From: Dyella nitratireducens
Lineage (GTDB): Bacteria; Pseudomonadota; Gammaproteobacteria; Xanthomonadales; Rhodanobacteraceae
Direction: 5' to 3'
Assembly (NCBI RefSeq): GCF_014642835.1
Contig: NZ_BMJA01000002.1
Location: forward strand, 78,519 to 142,518
Length of the DNA stretch: 64,000 bases
Shown here: positions 1 to 64,000 of the stretch, one piece after another
Layout: each line of letters starts with the position of its first letter
Numbering within the stretch: the stretch's first letter is position 1
Program-made: the position numbers and the translations under genes
Notes under the pieces: generated by a model
What the model was told of the DNA's origin: nothing
The model's database searches: none
Seen by the model: only the letters and a program-made list of their open reading frames with translations

Positions 1-233
1 GCTCTGAGCCGGGTGGATAACGCGTTCGCGTCCGTATGGTCCCTTCGCGGCATGTCGACTGAGGACCGTCATGCCGCATCTGGGTTGAGTGGGAGGCGTC
101 GCGCCAATCTGTCATTCCTATGCAATGTTCGGTTGCCGCGATCAGGCGGACAGACAACAATGCAATAGACTGCTATAACGCTAAATAGCTACCGGCGGCC
201 AAAGACTAGCCGTCGAAGACACAGGGAAAGCCA
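1..233. other. Upstream region of the first rhs gene
   Basis: No convincing gene is visible here. The last bases contain an AGGGAAA ribosome-binding sequence a few bases before the ATG at 234. A very similar arrangement (GGGGAAA then ATGGAT) precedes the rhs gene at 36079, which supports the chosen start. The promoter was not resolved. Confidence 0.4.
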
Positions 234-3200
234 ATGGACCGTATTCAGAGTGTGGCGCGCACGGCGCAAGGCTGCGTGCTGGCAGCAGAGGCTCAGCCAA
301 GAGACACAGCTTCGCGAATCAGGGCGCGATGGGGTGTTCTGATTTTGCTGTTGATATGCATGATTACCTATACCACTGCGGTGATGGCCGACAGCGGCTG
401 GTGCCAGCCTTATGGCAATTGGCAGTCATTCAGTGCTTCAGAGTACCACTGCACGAATATCCAGCTGCCCAGTGACGAGAGCGAGGGCGGAATAATCGTT
501 ACTGCCCCCTGTCATACGTGCTGCATTATCTTGCAACAGAATGGAATCGTCGGTTCCTGGGCGGACGGAATCGTCAACATAGTCAATGGAGGATCAAGCC
601 CTAATAACGGGTGGGGCAATCAATGGGGCTGCGGTTTCCCTACACCCAATGCCAACAAGGCGCTTGGCAAGTTCCCACCTCAAAACAGCATTGGCGATCC
701 TATCAATGTGGGTAATGGCAATGTCTATCGCTTCGATGAGGATTTCAGTGCGGGTCGCTGGTTGACGTTTGGCCGGTATTACAACAGCGCCTCAACGGCA
801 GGGTTGGATACCATGGGTCAGCACTGGCGCCACTCCTATGCCAGTCATCTGACGTACACCGCAGCGACCTCATCCAGTGCTGCCAGCGTCACCATCACGC
901 GTGAAGACGATCGCGTCAGCACCTATCAGCTCGTAGGTAGTCAATGGAGTGGAGAAGCCGATGTGCCTGATGCGCTGACCGAGCAGACCGATAGCAGTGG
1001 CAATCCCCTTGGCTGGACCCTGTTGCGGGTTGATACGCGTAGTACCGAACAATTCAATGTTTCGGGGCAACTGACCAGCATTACCGATGCCAATGGTTTC
1101 GTCACGACGTTGATCTACAGCACTAGCTCCACACCCTCGAACGTGGCGCCAGGCCCTGGTTATCTGATCTCAGTCGTTGATCCGCAGCAGCGCGCGATCC
1201 AGCTTACCTACAACGGCAGTGGCTTGATAAATCAGGTGACCGCACCAGATGGATCGACCTACAGCTACGCCTACGACAGTAACCATGAACTGCAAACCGT
1301 CACTTACCCTGGCGGCAAGAGCTGGACGTACCTCTATGGCGAATCGCCCAACAATGGCGGTAACACCTCGGTCGGCTTGTTGACGGGCGTCATCGATGAA
1401 GCAGGTGGCCGCCTTTTCAGCTACAGCTACAACGCGGCGGGGCAAGGCATCAACAGCCAAATGGCCGGTGGGGTGGCTTCCTATGCCATCACCTACAACA
1501 GCGACGGGTCGGTTGATGTGGCCGACCCGCTTGGCACATCTCGGCATCGCCCCTTTACCACCCTCTTGGGTGTGCCCTATCTCACGGGAGTTAATGGCAC
1601 GTGTGAGGCGTGTTCGAACGTCAGCACGTGGTCCTACGACTTCAATGGCTATGTTAACCAAACCACCGACTTCAACGGCAACGTCACCATCTACACCCAT
1701 GATGGCGACGGCATGGAGACGGGGCGAGTGGAAGGTTATGGCAGCGCAACGATGCGTCCTGTCCAGACGGACTGGAACGATACTTTCCATGTACCAACGG
1801 AGCAGCGTCGATACAGCGCAAGTTACGCGCTGGTTGAGAAGACGGATTGGCTTTACAACGCGAACGGACAACCCATAGCACGTTGCGAGATCGACGCCAC
1901 CAACAGCGCAGCCTCCGGTTACACCTGTTCGAATACCGGCACTGTGCCGGCAGGTGTACGCCGCTGGACCTACACCTACTGCACGGCCGTGGGCGCGGGC
2001 TGCCCACTCGTCGGCTTGATGCTGACCGAGACCGGTCCTCGTACCGATCTCACGCAGACGACCTATTACAGCTATTACACCAGTAGCAGCACAACGAACT
2101 GTGGCACACCGGGTGCCGCCTGTTATCAGGCAGGTGACTTGCATACGGTTACCGATGCTCAGGGGCATGTCACGACCGTTGCCTCCTATGATGCTGAAGG
2201 TCGCATCACGCGCATCACCGACGCTAACGGCATCAACACGGATATGACCTATACGGCACGCGGATGGCTGGCTTCGCGCAGCGTGGGCGGTGCTACCACT
2301 AGCTTCACCTACACGCCTTATGGCGCAGTGCAGACGGTGACCGACCCTGACGGTGTCTTTACCACCTACGGCTACGACACCGCGCATCGCCTGGTGAGGA
2401 TCACCGACGCCCAAGGCAACTACATTCAATACACCCTGGATACCGCCGGCGACAAAACCGGCGAGCAGGTGTATGACTCAAGCGGCGCGCTGCACAAGAG
2501 TCTCGCTCGCACCTTCAATACCTTAGGCCAGCTCACCACCTTGGTCGATGGCCTCAATAACACGGTGTTCAACGCCAGCGCGAGCAACAGCTACGATGCC
2601 AACGGCAACCTGGTGCAAAGCACCGATGGCTTAGGCATCCAGCGCCAGCAGGGTTACGACGCCGTGAACCGCCTGGTACAGACTATTGACAATTACAACG
2701 GCGGCGACGCCACAACAAAGAACACCACTACCCAATACAGCTACGACAGCCTGGACCGCCTCACCCAGGTGACCGACCCCAGCAGCCTCAACACCACTTA
2801 CAGTTACAACGGCCTGAGCGATGCCATCAGGCAGGTTAGCCCTGACACCGGCACTACCAGCCGCACCTTTGATGCTGCCGGCAACGTGCTTACCCGCATC
2901 GACGCCAAGGGCATCACCGCTACTAACACTTACGATGCGTTGAATCGCCTGATCAGTACCAGCTACCCGGACACCACGCAGAACGTCACCTACAGTTACG
3001 ATGATCCCAACAGCGCCACCGGCTGCGGCACTAGCTACCCGATCGGACGGCTTACGCGGATCATCGAGAACAGCGTGACCACGGTGTACTGCTACGACAC
3101 ACGCGGCAACGTAATTCAGAAGCAACAGATCACCGGCGCAGGCACGGATATCACTGACTACAGCGTGAGCGCCGCAGGGCGACTCAGCGGCATCGTGTAT

Positions 3201-4808
3201 CCCAGCGGCACCCTGGTCACCTACACCCGGGATGGGGATGGGCGGATTCAGAGCATTAGTGTGACGCCCCCCAGTGGTACGGCCAGCACGGTGGTGAGTG
3301 GGGTGAGCTATCAACCGTTTGGCCCGATCAATGGCTACACGCTTGGGAATGGACAGCAGATTGCGCGCGCCTACGATGCGAACTACCGACTCACGGATCT
3401 CACTAGTCCGGCGTTCAATCTGCACCTCGCCAGAGATGTGATGGGCGATATCACTGCCATCGGCAATGCACCGGGTGCGAATCCAGCGACAGAGACGTAT
3501 AGCTATGACCCATTGTATCGACTGATCGCCGTCACGGAGGCCAGCGGCACCATCCTGGAAAGCGTGACGTACAACCAGACTGGTGATCGACTCACTAAAA
3601 CGGGCAATGGCCTAGCTAGCGGCACCTATAGCTACAACACCAACACGCATCAGTTGATTGCCACGGGCAATGCGACGAGAACCATCGACGCGGACGGCAA
3701 CACCACGGGGATCAGCGAGGCTGGAGGTGCCTATGTCTTCGGATACAGCAATCGCAATCGCATGACGGTCGCGCAGCTAGCTGGCAGCACGATTGCTAGC
3801 TATACATATAACGCATTAAATCAGCGCATTCAGAAGGTCGCCAGCAGTGCCACGGAGCGCTATGACTACAACGAAGGCAGTCAGATCCTGGGTGAGTATG
3901 GTGCGAAGAGCCGCGATTACATCTGGATGGACGGCATCCCAGTGGCCAACGTCGATACGTCGGGTACGACCAGCACAATCGCCTATGTCACCGCTGATCA
4001 GTTGGGAACACCGAGAGCCATTGCCGATGTCAACGGCAATACGCAATGGCAATGGTCATACCAAGGTAATCCTTGGGGTGAGCAAGCTCCGACGAGTAGC
4101 GGGTATGTGTATAACCTAGGCTTCCCGGGGCAGTACTTCGATGTAGAAACCGGGCTGTTCCATAACGGTTTCCGTGACTACGACTCTGGATCTGGACGGT
4201 ATATCGAGAGCGACCACATTGGTTTAAACGGAGGTATCAACACCTATATCTATGGATTGAATAATCCTTTGATGTATGACGACCCATTAGGCCTTCGTCC
4301 TCCCACGCCCAGTGAGATAGCGTTTCTTAAAGCGTTTTTCGGAAAATGCTTCAATGCTCAGCGAATGGACATAAACAAAAGGCTATTCGGTAGCCGTGCA
4401 TGGTCTCCGTTTGATCACCATGTAAATCTGCCAGGCAATGACTTTATTGGTGGCAATGGAAGTAATTCGGTCAATACAAGTGATCCATATATCGCTTCCA
4501 TTTTAGCACATGAGACTTTGCATACCTGGCAACGAGATCAAGGTGCCAACGTAACGACGAGTGAAATTGGCCCGCAGATTGCTGCTTCGCTCGGTGGGAG
4601 TGATCCATATTCCTACGATCAGTCAATAAACGATCCGGCCGCCAACCTTGCTCAGTTCCAAGCTATGTTCAACAACAGTAATTACGAAGCACAAGCACAG
4701 ATGTGGCAGGACTATGTGTATTCGAAGCTAACGGGTGGAGATGTAAGCAAGTGGTCCGAGATAGCAAACTACGTTCAATCCAAGGCTTCGTGCGGGTGCA
4801 AGCAATGA
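234..4808 (+). CDS. Full-length exported Rhs/YD-repeat protein with C-terminal HExxH domain
   Basis: A 1524-residue Rhs-family polymorphic toxin candidate. A hydrophobic export segment lies around residues 35-55 (VLILLLICMITYTTAVMA). A DUF6531-type domain follows from about residue 153 (GDPINVGNGNVY), then a long array of YD repeats. The Rhs core block is at about 1249-1350 (DQLGTPRAI, then YDDPLGL). After that conserved end the sequence becomes unique: the C-terminal tip from about 1352 carries HETLH (H1426, E1427, H1430), a zincin metallopeptidase motif. No PAAR domain is visible, so delivery by type VI secretion is not implied. The stop overlaps the next gene (a lipoprotein) by ATGA, the usual toxin-immunity layout. 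Rhs family assignment is firm; the peptidase activity of the tip is inferred from the motif. Confidence 0.9.
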   Translation: MDRIQSVARTAQGCVLAAEAQPRDTASRIRARWGVLILLLICMITYTTAVMADSGWCQPYGNWQSFSASEYHCTNIQLPSDESEGGIIVTAPCHTCCIILQQNGIVGSWADGIVNIVNGGSSPNNGWGNQWGCGFPTPNANKALGKFPPQNSIGDPINVGNGNVYRFDEDFSAGRWLTFGRYYNSASTAGLDTMGQHWRHSYASHLTYTAATSSSAASVTITREDDRVSTYQLVGSQWSGEADVPDALTEQTDSSGNPLGWTLLRVDTRSTEQFNVSGQLTSITDANGFVTTLIYSTSSTPSNVAPGPGYLISVVDPQQRAIQLTYNGSGLINQVTAPDGSTYSYAYDSNHELQTVTYPGGKSWTYLYGESPNNGGNTSVGLLTGVIDEAGGRLFSYSYNAAGQGINSQMAGGVASYAITYNSDGSVDVADPLGTSRHRPFTTLLGVPYLTGVNGTCEACSNVSTWSYDFNGYVNQTTDFNGNVTIYTHDGDGMETGRVEGYGSATMRPVQTDWNDTFHVPTEQRRYSASYALVEKTDWLYNANGQPIARCEIDATNSAASGYTCSNTGTVPAGVRRWTYTYCTAVGAGCPLVGLMLTETGPRTDLTQTTYYSYYTSSSTTNCGTPGAACYQAGDLHTVTDAQGHVTTVASYDAEGRITRITDANGINTDMTYTARGWLASRSVGGATTSFTYTPYGAVQTVTDPDGVFTTYGYDTAHRLVRITDAQGNYIQYTLDTAGDKTGEQVYDSSGALHKSLARTFNTLGQLTTLVDGLNNTVFNASASNSYDANGNLVQSTDGLGIQRQQGYDAVNRLVQTIDNYNGGDATTKNTTTQYSYDSLDRLTQVTDPSSLNTTYSYNGLSDAIRQVSPDTGTTSRTFDAAGNVLTRIDAKGITATNTYDALNRLISTSYPDTTQNVTYSYDDPNSATGCGTSYPIGRLTRIIENSVTTVYCYDTRGNVIQKQQITGAGTDITDYSVSAAGRLSGIVYPSGTLVTYTRDGDGRIQSISVTPPSGTASTVVSGVSYQPFGPINGYTLGNGQQIARAYDANYRLTDLTSPAFNLHLARDVMGDITAIGNAPGANPATETYSYDPLYRLIAVTEASGTILESVTYNQTGDRLTKTGNGLASGTYSYNTNTHQLIATGNATRTIDADGNTTGISEAGGAYVFGYSNRNRMTVAQLAGSTIASYTYNALNQRIQKVASSATERYDYNEGSQILGEYGAKSRDYIWMDGIPVANVDTSGTTSTIAYVTADQLGTPRAIADVNGNTQWQWSYQGNPWGEQAPTSSGYVYNLGFPGQYFDVETGLFHNGFRDYDSGSGRYIESDHIGLNGGINTYIYGLNNPLMYDDPLGLRPPTPSEIAFLKAFFGKCFNAQRMDINKRLFGSRAWSPFDHHVNLPGNDFIGGNGSNSVNTSDPYIASILAHETLHTWQRDQGANVTTSEIGPQIAASLGGSDPYSYDQSINDPAANLAQFQAMFNNSNYEAQAQMWQDYVYSKLTGGDVSKWSEIANYVQSKASCGCKQ

Positions 4809-5161
4809 ACATTACGAAAAATTTGTTTATAACTGGGCTTGTTATTTTGTCTGCATGTGCCGCACCTGGAGATGGTGTCAAGGCAAAGAGCGGCTATGCA
4901 GCCGCTGTACCTGTGATTACAGCACTTGAGGCATATCATCAGGCGAATGCTGCCTATCCCTCTTCACTGGATCAGCTAGTTCCAAAGTTCATTGCTGGCA
5001 ACAGGTTGGCAGCTACCATGCCAGATAAAAAAGTAACGCCGTTTAAGTATCGGCAAATTGATAACGGCTATGAGCTTTCGTTTTCTTATACGGGGCCCGG
5101 GACAAACCAATGTGTGTACAGGGAAAGTACCAAAGCGTGGAAATGCTACGGTGCTTACTAG
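4805..5161 (+). CDS. Lipoprotein, candidate immunity protein for the Rhs tip
   Basis: A 118-residue lipoprotein. The start at 4805 is chosen because it gives a classic lipoprotein signal (MNITKNLFITGLVILSAC) with lipobox LSAC, and because its ATG overlaps the TGA of the rhs gene by four bases. The mature part (ALEAYHQANAAYPSSLDQLV) resembles the C-terminal region of type IV pilin/pseudopilin-like proteins. Membrane anchoring and strict coupling to the toxin gene suggest it neutralises the HExxH tip in the periplasm. That role is inferred from position only. Confidence 0.7.
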   Translation: MNITKNLFITGLVILSACAAPGDGVKAKSGYAAAVPVITALEAYHQANAAYPSSLDQLVPKFIAGNRLAATMPDKKVTPFKYRQIDNGYELSFSYTGPGTNQCVYRESTKAWKCYGAY

Positions 5162-5162
5162 G

Positions 5163-5370
5163 CCTGCTTGAACGCCATAAGCAGTCCTGCTATGCCTATG
5201 TCGGACGCAGTCCGATCGCAAGCGATGATCCTCTTGGCTTAGATGATACGTTTTGCAGGATTGACCCGAGTTCGTGTGGTTGGAATGTGGATAGTCCCAC
5301 ATATGGCAATGTTTCCGCGGGGATCAATGAAGCTGGAGGCGAGGCTATTTTGGGCGAATCAGGGGAATAG
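5163..5370 (+). pseudogene. Displaced Rhs C-terminal tip (remnant)
   Basis: The frame reads CYAYVGRSPIASDDPLGLDD, which is the conserved end of an Rhs core (compare YIYGLNNPLMYDDPLGL in the upstream gene) followed by about 45 residues of unrelated tip ending at TAG 5368-5370. There is no export signal or YD-repeat body. This is an orphan Rhs tip left by tip exchange. Another open frame (from 5400) continues to the next gene, so the tip may originally have been longer and is now frameshifted. Confidence 0.6.
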
Positions 5371-5648
5371 GGGTTTGCCGCCGATACGACTCCGTATATG
5401 TGTTTTTATGCGATAAGTTGTGGATCATTGCTACCACTATGGGCGAAGATGGCGCAGTGGGAGGGGTCACATCGATCGGCAATGGAGCTCCAAGTGATGA
5501 CGATTCCATAACTGCGAACTTTGGTTCCGATGGGGGCGAGGCGGTTACCGCAGTTGGTTCCGCGCAGGATGACCCCGCCGACAGCGGCCAAATAACCGCG
5601 GCCAGATGGTTTGGGAGACATCCTGAGCAAATTGCCAGGAGTGCAGGA

Positions 5649-6083
5649 ATGAAAATATCGTGGAAGTATAGCCTTTCGTTCACATCTTGGTCGTTGGCAG
5701 CATTCTATCTGCCGACATTGATGGCTCACCCTTTGATACATCCTTATCTAAGGGGCGAGGCCTTCTATGTGGTTGAGCTTTGTTTGGTTGCAATCATAGT
5801 TTTAGTTGCCGAACCTGCGTTTAGGGGTGGGGCTCTATTGAAACTATCTGTGGCTGCCATTCTTGGATATTTCGTGGGATTGGTTTCATATCTGATCAAA
5901 TGGGCTTTCTTCGACAAGCACACTAATTCGCCAAGTCATCTTGCTCAGGTTTTAGATGGCATATTTTCCGTAAGTCCCTGGCTTTTTGCAGTGTTCACAT
6001 ACTGCTGGCTGCTGCTACCAGTAGCCACATTGATTGGAAGGTGGCTTACTGCTCGCCTTCTTCACACAAAGCTAGTCCTTTAA
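5649..6083 (+). CDS. Multi-pass membrane protein, orphan immunity candidate
   Basis: A 144-residue membrane protein starting MKISWKYSLSF, with about four hydrophobic segments (for example VVELCLVAIIVLVAEPAF, LSVAAILGYFVGLVSYLI and FTYCWLLLPVATLIG). The frame is open upstream to 5400, but that part is soluble and glycine/aspartate-rich, like a toxin tip, and not like the start of a membrane protein. The start at 5649 is therefore preferred, although its AGGA lies almost against the ATG. It follows an orphan Rhs tip, which suggests an inner-membrane immunity protein. No family was recognised. Confidence 0.5.
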   Translation: MKISWKYSLSFTSWSLAAFYLPTLMAHPLIHPYLRGEAFYVVELCLVAIIVLVAEPAFRGGALLKLSVAAILGYFVGLVSYLIKWAFFDKHTNSPSHLAQVLDGIFSVSPWLFAVFTYCWLLLPVATLIGRWLTARLLHTKLVL

Positions 6084-6099
6084 TTTCCAATCTTTGGTG

Positions 6100-6213
6100 A
6101 TGCCACCGACACCTATAATTACCATAGACCCTAGAGCATTGCTGGCAGGACTGGTATTTGAGGAGCCGACGCTATTGTCGGCCAAGAATTGCGGATGCAC
6201 TAAGGGGCATTAA
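6100..6213 (+). pseudogene. Possible C-terminal remnant of a second toxin tip
   Basis: A 37-residue frame ends ...LLSAKNCGCTKGH at a TAA three bases before the ATG of the NTF2-type immunity gene. In Rhs loci a toxin tip normally ends directly before its immunity gene, so this looks like the last part of the lost cognate toxin. Evidence is position and protein-like composition only. Confidence 0.3.
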
Positions 6214-6216
6214 GAA

Positions 6217-6540
6217 ATGAGAAGAGTAAGTATAGGTATGGGTGTGGCTTTGTTGTTTTCGACTACTGCTTTTGGGCAGGCGATACAAAAAACTCGGCCG
6301 CATCCAGATTATGTGCCGGATGAGAAAACGGCGCAGGCTATTGGTGAGGCAGTGCTCATCGCGCGATTTGGCGAAGAAAGCGCGAAAGCTCAACTTCCGC
6401 TCAGGGTAGTTCGCAGCAGCGGAGATTTCTGGATTGTGCAGGGAACTTTGGGTGGTCCTATGCGTAGTGGTGGCGGCATGGCGGTGTGGATTAATGAACA
6501 CTCGGGATGCATTGAGAATGTATTGACACACATGAAATAG
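6217..6540 (+). CDS. NTF2-fold immunity-type periplasmic protein
   Basis: A 107-residue protein with a signal peptide (MRRVSIGMGVALLFSTTAFG) and a mature domain that matches what I remember of the NTF2-fold immunity family: VPDEKTAQAIGEAVLIARFG, FWIVQGTL and a final AVWINEHSGCI...MK. Such proteins protect against polymorphic toxins of Rhs and related systems. Its toxin partner is missing here apart from a short upstream remnant, so it may act as an orphan immunity gene against related competitors. Confidence 0.65.
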   Translation: MRRVSIGMGVALLFSTTAFGQAIQKTRPHPDYVPDEKTAQAIGEAVLIARFGEESAKAQLPLRVVRSSGDFWIVQGTLGGPMRSGGGMAVWINEHSGCIENVLTHMK

Positions 6541-6555
6541 CAATATTCCGAGGTA

Positions 6556-6612
6556 ATGCGTGGGGTGGCTAAAAAAGCCGAAAATGAGTTGAAAAACTGC
6601 GATGAGATTTAA
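6556..6612 (+). other. Short toxin-tip-like frame
   Basis: A short frame reading MRGVAKKAENELKNCDEI ends at TAA 6610-6612 between two immunity-like genes. It resembles the tail of a toxin tip but is too short to assign. Listed so that the stretch between 6540 and 6693 is accounted for. Confidence 0.15.
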
Positions 6613-6692
6613 GCGGTGTGCGCTCCCTAATCGTGCATCAGTCTTGGACAATCTGCGGCTGAAGCGGTACTTCGAGCTTGGATCGATTGCTC

Positions 6693-6941
6693 ATGAAAAA
6701 TGAAACAATGGACAAACTTGGATTACTGGCGATGTTGCGGTTTGTATTTGTATTGGCGCCAGTCACAGGTGCGGTTAGCTTCAGCTGCTACACAATCCTT
6801 GAGCTTATGAAGGCTCATAATTTGAAAGGATGGATGTTTGTGCCAAACGTCCTAGCGCTTGCGTTGCTATATTACCTGGCTGATGTTTTGGTTTTGCGCG
6901 ATCTTAAGAGAAAGTGGGGCGAGCTTCGAGAATCGAAATAG
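6693..6941 (+). CDS. Small two-helix membrane protein
   Basis: An 82-residue protein with two hydrophobic segments (LAMLRFVFVLAPVTGAVSFS and VPNVLALALLYYLADVLVL) and a basic tail (LRDLKRKWGELRESK). The start at 6693 (MKNETMDKLG) or the in-frame ATG at 6678 is possible; neither has a strong ribosome-binding site. Its place among Rhs tips and immunity genes suggests another orphan membrane immunity protein. No family was recognised. Confidence 0.45.
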   Translation: MKNETMDKLGLLAMLRFVFVLAPVTGAVSFSCYTILELMKAHNLKGWMFVPNVLALALLYYLADVLVLRDLKRKWGELRESK

Positions 6942-6945
6942 ATTT

Positions 6946-6979
6946 GTAGGTTGGGGTGTGAACGCCAACATCGCCATGC
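6946..6979. repeat. Family A repeat, degenerate half copy
   Basis: The sequence starting GTAGGTTGGGGTG and running to CCAACATCGCCATGC matches the left half of the family A palindromes at 14553, 15850 and 23207 but has mismatches and lacks the right arm. It lies five bases after the stop of the small membrane protein gene. Confidence 0.6.
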
Positions 6980-7014
6980 TTGATGTACAAGGATGTTCGG
7001 GCAACCAGGCCAAC

Positions 7015-7244
7015 ACCCACTGGCTAATCACCATCGGCAGCGATACCCGCAGTTATGACCCGGACGGCAACACAGTCAGCGCCACGGTCGCTGGTGAAGC
7101 TTGGAGGTACGTCTATGACGGCTACACCGCATGACCGTGCTGTTGCGCAACGGTGCTGCCGCGGCCACCTACACCTACAACGCCTTCGGCGAACGCATTG
7201 CTAAAGTCGTGAATGTGTACTGCCGGCACTCAATCAGCTCGTAG
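7015..7244 (+). pseudogene. Rhs/YD-repeat fragment, frameshifted
   Basis: One frame reads DTRSYDPDGNTVSATVAGEA and then YVYDG; after a frame change it continues TYTYNAFGERIAKVV and stops. Both pieces are typical YD-repeat text and are collinear with the region before the Rhs core in the intact genes. The fragment has no start and no core or tip, so it is debris from an older rhs gene. The bases between it and corA (7245-7340) show nothing recognisable. Confidence 0.65.
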
Positions 7245-7340
7245 CTCGTAAGCTGGGATGCAATCTCAGCATCTGGAAGCCGTAAAGGATGCTCAGATTG
7301 CCATTCCAGCTTGCAGGCTTACCTTTCAAGTATGCTTGCT

Positions 7341-8366
7341 TTAGAACCACTTCGCTCGCTTGAGCGCCAGGTAGATGGTTCCCACGACGCAAGCCACCAC
7401 ACCCATGATCGTGGGATATGCCCATGGCTGGCTGAGCTCAGGCATGTGCGTGAAGTTCATGCCATACCAACTGGTTATCAGAGTCGGTGCTGCAAGCATG
7501 GCCGCCCAGCCGGCAAGCTTCTTCATCACCTCGTTCTGGCCGAACGTCACCAGCGACAAATTGACATTGATGGCCGCGGCGAGCATTTCGCGCATGGCGC
7601 TGATGGACTCGTTGACGCGGAAGACGTGGTCGTAGATGTCGCGGAAGTAGACGCGGAGGTCGTCGGGGATGAAGCCGGGGTGGAGGCGGACGAGTTGGTT
7701 GATGATGTCCTGCATGGGGGCTACGGCTAAGCGCAGGGTCATGAGGTCGCGCTGCATGTCGTAGAGGCGGCGGACGGTGTCTCGGTTGAGGGTGTCGGCG
7801 AAGATGTCTTTTTCCAGCTCCTGCAGTTCTTCGCGGAAGTCGCGCACGATGGGGAGCAGGTTGTCGACGATGTAGTCGAGGACGGCGTATAGGCCATAGC
7901 TGGGGCCGAGTGCGAGCATTTCAGGGTTTTTCTCGCAGGCGTGGCGTGCCGGTTTGTAGGAGAGTGAGGCGCCGTGCCTGACGGTGATGAGATAGCGCTT
8001 GCCCAGGAAGATGTGGGTTTCGCCGAAAGCAATGTGGCCGCTGATGAGTTGGGCGGTTTGTACGACGATGAATAGTGCGTCGCCGTAGGTTTCGATCTTG
8101 GTGTGCTGGTGGGCGTGTTGGGCGTCTTCCACGGCCAGGTCGTGGAGGTCGAATTCTTCTTGCAGTTTCAACAGCAGCGGGCTGTCGGGTTCGTGCAGGC
8201 CTACCCATACGAAGGTGTCTGGCTGTTTGAGTGCTTCGCTGATGTCGTCGATGCTGATGTCGCGCAGGCGCGTGCCGTCGGTTCGGTAGGCGACGCAGTT
8301 GACCACCATGGGGTTGGATGGCTGAGTCGTAGTGGTTGCGTCGAAAGTGGACATGGCTTCGATCAT
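7341..8366 (-). CDS. corA: CorA family magnesium/divalent cation transporter
   Basis: A 341-residue inner-membrane channel of the CorA family. A long soluble N-terminal domain (MSTFDATTTT onward) is followed by two C-terminal membrane helices; the signature YGMNFTHMPEL, containing the GMN motif that forms the selectivity filter, lies between them. The C terminus is short and basic (KRAKWF), as in the family. An in-frame ATG four codons downstream (8354) is an alternative start. It lies downstream of the DUF4105 gene on the same strand, separated by a half family B palindrome. Confidence 0.92.
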   Translation of the reverse strand: MIEAMSTFDATTTTQPSNPMVVNCVAYRTDGTRLRDISIDDISEALKQPDTFVWVGLHEPDSPLLLKLQEEFDLHDLAVEDAQHAHQHTKIETYGDALFIVVQTAQLISGHIAFGETHIFLGKRYLITVRHGASLSYKPARHACEKNPEMLALGPSYGLYAVLDYIVDNLLPIVRDFREELQELEKDIFADTLNRDTVRRLYDMQRDLMTLRLAVAPMQDIINQLVRLHPGFIPDDLRVYFRDIYDHVFRVNESISAMREMLAAAINVNLSLVTFGQNEVMKKLAGWAAMLAAPTLITSWYGMNFTHMPELSQPWAYPTIMGVVACVVGTIYLALKRAKWF

Positions 8367-8400
8367 CCTGTGCGCAAGTGGTGGCCTCTGCAGAAAATCA

Positions 8401-8430
8401 AGATGGATTCCCGCTTTCGCGGGAATGACG
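8401..8430. repeat. Family B repeat, half copy (CCCGC variant)
   Basis: GGATTCCCGCTTTCGCGGGAATGACG contains a short hairpin (CCCGC-TTTC-GCGGG) and equals the right arm of the complete copy at 49325-49402. It lies between the stop of the DUF4105 gene and the start of corA. Confidence 0.75.
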
Positions 8431-8433
8431 GCC

Positions 8434-9651
8434 CTAGGGTGTTGGGGGTGTTTTGCGCAAGCTCCAGGCTAGTGCGAGCCAGCAGGGTAGGGCGAGCAAT
8501 ATCCACGGTTGGTTCTGCTGCACCACGCCGGGTAGCAAATGCATGAGTAGGGCGATCAAGAGCGCGATCAATTGCAATGCCAGCACGCTGTTGGCAAAGC
8601 GAGAGGTGGCGATGTTTCTGCGGACATGCCACAGCGAACGCAGCAGCAGAAAAGCGAGCGGGTTGAAGAGTAAGAGGTTGGCGTTGGCCCAGGCCGAATG
8701 ATGCGTGGTAAGGGTCCACAACATCAGCATGACCAGGCCGACGAGACCGGCGAGCAGCAGGAACAGGCTGCCGAGTAGCGCATAGGCGAGTCGAGCGTAT
8801 CGCCATGCGCCGACGATCAGTGCGGCGATGATCAAGCCGGCCATGCCAAGCGGAATGCGCAGATCGGGCGGCGTGGCGGGTGGTGTGCTGAGGTGGTTGG
8901 GGTAAAGCAGGCTTTCGTTTTGTACGAGCGGTTGTGTGCCGCCGTGACCATCCGCAACAGTGATGTTGCGGATGCTCTTTTGCAGTTCTTCCGGCAGGAA
9001 GCTTTCTTGCCATGCATTGAGTGGTTGATCGGCGTAAGGCCCAAGGCCTAGATCGAGGATCAACATCAGCCAGGGTTGTGCGCTCATCAGACGCACGGTT
9101 TGCTGGCGATAGGTCATGCCGCCCGGCAATTGAGTGAGGCGCGCTTTGATGGCGCCGCCGAGTGCGCGGTCGAATGCATCGCGTACGCGGGTGGTGCAGT
9201 TGTCGACGTAGTAGTCGTAGTTGTAGGTGGCGTTTTCGGGGCGCAGGTTCCAGAACAGGAAATCGCGCAGTGCGGCCGCTTGTTGCGGCGTGAAGGCGAG
9301 TTTCTGTTTGGTGACGGACCGACCGGCTTGGGCGTAGAAGTTTTCTTCGTCGGTGGTGGTTTCGGCGTCGATCAGGTAGTGCATCTGGCCGCGGGCGAAG
9401 TTGAAGAAGAAGTTCTTCTCGTCGAAGTTGAAGACGCCGTAGTTGAAGTTCATTTCTTCGCCGCTGGCGGTGTCGCGCAGTTCGATGGCGTCGTGGCCGA
9501 AGCGTTCCCAGTAGATGTCGCCGGGGCCATACGTGATGAGAGAGATTTCCAGGTTTTCGCCTGGTGCGTCGGCGACGCCGGCATGGGCGGGGAGGATCGC
9601 GCAGCACAGGAGGGTGAGGGCGATGAGGAGGATGCGGCCGGCCTTAGTCAT
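8434..9651 (-). CDS. DUF4105 (Lnb N-terminal-like) membrane protein
   Basis: A 405-residue protein with a signal peptide (MTKAGRILLIALTLLCCAIL... ending AHA). A periplasmic domain contains LITYGPGDIYWERFGHDAIE and YDYYVDNCTTRVRDAFD, features of the DUF4105/Lnb N-terminal periplasmic family with conserved H, D, N and C residues reminiscent of a papain-like fold. The C-terminal third has several membrane helices. The exact function of the family is not established to my knowledge. It is upstream of corA and probably cotranscribed with it. Confidence 0.8.
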   Translation of the reverse strand: MTKAGRILLIALTLLCCAILPAHAGVADAPGENLEISLITYGPGDIYWERFGHDAIELRDTASGEEMNFNYGVFNFDEKNFFFNFARGQMHYLIDAETTTDEENFYAQAGRSVTKQKLAFTPQQAAALRDFLFWNLRPENATYNYDYYVDNCTTRVRDAFDRALGGAIKARLTQLPGGMTYRQQTVRLMSAQPWLMLILDLGLGPYADQPLNAWQESFLPEELQKSIRNITVADGHGGTQPLVQNESLLYPNHLSTPPATPPDLRIPLGMAGLIIAALIVGAWRYARLAYALLGSLFLLLAGLVGLVMLMLWTLTTHHSAWANANLLLFNPLAFLLLRSLWHVRRNIATSRFANSVLALQLIALLIALLMHLLPGVVQQNQPWILLALPCWLALAWSLRKTPPTP

Positions 9652-9762
9652 GCGATTGGGCGAAGTATCGAGGACGCGTTAGGGTAGCGGATGTGTGTGG
9701 CTGATGTGATTGGCAGAGAGGTGAGGGTGGACATCACCCTTAAGGTTTGAGCTTTAGCGTGC

Positions 9763-9883
9763 CGTCATTCCGGCGCAGGCCGGAATCCAGTTTCAATACG
9801 TTGTGCGAAGCACTCAAAACCTTTTGTATCGAGTGCTTCGCACGGCATGTTTCTACTGGATTCCGGCTTTCGCCGGAATGACG
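9763..9883. repeat. Family B palindromic repeat, full nested copy
   Basis: The outer arms start CGTCATTCCGGCG and end CGCCGGAATGACG. Inside is a second inverted pair (GTGCGAAGCACTC and GAGTGCTTCGCAC) around an A/T-rich loop. The same nested design recurs at 21533-21715 and 24733-24853. It lies in the gap between the DUF4105 gene and corC. Confidence 0.85.
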
Positions 9884-9928
9884 GTGAGGGATAGGTGGTT
9901 TTCTCGCGAGGGTGGCCTCTCACCCCAG

Positions 9929-9950
9929 CCCTCTCCCCGGAGGGAGAGGG
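9929..9950. terminator. Family C GC-rich hairpin downstream of corC
   Basis: CCCTCTCCC-CGGA-GGGAGAGGG forms a nine-base-pair stem 12 bases past the corC stop. The same core occurs at 29684-29706. It has no long T-run, so it may be a repeat-type (REP-like) mRNA 3' end and not a strict intrinsic terminator. Confidence 0.5.
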
Positions 9951-9961
9951 GGTAAAAGCCG

Positions 9962-10801
9962 TTAGCGGCGTACGACGCGGAATTGCTGTACGCGCCGGTC
10001 ATCCGCCTGGGTCACACGAAATTCGAAGTTGCCGATGTCGATCTGCTCGCCCACTTCCGGCAGGTGACCGAATTCGGCGGTGACCATGCCGCCGACGGTG
10101 TCGAATTCCTCGTCGGAAAACGCGGCACTCACTTCTTCGTTGAAGTCGGCGATGGGGGTCAGAGCGTCGACGATCCATTCGCCTTCGGCCTGGACGCTCA
10201 CGAGGTTGGGTTCTTCCTCGTCGTCGTGCTCGTCGTCGATCTCGCCGACGATTTCCTCCAGCACGTCTTCGATGGTGATCAGGCCGGCGACGCCGCCGTA
10301 TTCGTCCACAACCAGCGCCATGTGGTTGCGGCTGCGGCGGAATTCGGCCAGCAACACGTTCAGGCGCATGGACTCGGGAATCAGCACGGCCGGGCGCAGG
10401 ATGGTGCGCAGGTCGAAATCGTGGCCGTTGCCGAAGTACTTGAGCAGGTCCTTGGCAAGCAGGATGCCGAGGATGTCGTCCTTGTCTTCGCCGTGCACGG
10501 GGAAGCGGGAGTGGCCGGATTCCACCACGGCGGCAAGGATGTCGGGAAGCGGCGAGTCCACGTCGATCATCACGATCTGGACGCGGGGCACCATCACGTC
10601 GTCGACGTTGAGCTCGGTGACTCGCAGCGCGCCTTCCAGCATGGGAAGGGTGTCGGCGCTCAGCAGGCCGTTGGCCTGGGCGGTCCGCAACTCGTCGATC
10701 AGTTCTTCGCGGTTGCGTGGTTCGCCGGAAAACAGATGGCCCAGTCGATCCCACCATTTTCGGTGGACCGGGCCGCTGGTACTGCCAGGGTCCTCGTTCA
10801 T
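9962..10801 (-). CDS. corC: CorC/HlyC family CBS-domain protein
   Basis: A 279-residue cytoplasmic protein with two CBS domains (VMVPRVQIVMIDVDSPLPD and ALVVDEYGGVAGLITIEDVL) and a C-terminal CorC/HlyC transporter-associated domain (EFDTVGGMVTAEFGHLPEVG). The family is linked to magnesium/cobalt efflux and in many gammaproteobacteria to the ybeZYX operon. It is the last gene of the miaB-phoH-ybeY-corC block. The lnt gene, which commonly follows corC, is not present here. Confidence 0.92.
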   Translation of the reverse strand: MNEDPGSTSGPVHRKWWDRLGHLFSGEPRNREELIDELRTAQANGLLSADTLPMLEGALRVTELNVDDVMVPRVQIVMIDVDSPLPDILAAVVESGHSRFPVHGEDKDDILGILLAKDLLKYFGNGHDFDLRTILRPAVLIPESMRLNVLLAEFRRSRNHMALVVDEYGGVAGLITIEDVLEEIVGEIDDEHDDEEEPNLVSVQAEGEWIVDALTPIADFNEEVSAAFSDEEFDTVGGMVTAEFGHLPEVGEQIDIGNFEFRVTQADDRRVQQFRVVRR

Positions 10802-10938
10802 TACTCTTGAAAAGACAGCCCAAGCTGGGCGGGAAAATCAGTCTAGCGGAAAAGCCTTTGCCGTTCAGAGACAAGGGGTGAATAACGAAACGTGGCGACG
10901 GGCAGGGTTGAGGCAAGGCCTTACCCCACCCCAGCCGT

Positions 10939-10954
10939 CCCCTGCGAGCAGGGG
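10939..10954. repeat. GC-rich hairpin between ybeY and corC
   Basis: CCCCTGC-GA-GCAGGGG forms a seven-base-pair stem in the ybeY-corC gap, within the wider CACCCCAGCC...GGGGAGGG text seen at other gene ends (family C). It may reduce readthrough from ybeY into corC. Confidence 0.45.
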
Positions 10955-10973
10955 AGGGAGCGTCTTTCGCACA

Positions 10974-11435
10974 TCAATAGGGATCGGGAACGCCTAAACC
11001 CTTGAGAATGCGCGTTTCCAATGCCTCCATGCGGACCGCTTCGGCTTCCTCGATATGGTCGTAGCCGAGCAAATGCAGCACCCCGTGCACGGTGAGATGA
11101 GCCCAATGATTTGCCACCGGCTTGCCTTGCTCGGCAGCCTCGCGGCGCACCACCGGGGCGCAGATGGCGATGTCACCGAGCAGAGGCAGCCGCACGCCCG
11201 GGGGCAGGTCCATCGGGAAGGACAGCACGTTGGTGGCGTAGTCCTTGTCGCGATAGGTGCGGTTGAGCGCGCGGCCTTCCCGCGTGCCGACGATGCGTAT
11301 CGATAGCGCCGCCGCCCGCCGCCGCCGTGCGCCGGCCAGGGCCGCCTCCACCCAGCGGCGGAAGCTGGCGGGCGAGGGCACGCCAGCGCGGGGTATGCCG
11401 TAGCTGAGGTGCACCGTGGCCAGTGGCTCGCTCAT
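10974..11435 (-). CDS. ybeY: Endoribonuclease YbeY (rRNA maturation factor)
   Basis: A 153-residue metal-dependent endoribonuclease needed for 16S rRNA 3' processing and ribosome quality control. The family signature with three zinc-binding histidines is visible: [15 protein letters not shown] (H-x3-H-x5-H pattern). The block [17 protein letters not shown] is also characteristic. The start is five bases after the phoH stop, so the two genes are almost certainly translated from the same mRNA. Confidence 0.95.
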
Positions 11436-11440
11436 ATCGA

Positions 11441-12463
11441 TCAGCTCTCGCGCCTTGGTTTGTTATTCGCGTTCCCCGTTCCCTGGTTTTCGTCTGCCGC
11501 TTCTTCAAAGGCCTCGTACGCCCGCACGATCTTCGCCACCAGCGGATGGCGCACCACGTCGCGCGAGGTGAAGAACGTAAAGCTGATGCCATCCACACCG
11601 CGCAACACCTCAACGGCATGGCGCAAGCCGGAGCGCACGTGCCGGGGCAGGTCGATCTGGCTGACGTCACCGGTGATCACCGCCACCGAGCCGAAGCCGA
11701 TGCGGGTGAGGAACATCTTCATCTGCTCGACGGTGGTGTTCTGCGCTTCGTCGAGGATCACGTAGGAGTCGTTGAGCGTGCGGCCACGCATATAGGCGAG
11801 CGGCGCAATCTCGATCACGTTGCGTTCGATCAGCTTGGCCACTTTTTCGAAGCCAAGCATTTCATACAGCGCGTCGTACAGCGGGCGCAGGTACGGGTCC
11901 ACCTTTTGCGACAAGTCGCCAGGCAGAAAGCCAAGTTTTTCACCGGCTTCCACGGCTGGACGCACCAGCAGGATGCGCTGCACGCGGTTGGCTTCCAGTG
12001 CTTCCACCGCGCAGGCTACGGCGAGATACGTCTTGCCGGTGCCGGCAGGACCTACGCCGAAGCTGATGTCATGTGTGCTGATCGCGTGCAGGTAGCGCGC
12101 CTGGTTCGGGCCGCGGCCTTTGATCACGCCGCGCTTCACCTTGATGATCACTTCCTGCGCACTTTCGGCCGCTTCTTCCACGATGGATTCGATGCCGGAT
12201 TCAGCCAGATGCAGGTTGATCTTGGCGCCGTTGAGTGATTCCGATTCCGTGGCGGCGTAAAGCGCGCGCAGCACTTTTTCGCCGGCGCGTGCGGCGGCTT
12301 CGTCGCCGATCACCTGGAAGAGATTGCCGCGGTGGTCGATTTCCACGCCCAGACGCAGCTCCACCTGGCGCAGGTGTTCGTCGAATGGGCCGCACAGGTT
12401 GGCGAGCCGGGCGTTGTCTTCCGGATCGAGGGCGAAATCGCGTTGGTTCAAACCGTCGTTCAT
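11441..12463 (-). CDS. phoH: PhoH-like ATPase (YbeZ)
   Basis: A 340-residue P-loop ATPase. Walker A is [11 protein letters not shown] and Walker B is [11 protein letters not shown]. The frame is open to 12604, but the start [13 protein letters not shown] at 12463 fits the family's usual N terminus, and the extension is arginine-rich and unlike the family. PhoH/YbeZ partners YbeY in RNA metabolism. Its gene lies between a GNAT gene and ybeY. Confidence 0.92.
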
Positions 12464-12548
12464 AGATGTCGAATTCTTTTGTGTGTCGTCGCGCCGGCAA
12501 GGGCCGGACCAGTGCCTGTCGTGCAGGCCACGTTGCCAGGCTCTCCGC

Positions 12549-13073
12549 TTATGGCGGCGATGAAGTGTTTGTTTGCAGATCGAGGCGATAGAAGCGCGTA
12601 TCAACCGGCATGAAGGGAAAACCTGCCGGCAACTGCACTTTGTCGATCAGCGCGAAACCGTGCTTTTCATAGAAGCGATGCGCGGCTTGGAATTTATCCG
12701 TGGTACCCAGGAACACGCTATGCACGGCGTGCTGCGTCGCCCAATCCAGCGCGCCTTGCAAAAGTTTTACCGCAACGCCCCATGCCGTGCCGCGATATTC
12801 GGCGGCCACGAACATCTTGCGCAAAGCGACGTCGTGGTAGCCGATGTCCTTCAGCGCGACCGTGCCGACGATCTTCTGCTCATCCATCGCGACCCAGAAA
12901 TTGCCCGTACCGTGCTGGTAATACACGGGGATCGCGGAAAGATCCGGCTGGCGTTCCAGGTCGATATCGAAGCCGAATTCCTCGCGCTGAATCGAGACGA
13001 TCAACTCGCCCACCGCCGCCGCATGCTGCGGTTGGAAAGGCATCAAGCGGATGCGTGCGGCGTCTGCGCCCAT
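12549..13073 (-). CDS. GNAT family N-acetyltransferase
   Basis: A 174-residue acetyltransferase. The acetyl-CoA binding motif region is MFVAAEYRGTAWGVAVKLL and the late motif is AAHRFYEKHGFALIDK. Substrate unknown. It sits between miaB (nine bases upstream) and phoH, where E. coli has no gene, so it is an insertion into the conserved block and probably cotranscribed with it. Confidence 0.85.
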   Translation of the reverse strand: MGADAARIRLMPFQPQHAAAVGELIVSIQREEFGFDIDLERQPDLSAIPVYYQHGTGNFWVAMDEQKIVGTVALKDIGYHDVALRKMFVAAEYRGTAWGVAVKLLQGALDWATQHAVHSVFLGTTDKFQAAHRFYEKHGFALIDKVQLPAGFPFMPVDTRFYRLDLQTNTSSPP

Positions 13074-13082
13074 GCTGGCGAG

Positions 13083-14426
13083 TCAGGCGGCTTCGCTATC
13101 CACGCTGGCAACACGTCCACGCAGCGAGTTGGTCATCGCGTCGGTGATGACCACGTCCACGAACTGGCCGATAAGGCTCGCAGGTCCAGGAAAATTCACG
13201 TAGCGCATGTTCTCGGTGCGACCGGTGAGTTCGTTTGCGTTCTTCTTGCTGGGCTTTTCCACCAGCACGCGTTGCACTGTGCCGACCATCGCCTCGTTGA
13301 TCTTGCGGGCGTTCTCGTTGAGCACCGCCTGCAGGTGCGCGAGGCGTTCGCTCTTCACGGTGGCCGGTGTGTCGTCGGCAAGATTGGCAGCCGGCGTGCC
13401 GGGGCGTGCGGAGAAAATGAAGGAGAAGCTCTGGTCGAAGCCGACGTCGTCGATGAGTTTCATCGTCTTCTCGAAATCCGCATCCGTTTCGCCCGGGAAG
13501 CCGACGATGAAGTCGGACGAGATGCAGATATCCGGACGCACCGCGCGCAGCTTGCGGATCTTCTGTTTGAACTCCAGCGCCGTGTAGCCGCGCTTCATCG
13601 CGGCCAGGATGCGATCCGAACCGGCCTGCACCGGCAGGTGCAGGAAGTTCGCGAGCTTCGGCACATTGGCATAGGCCTCGACCAGCGAGTCGGAGAACTC
13701 CAGCGGATGCGAGGTGGTGAAGCGGATGCGGCCGATGCTTTCAATCTCCGCGATGGCGTGGATCAACACGGCCAGGTCTGCCGTGCCGCCATCGTGCGTG
13801 GGGCCGCGATAGGCATTCACGTTCTGGCCCAGCAGGATCACTTCGCGCACGCCTTGTTCGGCAAGCTGTGCGACTTCCACGATCACGTCGTCGAACGGAC
13901 GGCTGATTTCCTCGCCGCGGGTGTAGGGCACCACGCAGTAGCTGCAGTATTTGGAGCAGCCTTCCATGATCGACACGAAGGCGGTGGGGCCTTCGGCGCG
14001 CGGTTCGGGCAGGCGGTCGAATTTCTCGATCTCGGGGAAGCTGATGTCGACCTGCGGCTTGCCGGTGGCGCGCTTCGCTTCGATCAATTCGGGCAGGCGG
14101 TGCAGGGTCTGCGGGCCGAACACCAGGTCCACGAACGGCGCGCGCTTCAGAATCGCTTCGCCTTCCTGCGACGCCACGCAGCCACCCACGCCGATCAGCA
14201 CGGGCTTGCCACCCTGCTTGTATTCGCGCCAGCGGCCGAGTTGGCTGAACACCTTTTCCTGCGCTTTTTCACGGATGGAGCAGGTATTGACCAGGAGCAC
14301 ATCCGCTTCCGACTCGTCCTGGGTCAATTCCAGACCATGCGACGCGCGCAGCACGTCGGCCATTTTGGCCGAGTCGTACTCGTTCATCTGGCAGCCGTGG
14401 GTCTTGATGAAAAGCTTGCCGCTCAT
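13083..14426 (-). CDS. miaB: tRNA-2-methylthio-N6-dimethylallyladenosine synthase MiaB
   Basis: A 447-residue radical-SAM methylthiotransferase that modifies A37 of tRNAs reading codons starting with U. An N-terminal MTTase domain carries cysteines in [21 protein letters not shown] and [10 protein letters not shown] that bind the auxiliary Fe-S cluster. The radical SAM motif is CSKYCSYC followed by [11 protein letters not shown]-terminal TRAM domain ends the protein. The length matches the family. It is the first gene of the minus-strand miaB-GNAT-phoH-ybeY-corC block. Confidence 0.96.
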
Positions 14427-14552
14427 GGCGTCGGGTACCGTGGGGTCGGAAGGCAGCGCGAAATGCGTCGAACCGCGTATTGTACTCGTGCGATTAGTGT
14501 GCTGCTACCGATGGATCAAGGACTTGCGGGAGGGAGTGTCGCCCTGGAGATG

Positions 14553-14628
14553 CGTAGGTTGGGGTGCAAACCCCAACATCCGGATGTAGGCGTGCATGGC
14601 GATGTTGGGGTTTGCACCCCAACCTACG
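14553..14628. repeat. Family A palindromic repeat, full copy
   Basis: Arms CGTAGGTTGGGGTGCAAACC... and ...GGTTTGCACCCCAACCTACG flank a short spacer ending GCATGGCGAT. It lies between the divergent miaB and transglycosylase genes. Apart from it, the 14427-14773 gap shows no gene. Confidence 0.9.
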
Positions 14629-14773
14629 TGGTTGATGGAGTTTCCGGCAAGCCTTGCTCCTTCAGCCCAATCCTCACCCCGGACGGCAGCAGGGCATGTA
14701 TATCCATGTTCTGGCACACGATTTCGCTAATTCATGCTTGGCTCGCGACGGCGCTAAGCGCAAACTTCCCGCC

Positions 14774-15853
14774 ATGTTTGCCGCCGTACGCCAAAGGGGA
14801 GGCCACGGTTCCAGGGCAACCCGCCTCCCAACACTTTTGATGATCGCCATGCTGGCGCTGCTTGGCTGCGCCCTGCTGTTGGCCGCACGCCCGGTGCAGG
14901 CTGCTGCGCTTTACCGCTGCACGGGGTCGCAGGGCGAGATCGTGTTTACCGGCAGCAAGGCGGGTTACCGCGAATGCCAGCAGCTGGCGTCGTTTGCGAC
15001 TCCGCCGCCACACGCAGGGCCACGGCGGGTGATGTCGAATCAGGTCAGCTCGCTGGCGTGGGTGACCGGCTGGGTAGAAACCTCGGCCAAGCCGATTGCC
15101 CCCATCGTCGTGTCGCTGGATCGAGTCATGGCAGGTGTGGAAACGACGGCTCGCGTGGCGCCTCCGCCCACCGGCAAGCCGGGGCAGTGGAGTTATAGCG
15201 ATTCGCACAACGGCTTGCCCGCCGCGCTGGCGGACAGCGGTGCGCAGGATTCGCCGGACAATCGCGTGCTGCGCGGCGCGGTGTATCGAGTCGTGCATCG
15301 CGACGGCAGCGTGGAATACACCAATATTCCGCCGGGTGGCGCGCAGGCGAACAACGTCACCAAGCTTTTCAGCTACATCGCCACCTGCATGGCGTGCAAT
15401 CTGCACTCGAGCATCAACTGGGGCACGGTGGCGCTCAACATCGATGCCTATAAGGACGTGATCCACGAAGCCAGCCTGGAATCGGGTGTGGACGAAGCAT
15501 TCATCCGCGCCATCATTCACGCTGAAAGCGCCTTCAATCCGCGTGCAATGTCGCTCAAGGGCGCGCAAGGGCTGATGCAATTGATGCCGGGCACGGCGAA
15601 CGACATGGGCGTGCTCGATGCGTTCGATCCGGTGCAGAACATTCGTGGCGGAGCACGCTATCTCGGCTTGCTGATGAGGAACTTCAACGGCAACGTGCGG
15701 CTGGCGGCCGCCGCGTACAACGCTGGCCCCGGCGCCGTGCAGCACTACAACGGCGTGCCGCCGTTTGCCGAGACGCAGGTGTATGTGCAGCGCGTGGGTG
15801 AGTTGTTGCAACGGTATAGCAAGGCGTTGCACCCGCCGTTGGCGAGTCTGTAG
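14774..15853 (+). CDS. Lytic transglycosylase with DUF4124-like N-terminal part
   Basis: A 359-residue cell-wall lytic enzyme. The start at 14774 (MFAAVRQRGG) precedes a membrane/export segment (LLMIAMLALLGCALLLAARP). A DUF4124-like motif follows (ALYRCTGSQGEIVFTG), and the C-terminal SLT (soluble lytic transglycosylase) domain shows ESGVDEAFIRAIIHAESAFN with the catalytic E, then KGAQGLMQLMPGTA and AAAYNAGPGAV. It cleaves peptidoglycan glycan strands to anhydromuropeptides. Its TAG stop (15851-15853) lies inside a family A repeat. Confidence 0.9.
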   Translation: MFAAVRQRGGHGSRATRLPTLLMIAMLALLGCALLLAARPVQAAALYRCTGSQGEIVFTGSKAGYRECQQLASFATPPPHAGPRRVMSNQVSSLAWVTGWVETSAKPIAPIVVSLDRVMAGVETTARVAPPPTGKPGQWSYSDSHNGLPAALADSGAQDSPDNRVLRGAVYRVVHRDGSVEYTNIPPGGAQANNVTKLFSYIATCMACNLHSSINWGTVALNIDAYKDVIHEASLESGVDEAFIRAIIHAESAFNPRAMSLKGAQGLMQLMPGTANDMGVLDAFDPVQNIRGGARYLGLLMRNFNGNVRLAAAAYNAGPGAVQHYNGVPPFAETQVYVQRVGELLQRYSKALHPPLASL

Positions 15854-15924
15854 GTTGGGGTGCAAACCCCAACATGGCGTGACAATCAAGCATGGCGATG
15901 TTGGGGTTTGCACCCCAACCTACG
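15850..15924. repeat. Family A palindromic repeat between convergent genes
   Basis: Full copy with arms of about 25 bases. Its left arm contains the TAG stop of the upstream transglycosylase gene (15851-15853), and its right arm ends one base before the stop of the convergent protease gene (15926-15928). The palindrome can fold in either transcript and so could terminate both genes. Confidence 0.9.
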
Positions 15925-15925
15925 T

Positions 15926-17143
15926 TTAGCCTTCGATGAAGCTTCCGGTATTCCCTTGCGAATTCGAAGCAGGCAACCGCGGCGGCCGCTGAATCACATT
16001 CACCATCACGTGAAACGGCACGCCGTTGCGCAAGCCGGACAATTCCACCTTGCCACCGGGTTTGAGCACCGCCTCGTGGCGGCTGAGGTCGGCAGGATCG
16101 CGAATATCGTCGTCACCCAGGCGCAGCAGAATGTCGTGCGGCTGGATGCCGGCCGCCGCTGCCGGGCCTCCAGCGTAGACATCAGTAACCTGCGCACCAC
16201 GCGCCGCCGCCGCGGGCAGGCCACTATCGGCCGCCACCGGCACGAAGCCGTAGTTCGCGCCGAGCCAGCCGCGGATCACGTGACTGGTTGCGATTAATTG
16301 TCGCAGTACGTTGGTAGCCGTATCGACCGGAATGGCAAAACCGATACCCTCCGCATTAGCTGCCTTACCGATGAGGAGGGTGTTGATACCGACCAGGTCA
16401 CCGTTGCTGTTGACCAGCGCACCGCCGGAGTTGCCGAGGTTGATCGCGGCATCGGTCTGGATGAAATCTTCCGGACTGCTGTTGTTCAACTGACGGCCGA
16501 TGGCACTGATGATGCCCATGGTCACGGTCTGATTGAGGTTGAGCGGATTACCGATGGCGAGCACCACGTCGCCCACGCGCAGCTTTTTTGGATCAGCCAT
16601 CTGGATCACCGGCAAGTTGCCGGCGTCGACGATCTTCAGCACCGCCAGATCCGTTTCCTCGTCCGCACCGACCAGCTTAGCCTTCGCAACGCGTCCGTCG
16701 TACAGCAATACCTGGATGTCGTCGGCGTTGGCGATCACGTGATTGTTGGTGAGCACGTAGCCGTCTGCACTGACGATCACGCCGGAGCCGAGGTTCTGTT
16801 CGCGCCGCGTCTGCGCCGGGCCTACCGGGGTGCCGCCGAACAGCTGCTGCATCATCGGATCGGTGAACATGCGTATGGCTTGTTCGGTCACGACCTTGTT
16901 GGCGTAGATATTGACGACAGAAGGCGCGGCCTTGGCAACGGCATCGGCATACGAAAACGGTGCAGGTTGCGATGGCGCGGGTGAAGTCTCCGCTGGAACC
17001 GATGCATGTTCGTGCTGCAGTCCAAAACGTGTCCGCAGATGATCACCGACACTCGGCCAGATCAGGCTGATCACGAACGCGATCGCCAGCCCGAGTATCA
17101 CGAATCGGGCAACAAAGGCGACGATGCCGGCGGCATGCTTCAT
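15926..17143 (-). CDS. DegS/AlgW-like membrane-anchored serine protease
   Basis: A 405-residue periplasmic S1C protease with one N-terminal membrane anchor (about residues 8-29) and one C-terminal PDZ domain (about 290-385), the DegS/AlgW layout, in contrast to two-PDZ DegP/DegQ. The catalytic triad is visible: H135 in LTNNHVIA, D165 in DEETDLAVLK and S239 in NLGNSGGAL. DegS-type proteases sense misfolded outer-membrane proteins and start cleavage of the anti-sigma factor RseA/MucA. No rpoE genes are in this window. Confidence 0.88.
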   Translation of the reverse strand: MKHAAGIVAFVARFVILGLAIAFVISLIWPSVGDHLRTRFGLQHEHASVPAETSPAPSQPAPFSYADAVAKAAPSVVNIYANKVVTEQAIRMFTDPMMQQLFGGTPVGPAQTRREQNLGSGVIVSADGYVLTNNHVIANADDIQVLLYDGRVAKAKLVGADEETDLAVLKIVDAGNLPVIQMADPKKLRVGDVVLAIGNPLNLNQTVTMGIISAIGRQLNNSSPEDFIQTDAAINLGNSGGALVNSNGDLVGINTLLIGKAANAEGIGFAIPVDTATNVLRQLIATSHVIRGWLGANYGFVPVAADSGLPAAAARGAQVTDVYAGGPAAAAGIQPHDILLRLGDDDIRDPADLSRHEAVLKPGGKVELSGLRNGVPFHVMVNVIQRPPRLPASNSQGNTGSFIEG

Positions 17144-17383
17144 GTCGTAATCAGTCTGCAGGAAAAGTAAGCGCGTGAGTGTGGCAGAGCGACGTGACCG
17201 CCCGTGCGGTTTTATTGTAGGGTTCTTGACCTGAGGCTAGACTAACGCGATTTATTGTAGGTAACGCGATTTTGCAGGGGCACGATCCTGAGGGGCGGTC
17301 GGCGAAGCGGAATCTTTAGCTCGCCCGCATTGGCAGAGTCTGGTTTCTGCAGTGTCAATGGCATGCAAGTACCGGAGAGCCTG

Positions 17384-17989
17384 ATGGCGAACGAAGTCGT
17401 CGATCTAGGCCGCCGCCGTTTTCTCACCACGACGACTGCCGTGGTAGGGGGAGCAGGCGTAGTGGCTGCAGTTGTGCCTTTCATCAAGTCGTGGGAACCC
17501 AGTGCAAGAGCCAAGGCCGCCGGCGCCCCCGTTACCCAGTCACTGAAGAAGATCGAAGCGGGCCAGCAATTGATCGTGGGCTGGCGCAGCCTTCCGGTAT
17601 TCATCGTCAATCGCACGCCGGCACAGCTGACGGCGCTGGCGCAGCAGGATCCTCGTCTGGTCGATCCGAAGTCCGATGGCGCGTCCGCCGACCAGCAACC
17701 CAAGTACGCGCAAAACGAAACCCGCTCCATCAAGCCGGAGTGGCTGGTGATGGTCGGCATCTGCACGCACTTGGGCTGCGTTCCCAACTATGTCGGCGAA
17801 ATGAAGCCCGAGCCGTTCGATCCGAACTGGCAGGGCGGTTACTACTGCCCTTGCCACCACTCGCGCTACGACATGGCCGGCCGTGTTTACCAGGGTGTGC
17901 CTGCGCCGAAGAACATGCAGATTCCGCCGTACCACTTTGTCGACGACAACACCGTGCAGATCGGTGTGGATGCAGAGGGGAATTCGTAA
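17384..17989 (+). CDS. petA: Ubiquinol-cytochrome c reductase iron-sulfur (Rieske) subunit
   Basis: A 201-residue Rieske protein of the cytochrome bc1 complex. The start at 17384 (MANEVVDLGRRRFLTTTTAV) is preceded by GGAGAG and contains a twin-arginine-like segment before a membrane anchor. The 2Fe-2S ligands are seen in CTHLGC and CPCHHSRYD. It transfers electrons from ubiquinol to cytochrome c1. Its TAA overlaps the ATG at 17989 (TAATG), which is the ancestral petB start. Confidence 0.95.
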   Translation: MANEVVDLGRRRFLTTTTAVVGGAGVVAAVVPFIKSWEPSARAKAAGAPVTQSLKKIEAGQQLIVGWRSLPVFIVNRTPAQLTALAQQDPRLVDPKSDGASADQQPKYAQNETRSIKPEWLVMVGICTHLGCVPNYVGEMKPEPFDPNWQGGYYCPCHHSRYDMAGRVYQGVPAPKNMQIPPYHFVDDNTVQIGVDAEGNS

Positions 17990-18264
17990 TGGCGAACGTC
18001 TTCTCTAGGAGCCTGCTTTCATATTCCAAGCACCCCGCGCCGGGATCTGTTTGCGCGCAAGCCAAGGAGGAGCGAGGGCGCGTATGTCGATACGTAACCG
18101 AGCGAGGACGCGGGATTGCGGGCAAACAGACCCGGCCCTGCGGGTTGCGTCTGAGTGGCCGCCATGCGGTAGCGCGTGGCTTGGCCATACAACCAGTATG
18201 GCGCTGCGCCACGCACTACCACCTGACGGCCACTCAGACGCAACGCGGGGTACTTGGAATATGA
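17989..18264 (+). CDS. Leader ORF created at the original petB start
   Basis: The ATG at 17989 overlaps the petA stop (TAATG) and has a GAGGGG ribosome-binding site, as expected for petB. After MANVFS it runs into the inserted palindromic element and reads 85 residues of arginine/alanine-rich sequence unlike cytochrome b. It ends at TGA 18262-18264, which overlaps the ATG at 18261 used by the surviving petB frame (ATGA). It therefore probably acts as a translated leader that couples petA to petB. Its peptide is unlikely to have a function of its own. Confidence 0.55.
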   Translation: MANVFSRSLLSYSKHPAPGSVCAQAKEERGRVCRYVTERGRGIAGKQTRPCGLRLSGRHAVARGLAIQPVWRCATHYHLTATQTQRGVLGI

Positions 18265-18276
18265 AAGCAGGCTCCT
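18007..18276. mobile_element. 270-bp structured inverted-repeat element inserted in petB 5' end
   Basis: Outer inverted arms at 18007-18039 and 18244-18276 (left starts AGGAGCCTGCTTTCATATTC) pair over 33 bases with one mismatch. Inside are two further hairpins: 18040-18060 with 18116-18135 (imperfect, CTGTTTGC core) and 18144-18161 with 18227-18244 (18 of 18). The whole element can fold into a cruciform with a three-way junction. It has no transposase. Removing 269 bases joins MANVFS in frame to SIGEWVNERAPG, so it looks like a non-autonomous element or repeat insertion. Confidence 0.7.
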
Positions 18277-19562
18277 CCATCGGCGAATGGGTCAATGAGC
18301 GTGCACCTGGTTTGATGCCGGTGTACCGCAAGCACATGACCGAGTACTACGCACCGAAGAACTTCAACATCTGGTACTACTTCGGTTCGCTTGCCCTGCT
18401 GGTGCTGGTCAACCAGATCGTCACCGGCATCTTCCTCACCATGAACTACGATCCGAGCGCGAGCGGTGCGTTCGACTCGGTGCAGTACATCATGCGTGAC
18501 GTGGAGTGGGGCTGGTTGATTCGCTACATGCATTCCACGGGTGCATCGCTGTTCTTCGTGGTGGTTTATCTGCACATGTTCCGCGGTCTCTTGTACGGCT
18601 CGTACCAGAAGCCACGCGAACTGGTGTGGTTGCTCGGCATGACGATCTTCCTGGTGCTGATGGCCGAAGCCTTCATGGGCTATGTGCTGCCGTGGGGCAA
18701 CATGTCGTTCTGGGGCGCGAAGGTGATCGTGTCCTTGTTCGGCACGATTCCGGTGATCGGCAAGGATCTCGTCGAATGGATCATGGGCGATTACCTCCCT
18801 GCCGACGCCACGCTCAATCGCTTCTTCGCGCTGCACGTGATTGCGCTGCCGCTGGTGCTGCTGTTGCTGGTGGTACTGCACCTGGCCGCGCTGCACGAGG
18901 TGGGTTCGAACAACCCGGACGGCGTGGATGTGAAGCACGGCCCGAAGGGCAACCGTTGGGATCCGACCAAGCCGGCCGATGGCATTCCATTCCATCCGTA
19001 TTACACGGTGAAGGATCTGGTCGGCGTGGGTCTGTTCCTTGCCATTGCCGCCTTCATCATCTTCTTCCAGCCCACGTTCGGCGGCTGGTTCCTCGAGCAC
19101 GACAACTCCATTCCAGCGAACAATCTCGTCACGCCGCTGCAAATCAAACCGGTGTGGTACTTCACCGCGTTCTACGCGATCGTGCGCATGATTCCATCTG
19201 CCTTCGGCACGGCGGTGTGGGGTGTGCTGGGCATGTTCGGTGCGATCCTGCTGCTGTTCCTGCTGCCGTGGATCGATGCGGGCAAGGTGAAATCCATCCG
19301 CTATCGCGGCACCGGCTACAAGCTGGCGTTGACGTTGTTCGTGTTGGCATTCTTCGGGCTGGTGCTGATCGGCACGGACTCCACCGAAGAGCTGATCCCG
19401 ATGCTGTTCGGCCCGAGTGTCGACGTGACCTCCGTCGAGAACATCTTCGGCCGCATCATGGTGCTGATCTACTTCGGGTACTTCGTATTCCTGTGGCTGT
19501 ACACGCATCTTGGCTGGGAAAAGACCAAGCCGGTTCCGGAACGGGTGACGACGCATGACTAA
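18261..19562 (+). CDS. petB: Cytochrome b subunit of the bc1 complex
   Basis: A 433-residue membrane protein; MTEYYAPKNFNIWYYFGSLA, RYMHSTGASLFFVVVYLHM and the later His-bearing helices are typical cytochrome b with two b hemes and the quinol sites. The frame is open upstream to 18051, but that part lies in an inserted palindromic element. The first useful ATG is 18261, located in the right arm of the element and overlapping the stop of the leader ORF, giving MKAGSSIGEWVNERAPG. The N terminus is therefore partly rewritten by the insertion. The gene overlaps petC by eight bases. Confidence 0.93.
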   Translation: MKAGSSIGEWVNERAPGLMPVYRKHMTEYYAPKNFNIWYYFGSLALLVLVNQIVTGIFLTMNYDPSASGAFDSVQYIMRDVEWGWLIRYMHSTGASLFFVVVYLHMFRGLLYGSYQKPRELVWLLGMTIFLVLMAEAFMGYVLPWGNMSFWGAKVIVSLFGTIPVIGKDLVEWIMGDYLPADATLNRFFALHVIALPLVLLLLVVLHLAALHEVGSNNPDGVDVKHGPKGNRWDPTKPADGIPFHPYYTVKDLVGVGLFLAIAAFIIFFQPTFGGWFLEHDNSIPANNLVTPLQIKPVWYFTAFYAIVRMIPSAFGTAVWGVLGMFGAILLLFLLPWIDAGKVKSIRYRGTGYKLALTLFVLAFFGLVLIGTDSTEELIPMLFGPSVDVTSVENIFGRIMVLIYFGYFVFLWLYTHLGWEKTKPVPERVTTHD

Positions 19563-20295
19563 GCGCTACATCTCCTTCTTTGTGCTCGCGCTCGGCCTGC
19601 TGCTCGGTACCACGGCGGCGATGGCGGAAGGCCCGGAAATGCCGGATGCCGGCACCAACATCCGCGACACGGCCTCGCTGCAACGCGGCGCGCACATCTT
19701 CTTCAACTACTGTGTGGGTTGCCACTCGCTCAAGTACCTGCGCTACGAGCGCATCGCGGACGACCTCGGCCTGACCGAGGACGACGTGATGAGCAACCTC
19801 AATTTCACCGGCGGCAAGTTCGGCGATCCGGTGATCTCGCATATGCCCGAGGACGACGCGCAGAAGTTCTTCGGCAAGGCGCCGCCGGACCTGTCGCTGG
19901 AAGTGTCGGCCAAGGGTGCGAACTGGGTGTTCGCCTACCTCAACTCGTTCTATCTCGATCCCAAGAGCCCGATCGGCTGGAACAACACCGTGCTGCCCAA
20001 TGCGGCCATGCCGTTCCCCTTGTGGGAACTGCAGGGCGAACAAGTGCCGGTGTTCAAGCAAGCCAAGCCGGGCGACGATCCGGAAATCGAAAGCCTCAAG
20101 CTGCTCCACGCCGGCAAGCTGACTCCCGCGCAGTACCAGCAGGCTGCCCGCGACGTCACCAACTTCCTGGAATACGCCTCCGAACCGGCTGCCCTGCAGC
20201 GTCGCCACGTCGGCATCTGGGTGGTGCTGTTCCTGCTGGGCTTCACCTTCCTGGCATACTTGCTCAAGAAAGAATATTGGAAGGACGTCCACTGA
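19555..20295 (+). CDS. petC: Cytochrome c1 subunit of the bc1 complex
   Basis: A 246-residue cytochrome c1. A signal peptide ends near residue 24 (GTTAAMA). The heme c site is CVGCH at residues 53-57. A C-terminal membrane anchor is seen in VGIWVVLFLLGFTFLAYLL. Together with petA and petB it forms the bc1 complex that reduces periplasmic cytochrome c. Confidence 0.95.
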   Translation: MTKRYISFFVLALGLLLGTTAAMAEGPEMPDAGTNIRDTASLQRGAHIFFNYCVGCHSLKYLRYERIADDLGLTEDDVMSNLNFTGGKFGDPVISHMPEDDAQKFFGKAPPDLSLEVSAKGANWVFAYLNSFYLDPKSPIGWNNTVLPNAAMPFPLWELQGEQVPVFKQAKPGDDPEIESLKLLHAGKLTPAQYQQAARDVTNFLEYASEPAALQRRHVGIWVVLFLLGFTFLAYLLKKEYWKDVH

Positions 20296-20382
20296 CGCCC
20301 TCTTAAAGAAGAAAATAAGGGACTTGTGGCCGCAGGGTGGCGCACGCCATCCTTGCGGCCAAACGCAAGGGGAGAAAAGTGC

Positions 20383-21003
20383 ATGGTCCAGAACGCTCGT
20401 TCCCGGACGGTACTCGCCCTGTACTCCGCTGCCGATGACATCCAATGTCATCGAGTACGGCTGGTGCTGGCCGCGAAAGGAGTCACCTACGATCTGATCA
20501 TGGTCGATCCGGCCAAACCTTCCCAGGACCTGCTCGACCTCAACCCGTACCACAGCTTGCCCACCTTGGTGGACCGCGAGCTCACGCTGTACGACACCGC
20601 GGTGGTATGCGAATACCTGGACGAGCGCTACCCCCATCCGCCGCTGATGCCGATCGATCCGCTGTCCCGCGCCCGTCTGCGACTGGCGGGGGTACGCATC
20701 GAGCGCGATTGGCTGTCGGACGTCGAGCACATCAAGGCTGGTGGCCGTCCGGCCGACCTCGCACGCAAGCGTCTGCGCGAGCACCTGCTCGCCGCCTTGC
20801 CCTTGTTCAAGGCGTCGAAGTTCTTCCTTAATCCTGAAATGAGTCTGGCTGATTGCTTGGTGGCGCCGGTGGTATGGCGCCTGCCGTCGCTGGGGGTAGA
20901 TCTGGGCCGGGAAGGCAAGCCGATCATGGATTACGGCGAGCGGCTGTTCCACAGTCAGGGTTATGCTCGCAGTCTGACGGCAGAAGAAAAGGCTTTAAGG
21001 TGA
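20383..21003 (+). CDS. sspA: Stringent starvation protein A
   Basis: A 206-residue GST-fold RNA-polymerase-associated regulator. The start at 20383 (MVQNARSRTVLALYSAADD) has a good AAGGGGAG site. The N-terminal thioredoxin-like part contains NPYHSLPTLVDRELTLYDTA and VCEYLDERYPHPPLMP; an all-helical C-terminal half follows. The sspA-sspB pair downstream of petABC is a common gammaproteobacterial order. The stop overlaps the proposed sspB GTG. Confidence 0.92.
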   Translation: MVQNARSRTVLALYSAADDIQCHRVRLVLAAKGVTYDLIMVDPAKPSQDLLDLNPYHSLPTLVDRELTLYDTAVVCEYLDERYPHPPLMPIDPLSRARLRLAGVRIERDWLSDVEHIKAGGRPADLARKRLREHLLAALPLFKASKFFLNPEMSLADCLVAPVVWRLPSLGVDLGREGKPIMDYGERLFHSQGYARSLTAEEKALR

Positions 21004-21449
21004 CCCAGCAGCAACCCAAGATGAGTTCCAACCGCCCGTACCTGCTACGGGCGATTTACGACTGGATCAGCGATAACAACCTCACGCCTTATATGTTGGT
21101 CGACGCCACGCGCCAGGGCGTACGCGTGCCGCCGCACGTGATCAAGAACGGACAAGTGGTGCTCAACCTGGCCATGCGCGCTGTCGCCAACCTGGACCTG
21201 GGCAACGAATGGATCAGCTTCCAGGCACGCTTCTCCGGTGTCAGCCATAGCATCCAGATTCCGGTGCCGGCGGTGCTGGCTTTGTACGCGCAGGAAAACG
21301 GGCAAGGCATGATGTTTCCGGCGGAAGACGAAGAGCACGGTGGCGAGCCACCGAGTGACACGCCGCCACCGCCGCCCGAGCCGGAACCGCCGACGGATGG
21401 GGACAAGCCGAAGCGGGGTGGTGGGTCGCATTTGCGGGTGGTGAAGTAG
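21000..21449 (+). CDS. sspB: ClpXP protease specificity-enhancing factor SspB
   Basis: A 149-residue adaptor that delivers ssrA-tagged proteins to ClpXP. SNRPYLLRAIYDWISDNNLT and FSGVSHSIQIPVPAVLALYA are family motifs; the acidic/proline-rich linker and basic tail end (GGGSHLRVVK) match the flexible ClpX-binding tail. The start is either GTG 21000, overlapping the sspA stop (GTGA), or ATG 21021. GTG is preferred because the resulting N terminus (MTQQQPKMSSNRP) matches relatives as remembered. Confidence 0.9.
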   Translation: MTQQQPKMSSNRPYLLRAIYDWISDNNLTPYMLVDATRQGVRVPPHVIKNGQVVLNLAMRAVANLDLGNEWISFQARFSGVSHSIQIPVPAVLALYAQENGQGMMFPAEDEEHGGEPPSDTPPPPPEPEPPTDGDKPKRGGGSHLRVVK

Positions 21450-21807
21450 CTGCCGTTCTATGTCTTCTCCCCTACGAGAGAGGGCCGGGGTAAGGGACGA
21501 AGCTCGCGGGAATGGGTAATGCTTTAGCCCGTCGTCATTCCGGCGAAGGCCGGAATCCAGTCAAGAACGACGTGCGTAGCACACAACATAAAAAAGGTTC
21601 TGTGTGCTTCGCACAGTGTATTTGAACTGGATGATTCGCTTCGCTCACCCCTTCAGGGCCATCCTTCGGATGTTCTCCGCGCTTCGCGCTCCGTCCGGCT
21701 TTCGCCGGAATGACGGTGGGGCAAAGTGGAGATGGTCGTTATCCACCCGATAGCCGCCCCCCACCATTTCCTCTAAGGTATCGGTTTCCCCCTACAAGCC
21801 GCTCCGC
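21450..21807. repeat. Gap with family C hairpin and expanded family B repeat
   Basis: At about 21463-21495 is a GC-rich hairpin text (CTCCCCTACGAGAGAGGG) just after sspB. At 21533-21715 is a family B copy with the usual outer arms and inner GTGCG...CGCAC pair. It carries extra bases (about 21632-21693) rich in CTTCGC motifs between CTGGAT and CCGGCTTTCGCC, which are absent from the other copies. No gene is seen. Confidence 0.7.
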
Positions 21808-23211
21808 ATGTCCGACGCACACGAACACCCGGACCACCTACGCCGCAGCCTGTCCAACCGCCATCTCCAATTGATCGCCATCGGCGGTGCGATCGGCACT
21901 GGCCTGTTCATGGGATCGGGTAAAACGATCAGCCTGGCCGGGCCATCGATCCTGCTGGTGTATCTGATCATCGGCATCATGCTGTTCTTCGTGATGCGCG
22001 CGATGGGCGAGCTGCTGCTGTCGAACCTGCAGTACAAATCGTTCATCGACTTTTCCACCGATCTGCTTGGTCCCTGGGCCGGTTTCTTCTGCGGCTGGAC
22101 GTATTGGTTCTGCTGGATCGTCACCGCCATTGCGGACGTGATCGCCATCGCTTCCTACGCGCAGTTCTGGTTTCCAGGCTTGATGCCGTGGGTGCCGGCC
22201 GTGCTGTGCGTGCTATTGCTGCTGGCGTTGAATCTCACCGCCGTGCGTGTATTCGGTGAACTGGAATTCTGGTTCGCGCTGATCAAGATCGTGGCGATCA
22301 TCGCGCTGATCGCGACCGGCTTCGGCATGATCGTGTTCGGGTTTACGTCGCCTTCCGGCCATCACGCGTCGCTCGCGAATTTGTGGAACGACGGTGGCCT
22401 GTTCCCCACCGGCGTGGGTGGTTTCTTCGCCGGTTTCCAGATCGCCGTGTTCGCTTTCGTCGGTATCGAACTGGTAGGTACGACAGCTGCGGAAACGGCC
22501 GACCCTACGCGCAACCTGCCCAAGGCGATCAACTCGATTCCTGTGCGCATCATCTTGTTCTACATGCTGGCGCTGGTCGTCATCATGACGGTGACACCAT
22601 GGCGCCTGGTGCAGCCGGGCAAGAGTCCGTTCGTGGAATTGTTCATGCTGGCGGGTATTCCCGCGGCGGCCAGCTTGATCAACTTCGTGGTGCTGACCTC
22701 GGCTACGTCGTCAGCCAACAGCGGCATCTTCTCCACCAGCCGCATGCTCTACGGCCTGGCCGAAGAAAGCCATGCGCCGGGCTTGTTTGCACGACTGTCG
22801 CGGGCAGCGGTGCCATCGCATGGTTTGCTGTTTTCCTGCTTCTGTCTTTTGGCAGGCGCGATGCTCGTGTACGTCGTACCTAACCTGGTGACGGCCTTCA
22901 CGCTGGTCACCACGTTATCGGCCGTGCTCTTCATGTTCGTGTGGTCGCTGATCCTGGTGGCCTACATGGCCTATCGGCGCAAGCGGCCGCAATTGCATGC
23001 GGCTTCCACATACAAGATGCCGGGTGGCGTGTTCATGTGCTGGGTGTGCCTGGCGTTCTTCGCGTTCGTGCTGTGGTTGCTCACATTGCAGCCAGATACG
23101 CGGGAGGCGTTGCTGGCTAGCCCGGTGTGGTTCGTGTTGCTGGCGGTGGCGTATGGGTGGAAGGGACGCCGCGCGGCGGTGGCGGCAACGCCGCGCTCCG
23201 AGGATGCGTAG
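21808..23211 (+). CDS. cycA: CycA-like D-serine/D-alanine/glycine permease
   Basis: A 467-residue amino acid permease (APC superfamily, 12 membrane helices). It closely follows E. coli CycA in remembered sequence: HLQLIAIGGAIGTGLFMGSG, LLGPWAGFFCGWTYWFCWIV, FVGIELVGTTAAET and MCWVCLAFFAFV. It imports glycine, D-alanine and D-serine by proton symport. Its TAG stop (23209-23211) lies inside a family A repeat. Confidence 0.9.
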   Translation: MSDAHEHPDHLRRSLSNRHLQLIAIGGAIGTGLFMGSGKTISLAGPSILLVYLIIGIMLFFVMRAMGELLLSNLQYKSFIDFSTDLLGPWAGFFCGWTYWFCWIVTAIADVIAIASYAQFWFPGLMPWVPAVLCVLLLLALNLTAVRVFGELEFWFALIKIVAIIALIATGFGMIVFGFTSPSGHHASLANLWNDGGLFPTGVGGFFAGFQIAVFAFVGIELVGTTAAETADPTRNLPKAINSIPVRIILFYMLALVVIMTVTPWRLVQPGKSPFVELFMLAGIPAAASLINFVVLTSATSSANSGIFSTSRMLYGLAEESHAPGLFARLSRAAVPSHGLLFSCFCLLAGAMLVYVVPNLVTAFTLVTTLSAVLFMFVWSLILVAYMAYRRKRPQLHAASTYKMPGGVFMCWVCLAFFAFVLWLLTLQPDTREALLASPVWFVLLAVAYGWKGRRAAVAATPRSEDA

Positions 23212-23277
23212 GTTGGGGTGCAAACCCCAACGTGAAAGGCATGCATGGCGATGTTGGGGTTTGCACCCCAACCTACG
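23207..23277. repeat. Family A palindromic repeat between convergent genes
   Basis: Full copy (CGTAGGTTGGGGTG...CACCCCAACCTACG). It contains the cycA stop and ends four bases before the stop of the convergent DUF3301 gene, the same arrangement as at 15850-15924. Confidence 0.9.
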
Positions 23278-23280
23278 GGG

Positions 23281-23691
23281 CTAGTGCCGGATATCCCGGT
23301 CGCGATACTGCCGGCGAAACGGCACGACATTGGTACCCTCGGTCGTCTCGGTGGACGATGTCACCGGATGCTCCGGCGTGTACAACTCGACCGTGGGAAG
23401 AATCAACGCCGTGAGCAGGGAGCCGACCATCCACAGATGCCCGGCTTCGCGATCGTCGCCATCGATGCTCACTTCGAAACTGTAGCGGCGCTCCACCACG
23501 CGCTGTCCGCGGAAGCGGCGCAGGCGCAATCCGCTCAAGCCCACGGTTTCATCCAGCAGCTGCAGGCCATGCTGCTGGCAGCGCCAGCGTGCTTCCTGGA
23601 TGGCGCGGTCACGAGCGCGGCTCAGCATCAGCCAGATGCCGGCGATGGCCAGCAGCACGAGCAGCAGGAGAAGGGTAGCAAGGTCGCCCAT
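23281..23691 (-). CDS. DUF3301 membrane protein
   Basis: A 136-residue protein with one N-terminal membrane helix (LATLLLLLVLLAIAGIWLML) and a cytoplasmic or periplasmic domain with ARWRCQQHGLQLLDETVGLS and VERRYSFEVSIDGDDREAGH, which fit DUF3301. Function unknown. It follows nadC on the same strand with a 36-base gap, so the two are probably cotranscribed. Confidence 0.8.
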   Translation of the reverse strand: MGDLATLLLLLVLLAIAGIWLMLSRARDRAIQEARWRCQQHGLQLLDETVGLSGLRLRRFRGQRVVERRYSFEVSIDGDDREAGHLWMVGSLLTALILPTVELYTPEHPVTSSTETTEGTNVVPFRRQYRDRDIRH

Positions 23692-23727
23692 GCCAGCAGT
23701 GTGTGGGCGACCCGCGCTCGCCGCAAG

Positions 23728-24585
23728 TCAGTCGATTTTCAAACGCAACGAAAGATCGATCGCCCGCACGTTCTTGGTCAGCGCGCCCACTGAGACGTAA
23801 TCCACGCCGGTGCGTGCGTAGTCACCAATCGTCTCGAGGTCGACGTTGCCGGAGATCTCCAGCGGCACGCGCCCATCGGTTTGCGCGACAGCCTCTTGCA
23901 TCAAGGGCAGGGTGAAGTTGTCCAGCATGACGCGATCCACGCCGGCATCCAGCGCCTGCTGCAACTCGTCGAGATTTTCCACTTCCACTTCCAGCAGCAA
24001 GGTGGGATGGAGCTGCCGGGCCGCCTGCACCGCAGCGGCAATGCTGCCGGCGGCGATGATGTGGTTTTCCTTCACCAGGATCGCATCGTAGAGACCGATG
24101 CGATGGTTATGGCCGCCGCCGCAACGCACCGCGTATTTCTGTGCGAGGCGTAGACCCGGTACCGTCTTGCGCGTGTCGAGCACGCGCGTCTTGGTGCCGG
24201 CAACGGCTGCTACATACGTCGCCGTGATGGTGGCAGTGCCGGAAAGCATCTGCAGAAAATTCAGCGCGGAGCGTTCGGCCGTCACCAGCGAGCGCGCATG
24301 GCCGTGCATCTCACAGACGATGGTGCCCGGTGTCACGCGGTCGCCATCGCTGACGCGCCAATGGATACGCGCATGCGGATCAAGCTTGCGCACGCACGTG
24401 TCGAACCAGGGAATGCCGGCGATGACCGCATCTTCGCGGCAGGTGAGTGCGGCGAAGGCTTGTGCATCGGCCGGCAGCAGGCTGGCGGTGGCATCGCCAT
24501 GGCCGATGTCTTCGGCGAAGGCGCGTTCCACGTCGGCGTCAATCAAACGCTGGTCGGGCGGGGCGAAGCGGAAGGTTTGGGACAT
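23728..24585 (-). CDS. nadC: Nicotinate-nucleotide pyrophosphorylase (carboxylating)
   Basis: A 285-residue quinolinate phosphoribosyltransferase that makes nicotinate mononucleotide in de novo NAD synthesis. Signatures are DTRKTVPGLRLAQKYAVRCG, GGHNHRIGLYDAILVKENH and the substrate-binding EVEVENLDELQQAL. The start at 24585 (MSQTFRFAPPD) is preferred over 24621, because the upstream extension is not family-like. Confidence 0.94.
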   Translation of the reverse strand: MSQTFRFAPPDQRLIDADVERAFAEDIGHGDATASLLPADAQAFAALTCREDAVIAGIPWFDTCVRKLDPHARIHWRVSDGDRVTPGTIVCEMHGHARSLVTAERSALNFLQMLSGTATITATYVAAVAGTKTRVLDTRKTVPGLRLAQKYAVRCGGGHNHRIGLYDAILVKENHIIAAGSIAAAVQAARQLHPTLLLEVEVENLDELQQALDAGVDRVMLDNFTLPLMQEAVAQTDGRVPLEISGNVDLETIGDYARTGVDYVSVGALTKNVRAIDLSLRLKID

Positions 24586-25022
24586 GCGGGAAGGGCTACG
24601 CGTGGTGAGAATTCCGCGCATGCTACTCGTATGAGGGTGGATTGAGGTGCAAGGTCTGATATATCGCCATGCTTTTGCCGTGGCTCCGGCCCAAAAAGTC
24701 GAAGTTCACGCCAATGCTGTTTCAGCGCGAGTCGTCATTTCGGCGAAAGCCGGAATCTAGTTTAAATACGTCGTGCGAAGCACTCAAAACCCTTTATTGA
24801 GGGGTGCTTCGCACGTCATCCTTGACTGGATTCCGGCTTTCGCCGGAATGACGAGCAAGCCCCCCAACCGAGGGAGACCATGGCCGCCTTGAACAAGCTC
24901 TTAAGCATTGCCCCTGACGCCCTCGTGTATTCTTGCGGCGCGGAAGAGTTTGACCCCGCGATTTCTCGCAGTTGTCACACTTGATCGGCAACATGGATTA
25001 AAACCAAGGGAGGCAGGCGGTC
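24586..25022. repeat. Gap with full family B repeat (24733-24853)
   Basis: A nested family B copy occupies 24733-24853. Just before it the text AATGCTGTTTCAGCGCGA (24713-24730) also occurs at 54154-54171 next to another family B start, so this flank belongs to a longer repeat unit. The rest holds the leader of the downstream acyltransferase gene, with a strong AGGGAGGCAGG site at 25009-25019. No gene is seen. Confidence 0.75.
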
Positions 25023-26735
25023 ATGCTTCATGTCGAACAGGCCCTTACCGAACGTCTACCGTGGCTTGCGCAGCATCCGATGATTCGTAAACCCGTGGCT
25101 GGCATGCTGGGGCGGCTGGCTGACGAGGCAGGTTTCAATCGGGTACTTGATCGGCTTGCCGATATCAAGGGGTTCGATTTCGCCGAACAGGTCCTGGATC
25201 TGTTGGGCTGCAGCTATCACATCGTGCAGCGCGAGCGGGAACATATTCCCGTCGAAGGTGGCGTGTTGGTCGTCGCCAATCATCCGCTGGGCATGCTCGA
25301 TGCCATGGCCTTGCTGGACCTGATTGGTTCGGTACGTAAGGACGTACGTATTCTCGGCAATGACTGGCTGGCTGCGGTGCCGCAGCTCGGTCCTTTGTTG
25401 TTGCCGGTCGACGTATTCGGCGGTGGTGCAGCGTCGCGTATGCGCAACATTTATCGTGCGCTGGACCGTGGCGAAGCACTGATTATTTTTCCGGCTGGCG
25501 AAGTGTCTCGCATGGGGCCGGCCGGTGTGCGTGACGGCCGTTGGGCGGATGGTTTCGCCCGCATGGCCATGCGCAGCAAGGTGCCCGTGCTGCCTATCCA
25601 CGTGGCGGCGCGCAATTCGGCCATGTTCTACGGTCTTTCCATGCTGGCCAAACCGTTGAGCACGGCCATGCTGCCGCGCGAAGCGGTGGCTACCCACGTC
25701 AGCCGTATCGGCTTCAGCGTCGGTGCGCTGGTCAGTGCGGATGAAATGATCAAGCGCAGCGACAACAACTCGCAGCGTGCCGCCGATCTGATGCGCCGGC
25801 ATGTGTACCGCATCAGCCATCGCCGTGGTCTGATCTTCGGTGGCCAGGTGCCGCTGGCGCACCCCGAGCCGGTCGATCGCGTGGTTGCCGAGCTTTCCCA
25901 ATGCGAAAAGCTTCTCGATCTTTCCGACGGCAAGCAGCTGCTGGTGCTGCGTGGTTCGACCGATGGCGCCGCCTTGCGCGAGATCGGCCGTCTGCGTGAA
26001 CTCACCTTCCGCAAAGTCGGTGAAGGCACCAACACCCGGCGCGATCTGGATGCCTACGACGCGCATTACGAACACCTCGTACTGTGGGATCCGAAGGCGT
26101 TGCGCATCGTCGGTTCGTATCGCCTCGGCCACGGCGGGCGCCTGATTGCCGAGCGCGGCATGAAAGGTCTGTACACCGCCAGCCTGTTCAATTATTCGCC
26201 AGCGCTGGAATCGCGGTTGGCCCAAGGGATGGAACTCGGGCGCAGTTTCGTTGCACCGGCGTACTGGCGTTCCCGTGCGCTGGACCAGCTCTGGCAGGGC
26301 ATCGGCCTGTACCTGCAGCGTCATCCGGACCTGCGCTATCTGTTCGGCCCGGTGAGCATGTCGGTGAGCCTGCCGCGCCAGGCGCGTGAGTGGATCGCCG
26401 CCGCACACCAGCATTACTTCGGCGCGCCGGGTCTGGCTTCCGCCCGCCAGCCGTTCAAGGTTTCCGCCGACGTGCTCGAAGGCGTGCGTCGCGAGCTGGA
26501 AGGGCTGGACTCCGTCAGCGGATTGGGCAAGCTGCGCCATCACCTCGACGCGCTCGGCGTAAGCCTGCCCGTGCTGTATCGCCAATATGTGGACCTGATG
26601 GAGCCAGATGGCGTGCAGTTCCTCGATTTCGGCGAGGACCCGGGCTTCTCCGGTTGCGTCGATGGCCTGGTCATGCTCGACCTTTCCCGCCTGAAGCCCG
26701 CCAAGCGCGCCCGCTATCTCGGCAAAAGCGCCTGA
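25023..26735 (+). CDS. Fused acyltransferase: PlsC-like plus GNAT (OlsF-like layout)
   Basis: A 570-residue two-domain protein. The N-terminal half is a lysophospholipid acyltransferase (PlsC) domain with VVANHPLGMLDAMALL (an NHPxGxxD variant of the usual HX4D) and IIFPAGEVSRMGP. The C-terminal half resembles the GNAT-type N-acyltransferase OlsB/hemolysin-like family (LREIGRLRELTFRKVGEGTN, YRLGHGGRLIAERGMKGLYT, LGRSFVAPAYWRS). This order is that of OlsF-type bifunctional ornithine-lipid synthases. The substrate is not proven; aminolipid synthesis is the best guess. Confidence 0.75.
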   Translation: MLHVEQALTERLPWLAQHPMIRKPVAGMLGRLADEAGFNRVLDRLADIKGFDFAEQVLDLLGCSYHIVQREREHIPVEGGVLVVANHPLGMLDAMALLDLIGSVRKDVRILGNDWLAAVPQLGPLLLPVDVFGGGAASRMRNIYRALDRGEALIIFPAGEVSRMGPAGVRDGRWADGFARMAMRSKVPVLPIHVAARNSAMFYGLSMLAKPLSTAMLPREAVATHVSRIGFSVGALVSADEMIKRSDNNSQRAADLMRRHVYRISHRRGLIFGGQVPLAHPEPVDRVVAELSQCEKLLDLSDGKQLLVLRGSTDGAALREIGRLRELTFRKVGEGTNTRRDLDAYDAHYEHLVLWDPKALRIVGSYRLGHGGRLIAERGMKGLYTASLFNYSPALESRLAQGMELGRSFVAPAYWRSRALDQLWQGIGLYLQRHPDLRYLFGPVSMSVSLPRQAREWIAAAHQHYFGAPGLASARQPFKVSADVLEGVRRELEGLDSVSGLGKLRHHLDALGVSLPVLYRQYVDLMEPDGVQFLDFGEDPGFSGCVDGLVMLDLSRLKPAKRARYLGKSA

Positions 26736-26743
26736 GCTTTTCG

Positions 26744-26771
26744 CTCCCTTCCCTACGTGCAGTAGGGGAGG
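26744..26771 (+). terminator. GC-rich hairpin after the acyltransferase gene
   Basis: CTCCCTTCCCTAC-GTGCA-GTAGGGGAGGG folds as a strong imperfect stem eight bases past the stop. It belongs to the family C text and has no T-run, so it may act as a 3' stability hairpin. Confidence 0.45.
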
Positions 26772-26864
26772 GCCGGGGTGGGGTGAAGCCCCCAATCCTG
26801 CCGCCAGCCCAAGCCTTCTAGAGGCCGCGCCCCAAAGCGCAAGTTCTTCACGATTGCGATGTAT

Positions 26865-26882
26865 CTGTAAAGAACATGTAAA
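26865..26882 (+). promoter_or_regulatory. Possible Pho-box-like direct repeat
   Basis: CTGTAAA-GAAC-ATGTAAA has the 7-4-7 direct-repeat spacing of PhoB sites, but the heptamers match the CTGTCAT consensus only partly. It lies upstream of the TonB receptor leader. Weak evidence. Confidence 0.22.
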
Positions 26883-26958
26883 GGAAATATGGGATCGTGC
26901 TAAGGTATCGCTAAGGATACGTGACCGACTTCCCCTTGCCTGGCTATCAGCGAATGGC

Positions 26959-27105
26959 TTGGGGCGAAGTATGGATCAGCTGGTACGTGTGTCTTCCAGG
27001 GATAAGTGAAAGGGTCGATCTTTCTTCGCCCCACCGGAAAAAACCAAAACCTAGGGTTCCACAGAAGCCACTCGGCTCATGCAGCAAATGAGCCCGAGTC
27101 TTTTT
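26959..27105 (+). ncRNA. Structured 5' leader with terminator-like hairpin before a TonB receptor
   Basis: A perfect ten-base inverted pair, TGGGGCGAAG (26960-26969) with CTTCGCCCCA (27024-27033), closes a region containing a smaller CTGG/CCAG hairpin (26980-26999). About 37 bases later ACTCGGCTCAT (27070-27080) pairs with ATGAGCCCGAGT (27088-27099), with one bulged C, and is followed by CTTTTT (27100-27105). This closed stem followed by an intrinsic-terminator shape, 115 bases before the receptor ATG, is the layout of a riboswitch or attenuator. It does not match the cobalamin or TPP consensus as remembered. A short sRNA ending at 27105 is the alternative. Confidence 0.4.
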
Positions 27106-27219
27106 GTGCGTAACGAAGGCAGGAAGCCAGCTAATCCGTGTTTTTACAAACGAAGTTTGAGCGGTCATGAAGCGGTGCCAGAGACATACAAACCAATAAC
27201 CGGACTTACGGGGCTCTAC

Positions 27220-29658
27220 ATGAAACGTACGCATCTTTCCGCAGCGATTGCGATGGCCTTCTACCTGTCGGCAGGCGTTGTGGCGGCACAGACGGCCAGC
27301 AACGACCAGGCCCAGGCGGGCCAGTCGACTCAGCAACGCGTCAATGCATCCAGCACCTCCAACACCACCACGTCCAACGCCACCGAGCGCGATGTGAAGC
27401 AGATGTCGCAGGTGACCGTGCAGGGTCAGTCGCTGTCGCTGGGCGGTGGCTTGATGTCGGTGCAGATCGCACCGAAGGCCGTGTCGACGATCACGCGCGA
27501 CGCCATCGAAAAGGCGAGCCCCGGCAGCAACTTCACCCAGATGATTGCCACCATTCCGGGCGTGAACGCGGCGACCGACGACGTGACCGGCCTGGCCAAC
27601 GGCCATTACAGCATCCGTGGCTATGACTCCTCCGACATCGGCATGACCGTCAACGGCGCGCCGATCACCGACACCGGCAGCTACTCCGTGTACGCCACCG
27701 AATACGGCGACTCGGAAAACATGGGCGACATCACCGTGCTGCAGGGCATTCCGGACGTGGACATGCCCGACTCCGGCGCCAGTGGCGGCCACATCGGCTG
27801 GGCCACCATCGACCCGCCGCACCAGGGTGGTGTCGACTTCACCCAGACCATCGGCGGCAACGATTACCGCCGCACCTTCTTCCGCTTGAACACGGGCGAT
27901 CTTGGCCCGGTGCGCTCCTGGTTGTCGTACTCCGACAACACCGCCGACAAGTGGCGCGGCGACGGCAAGATGGACGTGACCAAGGTTGACGGCAAGTCGG
28001 TGTGGACGATCGACGACAACAACTCGATCAGCGCCTCGCTGCAGTACAACCGCGAAAACAACATTGCCTATGAAAGCGTCAGCAAGCAGCAGGTGGCGCA
28101 GAACGGTTACTTCACCGACTACAACACCACCTGGATTCCGACCGCCGGTCTCACCGGTACGGCGCTGAAGAACGCGATCAGCAACGACACGTATTACTAC
28201 GGCCTGCGCACCAACCCGTTCCGCAGCTACCTGTTCAGCCTGGATGGCGAGTTCAAGCTGGCTGACAGCCTGCACGTGTCGGTGATTCCGTACTTCTGGT
28301 ATGGCAACGGCGGCGGCGGTTCGTCCGCCACGGTGACCGAAAGCACCTCGACGGCAAACCGTTTCGGCTACACCGACACGGACATCAACAACAGCGGCAA
28401 CGTGGTCAACAACTCGCAGGGCGTGGTGTATTCGTACTCCGCCGCGCTGACCTACCGTCCTGGCGTGCTGGTCAAGTTCAATCAGGATTTCGGCCTGGAT
28501 AACAGCCTCGAATACGGCTTCTGGTACGAAGACTCGCGCAAGACGCAGGACGACAGCTATTTCCAGGTCAACGCGCAGGGCACGCCGGTGAACCTGTGGG
28601 GCACCGGCAACTACGTCGTCTACCCCAACGGCATGCCGATGACGTACTACCACGAGTACACCAACACCGAAATCGAAAAAGGCTTCGTGACCGACAACTG
28701 GACGCCGACCGACCAGTGGACCTTCACCGCAGGTACTGCCTTCCTGCATGCCACTCGCGATGCATGGGGTTATGACTATCCGGGTTCGTACACCGGCTCG
28801 GTGAGCAAGCAGCAGATCTACACCACTGCGCATGGCGACTGGAACAAGCTGCTGCCGACCGCCGGCATCAAGTTCCAGCTCAATGAGAAGAACCAGTTCT
28901 ACATCGGTACCGGCAAGACCTTCCGTGTGCCGACCAACACGGTGCTGCTGCTCAACTCTTTCGCCAGCCAGGATCTCAGCAAGCCGGAAACCTCGTGGAA
29001 TACGGACCTGGGCTGGCGTTACTACGGCGACGCGATCTCCGCCAGCGCCGACGTGTACAACAGCAACTACAACAACAAGCAGGAAAGCGCGTACGACAAC
29101 GCCAACGGCCAGACCTACTACACCTCCATTCCTCGCATGCACATGCGCGGTTTCAACGGTGAGTTGAGCTACAAGTTTGCGCCGAGCTGGACGGTGTATA
29201 GCTCCTACACCTACACCAAGGCCGACATCGTGGGTAACCTCAACGGCGGCGGCAACGGTATCTATCTGACCAACGGCCGGATGATGCCCGATACCGCCAA
29301 GAACATCGGCAACCTGAGCCTGAGCTACGACGATTCCCATCTGTGGGCCGAGCTCACCGGCCGCGTTACCAGCCAGTTGTACGGCGATTACATGAACACC
29401 GAGACCGTCGGCGGCTTCACCACCTTCACCTTTAACGCGGGCTACCGCTTCGGCGATTGGGACTGGTTGAAGAAGCCGTACATCAAGCTCAACGTGACCA
29501 ACCTCACCGACAAGCACGCCTTCTCGTACGTGAGCTCGGCACAGTTCCTTGCCGCCGCTTCGGCAAAGTTGTTCCCGTCGCTGTACGGCAGCGCGCCGAC
29601 CTACGGCCTGCTGCAGCCGCGTACGTACATGGTGACGGTCGGCGCTTCGTTCTTCTGA
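27220..29658 (+). CDS. TonB-dependent outer-membrane receptor
   Basis: An 812-residue receptor. The start at 27220 gives a clean signal peptide (MKRTHLSAAIAMAFYLSAGV...). A plug domain follows (ISTI-type region APKAVSTITRDAIEKASPG, IPGVNAATDD, YSIRGYDSSDIGMTVNGAPI), then a 22-strand barrel ending in aromatic ...TYMVTVGASFF. It imports a large substrate using TonB energy. The substrate cannot be deduced; the leader upstream suggests control by RNA structure. No transport partner is adjacent. Confidence 0.9.
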   Translation: MKRTHLSAAIAMAFYLSAGVVAAQTASNDQAQAGQSTQQRVNASSTSNTTTSNATERDVKQMSQVTVQGQSLSLGGGLMSVQIAPKAVSTITRDAIEKASPGSNFTQMIATIPGVNAATDDVTGLANGHYSIRGYDSSDIGMTVNGAPITDTGSYSVYATEYGDSENMGDITVLQGIPDVDMPDSGASGGHIGWATIDPPHQGGVDFTQTIGGNDYRRTFFRLNTGDLGPVRSWLSYSDNTADKWRGDGKMDVTKVDGKSVWTIDDNNSISASLQYNRENNIAYESVSKQQVAQNGYFTDYNTTWIPTAGLTGTALKNAISNDTYYYGLRTNPFRSYLFSLDGEFKLADSLHVSVIPYFWYGNGGGGSSATVTESTSTANRFGYTDTDINNSGNVVNNSQGVVYSYSAALTYRPGVLVKFNQDFGLDNSLEYGFWYEDSRKTQDDSYFQVNAQGTPVNLWGTGNYVVYPNGMPMTYYHEYTNTEIEKGFVTDNWTPTDQWTFTAGTAFLHATRDAWGYDYPGSYTGSVSKQQIYTTAHGDWNKLLPTAGIKFQLNEKNQFYIGTGKTFRVPTNTVLLLNSFASQDLSKPETSWNTDLGWRYYGDAISASADVYNSNYNNKQESAYDNANGQTYYTSIPRMHMRGFNGELSYKFAPSWTVYSSYTYTKADIVGNLNGGGNGIYLTNGRMMPDTAKNIGNLSLSYDDSHLWAELTGRVTSQLYGDYMNTETVGGFTTFTFNAGYRFGDWDWLKKPYIKLNVTNLTDKHAFSYVSSAQFLAAASAKLFPSLYGSAPTYGLLQPRTYMVTVGASFF

Positions 29659-29683
29659 TCATTGCGTATCGACCAACATCCCT

Positions 29684-29706
29684 CTCCCTCCGGGGAGAGG
29701 GTTGGG
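29684..29706. repeat. Family C hairpin after the TonB receptor
   Basis: CCCTCTCCCTCCGGGGAGAGGG is an inverted pair matching the core at 9929-9950. It lies about 25 bases past the receptor stop. Confidence 0.5.
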
Positions 29707-29750
29707 GTGAGGGGCCAACCTCGCGTCGCCTCCTCATTCCCAAACGTCAA

Positions 29751-29780
29751 AACGCCCTGCCACCCGCAGGGCGTTTTTTT
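29751..29780 (+). terminator. Strong intrinsic terminator
   Basis: AACGCCCTGC (29751-29760), loop CACCC, GCAGGGCGTT (29766-29775), then a run of T to 29780. A ten-base-pair perfect GC-rich stem with a T-tract. It ends the TonB receptor transcript and isolates ppnN. Confidence 0.9.
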
Positions 29781-29895
29781 ATGGAAGGCTATCCACAGCG
29801 TTGACCGCACTGCACCATAAGCGAGATGCTAGGCGACCACCCACGCAAATCACAGCCACACAGGGCGGAAAGCAACACCAGGAGACGACGGACCC

Positions 29896-31296
29896 ATGAA
29901 CGACACCCAGCTCGACAAAACCGGCAAGCCCGCAACCGTAAGTGCACGCATATCACCCGCCGGTGGCCTGGACATCCTTTCCCGCAACGAAGTGGCACGC
30001 CTGCGCGATGCCAGCGGTTCCGGCCTGCATGGTTTGCTGCGCCGCTGCGCGCTCGCGGTGCTCACCTCGGGCGAAGTCGGCGACGATCCGCGCGGCATGT
30101 TCGAGCAGTATCCGAATTTCGACATCCAGGTGTTGCAGCAAGATCGCGGTATCAAGATCGAACTCTCCAACGCGCCTGCCAAGGCCTTCGTCGATGGCCA
30201 CATCATTCGCGGTATCAACGAGCTGCTGGTGGCGGTGGTGCGTGACATCGTCTACGTATCCACGCAGCTGGAGCAGGGTGCGTTCGATCTCGACGATACC
30301 GTCGGCATCACGCACGCCGTGTTCGAAATTCTGCGCAACGCGCGCATCCTGAAACCGCAGATCGATCCCAACCTTGTTGTGTGCTGGGGTGGCCATTCCA
30401 TCTCGCGCGACGAATACGAATACACCAAGTCCGTCGGCTACGCGCTTGGCCTGCGCGGCATGGATATCTGCACCGGCTGCGGCCCCGGCGCCATGAAAGG
30501 CCCGATGAAAGGCGCCACCATCGCGCATGCCAAACAGCGTCGCCGCCACAACCGCTATATCGGCGTGACCGAGCCCGGCATCATCGCCGCCGAATCGCCC
30601 AATCCGATCGTGAACCAGCTGGTGATCATGCCGGATATCGAAAAGCGCCTCGAAGCCTTCGTGCGCATGGGACACACCATCATCGTGTTCCCGGGCGGCG
30701 TCGGTACGGCAGAAGAAATCCTCTACCTGCTCGGCATCCTGCTGCATCCGGACAATGCCGGCGTGCCGTTCCCATTGATCTTCACCGGCCCGAAACAATC
30801 GGCTGCCTACTTCGAGCAGATCGACACCTTCCTGCGCCTGGCGCTGGGTGACGAGGTCGCGCAGCACTACAAGATCATCGTGGACGACCCCATCGCCGTG
30901 TCGCATGCCGTGGTGCGCGGCATCGACAAAGTGCGCAACCATCGCCTCGACAACAAGGACGCCTTCTTCTTCAACTGGTCCTTGAGCATTCCGGTCGCGT
31001 TCCAGCAGCCCTTCATCCCCACGCACACAGCCATGCGTGCGCTTGCCATCCACCGCAACCGCCCGCGCCACGAACTCGCCGCCGACCTGCGCCGCGCCTT
31101 CTCCGGCATCGTCGCCGGCAACGTGAAGGACGAAGGCGTCCGTGCCATCGAACAGCACGGCCCGTTCGAGATCGACGGCGAACCGGAAATCATGCGCGCC
31201 CTGGACCGCCTGCTGCAGGCCTTCGTCCAGCAACACCGCATGAAACTCCCCGGCGGCAGCGCCTACGTGCCGTGCTACCGCGTGCTTACCAGCTGA
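29896..31296 (+). CDS. ppnN: Pyrimidine/purine nucleotide 5'-monophosphate nucleosidase (LOG family)
   Basis: A 466-residue LOG-family protein of the PpnN/YgdH type, with N-terminal and C-terminal extensions around a Rossmann LOG core. The core shows CWGGHSISRDEYEYTK, TGCGPGAMKGPMKGA and the signature IVFPGGVGTAEEILYLLGIL (PGGxGTxxE). PpnN hydrolyses nucleoside monophosphates to base plus ribose 5-phosphate and in E. coli responds to (p)ppGpp. Length matches E. coli PpnN (about 454). Confidence 0.9.
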   Translation: MNDTQLDKTGKPATVSARISPAGGLDILSRNEVARLRDASGSGLHGLLRRCALAVLTSGEVGDDPRGMFEQYPNFDIQVLQQDRGIKIELSNAPAKAFVDGHIIRGINELLVAVVRDIVYVSTQLEQGAFDLDDTVGITHAVFEILRNARILKPQIDPNLVVCWGGHSISRDEYEYTKSVGYALGLRGMDICTGCGPGAMKGPMKGATIAHAKQRRRHNRYIGVTEPGIIAAESPNPIVNQLVIMPDIEKRLEAFVRMGHTIIVFPGGVGTAEEILYLLGILLHPDNAGVPFPLIFTGPKQSAAYFEQIDTFLRLALGDEVAQHYKIIVDDPIAVSHAVVRGIDKVRNHRLDNKDAFFFNWSLSIPVAFQQPFIPTHTAMRALAIHRNRPRHELAADLRRAFSGIVAGNVKDEGVRAIEQHGPFEIDGEPEIMRALDRLLQAFVQQHRMKLPGGSAYVPCYRVLTS

Positions 31297-31366
31297 ATTC
31301 GCGGGGGAAAGCAGCCCACCCCGGCTTGACAGCCCCGGGCCCTTTCCCCAAACTACACAGCTCCCC

Positions 31367-31443
31367 GCCCGAATAGCTCAGCCGGTTAGAGCACTTGACT
31401 GTTAATCAGGGGGTCGTTGGTTCGAGTCCAACTTCGGGCGCCA
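31367..31443 (+). tRNA. tRNA-Asn (anticodon GTT)
   Basis: The acceptor stem GCCCGAA (31367-31373) pairs with TTCGGGC (31433-31439); discriminator G and encoded CCA end at 31443. The anticodon arm CTTGA-CTGTTAA-TCAGG places GTT at 31401-31403. The T loop GTTCGAGTC is canonical. A 3' half copy of this gene lies at 32864, a sign of integration at this locus. Confidence 0.97.
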
Positions 31444-31450
31444 AATTCAG

Positions 31451-31483
31451 AAAAAAGGCCTACCTAGCGGTAGGCCTTTTTTT
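31451..31483 (+). terminator. Intrinsic terminator after tRNA-Asn
   Basis: AAAAAAGGCCTACC-TAGC-GGTAGGCCTTTTTTT: an eight-base-pair GC-rich stem with A and T tracts, so it may act in both directions. It follows the tRNA by seven bases. Confidence 0.92.
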
Positions 31484-31603
31484 ATTGCCAGTCGTGTCTC
31501 AGTTGACGGGGCTCGACCATGCCCACTATTGAATGCCGCCGCCTGGCTGGTTAACACCTTTCCGCTCTGCGCGACGCGTGCAACCTGCTCATTTTTTCGC
31601 AGA

Positions 31604-32653
31604 TCAGTCCTTCAGATTGCTTGAAAGAAATGGAAACACTTTCGTGGCGAGACGTTCTTGCACCTGCTGACGATGATCGCCCACATAGGTGTCAAGCAGG
31701 TGTGGGATATGCGCATCGCTGAGAGCTTTGGAAAACGCAGCCGTAGAGGGCGGAATGTGTGCGAACTCGTCATTGAAGCCGTAGTCGATGGCGAGGGCGT
31801 GCAGCTTGCACAAATTTTCGCGAAACCGGCTTACTTGTTGCAACGGGAACTGATTGCGAAACTCGGTGTATTCAGGTTCGCGTGGCATCAATTCGTGCCC
31901 CACTTGCTGCACCGGTATCTTCACATGCAACGGCGCGGCAGGATCGGGATCGATTGCTGACAACAGCCCCAGCGCCGCAACAGGGTAGAACTCCCCTCGC
32001 TTGATTGCCGTATCGACGTCCTTGTAAGTCTTGAACCGAAGCAATCCATTCCAACTCGCGCTATTGCCATATCCGATGTCCTCGATGGCATCCAGGCAGC
32101 AGGGGCTTATGGCGTAGATAACCGAAAATACGTCCGGCCGGTGCATAGCCAAACGTATGGCCCCGAAGCCGCCCATGGAAAGGCCTGCAACGCCACGGCT
32201 CTCTGCTGTGGCTAGCGTTCGGAAATCATGGTCGACACGGGCGACCATTTCCTGGGCGATAAAATCCTCCCAGCGGCCGGTAATCGGCGAGTTAGCGTAA
32301 TAGCTGCCCATGAAGCGATTCTTTGCATTGGGCATGACGACGATCATTTCCTTGATCGTGTGACTGGCGATGAGGTCGTCCAACATAGCAGGAACATTGA
32401 AGTGGTGAATCCAAACGTCATTGGTGTCGCCAATACCATGCAACAGAAAAACCACGGGATAACGCTTCGTGGATGTTTCGTATGAAGGTGGAAGATAGAC
32501 GGCAAAGGTCTGATCGGCGGGATCACCGACAAGATTTCCGGCTAGCGCTGTGGAATGAATGGAAACCTGCTTGATGGTGCCAGCCGGTTGAGCCCAGGCC
32601 GGCGTGGTTAAGAGCATCAGCAAGAAGATCAGCCGCGTAATACCGTGATTCAT
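31604..32653 (-). CDS. Secreted esterase, alpha/beta hydrolase (esterase D/Ag85-like)
   Basis: A 349-residue protein with a signal peptide (MNHGITRLIFLLMLLTTPAWA). The fold markers are RYPVVFLLHGIGDTNDVWIH (oxyanion region) and nucleophile elbow GLSMGGFGAIRLAM with the catalytic Ser. A late His is likely in VGDHRQQ. Such secreted esterases cleave short-chain or feruloyl esters; the true substrate is unknown. The gene lies between the tRNA-Asn gene and its partial copy, so it may be cargo of a small integrated segment. Confidence 0.85.
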   Translation of the reverse strand: MNHGITRLIFLLMLLTTPAWAQPAGTIKQVSIHSTALAGNLVGDPADQTFAVYLPPSYETSTKRYPVVFLLHGIGDTNDVWIHHFNVPAMLDDLIASHTIKEMIVVMPNAKNRFMGSYYANSPITGRWEDFIAQEMVARVDHDFRTLATAESRGVAGLSMGGFGAIRLAMHRPDVFSVIYAISPCCLDAIEDIGYGNSASWNGLLRFKTYKDVDTAIKRGEFYPVAALGLLSAIDPDPAAPLHVKIPVQQVGHELMPREPEYTEFRNQFPLQQVSRFRENLCKLHALAIDYGFNDEFAHIPPSTAAFSKALSDAHIPHLLDTYVGDHRQQVQERLATKVFPFLSSNLKD

Positions 32654-32863
32654 CTGCTTTCCCTACGTTATAGAACGGATTGAATCGCGCAACGACACTG
32701 CACCGGATTAGCAATGGGCATGTGGTCGATTGTTCTTGATCTCTCATCCGGCCGACTTAATGTATAAATTTTTCACGCTACCCCTTGATTAAATCGACTG
32801 ATAACGGGCTGCAAGTATAAAAATAGAAGGTCCAAGTGCTTGAATGCAATCGTTACCTTCCTC

Positions 32864-32950
32864 GACTGTTAATCAGGGGATCGTTGGTTCGAATCCAACT
32901 TCGGGCGTCAAGTTCAGAAAAAGTGTCTACCTTGTGGTGGGCTCTTTTTC
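32864..32950 (+). repeat. Degenerate 3' half copy of tRNA-Asn plus terminator (att-like)
   Basis: Bases 32864-32910 match 31397-31443 of the tRNA gene at 44 of 47 positions; all three differences are G/C to A/T transitions. The following AGTTCAGAAAAAGTGTCTACC...GGTGGGCTCTTTTT mirrors the tRNA terminator in degraded form. This is the typical residue of an element integrated at a tRNA 3' end (attL/attR pair). No integrase gene is in the 1.4 kb between. Confidence 0.8.
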
Positions 32951-33440
32951 GTTTCTGGGGATCATCAACGACGAAGGCTGCGCAGCTTGAAGGGTGCTTC
33001 CTTAGGCTTTGAGCGTCTAAAGCCAACTGACGACTGAGTGATGGAATTCATATCGTAGATGCAGAGTCGAAGAGCTTCTTCATTCGACAAATCCGATCGC
33101 CACAGATCAGTGGTGAACCCGATTTCGATTTTGATGAGCTGAGCTGCCAGGGCTTTAACTCTGAAAGGATCTACCGGAGTGCGCTCGAGACATGTCGGAC
33201 GGTCTCCCACCGTTGTCCCGATACGCGTAGCGCGTGCCAGGAGCATCGAAGCACGGCTTGTTGCCTGTATCACTCCCGCACATGTAGCCGCATGTACGCC
33301 TAATCGGAAAATATTGTAGGAAAACACCGACAAAATGCGTTGCCGATGTTTTTGTCACAGCCCTGTCTTGATTCATCACAAATCATTCACAACGCCGTCT
33401 GCATGTTGCAGCAGCTAGTCGTGTGGGCAGGGGACAATTC
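32951..33440. other. Gap before the rhs cluster
   Basis: A minus-strand open frame of 122 codons exists (32965-33333), but it lacks a convincing ribosome-binding site and matches no family I know; it is not called as a gene. The plus-strand end holds GGGGA at about 33430 before the rhs start. AT content is higher than in the housekeeping region. Confidence 0.3.
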
Positions 33441-35912
33441 ATGGATTGCATGGGATGCATCTTGGCGATGATGCCAAGTGATGCAGTGCGGTTGGGGCAG
33501 ATACGGACCCTAGTGCGGAAAACAGGATCGCGAAATTCGAAATTTCGCCGGTTCGCCGCGTTATTCGTATTGCTCTTGTTGGCGCTGGTCTACACGACCT
33601 CCGCGACTGCCTATAGCCATTGGTGCATACCGTCTGAGGGGGAAGCGTATTCGTACGATCAGGCGCTAGCCGATTGCTTGGAGTTGCCCCCGCCAGGCAT
33701 GACCACCTATATCCCGTGCTATTTAACGGGGGTATCTCCTTGGGATAATGGCGGGTACACCGGGACCTGGCGATGGGTGGGAAGCCGATGGTCGCCGGGT
33801 GACGGTAATGCGAACTATGAATGGTGGTGCGCGCCCCCCGCCCAGCCCTCACCAGGTAAAGCTGCGGGTGCGCCTCCGCCGAATAATATCGAGGGTGATC
33901 CGATCAATGCCGGCACAGGCAACGTGTACCGCCGCGATGAAGATTTCCACGCTGGTCGCTGGCTCACTTTTGCGCGGTATTACAACAGCGACTCCAGTGC
34001 CGGTTTGGATACGATCGGTCAGCATTGGCGGCACTCTTATGCCAGCCACCTGAATTACGTTGCAGGCACGACATCCGGTACCGGAACCGTGACGATCACG
34101 CGTGAGGATGGGCGCGTTAGCACCTACACGCTGGTAAGTGGCGTATGGGCCGGTGAGCCAGACGTTCCGGATGCCTTGACGGAGCAAACCGACAGCAGCG
34201 GTAACCCTACGGGATGGACACTGTTGCGTGTAGACACACGTAGCACAGAGCAATTCAATGCGGCCGGGCAGCTCATCAGCATCCAGGATCCAAACGGCTT
34301 CGTTGTCACTCTCAACTACAGCACGGCAAGCACACCATCCAGCGTGGCGCCTGGGCCAGGCTATTTGATTTCCGTCGTTGACCCGCAGCAGCGAACCCTC
34401 CAACTCACATACAACAGTGCGGGTTTGATCCAACAAGTCATTGCCCCGGACGGATCAACCTACAGTTACGCCTACGACAGTAAAAACGAACTGCAAGCCG
34501 TCACCTATCCGGATGGCAAAAGCTGGACTTACCTTTACGGCGAGTCGCCTAATAACGGAGGGGACACGGCCGTCGGGTTGTTGACGGGCATTCTCGACGA
34601 AAGCGGCAGCCGTTACTTCAGCTACAGCTACAACGCTTCAGGCCAGGGCATCAATAACCAAATGGCCGGTGGTGTGGAATCGTATGGCATTACGTACAAC
34701 AGCGACGGTTCGGCCGACGTCGTCGATCCTCTCGGTACATCTCGCCACCACACTTTCACCACTGCGGTGGGTGTGCCCTACGTGACAGGCGTAAGTGGTG
34801 CTTGCGCTTCGTGCTCCAATATCAGTACATGGAGCTACACCGTCATCGGCGTACTTTCTCAGACCACCGACTTCAACGGCAATACCACGGTCTATCAATA
34901 CGATGGCGACGGGATGGAGCTAGGGCGCATTGAGGGTTCCGGTAGTGCCGTCCAACGCACGACTATGACGACATGGAATGACACACTCCATGAGCCGCTA
35001 CAGCGAACCGTTGTGAATGCATCATCCGCGACGATCGCGCAAACCAATTGGGTCTACAACAGCGCTGGGCAAGTACTGGCTCGTTGCGAGATTGATCCCG
35101 CCAATAGTGCTGCCTCCGGTTATACCTGCAGCAACACTGGAACGGTTCCGGCGGGTGTTCGTCGGTGGACTTACACGTACTGCGCTGCCGTCAGCACTGG
35201 CTGTCCGTTAGCCGGCCTGATGCTGACGGCCAACGGCCCGCGCACGGACCTCACGCAAACTACAACCACTAGCTACTACACCAGTAGCAGCACAACGAAC
35301 TGCGGTACGCCCGGTGCTGCTTGCTATCAGGTGGGCGACCTCTACCAAGTTGCTGACGCACAGGGACACGTGACTACCATCGCCTCCTATGACGGCGATG
35401 GTCGAATCACGCGGACCATCGATGCCAACGGCATCAACACGGATATGACCTATACGCCACGCGGCTGGTTGGCCTCGCGCAGCGTAAGCGGCGCTACGAC
35501 AAGCTTTACCTACACGCCCTACGGGGCGGTGCAAACTTTCACCGATCCAGACGGTGTCACTACCACCTATGGCTATGACACAGCGCATCGCCTAGTAAGG
35601 ATTACTGATGCTCAGGGCAACTACACTCAATACACGCTGGATGCCTCCGGGAACAAAATCGGTGAGCAAACGTATGACTCAAGCGGAACGCTTCACAAGG
35701 GCTTGAGTCGCACCTTCAACACGCTGGGTCAACTCACGACGGTGGTCGATGGCCTCAACCACACCGTGTTCAACGCCAACGCGAGTGGCAGCTACGACGC
35801 CAACGGCAACCTGATGCTTAGCACCGATGGCTTAGGCATCCAGCGCCAGCAGGGCTACGACGCTCTGAATCGTCTGGTTCAAACCATCGATAACTACAAC
35901 GGCACGAACTGA
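33441..35912 (+). CDS. Exported Rhs N-terminal half (no core, no tip), copy 1
   Basis: An 823-residue protein. The start at 33441 (MDCMGCILAMM) aligns with the rhs start at 36079 and has a GGGGA site. It has an export segment (FAALFVLLLLALVYTTSATA), a DUF6531-type domain (GDPINAGTGNVYRRDEDFHA) and about 600 residues of YD repeats, then stops at YNGTN. This point lies just before YSYDSLDRL in the full-length protein at 234-4808. The Rhs core and toxin tip are absent, so it is either a truncated relic or one part of a two-part shell. Confidence 0.85.
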   Translation: MDCMGCILAMMPSDAVRLGQIRTLVRKTGSRNSKFRRFAALFVLLLLALVYTTSATAYSHWCIPSEGEAYSYDQALADCLELPPPGMTTYIPCYLTGVSPWDNGGYTGTWRWVGSRWSPGDGNANYEWWCAPPAQPSPGKAAGAPPPNNIEGDPINAGTGNVYRRDEDFHAGRWLTFARYYNSDSSAGLDTIGQHWRHSYASHLNYVAGTTSGTGTVTITREDGRVSTYTLVSGVWAGEPDVPDALTEQTDSSGNPTGWTLLRVDTRSTEQFNAAGQLISIQDPNGFVVTLNYSTASTPSSVAPGPGYLISVVDPQQRTLQLTYNSAGLIQQVIAPDGSTYSYAYDSKNELQAVTYPDGKSWTYLYGESPNNGGDTAVGLLTGILDESGSRYFSYSYNASGQGINNQMAGGVESYGITYNSDGSADVVDPLGTSRHHTFTTAVGVPYVTGVSGACASCSNISTWSYTVIGVLSQTTDFNGNTTVYQYDGDGMELGRIEGSGSAVQRTTMTTWNDTLHEPLQRTVVNASSATIAQTNWVYNSAGQVLARCEIDPANSAASGYTCSNTGTVPAGVRRWTYTYCAAVSTGCPLAGLMLTANGPRTDLTQTTTTSYYTSSSTTNCGTPGAACYQVGDLYQVADAQGHVTTIASYDGDGRITRTIDANGINTDMTYTPRGWLASRSVSGATTSFTYTPYGAVQTFTDPDGVTTTYGYDTAHRLVRITDAQGNYTQYTLDASGNKIGEQTYDSSGTLHKGLSRTFNTLGQLTTVVDGLNHTVFNANASGSYDANGNLMLSTDGLGIQRQQGYDALNRLVQTIDNYNGTN

Positions 35913-35954
35913 GTGAAACAAAATTATCGGGTGAATGGATAGGGAAGGGGAAAC

Positions 35955-36023
35955 ATGGAGCTGATGTTTTCAAAGGCCAAGATATCAAAAGTAACAAAGG
36001 CTGCCTTGGCATCAACTCACTGA
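35955..36023 (+). CDS. Mini-ORF: possible stub of a lost C-terminal-half signal peptide
   Basis: A 22-codon ORF (MELMFSKAKISKVTKAALAS...) directly after a strong AGGGAAGGGGAA site, 42 bases after the copy 1 stop. Basic residues followed by AALAS look like the start of a signal peptide cut short. In the next unit the N-terminal half is followed by a C-terminal half with its own signal peptide, so this may be what remains of an equivalent gene. Confidence 0.25.
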   Translation: MELMFSKAKISKVTKAALASTH

Positions 36024-36078
36024 ATTCATGTGTGTCGCGCCTGTTGCAGCGACAAGGTTGTGAAGATAGGGGAAATCC

Positions 36079-38493
36079 ATGGATCGCGTTGTATGCATTC
36101 TGGCAAGTAGATCGCGGACGTCGTTTCGCCGATTTACCGTGTTGCTCACCTTGCTCTTGCTTGCGTTGGCTTACACCACTTCAGTGATGGCCGATAGCGG
36201 TTGGTGCAACCCGGTAGAGGGATACGCCTATAGCTATGAAGGTACATATGAAGCTTGTCTGAAAGATCTCCAGCATCCTACTTATTGGACGCTTTACAGA
36301 CCCTGCTATTTGAGTTCGCAGCAACCATGGGATGGGAACGGCTATAGCGGCATGTGGGATTCGACATGGACCCTTAATGGTGGGTACTCAAGTGATGGAT
36401 TCGCTTGGTGGTGTGGCGGGTTGACTCCGCCTTCCCCAGGCAAGCCCAACGGAAAGCCTGGCGACAATGCGGTTGGCGACCCGATTAATGCAGGCACTGG
36501 CAATATCTATCGTCAGGATCAGGATTTCAGTGCTGGGCGCTGGCTAAAGTTCGAGCGGTTCTATAACAGTGATCCAAGTGCAGGTACGACCACATTGGGG
36601 CAACATTGGCGTCACTCGTATGCAAGTAGCCTCAGCTATGTCGCGGGTTCAACGTCCGGCACCGGAACGGTCACGATCACTCGAGAGGATGGGCGTGTAG
36701 GTACTTATGCCTTGTCGAGCGGCACGTGGGTGGGTGAGCCCGATATTCCTGATGCACTGACAGAGCAAACGGATAGCAGTGGCAATCCGACGGGATGGAC
36801 TTTGCTGCGTGTCGATAACCGCAGCACGGAGCAATTCAATGCTTCCGGCCAACTCACCAGTATTCAAGACCCGGAAGGGTTCATCACTGCACTGAGCTAT
36901 AGCACGACCAGTACACCCAGCAGTGTAGCGCCGGGGGCTGGTTATCTGATTTCAGTGGTCGATCCGCAGCAACGCAGTATTCAATTCATCTATAACGCTA
37001 GCGGGCTAATCACACAGGTAACAGCGCCCGACGGGACTGCATACAAGTATGCATACGATGCCAATAATGAGCTCCAGACCGTTACGTATCCGGATGGCCA
37101 TACCTGGACATATTTGTATGGAGAATCGCCGAATAACGGTGGCGATACGGCGTCAGGACTGCTGACTGGCATTATTGACGAAAGCGGTAATCGTTACTTT
37201 AGCTATAGCTACAACGCATCCGGCCAGGGCATCAACAATCAAATGGCGGGCGGCGTAGCGTCCTATTCCATTACGTACAACAGCGACGGCTCTGCGGATG
37301 TGCTTGACCCATTAGGTACCTCGCGACACCGCACATTTGCAACCGTGATGGGTGTCCCTCATGTGACCGGAGTCAACGGTACTTGTGAGTCGTGTTCGTC
37401 AGTCAGCGCGTGGTCTTACAACTTAAACGGATTGCCCAGTCAAACGACTGATTTCAACGGCAATACCACGACTTATGCGTACGATTTGGATGGCATGGAA
37501 ACGGTGCGTATGGAGGCATTAAACGCTCCCACGCAGCGGACGATAATGACGACATGGAATGACACTTTCCATGTGCCGACGTTGCGTCAGGTATTCAATG
37601 CAAGTCAAACGTTGATGACGCAAACACAATGGGTTTACAACGCATCGGGACAAGTATTGGCGCGATGTGAAGCAGACCCTAACGTTTCCGGAGCAACGTC
37701 CTATACGTGCGCTGCTACAGGTTCGGTTACCGCGGGCGTACGTCGCTGGGCCTACACCTACTGCGCGGCTGTCGGCACCGGCTGTCCGCTGGTTGGCCTG
37801 GTGCTGACGGCCACTGGTCCGCGCACGGACATCACGCAAACCACCACCTACAGCTACTACACCAGCAGCAGCGCCACCAGTTGCGGCATACCGGGAGCCG
37901 CCTGCTACCAGACTGGTGATCTTTACCAGGTTACCGATGCTCAGGGCCACGTCACCACCATCGCCTCCTATGATGCTGATGGTCGAGTCACACGGACTAT
38001 CGATGCCAACCGCATCAACACGGATATGACATATACGCCACGCGGCTGGTTGGCCTCGCGCAGCGTGAGCGGTGCTACGACAAGCTTTACCTACACGCCC
38101 TACGGGGCGGTGCAAACTTTCACCGATCCAGACGGTGTCACTACCACCTATGGCTATGACACAGCACATCGCCTGGTGAGGATTACTGATGCTCAGGGCA
38201 ACTACACCCAATACGCGCTGGATGCCTCCGGGAACAAAACCGCCGAGCAAACGTATGACTCAAGCGGAACGCTTCACAAGGGCCTGAGTCGCATCTTTAA
38301 CACGTTAGGTAAGCTCACCACCGTAGTCGATGGCCTCAATAACACCATATTCAACGCCAGCGCGAGCGGCAGCTACGACGCCAACGGCAACTTGGTGCAA
38401 AGCGCCGATGGCTTAGGTATCCAACGCCAACAGGGCTACGACGCACTGAATCGTCTGGTGCAGACCATCGACAACTACAACGGCACGAACTGA
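36079..38493 (+). CDS. Exported Rhs N-terminal half, copy 2
   Basis: An 804-residue paralogue of the gene at 33441. It starts MDRVVCILASRSRTSFRRFT with a GGGGAAA site, has an export segment (FTVLLTLLLLALAYTTSVMA), DUF6531 (GDPINAGTGNIYRQDQDFSA) and YD repeats, and stops at the identical YNGTN. Its last 500 bases are almost identical to copy 1, while the middle is diverged. It is followed 106 bases later by the C-terminal half gene. Confidence 0.85.
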   Translation: MDRVVCILASRSRTSFRRFTVLLTLLLLALAYTTSVMADSGWCNPVEGYAYSYEGTYEACLKDLQHPTYWTLYRPCYLSSQQPWDGNGYSGMWDSTWTLNGGYSSDGFAWWCGGLTPPSPGKPNGKPGDNAVGDPINAGTGNIYRQDQDFSAGRWLKFERFYNSDPSAGTTTLGQHWRHSYASSLSYVAGSTSGTGTVTITREDGRVGTYALSSGTWVGEPDIPDALTEQTDSSGNPTGWTLLRVDNRSTEQFNASGQLTSIQDPEGFITALSYSTTSTPSSVAPGAGYLISVVDPQQRSIQFIYNASGLITQVTAPDGTAYKYAYDANNELQTVTYPDGHTWTYLYGESPNNGGDTASGLLTGIIDESGNRYFSYSYNASGQGINNQMAGGVASYSITYNSDGSADVLDPLGTSRHRTFATVMGVPHVTGVNGTCESCSSVSAWSYNLNGLPSQTTDFNGNTTTYAYDLDGMETVRMEALNAPTQRTIMTTWNDTFHVPTLRQVFNASQTLMTQTQWVYNASGQVLARCEADPNVSGATSYTCAATGSVTAGVRRWAYTYCAAVGTGCPLVGLVLTATGPRTDITQTTTYSYYTSSSATSCGIPGAACYQTGDLYQVTDAQGHVTTIASYDADGRVTRTIDANRINTDMTYTPRGWLASRSVSGATTSFTYTPYGAVQTFTDPDGVTTTYGYDTAHRLVRITDAQGNYTQYALDASGNKTAEQTYDSSGTLHKGLSRIFNTLGKLTTVVDGLNNTIFNASASGSYDANGNLVQSADGLGIQRQQGYDALNRLVQTIDNYNGTN

Positions 38494-38599
38494 CAGGGGT
38501 ATAGCCATGGATCAAGGACACTCAGTGAAGGGTTCAGCCGTTGGGAAAGTGGCCACGCGTAGAGAACTTGGGGATCAAACAGGTATCGGGGGGTGCGTC

Positions 38600-40639
38600 A
38601 TGACGGTAAGGAAGAAACCACTGGCCGGCATCATGCTCGGCGTGGCAATCGCCATCTGTGCGTCACCAGTGGCCGCACAAACCGCCAATACCAAGACCAC
38701 CTATACCTACGATGCCCTGGATCGCGTTACCCAGGTGACCGACCCCAGCGGCCTCAACACGACTTATCAGTACGACGGCCTGTCGGATGAAACGCAGCTC
38801 ACCGGCCCCGATACCGGCGTCACGGCCAAGACCTATGACACCGCCGGCAACGTTCTGACCACCAAAGACGCCAACGGCAACACGGTCACTTACACCTACG
38901 ACGCCAACGATCGTCGCCTGAGTGCCAGCTACGCCGATAGCACCCAGAACATCACCTACACGTACGACGAGCCCAACAGCGTCACGGGTTGCACTACGTC
39001 ATACCCCATCGGCCACTTGACGCGGGTGATCGAAAACGCCGTCACCACGGTGTTCTGCTACAACGCCCAGGGCTACGTGATCCAGAAGAGCCAGACGGTC
39101 AACGGGCAGACGGATGTGACGAGCTACACCCGCAGCCCGGGCGGCAAGATCCTGAGCATCACGCATCCCAGTGGAGACCAGGTCACCTACAGCTACGACA
39201 CGGACGGTCACGTCAGTGGCGTCACGGCTACGACAGCTAGCGGTACGAGCACCCTGGTCAGCAACGTCACCTATCTGCCGTTCGGGCCGGTGAGCGGCTA
39301 CACGCTCGGTAACGGCCAAATCATCACACGCACTTACGATGCCAACTACCGGCTGACGGACCTCGTCAGTCCGGCGTTTACATTGCACATGGCACGCGAC
39401 GCGATGGGAGATATCACAGCGATCGGCAATAGCCCAGGCGCCAACCCGGCGACCGAGACCTACAGTTATGACCCTCTGTATCGCCTAACGGCTATCACGG
39501 AAGCCGATGGCAGCACATTAGAGAGCGTGACGTATAACCCGACAGGAGATCGGCTGAGCAAAACGGGTAGTGGTCTCGCCACGGGCGCTTACAGCTATAA
39601 CACCAATACTCATCAGCTGATTGCTACTGGTAACGCAACTCGATCATTGGATGCTAATGGTAATACCACGGCGATCAGTCAAGCTGGTAGCACATACGGA
39701 TTTGGATACAGTGCGCGCAACCGAATGGTGGTGGCACAACTTAATCAGAACCCCATTGCGGCTTATACGTATACAGCCAATGGTGAGCGCGTAGCGAAGA
39801 CCAGCGGGGGCGCTACAGAGCGATACAACTATGATGTGAATAGTCAACTGCTGGGTGAGTATGGAGTTACAAATCGAGAGTATGTCTACCTCGATGGAAT
39901 TCCCGTCGCTAATCTCGATATGCAAGGTGGCGCAACATCGGTTATGTATGTCACGGCAGATCAGCTCGGTGCCCCTAGGGTAATCACTGATGGCAGCGGG
40001 AATACAGCATGGACATGGGCTTACCAAGGTAATGCGTGGGGAGAACAAGCGCCAACGGGTAACGGCTACACGTATAACTTGCGCTTTCCTGGGCAATATT
40101 ATGATGTCGAGACCGGGTTCAATTACAACCTGAACAGAGATTATGACCAGTCGACAGGACGGTATATAGAAAGTGATCCAACTGGCCTGACGGGAGGATT
40201 GAGTACGTATGCGTACGCCGAAGGTCAGCCTTTGAATCTGGTTGATCAACAGGGATTGGCTACATTTTTTGGATTTTCCCCCGATCAAGAAACTAAGATG
40301 AAGAACGCGATCGATGAGGCGAAGGAGAAGCTAAGGAATTGTGATTTAGGTAATTGCAAGAACAAGCCAAATAGCAAAGAGCGCATAATCTCCAATCTCG
40401 ACAACGCAGCATATGTGTATACGCCAAACCTTGGAGCTTGCGGCCTGTCGGGAAGATTTCCATTTGCAAGGAAGATTAAGATTGGGGACGGAGCCTTTGA
40501 TTGGGGACGTTGCTGTGACCTATCTTCTACGCTTGCGCACGAAGCAAATCACCTTGGGTCCCCGGGATCCAGTGGTAGCGAGGGCGCCAGCCAAGATATC
40601 GAATCAACCTGCTTTAACTGTCCAAGGGCGAGGCAATGA
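38600..40639 (+). CDS. Exported Rhs C-terminal half with core and HExxH tip
   Basis: A 679-residue protein. The frame is open from 38507, but the start at 38600 gives a perfect signal peptide (MTVRKKPLAGIMLGVAIAIC...VAAQ) after a GGGGGG site. The mature protein begins TYTYDALDRVTQVTD, the text that follows the fission point in the full-length protein, and continues through YD repeats and the Rhs core (DQLGAPRVI; YAEGQPLNLVDQQGL). The tip from about residue 555 carries HEANH (H647, E648, H651), a second zincin motif in a sequence unlike the first tip. The stop overlaps the next lipoprotein gene by ATGA. Confidence 0.87.
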   Translation: MTVRKKPLAGIMLGVAIAICASPVAAQTANTKTTYTYDALDRVTQVTDPSGLNTTYQYDGLSDETQLTGPDTGVTAKTYDTAGNVLTTKDANGNTVTYTYDANDRRLSASYADSTQNITYTYDEPNSVTGCTTSYPIGHLTRVIENAVTTVFCYNAQGYVIQKSQTVNGQTDVTSYTRSPGGKILSITHPSGDQVTYSYDTDGHVSGVTATTASGTSTLVSNVTYLPFGPVSGYTLGNGQIITRTYDANYRLTDLVSPAFTLHMARDAMGDITAIGNSPGANPATETYSYDPLYRLTAITEADGSTLESVTYNPTGDRLSKTGSGLATGAYSYNTNTHQLIATGNATRSLDANGNTTAISQAGSTYGFGYSARNRMVVAQLNQNPIAAYTYTANGERVAKTSGGATERYNYDVNSQLLGEYGVTNREYVYLDGIPVANLDMQGGATSVMYVTADQLGAPRVITDGSGNTAWTWAYQGNAWGEQAPTGNGYTYNLRFPGQYYDVETGFNYNLNRDYDQSTGRYIESDPTGLTGGLSTYAYAEGQPLNLVDQQGLATFFGFSPDQETKMKNAIDEAKEKLRNCDLGNCKNKPNSKERIISNLDNAAYVYTPNLGACGLSGRFPFARKIKIGDGAFDWGRCCDLSSTLAHEANHLGSPGSSGSEGASQDIESTCFNCPRARQ

Positions 40640-40998
40640 GAATTAGAGCCATATTTCTTATCCTCTTCGTCGCTTTCCTATCGGCATGTACTACTGTTGA
40701 CGGAGAGTATGTCCAGACGGAGGGGGCCAAAATCGACTACCAGAAGGTGGATAAATTGACAAAGGGTGTTAGCACCATATCTGAAACGGTTACAGCGCTC
40801 GGAGAGCCATCGCGGCGATATGTAGGTGCTGGTGATGTCGACGTTCTTGAGTATGTGTCAGTTAAAACCCGTGAGAGTTACGAGAAAACTTTGGGATTTA
40901 TTCATGACAAGGAGACTCAGTCGCTGCGTGAGACGCTAACGCTTACCTTCGAGCATGGTGTGCTTTCATCAAAGGAAGAGAAGTCAGCAAAGGAGTAG
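40636..40998 (+). CDS. Lipoprotein, candidate immunity protein for the second HExxH tip
   Basis: A 120-residue lipoprotein (MRIRAIFLILFVAFLSAC, lipobox LSAC) whose ATG overlaps the toxin TGA. The mature part (SETVTALGEPSRRYVGAGD) recalls BamE/OmlA-like small lipoproteins. It is not obviously similar to the lipoprotein at 4805, as expected for tip-specific immunity. Role inferred from position. Confidence 0.7.
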   Translation: MRIRAIFLILFVAFLSACTTVDGEYVQTEGAKIDYQKVDKLTKGVSTISETVTALGEPSRRYVGAGDVDVLEYVSVKTRESYEKTLGFIHDKETQSLRETLTLTFEHGVLSSKEEKSAKE

Positions 40999-41165
40999 GC
41001 AAAGAAGTCGCCGTTGATCTCCGTAGGGTCCGGTCAGCGGCTACATCTTGTCATCGCCTACATCGTCCATAGCAGTGTGATCACTCGCTACAGCCTTATT
41101 TTCTAACTATAGCGATGTCAGGTAGCCACCATTGCCATCGAGCTTGTGCGTGGCCTTAGCCACGA
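40999..41165. other. Short gap with possible Rhs trace
   Basis: GGTCCGGTCAGCGGCTACAT (41029-41048) resembles the codons for FGPVSGYT in the Rhs core-proximal region (for example near 39288). Only a few codons are involved, so this is tentative. Nothing else is seen. Confidence 0.2.
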
Positions 41166-41205
41166 TTGAACCGCCCCGGTTTTGCCGGAGGCTGTTTGAT
41201 TTGAG

Positions 41206-42104
<899 letters not shown>

Positions 42105-42411
42105 GGTTTGGATCGGCGGTCGAGCTCCGCCTGGGCAAAATACGCGGACGCCTTGCGCAGAATCTCGTTCGCTTGGCGCAGCTCCCGGACCTCCCGCTCC
42201 AGCGCCTTCATGCGCTCATGGTCAAGCCTTGGCGCTTCTTGGCACGGACCTGTGCCTTACGCACCCAATGGTGCAACGTCTGCGGCGTGCAGCCGAGCTT
42301 GGCGGCCATCGATTGGATCGTGGCCCATTCCGACGGGTGGTCAGGCAGGTGCCCGCGCACCAGCCGCACCGCTCGCTCGCGAACTTCCTTGGAATACTTT
42401 TGCTTCGTCAT
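42105..42411 (-). pseudogene. IS3 transposase OrfA, frameshifted
   Basis: It starts MTKQKYSKEVRERAVRLVRG with an HTH ([20 protein letters not shown]), then stops after GLTMSA. The leucine-zipper end [20 protein letters not shown] continues in another frame and ends at the OrfB start (ATGA overlap). A break near 42210 separates the pieces; it is in the wrong place to be the usual OrfA/OrfB programmed shift. Confidence 0.8.
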
Positions 42412-42543
42412 GGCTCCATCTTCTCAAGATTGGGAGCCTCCGATGAAGCCGGGGCGGTTCAAACTGTGGGATATTATTGGTTACAAGATCTTTTTAGTCT
42501 TTCCAGTGGCAATGGTAAGTCAAAAACAGCTCGGGGGCTGACT

Positions 42544-44616
42544 ATGGATGTACAGACCTTTCGCAAAATCGTTGATCGGACGCCAGCGCTGATTGGACCT
42601 CACCAAGCTAGTTTGGAACGACTTTATTCCTACGTGGGTTTGGACTACCAAACTACGCAGCAGCAGCTTGATACCGTTAACAAGGCACTCTACAAAAAGG
42701 TTTGTGATGCTTTCACGAGCGGTCACGCAGAAGCGTGGCGTCTTTGTCGAAGTGTCAAAGCAGACCTGATCCGAGAGCATGTCATTCTCGGGACCCCATT
42801 GGACCCTTACTTTGAAGTTGTAAATCATTTGCAGGACGCTCTGCGTGCCAAGTCTGATCAGTCCGGTGACGTTACTGGCGATTGGGAAGCTGCCATTCGT
42901 GCAGCTCGTGACCATATCGAAGTAAGCATTTGGAGAGAGTCAAACCACCAGAATATCTATGCACGCGAATTTGCCGTGGCTAGGGCGGGAAAGTATCTCA
43001 AGGAACAGGGGTACGCTATTCAGTTAAAGCCAGACTTCATCGCTTTAGAAGAGGCATCTGAAATTGCACTGGTTGCGGAGATAGAGAAGCTCGTGTCCAA
43101 AATGGGAGGGCTCAATATTGCGAGAAAGGTTTTTTCTCTATTGTCTCAAGCATATGACCCTGACATGCAGAGATATCACATTGTTCCTGGTATCTCGGTA
43201 ACAGGCGGTGGTCAACCGCATGTCCCTTGGGGATATCTCTTGCAGCTCGCTGTTAAACATATCAATGGGACGAAGCCGTATCTAGATCTGGATGCCCATT
43301 GGCCGCGTTTGATAAACCTGGTGATGGCATATGCTGCTGTAATCGACGTCCAACCATACGGTCATTCTGCTTGGCAAAGCTTTGACGTGAAGGGCCTCCT
43401 CAAATTTCTTCAAGAGCAAGCACTTTACGATTCGATTTTTCGCTTTCCTCAGCTACGTAGCTCGGATGTGCTAAAGCTATGTAGGGGAGCACTGAGCTTT
43501 TTGGACGACGCATCTCTTACACCTGGTGGCTGGTCCCTTGCTGATGCTTTCGAGGTGATCGGCTATCTTGTCGACCCAGTGCATGACATCAGAGGGCCAA
43601 TGATTGTGGCTGAGACTGATATAAGACGTGCACTTTCCCATGTTCCAAAAGATAGAGTAAGTACCATTCTCCGGGACGTGCTTTCCCATCCCATGGAGGG
43701 ACCCAATCAAGGATTTTCTCGGCCGATAGATGCGCCAACGCCAACTGATAGCAAAAAAGGCGCTGACTTCTATCTTAAGCCTCTCATTCGCCGTTCGGGT
43801 GGCTGCTACCTGCTGGTCGATCGATCAATGTGCGGGTGGGGATATCTCGAAGCGCTGCTGTCCGCTTTACGAGAAAACTATGATGAGTTTGACAACAAAG
43901 TTGGGTTGGCGATCGAAAGCTTCGTCAGGGCCGAGCTTGTTGCTCATGGAGTTCCTACGACCAGCGGCAAGTACGATTTCGGTGGTGAGGAGGGCGAATG
44001 CGACCTAGTGGCCATCACATCCAAAACCCTCATATTCATGGAATTGAAAAAAAAGTCGCTTACCCGACGAGCTAGGGCTGGATCAGATGCTGATCTACTA
44101 TTAGACCTCGCCGGCAGTTTGCTCTCCGCTCAGACCCAAGCGGGCTGGCACGAATTGCGGATTAGTCAAGCTGGATCGCTAGATTTAGCTCAAGGCCAAA
44201 GTCGCAGCCATCTTTCACTTGATGGGCGCGGAATTGAAAAAATAGGCGTCGGATTGTCCGATTTTGGCAGCTTCCAGGATCGGATAATGTTGAAGCACTT
44301 CCTCGAGAAGATGCTCAATGTGGAATTCAATTCACCCGACCCGATCTATGGCGCCCGCTTTACGGCGATGAACAGATCTCTCAAGAAATTTCGAGATCAA
44401 TATTCGGCAGCTCACCGAGGTGAGACCGAGGTCCATCAGCCATTTTTTAATTGTTGGTTTGTTAGCGTCCCACAGCTCCTTATATTTCTTGATGAAGTAA
44501 GTGGGGCGGACAGCTTCAGGGATACGCTTTGGAAATATCGGCATATAACATTCGGAACGTCTGATCTGTATTTCGAAGTTTCAAAGATCAGATCGGTAAA
44601 GGCTGCTGCGGCTTAG
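42544..44616 (+). CDS. Large PD-(D/E)XK nuclease-like protein, possible defence gene
   Basis: A 690-residue protein of unrecognised family. The start at 42544 (MDVQTFRKIVDRTPALIG) is chosen because upstream codons cross the insertion-sequence edge. A C-terminal segment GECDLVAITSKTLIFMELKK has the PD-(D/E)XK pattern: D487, then E500-x-K502. The long N-terminal part is helical and without a known motif. Lower GC content than the flanks and the setting (insertion sequence, SLOG/phosphoribosyltransferase pair) suggest a horizontally acquired phage- or DNA-defence gene. Loss of some 5' sequence to the insertion element is possible. Function unknown. Confidence 0.6.
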   Translation: MDVQTFRKIVDRTPALIGPHQASLERLYSYVGLDYQTTQQQLDTVNKALYKKVCDAFTSGHAEAWRLCRSVKADLIREHVILGTPLDPYFEVVNHLQDALRAKSDQSGDVTGDWEAAIRAARDHIEVSIWRESNHQNIYAREFAVARAGKYLKEQGYAIQLKPDFIALEEASEIALVAEIEKLVSKMGGLNIARKVFSLLSQAYDPDMQRYHIVPGISVTGGGQPHVPWGYLLQLAVKHINGTKPYLDLDAHWPRLINLVMAYAAVIDVQPYGHSAWQSFDVKGLLKFLQEQALYDSIFRFPQLRSSDVLKLCRGALSFLDDASLTPGGWSLADAFEVIGYLVDPVHDIRGPMIVAETDIRRALSHVPKDRVSTILRDVLSHPMEGPNQGFSRPIDAPTPTDSKKGADFYLKPLIRRSGGCYLLVDRSMCGWGYLEALLSALRENYDEFDNKVGLAIESFVRAELVAHGVPTTSGKYDFGGEEGECDLVAITSKTLIFMELKKKSLTRRARAGSDADLLLDLAGSLLSAQTQAGWHELRISQAGSLDLAQGQSRSHLSLDGRGIEKIGVGLSDFGSFQDRIMLKHFLEKMLNVEFNSPDPIYGARFTAMNRSLKKFRDQYSAAHRGETEVHQPFFNCWFVSVPQLLIFLDEVSGADSFRDTLWKYRHITFGTSDLYFEVSKIRSVKAAAA

Positions 44617-44995
44617 GTCGGCGTCGCATCTGCAACAGGCCGTTTAGTTTTGCAGGAATTCCGATACTCGATTTCGAATTATTTCACGGTCCATCGCCGT
44701 CAATCCCATCAACGGACGCGCCGGATATTTCGCCATGGGGCCGTGCTGTGTGACGCGATCCGTGCCGCCTTCCTGAAGCACACGCGCAAGACGCGCGACG
44801 CGACCGAAGAAACCGACTTCGGCGCCTTCGGCGGTGACGTTGGCTTTCGGTCAGCGCGCCAAGTGCTGGGATTTCATCCCAGCCAACACTGCATACCCTA
44901 AAAGACCTTCCCACCACGCTGGATAGTCACGCTTTACTCTGTGTAGAGGGTGGTGGCGGCCGTGGCGTTTGGTTGGTGCCACTTTCAACCGTTCT
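44617..44995. other. Gap between convergent genes
   Basis: Open frames on both strands (44650-44901 plus, 44684-44917 minus) overlap each other, are arginine- or histidine-rich and match nothing known. No gene is called. The text may be debris of an older coding region. Confidence 0.25.
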
Positions 44996-45832
44996 TCAAT
45001 CCGTCTGAGGTGGTTGCGCATTGAGGCGCACACCAAATTCAGAAAGTATCTTCAAAACAGTGGCAAAGCCTGGATTGACTTCGCTACCAAGCGCGCGTTC
45101 GAGGCTCTCCTGGCCCAAGCCAGTGTCTTTTGCGAGCTTGGTTACACCATGGACTTTCGCCAACTTGCCAATCGCTTCCAAGGCAGCTGCTGCATCACTC
45201 ATGGCCAGCGCGGCATTTAGAGAGTCGAGTAGGTCCCGCTCCGTTGGATTTGCAGGGGTTTCGGATTTAACCGCGACTGATTTGAAGAAGCTGGCTTGCT
45301 GGTTTGGCTGCCACTCTTCGGGCGTTGCACGTTCGCGCAGATCATGCAGGAACTCGCTGCTGCACTGGCTCAAGAATGTATCCCAATCGCTTTGCGTCTT
45401 GATGTTGATTGCGCGCTTTTCAGGAACGCTAAAAAGCACGGCGATCTTGCCTGCGCGCACCAGGCGCAGCACGTTGAGAACAGTTCCCGGGCTCTTGCCG
45501 TCCCAGATCATCAAGCCGAAATCGGCTTCTTGAGCCATTTCCCGGTCTTTCGCCGCGTAGAACTGAAAACCCTTCTGGTTCTTGGGCACATCGACTCTAC
45601 GCGTTTGCCACTGTCCGAGATTGTTCCGGAAAGTTTCGCCGGAACAAAAAACGGTCACTTTGTTGTATGCCGCATCGTGGAAGTATTTTTGGACTGCTTT
45701 GTCTGCACCATTAGCGTCGCCGACGATGACGCAATGACCGCTGCTGATCACGTTATCGAGGCGATGCTTCACCTCGGGCGGAAGACGGGAGACGTGTCGT
45801 GATCCGCCAATGAAAATGGTGTTCGGTTTCAA
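44996..45832 (-). CDS. SLOG-like nucleotide-sensing domain fused to HigA-like HTH
   Basis: A 278-residue two-domain protein. Residues 1-140 form a Rossmann/SLOG-like domain: IFIGGSRHVSRLPPEV, HCVIVGDANGADKAVQKYF and EADFGLMIWDGKSPGTVLNV, resembling DprA/LOG-type nucleotide binders. Residues about 195-278 form an addiction-module antidote HTH (LEAIGKLAKVHGVTKLAKDT, GLGQESLERALG, FATVLKILSEFGVRL). The start overlaps the stop of the phosphoribosyltransferase gene by four bases. SLOG domains are proposed sensors or producers of nucleotide signals in conflict systems; the HTH may autoregulate. The exact job is unknown. Confidence 0.7.
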   Translation of the reverse strand: MKPNTIFIGGSRHVSRLPPEVKHRLDNVISSGHCVIVGDANGADKAVQKYFHDAAYNKVTVFCSGETFRNNLGQWQTRRVDVPKNQKGFQFYAAKDREMAQEADFGLMIWDGKSPGTVLNVLRLVRAGKIAVLFSVPEKRAINIKTQSDWDTFLSQCSSEFLHDLRERATPEEWQPNQQASFFKSVAVKSETPANPTERDLLDSLNAALAMSDAAAALEAIGKLAKVHGVTKLAKDTGLGQESLERALGSEVNPGFATVLKILSEFGVRLNAQPPQTD

Positions 45833-46416
45833 TGATTACTCCGCGTCTTGGTGATGGTGAGTGCACATACATCTTGTGCACTACCGCCATTCAAGAGGAC
45901 GTCGGTGATTGCATTCATAGTGGTGCCTGACCGGAACAGATCGTCGAACAGGAGTATGCGCTTGCCGGCTGTGTGAGTGGGATTGACAGTGTATAGGCCA
46001 GCGACGAGTGCTTGGCGCTGGGCTGGATTGGTGATGCTTTTCAATTGCGCAGAGTGACGGGTGGTGGTAACACAGTTCACTACGCGAAGGCCTATCGCTT
46101 CCCCAATGCCGTTGGCCAGCAATAAGACCGGCTGGATTCGACGATAGCTCGATGGTGGCACAGGAACCATGATATCGAAGTTGGCGCGGGTCTGACGAAG
46201 AAAATTAGCGGCAGTTTCAATGATGCCTGCTGCTGCTGACTCATTTTGTCGATATTTGAGTTGATACAGCAGCTCTGCAATTTCTGGGCGAGTGGTGTCG
46301 AACTGCATGCGGCCGGCAGCGTCGGGTCCCATTGGGACGCTGCTGGTTGTGTGGAGATCCAAAGCGATACCTCTTCGCCAACGCCCCTCAATTCTTTGAG
46401 GATTGATTCCGACCAT
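45829..46416 (-). CDS. ComF-like phosphoribosyltransferase
   Basis: A 195-residue PRTase. RGIALDLHTTSSVPMG, LKYRQNESAAA and the PRPP-binding loop ILLFDDLFRSGTTMNAITD identify it. The zinc-finger N terminus of ComF is missing. The gene overlaps the downstream SLOG-HTH gene by four bases, so the two work as a pair; a nucleotide made or salvaged by the PRTase could be the ligand of the SLOG domain (inference). It is preceded by a palindromic operator candidate. Confidence 0.75.
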   Translation of the reverse strand: MVGINPQRIEGRWRRGIALDLHTTSSVPMGPDAAGRMQFDTTRPEIAELLYQLKYRQNESAAAGIIETAANFLRQTRANFDIMVPVPPSSYRRIQPVLLLANGIGEAIGLRVVNCVTTTRHSAQLKSITNPAQRQALVAGLYTVNPTHTAGKRILLFDDLFRSGTTMNAITDVLLNGGSAQDVCALTITKTRSNH

Positions 46417-46536
46417 GGACAGCCCCTCCGGTGAGCCTGACGAGGGGACTCTAATCGAGGATTACATGAGCGGCAATTCCTGCTTCCCGCTGCGTTGGCG
46501 CTAATGGGAGGTAGCCCCTGCAATCATCTAGTAGCA

Positions 46537-46566
46537 CCTAGGGTGGTAAAAAATAACCACATTAGG
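46537..46566. promoter_or_regulatory. Palindromic operator candidate upstream of the PRTase-SLOG operon
   Basis: A perfect dyad CCTA-GGG-TGGT-(8)-ACCA-CAT-TAGG spans 30 bases, 121 bases upstream of the PRTase start. The paired boxes on a symmetric centre are what a dimeric HTH repressor would bind; the HTH of the SLOG protein is the obvious candidate. The rest of the 46417-47143 gap holds no gene that I can support. Confidence 0.4.
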
Positions 46567-47143
46567 GGATAGCCAGGCTCTAGCGCGGTCGTCCCTCCTC
46601 GCCTACGCGCTTCCTCCCTCGCTTTTGATGCAGACGACGTAGGCGGCAGCGCGAGGTTGCGTAGCGGCTTCGCGGGGGAGGGTAGCCACGGCCGTCGCGA
46701 CGCGGATTAAAGCACTAAGTTGCAGCACGTTTGCAAAGCAAACAGCTGTACCATTTACATAGCCTGCACCACCCCAGTGTTGCTCCATCGCTAACACCTA
46801 ACCCATGTCCTTAATTCCAGAGGAAGCATTACGGAACTACCGATTTGGGTTGGATACGCTCCATGCTTGCTAAGCAATGCCTTACACCTGTGTTTTTTCA
46901 GTACAAGGGGCAGAAGGTTAGGCGGCAAACGGATAGCAATGCACATATCGCATTGTGCATATAAAGGGATGCAGCGAGCTACGGTTTTGCGGACGGCACC
47001 TCGTTCCACTCGTGGCTTCCATGGCTGTAATAGAAAACTGTGCTCAGTGGCGCTTTTTTGATTGTCAGCGGCAGAAGCGGACAGTTGGATCTGATCGGAA
47101 ATCCCGACTTTCTTACGTGCAACCATCAGCAAAGGAGGCATTT

Positions 47144-49003
47144 ATGGGTGACGTCAAAGCACCGGCCGGCGGGCTGGCCAGCAACTCGAACTATCTGATC
47201 AACAGTGACTGCAGCGCAGTGACTGGGCTTACGGTTTCCATCAAAATCACGCAGGAGATATTTGTCCCTCTAGGGATGAGTTTCCAGCTAAACGCGTACT
47301 CGGCTCAGAACGCGAACTGCGTCTACCAGCAATACGTGTTCATGTTTGTCGTCTCTTCGGGCGGCAATCCCAGCATCAATTGGATGATCGACAACTGGCC
47401 GTCGGCCAACTATGGGCAACAGCTAAAACTTCCGCCGAACTTCAACTTCATCAACCATCAGGGGCAGCTATTTAAAATGGGCAGTGCAACGCCCACCCTG
47501 CCGGCTGGTTACAGCTTGACCATCGCCCTAGCAAATGATGGGGCGGGTAATGTCACCGGTGTGACATTTAGTATGGACGACGGCCACGGCCACACGCCTA
47601 GTACAGGGTTGATCGACTTGCTTGGCCTTCCGGTGACGGGCTCTCCTACCGGAGCGAAGGTCGACTCGACCGGCCTGGCGCCCATCCATGCTTTTGAGCT
47701 CAACGTCGTCGGCCAAGATAATGGTGAGGTGACCCTGCTGCAGAGCGGCGCGGGGACTATCACTTATGCTGCAACCAGCCCCCTGACGGTGTCGAACAAC
47801 CTGCCCGATTGCGTCTCGGCCGCAGGCACAGTGACGGAGGAGACTTCCAACTCCGCTTATGGCGGTCTGCCTGCTGGACCGAGCACCTCGACGACGCAGA
47901 GCTTCAATGCGCCTCAGCCGGCGATTTCTCCGGGTGCGTATCTTGCATCCTCTCAGCGGTTCGGAGCTGCGGCGCAGACAGAAGTCTATGTGATTGGGGT
48001 GGCCGGCCAGCTGCAGCAGTTTCAGGTCACGGGGACGGGGAACTGGAGCGGCCCGACCGGTTACGGGCCGGGTGGGTTGGCCCCCTCAGGTGCGGCAGTC
48101 GCTGCTTCGGAACAGTTCGGTGGAGGCGGTCAGACAGACGTGTTCACCATCGGGAACAACGGCCAACTGCAGGTCTATTGGGCGAAGGCGAACGGCGGCT
48201 TCAACGGACCGGTCCCGATCGGCCCTGCGGGTTTTGCCCCTGCGGGCGCGCACCTGGTAGCAAGCCAGGAGTTCTCCATCGCCAATCAGACCGACGCCTT
48301 TGTGGTGGCCAAGTCAGGACAGCTGTCGGTGTTCTCAGTGCAGAGCCTAGGTAACTGGAGCAGCCCGAGAGCGATCGGTCCGTCCCATTTTGCTCCGCCC
48401 GGCGCTGGGTTGGCCGCAGGCCCACAGTTCGGCTGTCCGAATCAGACCAATGTTTGGGTGGTGGACAGCACGGGCCGCCTGGTCGTGTTTTGGACCAATC
48501 AGCCAGGACAGTGGAATGGTCCCGTGCCAATCAGTGCTGCAAGCTTCGCCCCACCCGGCGCGCGCCTAGCGACTAGTCAGCAGTTCGGCTGTGACAACCA
48601 GACCAATGTCTGGGTAGTGGACAGCACCGGGCGTCTGGTCGTGTTTTGGGTTGAGAACGCGGGGACCTGGAACGGCCCCGTGGCGATCAGTGCACCGGGC
48701 TTCGCACCTCCGGGGGCCTGCGTGAGCGTGATCCAGCAATTCGGCTGCGACAACCAGACCGATGTATTTGTGGTCGACGTGAATGGACGGATGAACGTGT
48801 TCTGGGTCGAGAATGCCGGATCATGGAATGGTCCGGTGCAGTTGAGCCCACCGGGTTTCGCGCCCCCTGGTTCACCGGTGACGAGCTCGCAGCAATTTGG
48901 TGCAAGCAACCAGACCGACCTGTTCTGTGTGAACAACGCCGGACTATCGACGGTCTCTTGGGTCCAGTCGGCTGGTTCATGGGGTGGGCCCGCGCTTCTG
49001 TGA
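47144..49003 (+). CDS. PLL-like seven-repeat beta-propeller lectin with unknown N-terminal domain
   Basis: A 619-residue protein; ATG 47144 has an ideal AAAGGAGG site. The first 260 or so residues are a separate domain of unknown function (SIKITQEIFVPLGMSFQLNA). From about residue 265 there are exactly seven repeats of about 52 residues with the pattern APxGAxxxxSQQFG, NQTDVFVVD, GRLxVFW and WNGPVxIS. This matches the seven-bladed PLL-type lectins from Photorhabdus as remembered. There is no signal peptide. Likely binds fucosylated or similar glycans. It may be a surface, toxin-associated or defence lectin. Confidence 0.75.
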   Translation: MGDVKAPAGGLASNSNYLINSDCSAVTGLTVSIKITQEIFVPLGMSFQLNAYSAQNANCVYQQYVFMFVVSSGGNPSINWMIDNWPSANYGQQLKLPPNFNFINHQGQLFKMGSATPTLPAGYSLTIALANDGAGNVTGVTFSMDDGHGHTPSTGLIDLLGLPVTGSPTGAKVDSTGLAPIHAFELNVVGQDNGEVTLLQSGAGTITYAATSPLTVSNNLPDCVSAAGTVTEETSNSAYGGLPAGPSTSTTQSFNAPQPAISPGAYLASSQRFGAAAQTEVYVIGVAGQLQQFQVTGTGNWSGPTGYGPGGLAPSGAAVAASEQFGGGGQTDVFTIGNNGQLQVYWAKANGGFNGPVPIGPAGFAPAGAHLVASQEFSIANQTDAFVVAKSGQLSVFSVQSLGNWSSPRAIGPSHFAPPGAGLAAGPQFGCPNQTNVWVVDSTGRLVVFWTNQPGQWNGPVPISAASFAPPGARLATSQQFGCDNQTNVWVVDSTGRLVVFWVENAGTWNGPVAISAPGFAPPGACVSVIQQFGCDNQTDVFVVDVNGRMNVFWVENAGSWNGPVQLSPPGFAPPGSPVTSSQQFGASNQTDLFCVNNAGLSTVSWVQSAGSWGGPALL

Positions 49004-49508
49004 CGGCATTAGTGAGCAACGTCAGTCGCCCCGACCGCTTCTTCTCGATGATGTGTTCTCTGTTCCGCCCATCGAATCCAGGGTTTGAGACTAGCCGAAT
49101 TCACCAGGTATCTGGTTTGGTTTCGCCCGGTGGATCCTTTCGCGCTGGACAGAAGGCCCTGCGATCTCGCTCTGATCGCCTGAATAAGGTGGTCACCAAT
49201 TTCCAGCAGATCACGGGTGCTTTTCACCAACCGATACATAGCAAAAGTGGCGCCCATGTCTTGGCTTCATCATCTTTGTTCTACAGGTGATTTGAATTCG
49301 GCGAAACACTCCATTTTTACTCGACGTCATTCCCGCGAAAGCGGGAATCCATTTTGGGGATGCATCAGAGCAAGATGGATTCCCGCTTTCGCGGGAATGA
49401 CGGCCATGAGGGTTCGTGTATCTCTGGACATCAGTGGGAGAAAGCTTGAATGACGAGCTCAGGCATCAAGCCCTGCCATCCACGTTGATAAACAAAATGC
49501 TTTCTCTG
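49004..49508. repeat. Gap with full family B repeat, CCCGC variant (49325-49402)
   Basis: CGTCATTCCCGCGAAAGCGG...CCGCTTTCGCGGGAATGACG forms a long-arm palindrome around ATCCATTTTGGGG. Its right arm equals the half copy at 8401-8430. Open frames at 48823-49290 (plus) and 49009-49257 (minus) overlap each other and have no family match, so no gene is called. Confidence 0.7.
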
Positions 49509-49793
49509 TCACTGCTCCGTCTGGCTTTGCACTCCAAGCCAATTCTCATCGCCTAGCCTCTCCAACACCTCATCAATCTTCATGTTGATCGCCTCAAAGA
49601 TGAAATAGAGCTCGGCACGGCCGATGGTTATCGTGGCGTCGCCGTTCTCGGCGTTGTCGTCGTTATAGGTGATGTGTGCCATCAGGGTCAGCATGTCCTG
49701 CAGTTGTTTAAGGGTTTCGTAGCCGTCTCGGGACAATAGATAGAGGTGCGGGCCGCAGGGCTCGCCTTGCATGTTTTCCATGGTGTTCTCCAC
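49509..49793 (-). CDS. Small hypothetical protein, XAC0095-like
   Basis: A 94-residue acidic protein (MENTMENMQGEPCGPHLYLL start). The text YLLSRDGYETLKQLQDMLTL and LYFIFEAINMKIDEVLERLG recalls the XAC0095-like family of Xanthomonadales; match tentative. No signal or membrane segment. Start at 49793 or the ATG at 49781 are both possible. Confidence 0.5.
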   Translation of the reverse strand: MENTMENMQGEPCGPHLYLLSRDGYETLKQLQDMLTLMAHITYNDDNAENGDATITIGRAELYFIFEAINMKIDEVLERLGDENWLGVQSQTEQ

Positions 49794-50571
49794 ACGCTTA
49801 GGTCACGCCGCGTATTGCGCGCGGCGTGAAGGGCTTCAGGAAAAATCCTGCTTGTTTTGTCGGAATCAGCTGCTTCCGTTTCGACAAGTGCCCACTTCGG
49901 CCCGACGTCGCGCAGCCTGCGCGGCGGAGAAGTAGGGGGAATGCACCAAGGTGGGAGCACGAAGATGTGCGGGTGCTTTATGATCGGGGGCAACCATGAT
50001 CACTCCTAGTTAGTTGGTTGTGGCCAGCGGATCGTTTGGGGTCCTAAGCCCAGGCGATCCGCGCTACTTCTCACATGTCGGGCGTGTCGCAAGTCATCAT
50101 CATTTCGGATGGGCACGCCCGACTACCGCACCTTCGCATGAAATGCGTTGCGCTATCTGTCGGTGCTGAGTGATTCGACGCGTTGGCGAATGCCTACTTG
50201 GTGGATGCCAAGGATGACGCCGAAAACCGTTGCCTTTATTTGCCCCACTGCCGCAAGCGAGTGATGTTGATGATCTCGACATCCATGCTCATAAGCGCGT
50301 ACGAGTTATTTCCTATCCGTAAAACCTCGCACAACCCGAATCTCAACGGCGTGCTCGCTGGCTGGCCCTGAGTTTCCGCAATGGTCTACATCATCGTTGG
50401 GGAGAAGTTCCTTGCCCGCATAGTCTTCACCGAGCGAGATTCTTAGCCGAATCTTAGGGCGCAAGTGCCAGTCACGAGAATTATTCGGCCGGTTTGTTTA
50501 CTGCAACAATGGGGATGGTAATCTCGGCGCTTGCCCGCCTGATGATCCACCCTGATACCAAGGAGCTTCCG
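49794..50571. other. Long gap without a supported gene
   Basis: Short open frames (for example 49688-49993 minus, 50183-50371 plus) have no plausible start signals or family match. The AAGGAG site for the cytochrome b561 gene lies at 50560-50565. A small RNA is possible but no clear terminator was found inside. Confidence 0.3.
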
Positions 50572-51111
50572 ATGTCTTCGACGGCACCTGGCCGTTATGC
50601 GCCTGCATTGCGCTGGCTGCATTGGATCATCTTCGTGTTCGTGCTGATCGCTTATGTTGCGATCAATCTGGATGACGTGTTCCCGCATGGGAGCAGCGCC
50701 CGCAGCAACGTCAAGGCGGCGCATTTCCTTGCGGGTATCGCCGTACTGTTGTTGGCCTTGCCTCGTATGGCGGTGCGTTTTGCGCATAGCGCGCCACCCA
50801 TCCAGCCGCCCATGGATCGCTGGAGCTATGCGCTCAGCAAGATTACGCATCTTGCGCTTTATCTGTTTCTTATCGTGCAGCCGATCATGGGCATCATCAC
50901 CCTGCAGATCTCGGGCAAGCCAATCGTTATCTTCGGTGTGACGGTGCTGCCTGCGGTGTTTGGTCCTGGTAACCGAGCGTTGGGCAACCAGTGGGAGGAC
51001 ATCCACGGCACGGTGGGCACGGTGTTTTACTACGTGATCGGGTTGCATATTCTGGCCGCGCTCTGGCATCACTTCGGCCGCAAGGACAACACGCTACGGC
51101 GGATGCTCTGA
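50572..51111 (+). CDS. Cytochrome b561 family protein
   Basis: A 179-residue four-helix membrane protein of the bacterial cytochrome b561 (CybB-like) family. The start at 50572 (MSSTAPGRYAPALRWLHWII) has an AAGGAG site. Heme-ligand candidates are His in LRWLHW, KAAHFLAG, GTVGTVFYYVIGLHILAALW and the loop HGT. These proteins pass electrons between membrane quinol and periplasmic acceptors such as oxygen. Upstream extension to 50494 is not needed. Confidence 0.88.
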   Translation: MSSTAPGRYAPALRWLHWIIFVFVLIAYVAINLDDVFPHGSSARSNVKAAHFLAGIAVLLLALPRMAVRFAHSAPPIQPPMDRWSYALSKITHLALYLFLIVQPIMGIITLQISGKPIVIFGVTVLPAVFGPGNRALGNQWEDIHGTVGTVFYYVIGLHILAALWHHFGRKDNTLRRML

Positions 51112-51163
51112 GCAAGGGCCGTTGGTCAAGATTCAAAGCCAGGTTTTGTGCTTCGTGCCCGGG

Positions 51164-51195
51164 AAGGGGTTTACCTCAAGGTAGGCCCCTTTTTA
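51164..51195 (+). terminator. Intrinsic terminator after cytochrome b561
   Basis: AAGGGGTTTACCT-CAA-GGTAGGCCCCTTTTT: a stem with a small mismatch and a T-run about 50 bases past the stop. Confidence 0.75.
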
Positions 51196-51335
51196 ATGGA
51201 AACTCTCGGTCTTTTAACTTGCGTAGGGTTCATACATAGCCAGTCATTCGCGTACAAGCTGGAAATACTGCGCTACGTCACTATTGCCCCTAACAAGCGG
51301 CGCTTGATGATCGCTTCCCGACGCGAGGAACCAGC

Positions 51336-52472
51336 GTGATCATCGCTAACATCGACGACTATCGCAAACAATGCGAAGCCCGGCTTCCTCCCTTCCTGTT
51401 TGACTACATCAGTGGCGGTTCTTACCAGGAGAACACGCTGCGCGCGAATATGGCGGAGCTGCAGGCGACGCTGTTGCGCCAACGCGTGATGGTGGACGAA
51501 TCGCATCTCAATCTGTCGATTCCGTTGTGGGATCAGGCGTTGTCACTGCCGATCGTGCTCGGGCCTGTGGGCATGGCCGGCATGTACTCAAGCCGTGGCG
51601 AAGTCAAAGCGGCTAACGCGGCCCATGCGGCGGGCATTCCGTTTACGCTGTCGACGATGGGTGTGTGCGATGTGCATGAGGTCGCGCAAAAAACCGGCGT
51701 TCCGCCGTGGTTCCAGCTCTACATGCTGAAAGACCGTGGCTTCGTCAAAAGCGTGATCGAACGATCTGTTGCCGCGGGCTCGAAGGTATTGGTCTTCACC
51801 GTGGATCTGGCGACCCCGGGGCGACGCTACAGCGCTGTGCACGATGGCATGGAGAAGGACCCGACGCTGCTGGGAATGCTGGGATTCGTCGCTCAAGGCG
51901 CCATGCACCTCCGCTGGGCCATCGACATCATGACGAAAGGCTGGCCGCTGAAGTTCGGTACGGTGGCCGAAGCGATGCCCAAGGGCGTTCCGTACGGAAA
52001 ATTTGTCCACGACAATTTCGATGCATCGACAACTTGGAAAGACATCGAGTGGATACGGTCGATCTTTCCGGGAAAGATTATCTTGAAGGGCATTCTCGAT
52101 CCCGAGGATGCCAAGCGCGCCGTACAGACAAATATCGATGGCATCGTCGTGTCAAATCACGGCGGCAGGCAGCTTGATAGCGTGACTTCAACGATTCGTG
52201 CGTTGCCCAAGGTGGTCGATGCCGTGCAGGGCAGCGTTCCCGTGTTCATGGACGGCGGCATTCGCTCGGGCCTGGATGTATTGAAAGCGCTGGCGCTGGG
52301 TGCCAAGGCGTGTTTCCTGGGACGCGCGTGGGCCTATGCACTGGGGGCCGCAGGTGAAGCCGGTGTGCGGGATATGTTGGACATTCTTAGAGAGGAGCTA
52401 AGAGTCGGCATGATTCTGACCGGATGCAGTGACGTCAACCGGGCTACGCCAGATTTGTTGCTCAAGGATTGA
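51336..52472 (+). CDS. lldD: FMN-dependent L-lactate dehydrogenase
   Basis: A 378-residue membrane-associated flavoenzyme that oxidises L-lactate to pyruvate and passes electrons to quinone. Family markers: MIIANIDDYRKQCEARLPPF, LGPVGMAGMYSSRGEVKAAN, PFTLSTMGVCDVHEV and the active-site SNHGGRQLDSV; DGGIRSGLDVLKALALGAKA binds FMN phosphate. Very close in plan to E. coli LldD. No lldP permease or lldR regulator is adjacent. Confidence 0.92.
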   Translation: MIIANIDDYRKQCEARLPPFLFDYISGGSYQENTLRANMAELQATLLRQRVMVDESHLNLSIPLWDQALSLPIVLGPVGMAGMYSSRGEVKAANAAHAAGIPFTLSTMGVCDVHEVAQKTGVPPWFQLYMLKDRGFVKSVIERSVAAGSKVLVFTVDLATPGRRYSAVHDGMEKDPTLLGMLGFVAQGAMHLRWAIDIMTKGWPLKFGTVAEAMPKGVPYGKFVHDNFDASTTWKDIEWIRSIFPGKIILKGILDPEDAKRAVQTNIDGIVVSNHGGRQLDSVTSTIRALPKVVDAVQGSVPVFMDGGIRSGLDVLKALALGAKACFLGRAWAYALGAAGEAGVRDMLDILREELRVGMILTGCSDVNRATPDLLLKD

Positions 52473-52493
52473 CACACGCGACAGCGCAGTGGC

Positions 52494-53999
52494 CTAGCCG
52501 TGTTTGCCAAACTCTACGAGAGAAATGTCCGGCACAAACCAGCGAATGCAATTCCGGCCAGCGTGCTTGGCGGCGTAGAGCGCCTTGTCGGCGGCGTCCA
52601 ATAATTTCTCCTTGCCAGCATGTTCACCATCGCCTCTCGCCGCCACGCCGGCGCTGGCAGTCACGACACCATAAGGGCTGCGGCGATTCTGGATTTGCAG
52701 CGCTTCGACGCGACTTCGCAATCGCTGGAGGACGTGTTCCACGGCCATTCGATCGCGGCCTGAGAACAGGACGGCGAATTCCTCGCCGCCATATCGAGCC
52801 ACGGTGACGCCTGCATGCAGGCTTGTTTCTTTTTGCAGTGCACGTGCTACCGCTGCCAGGCAATCGTCACCGGCCAGGTGTCCGTAGGTGTCGTTGAAGG
52901 CTTTGAACATGTCGATGTCCACCATCGCCACGGCCAGGGGCAGGCTCAGCGTAGAGGCTCTTTCCCATTCGCGTTGGAACGTGCGGTAGAAGCCACGCCG
53001 GTTCAGCAAGCGGGTCAGGTCGTCGTGAATGATTCTTTGCTTCAATCCGCGCTGCAAATGCTTGAGTTCGCTTTCCATGTAGAGATGGTGTCCAAGCATC
53101 ACGGCGACGCGTACGGCGTAGGAGGTGATGCCAAGCACCAGGGCGACAATGGCCAAGCCGGCGTTGTGACCGAACTGCACAAAGGCCAGCAGGCATAGCG
53201 CCAGGCTCAGCACGAACGGGCTGATGCTTCCCACCACGACGCGTGCTCTACGGCTCGGCCGATACCATCGCACCCACACCGTTCGCCGGCGGCTCAGCAG
53301 CAAGCCAAGCACGACGAACGGCAAGTCGATGAACAACTCGGGCACATAGGATTCGCTGGTTAGAACGAAGCGATTGTGGATGGCCGGAAAAATCAATTCC
53401 GTCCAGGCGAAAATCAACAGCACGAAGTAGAAGCGGCGCTCGTCGGCGCGCTTGGTTGCGGCAAAGCGCAAGGTTGCGCAAGCGGCCACGAACAGCGCCA
53501 TCGCATCGAACATCCATATCAAGAACGAGGCAACGGAAACATTCGATGTGCCCGCGCCGATGAGCCTATGCAGCAAGGCGTAGAACAGCCCTGCAATGGC
53601 GAGGGCCAGCAAGCCATCCATGATGCTTGCCCAGCGGCGCAGCGGGCCGATCGGGCTATATACGGCTGCGATCGTCAATAGCAGGCTGTTGAGGCAGAAG
53701 TAGAGCGTTGGATCGAAGGCGACCAGGGTGCCCTCTGGATTCACCCAGGAATCGGCCAGCAGCAGGCCGAAAGCCGCCAGTTGTGCGATCAATGCCAAGG
53801 TCAGCAAAGCCCACAAGGGGCGATTGTGGGTCACGCTCATTCGCAACCGGCGTCCGCTGAGAAACAGCGTGAAGAGCAGCGTTGCGATGACGAACACATA
53901 GCTCCACGACAACACCCGCGCAGGTACGACGATGAGAACCGCTAGATGCAACGCCAGCAGTGGAGCGTAAATTTTCGGCGTTAACCCCTGGATTTTCAT
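52494..53999 (-). CDS. Membrane-bound diguanylate cyclase (GGDEF)
   Basis: A 501-residue protein with about eight membrane helices over the first 310 residues and a C-terminal GGDEF domain. The active site is RYGGEEFAVLF (GGEEF). The conserved start DDLTRLLNRRGFYRTFQREW and VDIDMFKAFNDTYGHLAGDD are present. It makes cyclic-di-GMP from GTP. The membrane part resembles no input domain that I can name. No EAL domain. Confidence 0.9.
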   Translation of the reverse strand: MKIQGLTPKIYAPLLALHLAVLIVVPARVLSWSYVFVIATLLFTLFLSGRRLRMSVTHNRPLWALLTLALIAQLAAFGLLLADSWVNPEGTLVAFDPTLYFCLNSLLLTIAAVYSPIGPLRRWASIMDGLLALAIAGLFYALLHRLIGAGTSNVSVASFLIWMFDAMALFVAACATLRFAATKRADERRFYFVLLIFAWTELIFPAIHNRFVLTSESYVPELFIDLPFVVLGLLLSRRRTVWVRWYRPSRRARVVVGSISPFVLSLALCLLAFVQFGHNAGLAIVALVLGITSYAVRVAVMLGHHLYMESELKHLQRGLKQRIIHDDLTRLLNRRGFYRTFQREWERASTLSLPLAVAMVDIDMFKAFNDTYGHLAGDDCLAAVARALQKETSLHAGVTVARYGGEEFAVLFSGRDRMAVEHVLQRLRSRVEALQIQNRRSPYGVVTASAGVAARGDGEHAGKEKLLDAADKALYAAKHAGRNCIRWFVPDISLVEFGKHG

Positions 54000-54534
54000 A
54001 AGCGCCTAAGCGGCGGGTTTGTCGGTGTGCCTATGAAATGCATTTATGGTGCCAAGGCTATTAAGGATGCAGTGAATAAATAGTCGCCTGGCGCATCCTG
54101 TTGCTTGCATCACATTTTTCGTCCCTCATACGGGCAAAAAATTGATACCCACGTCAATGCTGTTTCAGCGCGAATCGTCATGCCGGCCTTCGCCCCACTG
54201 CTATCCGTGGGAGATTTTTCTGGTACTCAGAAAACTGCCGTTCCATAGGCACTTTTTGCAAAGGAATGTAGCGAGGAACTTGTTCTCACCGGAGTCTTGA
54301 ATCTTGCTTTATCGTCATTCCGGCGAAGGCCGGAATCCATCGCCAGCACGAAGCATGGATTCCGGCCTTCGCCGGAATGACGGTGAGGTACTACGACACT
54401 TCCCAGAAACCCGTGGGCCTTCGCCGGAATGACGTCAAGGTAATCTGAAAGATTACCGTTAGCTTGCGCGGCGTTCTGATTCTGCTAAGGATAAGCAACT
54501 CATCGACCAAGTCTTCTGCGATCAGGCCAGCGCG
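54000..54534. repeat. Gap with a compact family B repeat and partial copies
   Basis: A compact full copy at 54313-54382 (CGTCATTCCGGCGAAGGC... to CGCCGGAATGACG) lacks the inner GTGCG pair. A half copy lies at 54417-54434. At 54154-54180 the text AATGCTGTTTCAGCGCGAATC is shared with 24713 and is followed by a broken family B start. No gene is seen. Confidence 0.7.
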
Positions 54535-54825
54535 TCAGTCATTCGCCGCATCCTCCTTTCCCGGCGGCAATGCATCAGACCGTGCGGCGAGCAGCGCACG
54601 CAGGTTCTGCTCCAGCTCCGCGATGGTGAGAGGGAAATAACCGTCTTCGCCCTCTGACTTGAGCCATCCCAGTACCCGCTCCCGATTCACGTGAACATCC
54701 ACCTGACGCAGGGCAGGCGCAACGTCATCGACGGCAACGTATCCGACTTGGCAGATCAACCGCCAAAGCCAGTTCATCTTCAAAGGATTGACCCCGCGGC
54801 TGAGCGGCGGCTGCTTGTAGTCCAT
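54535..54825 (-). CDS. Hypothetical protein, DUF1456-like end
   Basis: A 96-residue protein; start at 54825 (MDYKQPPLSRGVNPLKMNWL) with a GAGGGAAG site; the frame is open to 54891. The C-terminal text RERVLGWLKSEGEDGYFPLT and LEQNLRALLAA is vaguely like DUF1456. Function unknown. Neighbour of a PAS-GAF-GGDEF gene on the same strand but probably separately controlled. Confidence 0.5.
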   Translation of the reverse strand: MDYKQPPLSRGVNPLKMNWLWRLICQVGYVAVDDVAPALRQVDVHVNRERVLGWLKSEGEDGYFPLTIAELEQNLRALLAARSDALPPGKEDAAND

Positions 54826-54893
54826 CTCGATGCTTCCCTCTGGCGAAGGTCGGGGATGAGTGTAGCCCTCGATGCGGGCATGCCCGGGCATTT

Positions 54894-56288
54894 CTAGGCT
54901 TTCAGCGTTTCGCCGTTCTTGCTGAAAGCCGGTGTATCGGTCCCATCCAATGCGCAGCGTCCGTGTTTTTTCGCCGCATACATGGCGGCGTCGGCATGCC
55001 GCATCAGCTGCTTGCGGTCTTCCCCATGCTCGGGATACACGGCAATGCCGATGCTGGAGGAGATTTGCAGCTGATGGCCGTCCAGATCGAACGGCCGATT
55101 GAGCGTTTCATGGATTTTTTCGGCCACGATGGACGCATCGTCCGGCTGATGGATGCCCTGCAGCAGCACGGCGAATTCGTCGCCGCCAAGGCGCCCCACC
55201 GTGTCCGATTCACGCAGGCAGCCACGGATGCGTTGCGCCACCTCACACAGCAACAGGTCGCCGATGTCGTGGCCATGGCTGTCATTGGCCTGCTTGAACC
55301 GGTCCAGGTCGATATAGAGCACGGATAGACGCTGAGGGTCACGTCTTGCCGCGGCGAGCGCCGCTTCCAGGTGGCTGTGGAACAGCTCCCGGTTCGGCAG
55401 GCCGGTCAGTACGTCATGGCCGGCGATGTATTGCAGCCAGGTGTCGTTCTGCTTGCGTTCGATGGCCACGGCCACCTGGTTGGAGACAAACTGCAGTAGC
55501 GTCTGGTCTTCCTCGGTGTAGCGCACGTCGCCGGAATAACTCTGCACCACGATGGCGCCGATGCATCCGTTGGGGGTGGTGAGCGGTACGCCCAGCCAGT
55601 CCAGCGAATCCCGGCCCACGTAGCGAATGCTGCGGCGCAACAGGCTGTTTCGCGTGCTTGGCGTAAGCAGAATGGGGTGCCCCTCGCGGACGACCTCGCA
55701 GGTGAGCGTGCCGGCATGCAGCGGACGTGGGGCAGGCACCGGGTCGTATTCGTCGACGAAGTAGGGAAAGCTCAGTTCGTCGCGGCGGCCGTCGTACAGG
55801 GCGACGTAGAAATTCTTGGCCGGCAGCAGTTCCCCGATGATCTGGTGGATGCGCTGGAACAGGGCCAGCAGGTCCTTGGCCGTATGGGCGGACTCGGAGA
55901 TGGCAAGCAGGGCCGATTGCATCGATTCGGCGCGTTTGACTTCGGTGATGTCGTGCGCGATCGCAATGCGCACCCGGTCGGTCTCCGACCAGCGCGCCGA
56001 CCACATGATGTGCACCACTTTGCCGTCTTTGCGGATATAGCGGTTCTGAAAATTGAACTGGTGACGGCCGCCCATGATCTCCCGGGCCGCCTGCAGCGTG
56101 CGCTCGCGGTCGTCCGGGTGCACCAGCTCGATCATCGGCCGGCCCAGCACCTCTTCCGGTGCATAGCCGAAGATGCGCTCATAGGCCGCGCTGACGTAGA
56201 GATACCGGCCGTCCATGTCGACCACGCAGATCGCGTCGAGCAGCAGATCCACGACAGTATGTAGAGGCGGGCAGCTGTTGGTTTCCAT
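54894..56288 (-). CDS. PAS-GAF-GGDEF diguanylate cyclase
   Basis: A 464-residue signalling protein; start at 56288 (METNSCPPLHTVVDLLLD) is one of three in-frame options (56312 and 56369 also possible). A PAS domain (DMDGRYLYVSAAYERIFGYA, ending ITEVKRAE) is followed by a GAF domain (about residues 135-290) and a GGDEF domain with active site RLGGDEFAVLL and the RxxD inhibitory region LRESDTV. It makes cyclic-di-GMP in response to unknown signals. Cytoplasmic. Confidence 0.9.
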   Translation of the reverse strand: METNSCPPLHTVVDLLLDAICVVDMDGRYLYVSAAYERIFGYAPEEVLGRPMIELVHPDDRERTLQAAREIMGGRHQFNFQNRYIRKDGKVVHIMWSARWSETDRVRIAIAHDITEVKRAESMQSALLAISESAHTAKDLLALFQRIHQIIGELLPAKNFYVALYDGRRDELSFPYFVDEYDPVPAPRPLHAGTLTCEVVREGHPILLTPSTRNSLLRRSIRYVGRDSLDWLGVPLTTPNGCIGAIVVQSYSGDVRYTEEDQTLLQFVSNQVAVAIERKQNDTWLQYIAGHDVLTGLPNRELFHSHLEAALAAARRDPQRLSVLYIDLDRFKQANDSHGHDIGDLLLCEVAQRIRGCLRESDTVGRLGGDEFAVLLQGIHQPDDASIVAEKIHETLNRPFDLDGHQLQISSSIGIAVYPEHGEDRKQLMRHADAAMYAAKKHGRCALDGTDTPAFSKNGETLKA

Positions 56289-56637
56289 CTCTCCGCGAAA
56301 AACGTGGCTCATGCCGGAGTGAGATGTTGGATGACATGCATGGGTCGTGCCGACGAGCCAACATCCCATTGAAAACTTCGCTTTAGCCGTCCGAGCTAGA
56401 ACGTCGATCTGGAGTCTATACTTAAGGGAATCTGCAGGGTATCGGGATCTGCACGGGGATCGCTTGAGGCCGTTCCCGCATCCCCGGATTATTCCGGAGC
56501 ATGATTTTGCGGTAGATGGCGGTTACACACGCATTTTACGTTTAACATTCAAAGATTGTGGCTATAGGCCGATATCAGATGTTGGCCTAACGGGGAAACG
56601 AAAAGCGTCACCACATCTCGGTCAAGGGGCACGGAGC

Positions 56638-58284
56638 ATGGAAAAAGGGACAGGGTTTCGTGGGCGTGAATGGATCATCCAGATTGCTGTTGCGCTCGCT
56701 TATGCGCTGGCTTACTGCGCGATACGGCCATTCTCCGATGCTCACTGGTCACTGACATCGGGCTTGCGGTTTGCATGCCTGTTGCTGATTCCCTATCGCT
56801 ACTGGGCTGCCCTGGCGATCGGTGAGGTGGTGCCGCTGGCCTATTCGGTCTTTGGGAATGTCGGGTTGTTCGGCGTGGTGACCGCTTCCATCTGGTCGAT
56901 CCCGCCGATGGCGATTGCCATGCCCGTCGTGTGGTTCTGCCGCAGTCGACTGGCGCTGTTTCCGGCCCAACGTGTTGTCGACATGAAAGCGTTGCTCATC
57001 TGCGCGCTGGTGACGTCGCTGCTGTGGGCGACCGTCACCTACGCGGGATATCTCACCGCCACCGATCCGACCATGCACGTGACCCTGATCATGTTTGCCG
57101 GCGTCTTCGTGGGCAGCTACGTCGCGATCCTTACGCTGGCTACCTGGCCGCTATTCATCAAGGTGGCGCGCAATGGCCGCTCGGTACGGGACATGCTGAT
57201 AGAGGCAACCAACAGCTCGCTCGCGTCGGATACCGTTCTGTGTGCTTTGCCGGCGCTGGTGGCGATCGCCTTCCTCAGCGCCCAGCTGGATGCAAACAGT
57301 GCAGTCGTCCTACAGATGTCGCTGTTCATCCCGGTCGCCTGGCTCACGCTGAAATATGGCTGGCGTGGCGCGGCAGCGTCAGGCCCGCTTGCCGTCGCTT
57401 GTGTTTGCGCCCTGACGCTGTCGGTTCCTGACCCGGTGGTGATACAGGCCCAGTTCTTCGTCGCCTTTGCGGTCACGTTCCTGTTTGCCATGGGCGCGCG
57501 CATCACGTCGCAGCTTCACGCGCAACAGCAGCAACGTCTATCTGTCGATAAAGCGCTCAGCGTCGCCCAGCAAGCGTTCCACCAGGGCGAGCTTCGCATG
57601 CGGCAGGCATCGGCACAGCTGGATCTTGTCGGGGGTGCGGTATCGCTGACGAATGGGCGCATTCTGCGAAACGTACAGCGCTTCCTGTCCCCGGATGAAC
57701 GCGCGATCCTCGTGAGGGACGCGACACAGACCAAGGACCGCATTTTCGGGCTTGCCGAGTCGTTTCATCCCATCGCGTGGCGCGAGCGCGGATTGCCTGC
57801 AGCGCTCAAGGAAACGATTGGGCGTGTGCTTGACGAAGCGGGCATCGCTTACCGTTTCGAAATGGGCGGCCGCGGGTTGTCGAAGTTGGCGCCGTCCGTG
57901 CACCAGGCGATCTATCGCGCGGCATGCGAGGCGATCGCGCAGGTATGCACGCAACTCACCTGTTCGCAAGTTACCTTGCTGCTGCGTGGAGGCGAGTTGC
58001 ATGGCCGGCGGTGGGCTGCTCTGCGTGTGGTGGGCATCAATGACGAAATGGACGTCGGCAGGTTGGCGCGCCGCATTGCGCTGTCCGGCAACATTGCGGC
58101 AAAGCTCGGCGTGAATCCGAATCAGGGGCCATCCCTGACGACACAAGCGGAGTTGTTCGACGGCATTGTGCACTCCGCCCGCAGCGCGGCGAGCAGCAGC
58201 GTTTCCGTGCTGCTTTATGATGCGCAGCACCTATGGGGAATTGAGCGAGTCCAGCCGCGTCAAGCTCAAATGTGGGTGCGTTGA
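56638..58284 (+). CDS. MASE1 membrane sensor with degenerate kinase-like C terminus
   Basis: A 548-residue protein; start at 56638 (MEKGTGFRGREWIIQIAVAL). About eight to ten membrane helices fit MASE1 (LTSGLRFACLLLIPYRYWAA). The C-terminal part has a coiled/DHp-like stretch (QQFHQGELRMRQASAQLDLV) and a HATPase-like fold (LPAALKETIGRVLDEAGIAY, IYRAACEAIAQVCTQ), but no standard ELHD phosphorylation box and no clear G boxes. It may be an inactive kinase or pseudo-kinase sensor. No response regulator gene is adjacent. Confidence 0.65.
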   Translation: MEKGTGFRGREWIIQIAVALAYALAYCAIRPFSDAHWSLTSGLRFACLLLIPYRYWAALAIGEVVPLAYSVFGNVGLFGVVTASIWSIPPMAIAMPVVWFCRSRLALFPAQRVVDMKALLICALVTSLLWATVTYAGYLTATDPTMHVTLIMFAGVFVGSYVAILTLATWPLFIKVARNGRSVRDMLIEATNSSLASDTVLCALPALVAIAFLSAQLDANSAVVLQMSLFIPVAWLTLKYGWRGAAASGPLAVACVCALTLSVPDPVVIQAQFFVAFAVTFLFAMGARITSQLHAQQQQRLSVDKALSVAQQAFHQGELRMRQASAQLDLVGGAVSLTNGRILRNVQRFLSPDERAILVRDATQTKDRIFGLAESFHPIAWRERGLPAALKETIGRVLDEAGIAYRFEMGGRGLSKLAPSVHQAIYRAACEAIAQVCTQLTCSQVTLLLRGGELHGRRWAALRVVGINDEMDVGRLARRIALSGNIAAKLGVNPNQGPSLTTQAELFDGIVHSARSAASSSVSVLLYDAQHLWGIERVQPRQAQMWVR

Positions 58285-58327
58285 AGTCATCGCAGCACCC
58301 ACATCGCGCCTCCTGGCATGCCTGGCA

Positions 58328-58552
58328 TCAGCTGCGGCGACCTCCTCCGCAGTTGTACGTGTTGCAGATCGTGTCCGTCGTTTGCGTTGCGTCGACCTGC
58401 GTTGCGCCACGCTGTGCCGTGATCGTTGTTGAACCGTTGCGGTAAACCTTGGCGGTATTCGATGCGGACGTCTGCGCAAAGGCAGTGGACGTCATGCCGA
58501 TAGCGACCAGGCTGGCGAGTAGAACGTTGCGGATTTGTTGGATGCGTACCAT
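58328..58552 (-). CDS. Small secreted peptide
   Basis: A 74-residue protein; start at 58552 (MVRIQQIRNVLLASLVAIGM) with a GAAGGGGA site; signal cleavage near TAFA-QT. The mature part of about 48 residues is threonine-rich and ends CNTYNCGGGRRS. The upstream frame extension to 58762 is not credible. Function unknown; a secreted or periplasmic peptide with one cysteine pair. Confidence 0.5.
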   Translation of the reverse strand: MVRIQQIRNVLLASLVAIGMTSTAFAQTSASNTAKVYRNGSTTITAQRGATQVDATQTTDTICNTYNCGGGRRS

Positions 58553-58769
58553 TGGGTTTTCCCCTTCGAGAGCCGGTAGACCACCTACCGGATGGGCCGA
58601 ATTTAGCAGGGGAAATAGCTGCCCAGTGACGGAACGCCTGGGCGTTGGATGGCCGAAAAACCCTCGTACAGCGGGGGTTTTTGATCCTTCACATCCGCTA
58701 CACGCATGATGTCTCGCAGCAGCCCATGCCGGCGATCGCATAGCGCACGATCGCCGGCCCATGGCACTG

Positions 58770-61661
58770 TTAAAACGACACAGTCGCCCGCATCCAGTAA
58801 TAGCGGCCGATCAAGTCATAGGTATACGCATCCGTGTTGCCATTGCTGCCCCATTGATAAAACATCGGCGGCTGTTTGTCGGAGAGGTTGTCGATGCCGG
58901 CGGAGATCGTGGTGTGGTATTTCGCCAGCGTGTAGCTGCCGGAAATGTTGTGGTACACGTAGGCGCCGATGGCGTGCACGATGCCGGGAATGTTTTCGTC
59001 CGCCGAATAGCCTTGCGAGAGATCGGTGCTGCCCACGCGGGTGCGTCCCACGTAGCGCATCGTCCAGCTCGCGCTCCACGGGCCTTTGTTCCAGTTGAGC
59101 GTGGCCAGGCCGCGCCAGCGCGGGAATTCGCCGTACACGGAGCAGTAGGAGCCGGCGCAATGCGTGACCGGCACGGCGCTGTCGCCGGGCGCGGTGTCCA
59201 CGTCGTAGCGCTGCATGTAGGTGCTGGCCAGGCTGAGGTTGAACTTGCCGTAGTCCCCGGCGTTGAAGTTGTATTGAATGGTTGAATCGATGCCGCTGGC
59301 CGAGGTTTCGCCGAGGTTGACGGTAGGCAGGCTGATGTAGCTGATCTGGCCGTTGCCGGCGCGATGGATCAGGCTGCAAAGCCGATCGCTGTAGTAGCAC
59401 TCGTTGAGGATGGTGGTGGGGTCCAGGCCGTCCACGATGGTGTCGCGCAATTGAATGCGCCACGCATCGGCGCTGAGCGACAGACCCGGCAGCCAGTGCG
59501 GGTCGTAAACCATGCCGTAATCGAATGAATGGCCGTATTCCGGTTTCAGGTCATAACCGGCCGCGACCGAGCCGGAGCCTCTTACGCCAAGCTGCGGGTT
59601 GCTCTGCTGGAAGCTGCCATCGGTCGGCACGTTGGCGCAGGCCTGTGGATGTCCGCCGGTGTAGCCGTTGCAGATATCGGTGGCGGCGTCGGCACCGCCT
59701 GCGGTACCGGCGAACAGTTCGTTGATGTCCGGCGCGCGGAATACCTGCGATGCAGTGCCGCGCACCAACAGGTCGGCAACCGGCTTCCATTCCAGCGCAA
59801 CCTTGCTGTTGGTGGTGGTGCCGGAAAGGCTGTAGCGGGAGAAGCGCGAGCCGATGTCGATGTTCAAGGAGTGCGCGAACGGAAGATCGGCCAGCACCGG
59901 CACAAACAGTTCGCCATAAGCCTCTTTCACGTTATAGCTGCCGCTAAGCTGGGTGGCGCAGAACTCCACCACGCCGCAAAGACCGGCGTAAGGACCGTTG
60001 TTGAGGGCGATGGCCGTGGGCGTATCGGTGCCATCGGACTGCGATTCGCGTCGATAGGAAAGACCGGCGGCCAAGTTCACCGCGCCGGCGGGCAAGTCGA
60101 ACAGCTCACCGTTGGCGCCTATTTCAAATTGTTCGAGCGTGTAGCGGTAGAAAGAATCGGGATTCACCACCAGTTTCCTCAAGGCCGCCACCGAGGCCGG
60201 GTCGTTGGGATTGAAGATGTTGATGGGCGTGCAATTGGCAATCGGCGCCGACGGTGTGCCGCAGGTGACCACACCGTTGCCGGACAGGAATGACGGGCCG
60301 ATCGCCTGCTCGAAGGCGGAATAGTCGAGGAACCCGTTGTTGAGCGTTTTTTGCCTGACCTTGCCGTAATTGAAGTCCACGTTCCATTGCCAGCTGCTGT
60401 CGCCGAAATTGCCGCGCAAACCGGGAGTGAACTGAAAATCATAGGTCTTGTTGACGTAGGTGCGATTGCCCAGCGAGGTCAGGCGAATATCGAAATCGTT
60501 ATAGCCATTGCCGGTCGTGCGATCGGTGCCGAAGTTGAGCCCGAACGGGTTGTAGTAATTGGTGGATGGAATAAAGAAATCATCCGAGTTCGCGAAGATC
60601 GGCACCGGCGCAATGATCGAAGACGCTGACGTCCGGGTATAGAACAGGTTGAAATAGGCTTCGACGTCAGGCGTGACTTTGTAGGAGCCGAACAGTGAGA
60701 TGTTGGTGCGATCCTGCGGCGTGAGCAGCAAGTTGTAAGGTGCGTAGTTGTAGGAGTCGGTGGCGGAGTTGTACGGATGGTAGTCCGCCAACGTGGTGAT
60801 GCCGTTCACGCCACTGTTGAGCGTGACATTGGTGCCGCTGGCATTCTGGATCAAACCCGTGGGCGTCGCCGACGAACCCACTCGCACCACTTGGCCATTG
60901 CGAAACGCCAGCGTGTAGGCCGAGTAGTCGCGTGCACCCGATGCGATCGGGTTCTGCGTCTGGTGGGTTATCGACACGATGAATTTCGCGCGCGCGCCAG
61001 ACAAGCCTGCAAGCAAGTTGAAGCTGCGGCGATTGCCATCGCTGTGCGAGCTTTCACCGTAGTCGGCGCTCACTTGCACGCCCTGGTAATGGTCTTTCAG
61101 GATGAAATTCACCACGCCGCCGATCGCATCGGAGCCGTATATCGATGAAGCGCCATCCGTAAGCACCTCGACGCGTTCGATCATGTTGGAGGGAATGCTG
61201 TTGACATCGTTGTAGGCCACACGATGCCCGTTCACCAGCACCAAGGTGCGGTTGTCGCCCAGGCCGCGCAGCGAAACGGTCGACGCACCGGTGCCGCCGC
61301 CACTGTTGATGCTTGGATTGGTCGCGTTGCCCGCGACGGAAGGCAATGACTGCATCAAATCGCCCAGCGTCGGCTTGCCGCTGGCGGCAATCTGGCCGCT
61401 ATCGATCGTGGTGACCGGATTGGCGGTTTCCAGATCGACACGCCGGATCAGCGAACCGGTCACCGTCACGGCCTGAAGCGTCTTGGCCTTGGTATCGGAG
61501 GTGTCGTTGCCTTGCGTTTGCGGCGTCGTGCCGGTGTCTTGCGCATGCAATGCGCCGCTTGCGAGCAGGCCAAATGCCAGCGCGACACGAATAGCCTGCG
61601 CCATCATCGGGGAACGGCGGCGCGGCGGTTGGCTGACAGAAACAGGCAGTGCATTAACCAT
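58770..61661 (-). CDS. TonB-dependent receptor (carbohydrate-type)
   Basis: A 963-residue outer-membrane receptor. The start at 61661 (MVNALPVSVSQPPRRRSPMM) precedes a signal peptide (VALAFGLLASGALHA). The plug contains ANPVTTIDSGQIAASGKPTL, STVSLRGLGDNRTLVLVNGH and EVLTDGASSIYGSDAIGGVV; the barrel ends RYYWMRATVSF. The type is that of Xanthomonadales TonB receptors associated with plant-polymer use. It lies downstream of a GH127-type gene on the same strand (285-base gap), which suggests uptake of arabinose-containing glycans. Confidence 0.9.
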   Translation of the reverse strand: MVNALPVSVSQPPRRRSPMMAQAIRVALAFGLLASGALHAQDTGTTPQTQGNDTSDTKAKTLQAVTVTGSLIRRVDLETANPVTTIDSGQIAASGKPTLGDLMQSLPSVAGNATNPSINSGGGTGASTVSLRGLGDNRTLVLVNGHRVAYNDVNSIPSNMIERVEVLTDGASSIYGSDAIGGVVNFILKDHYQGVQVSADYGESSHSDGNRRSFNLLAGLSGARAKFIVSITHQTQNPIASGARDYSAYTLAFRNGQVVRVGSSATPTGLIQNASGTNVTLNSGVNGITTLADYHPYNSATDSYNYAPYNLLLTPQDRTNISLFGSYKVTPDVEAYFNLFYTRTSASSIIAPVPIFANSDDFFIPSTNYYNPFGLNFGTDRTTGNGYNDFDIRLTSLGNRTYVNKTYDFQFTPGLRGNFGDSSWQWNVDFNYGKVRQKTLNNGFLDYSAFEQAIGPSFLSGNGVVTCGTPSAPIANCTPINIFNPNDPASVAALRKLVVNPDSFYRYTLEQFEIGANGELFDLPAGAVNLAAGLSYRRESQSDGTDTPTAIALNNGPYAGLCGVVEFCATQLSGSYNVKEAYGELFVPVLADLPFAHSLNIDIGSRFSRYSLSGTTTNSKVALEWKPVADLLVRGTASQVFRAPDINELFAGTAGGADAATDICNGYTGGHPQACANVPTDGSFQQSNPQLGVRGSGSVAAGYDLKPEYGHSFDYGMVYDPHWLPGLSLSADAWRIQLRDTIVDGLDPTTILNECYYSDRLCSLIHRAGNGQISYISLPTVNLGETSASGIDSTIQYNFNAGDYGKFNLSLASTYMQRYDVDTAPGDSAVPVTHCAGSYCSVYGEFPRWRGLATLNWNKGPWSASWTMRYVGRTRVGSTDLSQGYSADENIPGIVHAIGAYVYHNISGSYTLAKYHTTISAGIDNLSDKQPPMFYQWGSNGNTDAYTYDLIGRYYWMRATVSF

Positions 61662-61946
61662 GTTGTTTTCTCGCTGAAATGGGCGTGGCGACTGTGGTGA
61701 CGGATGAAAAAGGCGCAGCACTAGCCATGCACCGGCACGCGGCGCAGACCGAAGACAAGGTTGAAAGGCTCCATGCCTGTTCGCTGCCGTCACGTGGGCG
61801 GCATGCGCAATGGTTATTCCTGATAGGTCCTTGACGACGCAGCGCACGCGCTGAACCGTTCCCCCTGACGAACGCAGCGGCGAGCGCTCGCTGCTGCGGA
61901 TCGTTCCTTGTTCGTGCTCACCGCGATAACGGTAAGCGCACGACGC

Positions 61947-63899
61947 TCATCCGTTGTCGGACGTGTCGTGATCGTTCTGCCAGTACACCGCATAGCGTTC
62001 GCCGTAGACCTCGTTCAACGGCGCGACAGCTTGCTTGCCCTGGCTGGTAGTGGCTTCAAAGCGCAGTTCGTCTGTGGAGACGATGCGCATCCAATCCGTT
62101 GCATTCGGAGTTGCTGCGGTGATGCGCGGCGCGGCTTGTGCGGGCGGCTCCGGATCCGGACCGGTGCCGTAGCCACCGTATTGCACGGCATGCGTCAGGC
62201 CCTGGCCACCCAGCCGCGCCGCAAGCACCAACGGTCCGTAAAGCATGGCGATCTGGCTGTCATCGCCCGGTAGCGGCATGGTGTGAAGTTGCATCGGCAG
62301 GTCGAGTTCGATCCGATCGCCATCGCGCCATTCGCGCCGCACGCTCAGGTAGCTGCCGGGCGATGCAAAGGTATCCAGCGTTTCGCCATTGATGCGTACG
62401 TTTGCGTTGGAGCCGATCCAGGATGGAATGCGCAGATGCAGCGCGAACGGCTTCGATTGTGCAAGCTTGAGCTGCAGGCTGGTGCGCGGCTCGCGCGGGA
62501 AGCGCGTGTCCTGGCGCAAGGTGACACCTTGCTGTGTCCAATTCAGCTCGGAAGGCACGAACAGGTTGACGTAGAGATCGCCACCGTCGTGGAAATAGAT
62601 GTTGTCGTTGAAGCGCGCGAACTCTTCCGCTCCGGTGCCGGTGCAGCACCAGAATGAATCGGTAGGCGAGTTGTAGAACTTGTTGGCGCCCGCGCGCAGC
62701 GCGTAGAAATAGAGCTTCAACCCGTCCGCATCCTGGGTGCCGAGGCGCGCGTTGTAGAGCGTGCGCTCGTAGTAATCGAAGGCGCGCGGGTCGCCGTTCC
62801 AGGTGTAAACGTGGCGCGTGAGCTTCAACAAGTTATAGGCCACGCAGGATTCGGCGGTGTACAAACCGAGTTGACCCTTCAGGTCGCCAGGGCCGGTCTG
62901 CCAGAACTCACCATTGCTGGAGCCGCCCGTGGCGTAGGTGCGGTGTTGCGTGACGGTTTCCCAGAAAAACTCGGCAACGCGCCGGTAGCGTGGTTCGCCG
63001 GTCAGTTCGTAGCGCCGTGCCGCACCGATGATCTTGGGAACTTGCGTGTTGGCGTGCAGCCCCTGCAATTGATCGCTGTAGGAGGCCAATGGATCGAACA
63101 GCGACGCCTGGTCGAAACGGTGCGCAGCATCGCGATAGCGCTCGTTGCCGGTGATCGCGTACAGCTCATACATGGAATCGTTGATGCCGCCATATTCCGT
63201 CTTGAGCATGTGCGCCATGTTGGCATCGGAAAAACCGTTGGCCCAGTGGACTATCCAGTCGCCCATGCCGGTGGCCACTTGCAGCGCTTGCTGATTGCCG
63301 GCAAGGCGATACATGTCGAGCATGCCGGCCTGGATCTTGTGGAGGGTGTAGAACGGCGCCCACACTTTTTGTCCGCTGCTCAGCCGATCGAAGAAGCTTT
63401 CAGGGAAAGCGCTGAGATAACCGTTCGGGCGTTGGCATGCGGCAAGCGCCTTCACCAGCTCGTCGCCGCGCGCCTTGAGCGCTTCGTCGCCGTTACTGGC
63501 ATAAGCCAATGCGCATGCAGACAGATAATGGCCGCCGGTGAAATGGCCGCGCAATTCGCAATCGGGTTTTTCCCAACCGCCCAGTGGCGTGGCGTGCGAG
63601 GCCAGGCCGGCTTGCAAGCGGAAGGTATGCACCAGCCGGTCGGTGGGCAGGCTTTGCAGGTAGCGGCTGTTGATGGCTGCTGCCCGCGTGAAATCGCTGT
63701 CCAGCAAGCGCACCTGGTTCAGCGCAAACGGCTGCACGCAGCGTACCGGCTGGTCGGGTATGGCCTGCTTGGATGTTGCTGCTGTTCCGGCCGGTTCGGC
63801 CAGATCGAAGGCGCGCAACCGCGGTGCTGCCATCGTTACGGCAAGGGCTGTTGCTGCGCCCTTGAGAAATCGCCTGCGTTGATCTGCCCCGTGTTGCAT
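61947..63899 (-). CDS. GH127-type beta-L-arabinofuranosidase-like protein (Tat-exported)
   Basis: A 650-residue glycoside hydrolase of the DUF1680/GH127 family. The start at 63899 (MQHGADQRRRFLKGAATALA) shows a twin-arginine RRRFLKG signal and has GGGGAG upstream; a GTG at 63911 is an alternative. Family markers are TDRLVHTFRLQAGL, GHYLSACALAYA and FWCCTGTGAEEFARFNDNIY, which holds the catalytic and zinc-binding cysteines. GH127 enzymes release L-arabinofuranose from plant glycoproteins. The gene and the TonB receptor downstream form a likely degradation-uptake pair. The remaining bases to 64000 are its upstream region. Confidence 0.85.
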   Translation of the reverse strand: MQHGADQRRRFLKGAATALAVTMAAPRLRAFDLAEPAGTAATSKQAIPDQPVRCVQPFALNQVRLLDSDFTRAAAINSRYLQSLPTDRLVHTFRLQAGLASHATPLGGWEKPDCELRGHFTGGHYLSACALAYASNGDEALKARGDELVKALAACQRPNGYLSAFPESFFDRLSSGQKVWAPFYTLHKIQAGMLDMYRLAGNQQALQVATGMGDWIVHWANGFSDANMAHMLKTEYGGINDSMYELYAITGNERYRDAAHRFDQASLFDPLASYSDQLQGLHANTQVPKIIGAARRYELTGEPRYRRVAEFFWETVTQHRTYATGGSSNGEFWQTGPGDLKGQLGLYTAESCVAYNLLKLTRHVYTWNGDPRAFDYYERTLYNARLGTQDADGLKLYFYALRAGANKFYNSPTDSFWCCTGTGAEEFARFNDNIYFHDGGDLYVNLFVPSELNWTQQGVTLRQDTRFPREPRTSLQLKLAQSKPFALHLRIPSWIGSNANVRINGETLDTFASPGSYLSVRREWRDGDRIELDLPMQLHTMPLPGDDSQIAMLYGPLVLAARLGGQGLTHAVQYGGYGTGPDPEPPAQAAPRITAATPNATDWMRIVSTDELRFEATTSQGKQAVAPLNEVYGERYAVYWQNDHDTSDNG

Positions 63900-64000
63900 G
63901 CCGCTCCCCACACACTGGTAACCGCTAAGTCACGAATTGGTCGTACTAGTAATATTAAATCGTGATGGGCTTCATCCTGCCGCAGCAATCAACAAGACGT

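Follow-up and report, generated by a model that had tools for sequence, protein, structure and literature searches.

Bacteria are expected to rid their essential genes of mobile elements, and petB, the cytochrome b gene, is known to be important. The locus described here raises the question of how a petB gene can live with a long palindrome inserted directly behind its start codon. The gene is located in a 64,000-nt stretch of Dyella nitratireducens DNA (NZ_BMJA01000002.1, positions 78,519 to 142,518; hereafter the window), which belongs to a genome of 5.68 Mb in 14 contigs (G000). An earlier note, made from the sequence of the window, had proposed that petB tolerates the insertion through new translational coupling. 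Our comparisons support this proposal, as the same succession of start codon, leader, ATGA and restarted gene is found elsewhere and the leaders are open on the sense strand, from which we infer the coupling itself. We consider it likely that the palindrome is a MITE-like element that brings termination-reinitiation coupling back through its ends, which would allow it to be tolerated when inserted directly behind a start codon.

The insertion at the start of petB

In the window, the petA frame (17384-17989, + strand; read from the ATG at 17384, which is our choice of start) presumably codes for the Rieske iron-sulfur protein. It ends with a TAA stop codon at 17987-17989, which shares its A with the native petB start codon at 17989 (TAATG). 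As the earlier note had described, this ATG now opens a frame of 91 codons, which contains the native start and five further codons (together MANVFS), runs on through the palindrome and terminates at the TGA codon at 18262-18264 (leader ORF, 17989-18264, + strand). The element lies six codons into petB and itself supplies the next start codon: an ATG at 18261 overlaps the leader stop (ATGA, 18261-18264, + strand) and opens the surviving petB frame of 433 amino acids (18261-19562, + strand; MKAGSSIGEWV...), which is assigned to cytochrome b by its homologues and by family models. A weak Shine-Dalgarno-like GGGGT of putative function (18247-18251, + strand), noticed by eye, precedes this ATG by 9 nt. 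Downstream in the same operon follows the petC frame (19555-20295, + strand), whose product we take, from the look of the protein, to be cytochrome c1. In silico excision of 269 bases restores MANVFS-SIGEWV, as had been claimed, and with the insertion in place, the N terminus MKAGS would replace MANVFS.

The element had originally been given as 270 bp (18007-18276). The insertion stood up to comparison, its extent did not: other copies of the family place the boundaries of a 266-bp core, GAGCCTG...CAGGCTC, at 18009-18274 (+ strand). Likewise, the outer arms of 33 nt are present as described (left, 18007-18039; right, 18244-18276, containing the restart ATG; 97% complementary by inverted-repeat pairing), as are two inner hairpins, seen by pairing and in the fold (A, 18043-18133, with arms at 18043-18063 and 18113-18133; B, 18141-18247, with arms at 18141-18180 and 18208-18247), and together they give, instead of a simple cruciform, an outer stem carrying two hairpins. 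Folded as single-stranded DNA, the element reaches -112 kcal/mol (z = -15.5), which none of 200 shuffled sequences equalled, and for the RNA from 17960 to 18330, for which z is -12.8, none of 100 shuffles was as good. The restart ATG at 18261 is base-paired within the outer stem of the predicted RNA, and therefore initiation without translation of the leader should be poor; for this ATG to become accessible, the leader would also have to be translated. Rfam searches gave three gathering-level hits in the window, none of them on the element, and three hits in six loci with copies, all under the gathering threshold (E 0.5-0.93). The window also contains a match to the ALIL pseudoknot (RF01497; 42030-42146, - strand), which we take to be a frameshift signal of some insertion sequences.

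That petB has indeed been interrupted is seen from its relatives. In DNA alignments, the insertion is absent from petB in all 20 relatives compared, 15 of the same genus and five of other genera. The N termini of the genus relatives mostly read MANVFS(N/S/T)IGEWV or close to it, and none of the relatives has an N terminus of the MKAGS type, as might have been the case had the sequence not been inserted. Among 110 petB loci fetched, one of which (L083) was too short for testing, a match to the element in the 600 bp preceding the conserved block was obtained for the locus of the window only. As a separate observation, the petB N terminus of two near relatives (G002 and G013) is longer by an unrelated 12 bp (MANVFSNAFSSLGEWV). 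A petB homologue is present in 41 of 41 genomes, G000 included. Although the species is represented by one genome, and petB might in principle be decaying or the site be an assembly error, the remainder of the gene is 89-96% identical to that of the 15 genus relatives, it has a single copy in G000, and the arrangement is met again at other genes and in other genomes. Because of this recurrence, an assembly error appears very unlikely, and we give decay and misassembly, taken together, a negligible probability.

Spread and structure of the element family

The petB copy is one of many. G000 contains 26 matches to the element at 17 places, some of these matches being one copy read on the opposite strand. 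Matches were obtained in all 16 genomes of the genus (G000 included) and in 106 of 233 Rhodanobacteraceae genomes, representing 15 of 26 genera (E <= 1e-10); the family-wide counts are lower bounds, since only three candidates were scored per genome. We surveyed 156 unique full copies, after dropping flank duplicates and four copies with unplaceable ends (L330, L438, L247 and L442). A core of 265 or 266 bp is present in 136 of these copies, and the termini read as a rule GAGCCTG...CAGGCTC or GGGCCTG...CAGGCCC. The arms vary widely between copies and are complementary within each: in the 88 copies of exactly 266 bp, 2593 of 2904 cells (89%) are paired, compared with 63% when the right arms are dealt at random, and double changes affecting both sides are found at 28 of the 33 arm pairs, while three of the 33 positions are mostly unpaired. 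An ATG at position -14 is carried by 32 of the 156 copies, at 60 ends in all. With its 266-bp core, terminal inverted repeats, multiple dispersed copies and no transposase gene, the element is best read as a non-autonomous, MITE-like palindromic insertion, which belongs to a family spread through the Rhodanobacteraceae.

Other forms of the element were also encountered. Half-size matches of approximately 130 bp, which consist of hairpin B and one outer arm, occur in G000 as well (L006-L010). At the site homologous to L277, where G010 has a full element, L294 and L300 have only TAGAGGCTCTA / TAGGCTCTA, possibly the scars of palindrome loss. In several genomes of two genera, a 265-bp variant is located before coxB (L320, L325, L456 and L469; COX2 domains were found in L456, and the other three were assigned by likeness), and this variant apparently goes back to an old shared insertion.

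Host genes, restart frame and leader

The genes that host the element include petB, leuS, nusB (twice), minC (twice), purK, rsmH, galE, cheZ and tolA-like genes, among others, and the host genomes fall into six genus groups (g1, g6, g28, g30, g37 and g38). Among the restarted proteins, UPF0149, MinC, NusB, GalE and RsmH score above the curated cut-offs of their family models, and PurK and LeuS (260-residue fragments), TolA, CheZ and the cytochrome b of the window score below them. EVE, MlaD, DUF4880, thioesterase and COX2 domains passed the Pfam cut-offs; two of the eight proteins in the Pfam search, those of L417 and L416, had no domain hit, and the latter is called TolA-like by its likeness to L151 alone. 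Full-length empty sites were found in relatives for eight of the 12 sites queried (UPF0149, tolA, minC, two nusB sites, leuS, EVE and the L417 gene), and the 30 loci fetched contained no full-length relative for purK, galE, the MlaD-domain gene or rsmH. In G010, a copy 94% identical to that of the window lies two codons into a FecR-like (DUF4880) gene. It is flanked by an exact 3-bp TAA repeat; its leader likewise terminates in ATGA, from which the frame of the gene resumes with MKTGS. A single empty site was seen, in G008, with the sequence ATG GCC AAG ACC. The junction preceding this gene is an overlapping TGATG, and because the TAATG and TGATG junctions overlap, petB and the FecR-like gene are probably both coupled by nature to their upstream genes.

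A gene lies in the restart frame at 17 of the 22 outward ATG ends that face a gene (one third expected; p = 3e-5). At all 17 of these in-frame genic ends, the TGA is in place and the leader is open up to it, compared with open leaders at 8 of the 38 remaining ends (Fisher p = 1.6e-8). Both p values are approximate, since copies and genomes are related. The test leaves out the orthologous ends L325, L469, L456 and L425 and, on both of its sides, the antisense end of the FecR-like copy (L134), which likewise has an open leader. Coding calls were based on a rough home-made codon score, its model derived from 32 long ORFs in the window, and these calls missed cheZ (L411), minC (L412) and nusB (L440); three of the eight open ends counted as other are in fact these genic ones, cheZ being recognised by family search and minC and nusB by their likeness to L407 and L408. 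Two in-frame cases are weaker: at L410, the gene's own ATG lies just past the element and the leader frame has no start, and at L320, the element is located before the gene, coxB. An ATG in frame with the leader, no more than 8 codons upstream, is present at 16 of 19 genic copies, picked by hand from the open-leader rows and used for this count only and not for openness, compared with 42 of 293 other ends; the remaining three have GTG or TTG. The start codon is usually located 2-8 codons before the element. A match of frames is also expected were only harmless insertions to survive.

What speaks most strongly for use of the leader, in our reading, is its openness on the sense strand. In the usual orientation, all 15 genic copies have two to three stops on the opposite strand. 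Three copies, those of petB, the FecR-like gene and rsmH, are reversed and have no stop in that direction, which is closed by a stop in 69 of 70 further 266-bp copies. Of these 70, read in the usual orientation, 25 are stop-free in the leader frame, most of the 25 lacking the ATGA, and another 26 have one stop, so that openness in this orientation is partly a family trait. The three codon positions of the leader diverge equally (0.156, 0.183 and 0.159) and no protein-level constraint was seen; selection on the leader as a protein was ruled out on this lack of codon-position bias.

These observations bear on the possibility that ribosomes initiate afresh at the ATG of the element, or at another internal start, with a Shine-Dalgarno sequence of its own, the leader being incidental. 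Such a start could draw on the GGGGT before the ATG at 18261 or use the in-frame ATGs at 18084 and 18198 of the petB copy, and it is compatible with an openness that is partly a family trait. Furthermore, the overlapping pair bioBF of E. coli seemed uncoupled in the portion of the study by Huber et al. considered here (PMC6728339). However, fresh initiation would need no open leader, yet the leaders are open at every in-frame genic end and at a minority of the others, the three reversed copies are open where nearly all further copies have a stop, and in the predicted fold, the outer stem sequesters the restart ATG. We thus regard fresh initiation as unlikely. One might also speculate that the frame of the element is fused in frame to the host protein as an N-terminal extension without any restart, in the style of the Rickettsia palindromic elements. 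The host frame is open across the whole element at five of 15 in-frame ATG ends (FecR-like, leuS, EVE, tolA-like and petB, whose copy is open in the petB frame itself and holds the two extra ATGs), but it is stopped 192 nt back inside the element at seven of the 15 and nearer at three others. In addition, a net insertion of 2 mod 3 places the start codon of the host in the frame of the leader and out of that of the host gene. A fusion appears highly improbable to us.

We favour termination and reinitiation and propose the following sequence of events. One subfamily of the element has an outward ATGA at a distance of 14 nt from its ends and, along its length, a reading frame that lacks a start. 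Landing 2-8 codons past a start codon and in the right phase, with a net gain of 266 or 269 bp (2 mod 3 in either case), such an element would be read through as a leader by ribosomes from the native start, which would melt its hairpins, terminate at the leader TGA and reinitiate on the overlapping ATG. The host protein would thereby acquire a new N terminus, and the point of coupling would be shifted, the native start now feeding a leader whose stop overlaps the new start. Selection would have purged insertions and mutations that close the leader. That ribosomes actually terminate and reinitiate at the ATGA is what we infer from this layout. According to the abstract of PMC10666635, stop and start codons are most often spaced by an overlap of 4 or 1 nt, -1 nt being the most frequent value, and a distance of about 20 nt nearly abolishes coupling.

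Such a layout would explain how cells survive one family repeatedly entering leuS, nusB, rsmH and petB just inside their starts. The sites may serve as natural replicate experiments on termination-reinitiation, they suggest a route for the replacement of protein N termini, and the start sites annotated in these genera may frequently be incorrect. More tentatively, we suggest that the element is adapted to intragenic life, with ends and interior maintained such that an ATGA-coupled two-cistron unit is rebuilt whenever it inserts just behind a start codon, whichever way round. If true, such a portable coupling cassette would let selfish DNA colonise essential genes, giving them new N termini; judged from the sequences compared, adaptation of this kind and the survival of lucky insertions only would both fit the data.

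Copies without the ATG at -14 were also followed. Among their gene-facing ends, 37 of 71 lie within 20 nt before the in-frame ATG of that gene. These copies often sit directly after the stop codon of the upstream gene, and at several junctions the left end of the element itself provides the TAG or TAA. Coupling via the element was considered for copies just before a gene's own ATG and dropped: 12 of 38 through-frames stop in an ATGA with the native start, and among 27 ends examined, no start codon was found that consistently feeds the through-frame.

Target sites, a candidate enzyme and known systems

The target duplications of the element are inconsistent. GAG-type copies have an exact 3-bp flanking repeat in 9 of 45 cases (shuffled mean 4.2, p 0.0075), and of 36 GGG-type copies, 30 are flanked by TA at either end, which is no better than shuffling (mean 28.5, p 0.115); two copies (L247 and L273) were left out of this count. 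Compared by eye with the empty site, the lengths are consistent with a duplication of 3 bp at the FecR-like gene and of 2 bp at the L277 site. At the eight sites with full-length relatives, all alignments to the site minus 3 bp are gapped by at least 3, which fits no duplication at several of them, and at petB no target repeat was found. The empty-site search for the GGG subfamily had few usable full-length relatives to draw on.

A candidate for the mobilising enzyme is seen in G003, which contains an 845-bp IS with a PF13340 transposase (25 transposase hits) and the ends GAGCCTGTCGTCAT. This IS is flanked by TA on each side in all 23 copies for which both ends were found. Set by eye beside the element ends GAGCCTGTTTTCAT and GAGCCTGTCCTCAT, its end is alike over a short length. 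The IS (L382 and its copies) also has an ATGA at the same -14 place, and the long frame holding the end of the transposase stops on that TGA. In G000, PF13340 gave no hit. The ends of the element appear to resemble those of an IS5-family IS, and the outward ATGA may have been inherited from IS5-type ends whose transposase frame stops on the same TGA. The excerpted text of PMC12016507 describes ISLrh (IS5 family, IS1031 subgroup) with the ends GAACCTGTCTAG and a TNA target, termini like those of the element. Unlike an IS of this family, the element has no transposase, and the likeness of the ends covers a short length and was judged by eye.

The element is palindromic and present in many copies, as are REP/BIME sequences with their RAYT, but it differs in its size of 266 bp and in showing no Y1 association. 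Membership in this group was rejected, as G006 and G012, two of eight genomes searched, have 22 and 16 element matches but no Y1 transposase hit, and none of 15 Y1 loci (3.2-3.4 kb each) holds a copy. In the open-licence literature, judged mostly from titles and abstracts, no description of a gene-restarting palindrome was found. Closer parallels are offered by the bacterial MITEs (Correia, ERIC, MITEAba12 and others), which, in the part of PMC10969869 drawn on here, are likewise short, transposase-less and dispersed, have terminal inverted repeats and are sometimes located in ORFs. Promoters, IHF sites, sRNAs and in-frame fusions are described for MITEs in the same part, whereas an outward restart ATGA is a feature of the present element, as are its inconsistent target duplications. 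The Rickettsia palindromic elements, covered in the same excerpt, are also palindromic and tolerated in protein-coding genes; they stay in frame and add a peptide, whereas the present element breaks the frame of its host and would restart the gene. Finally, overlapping gene pairs with termination-reinitiation, as presented in the excerpts of PMC6728339 and PMC10666635, have the same 4-nt ATGA overlap of stop and start codon, with the difference that here the overlap has been imported by a mobile element.
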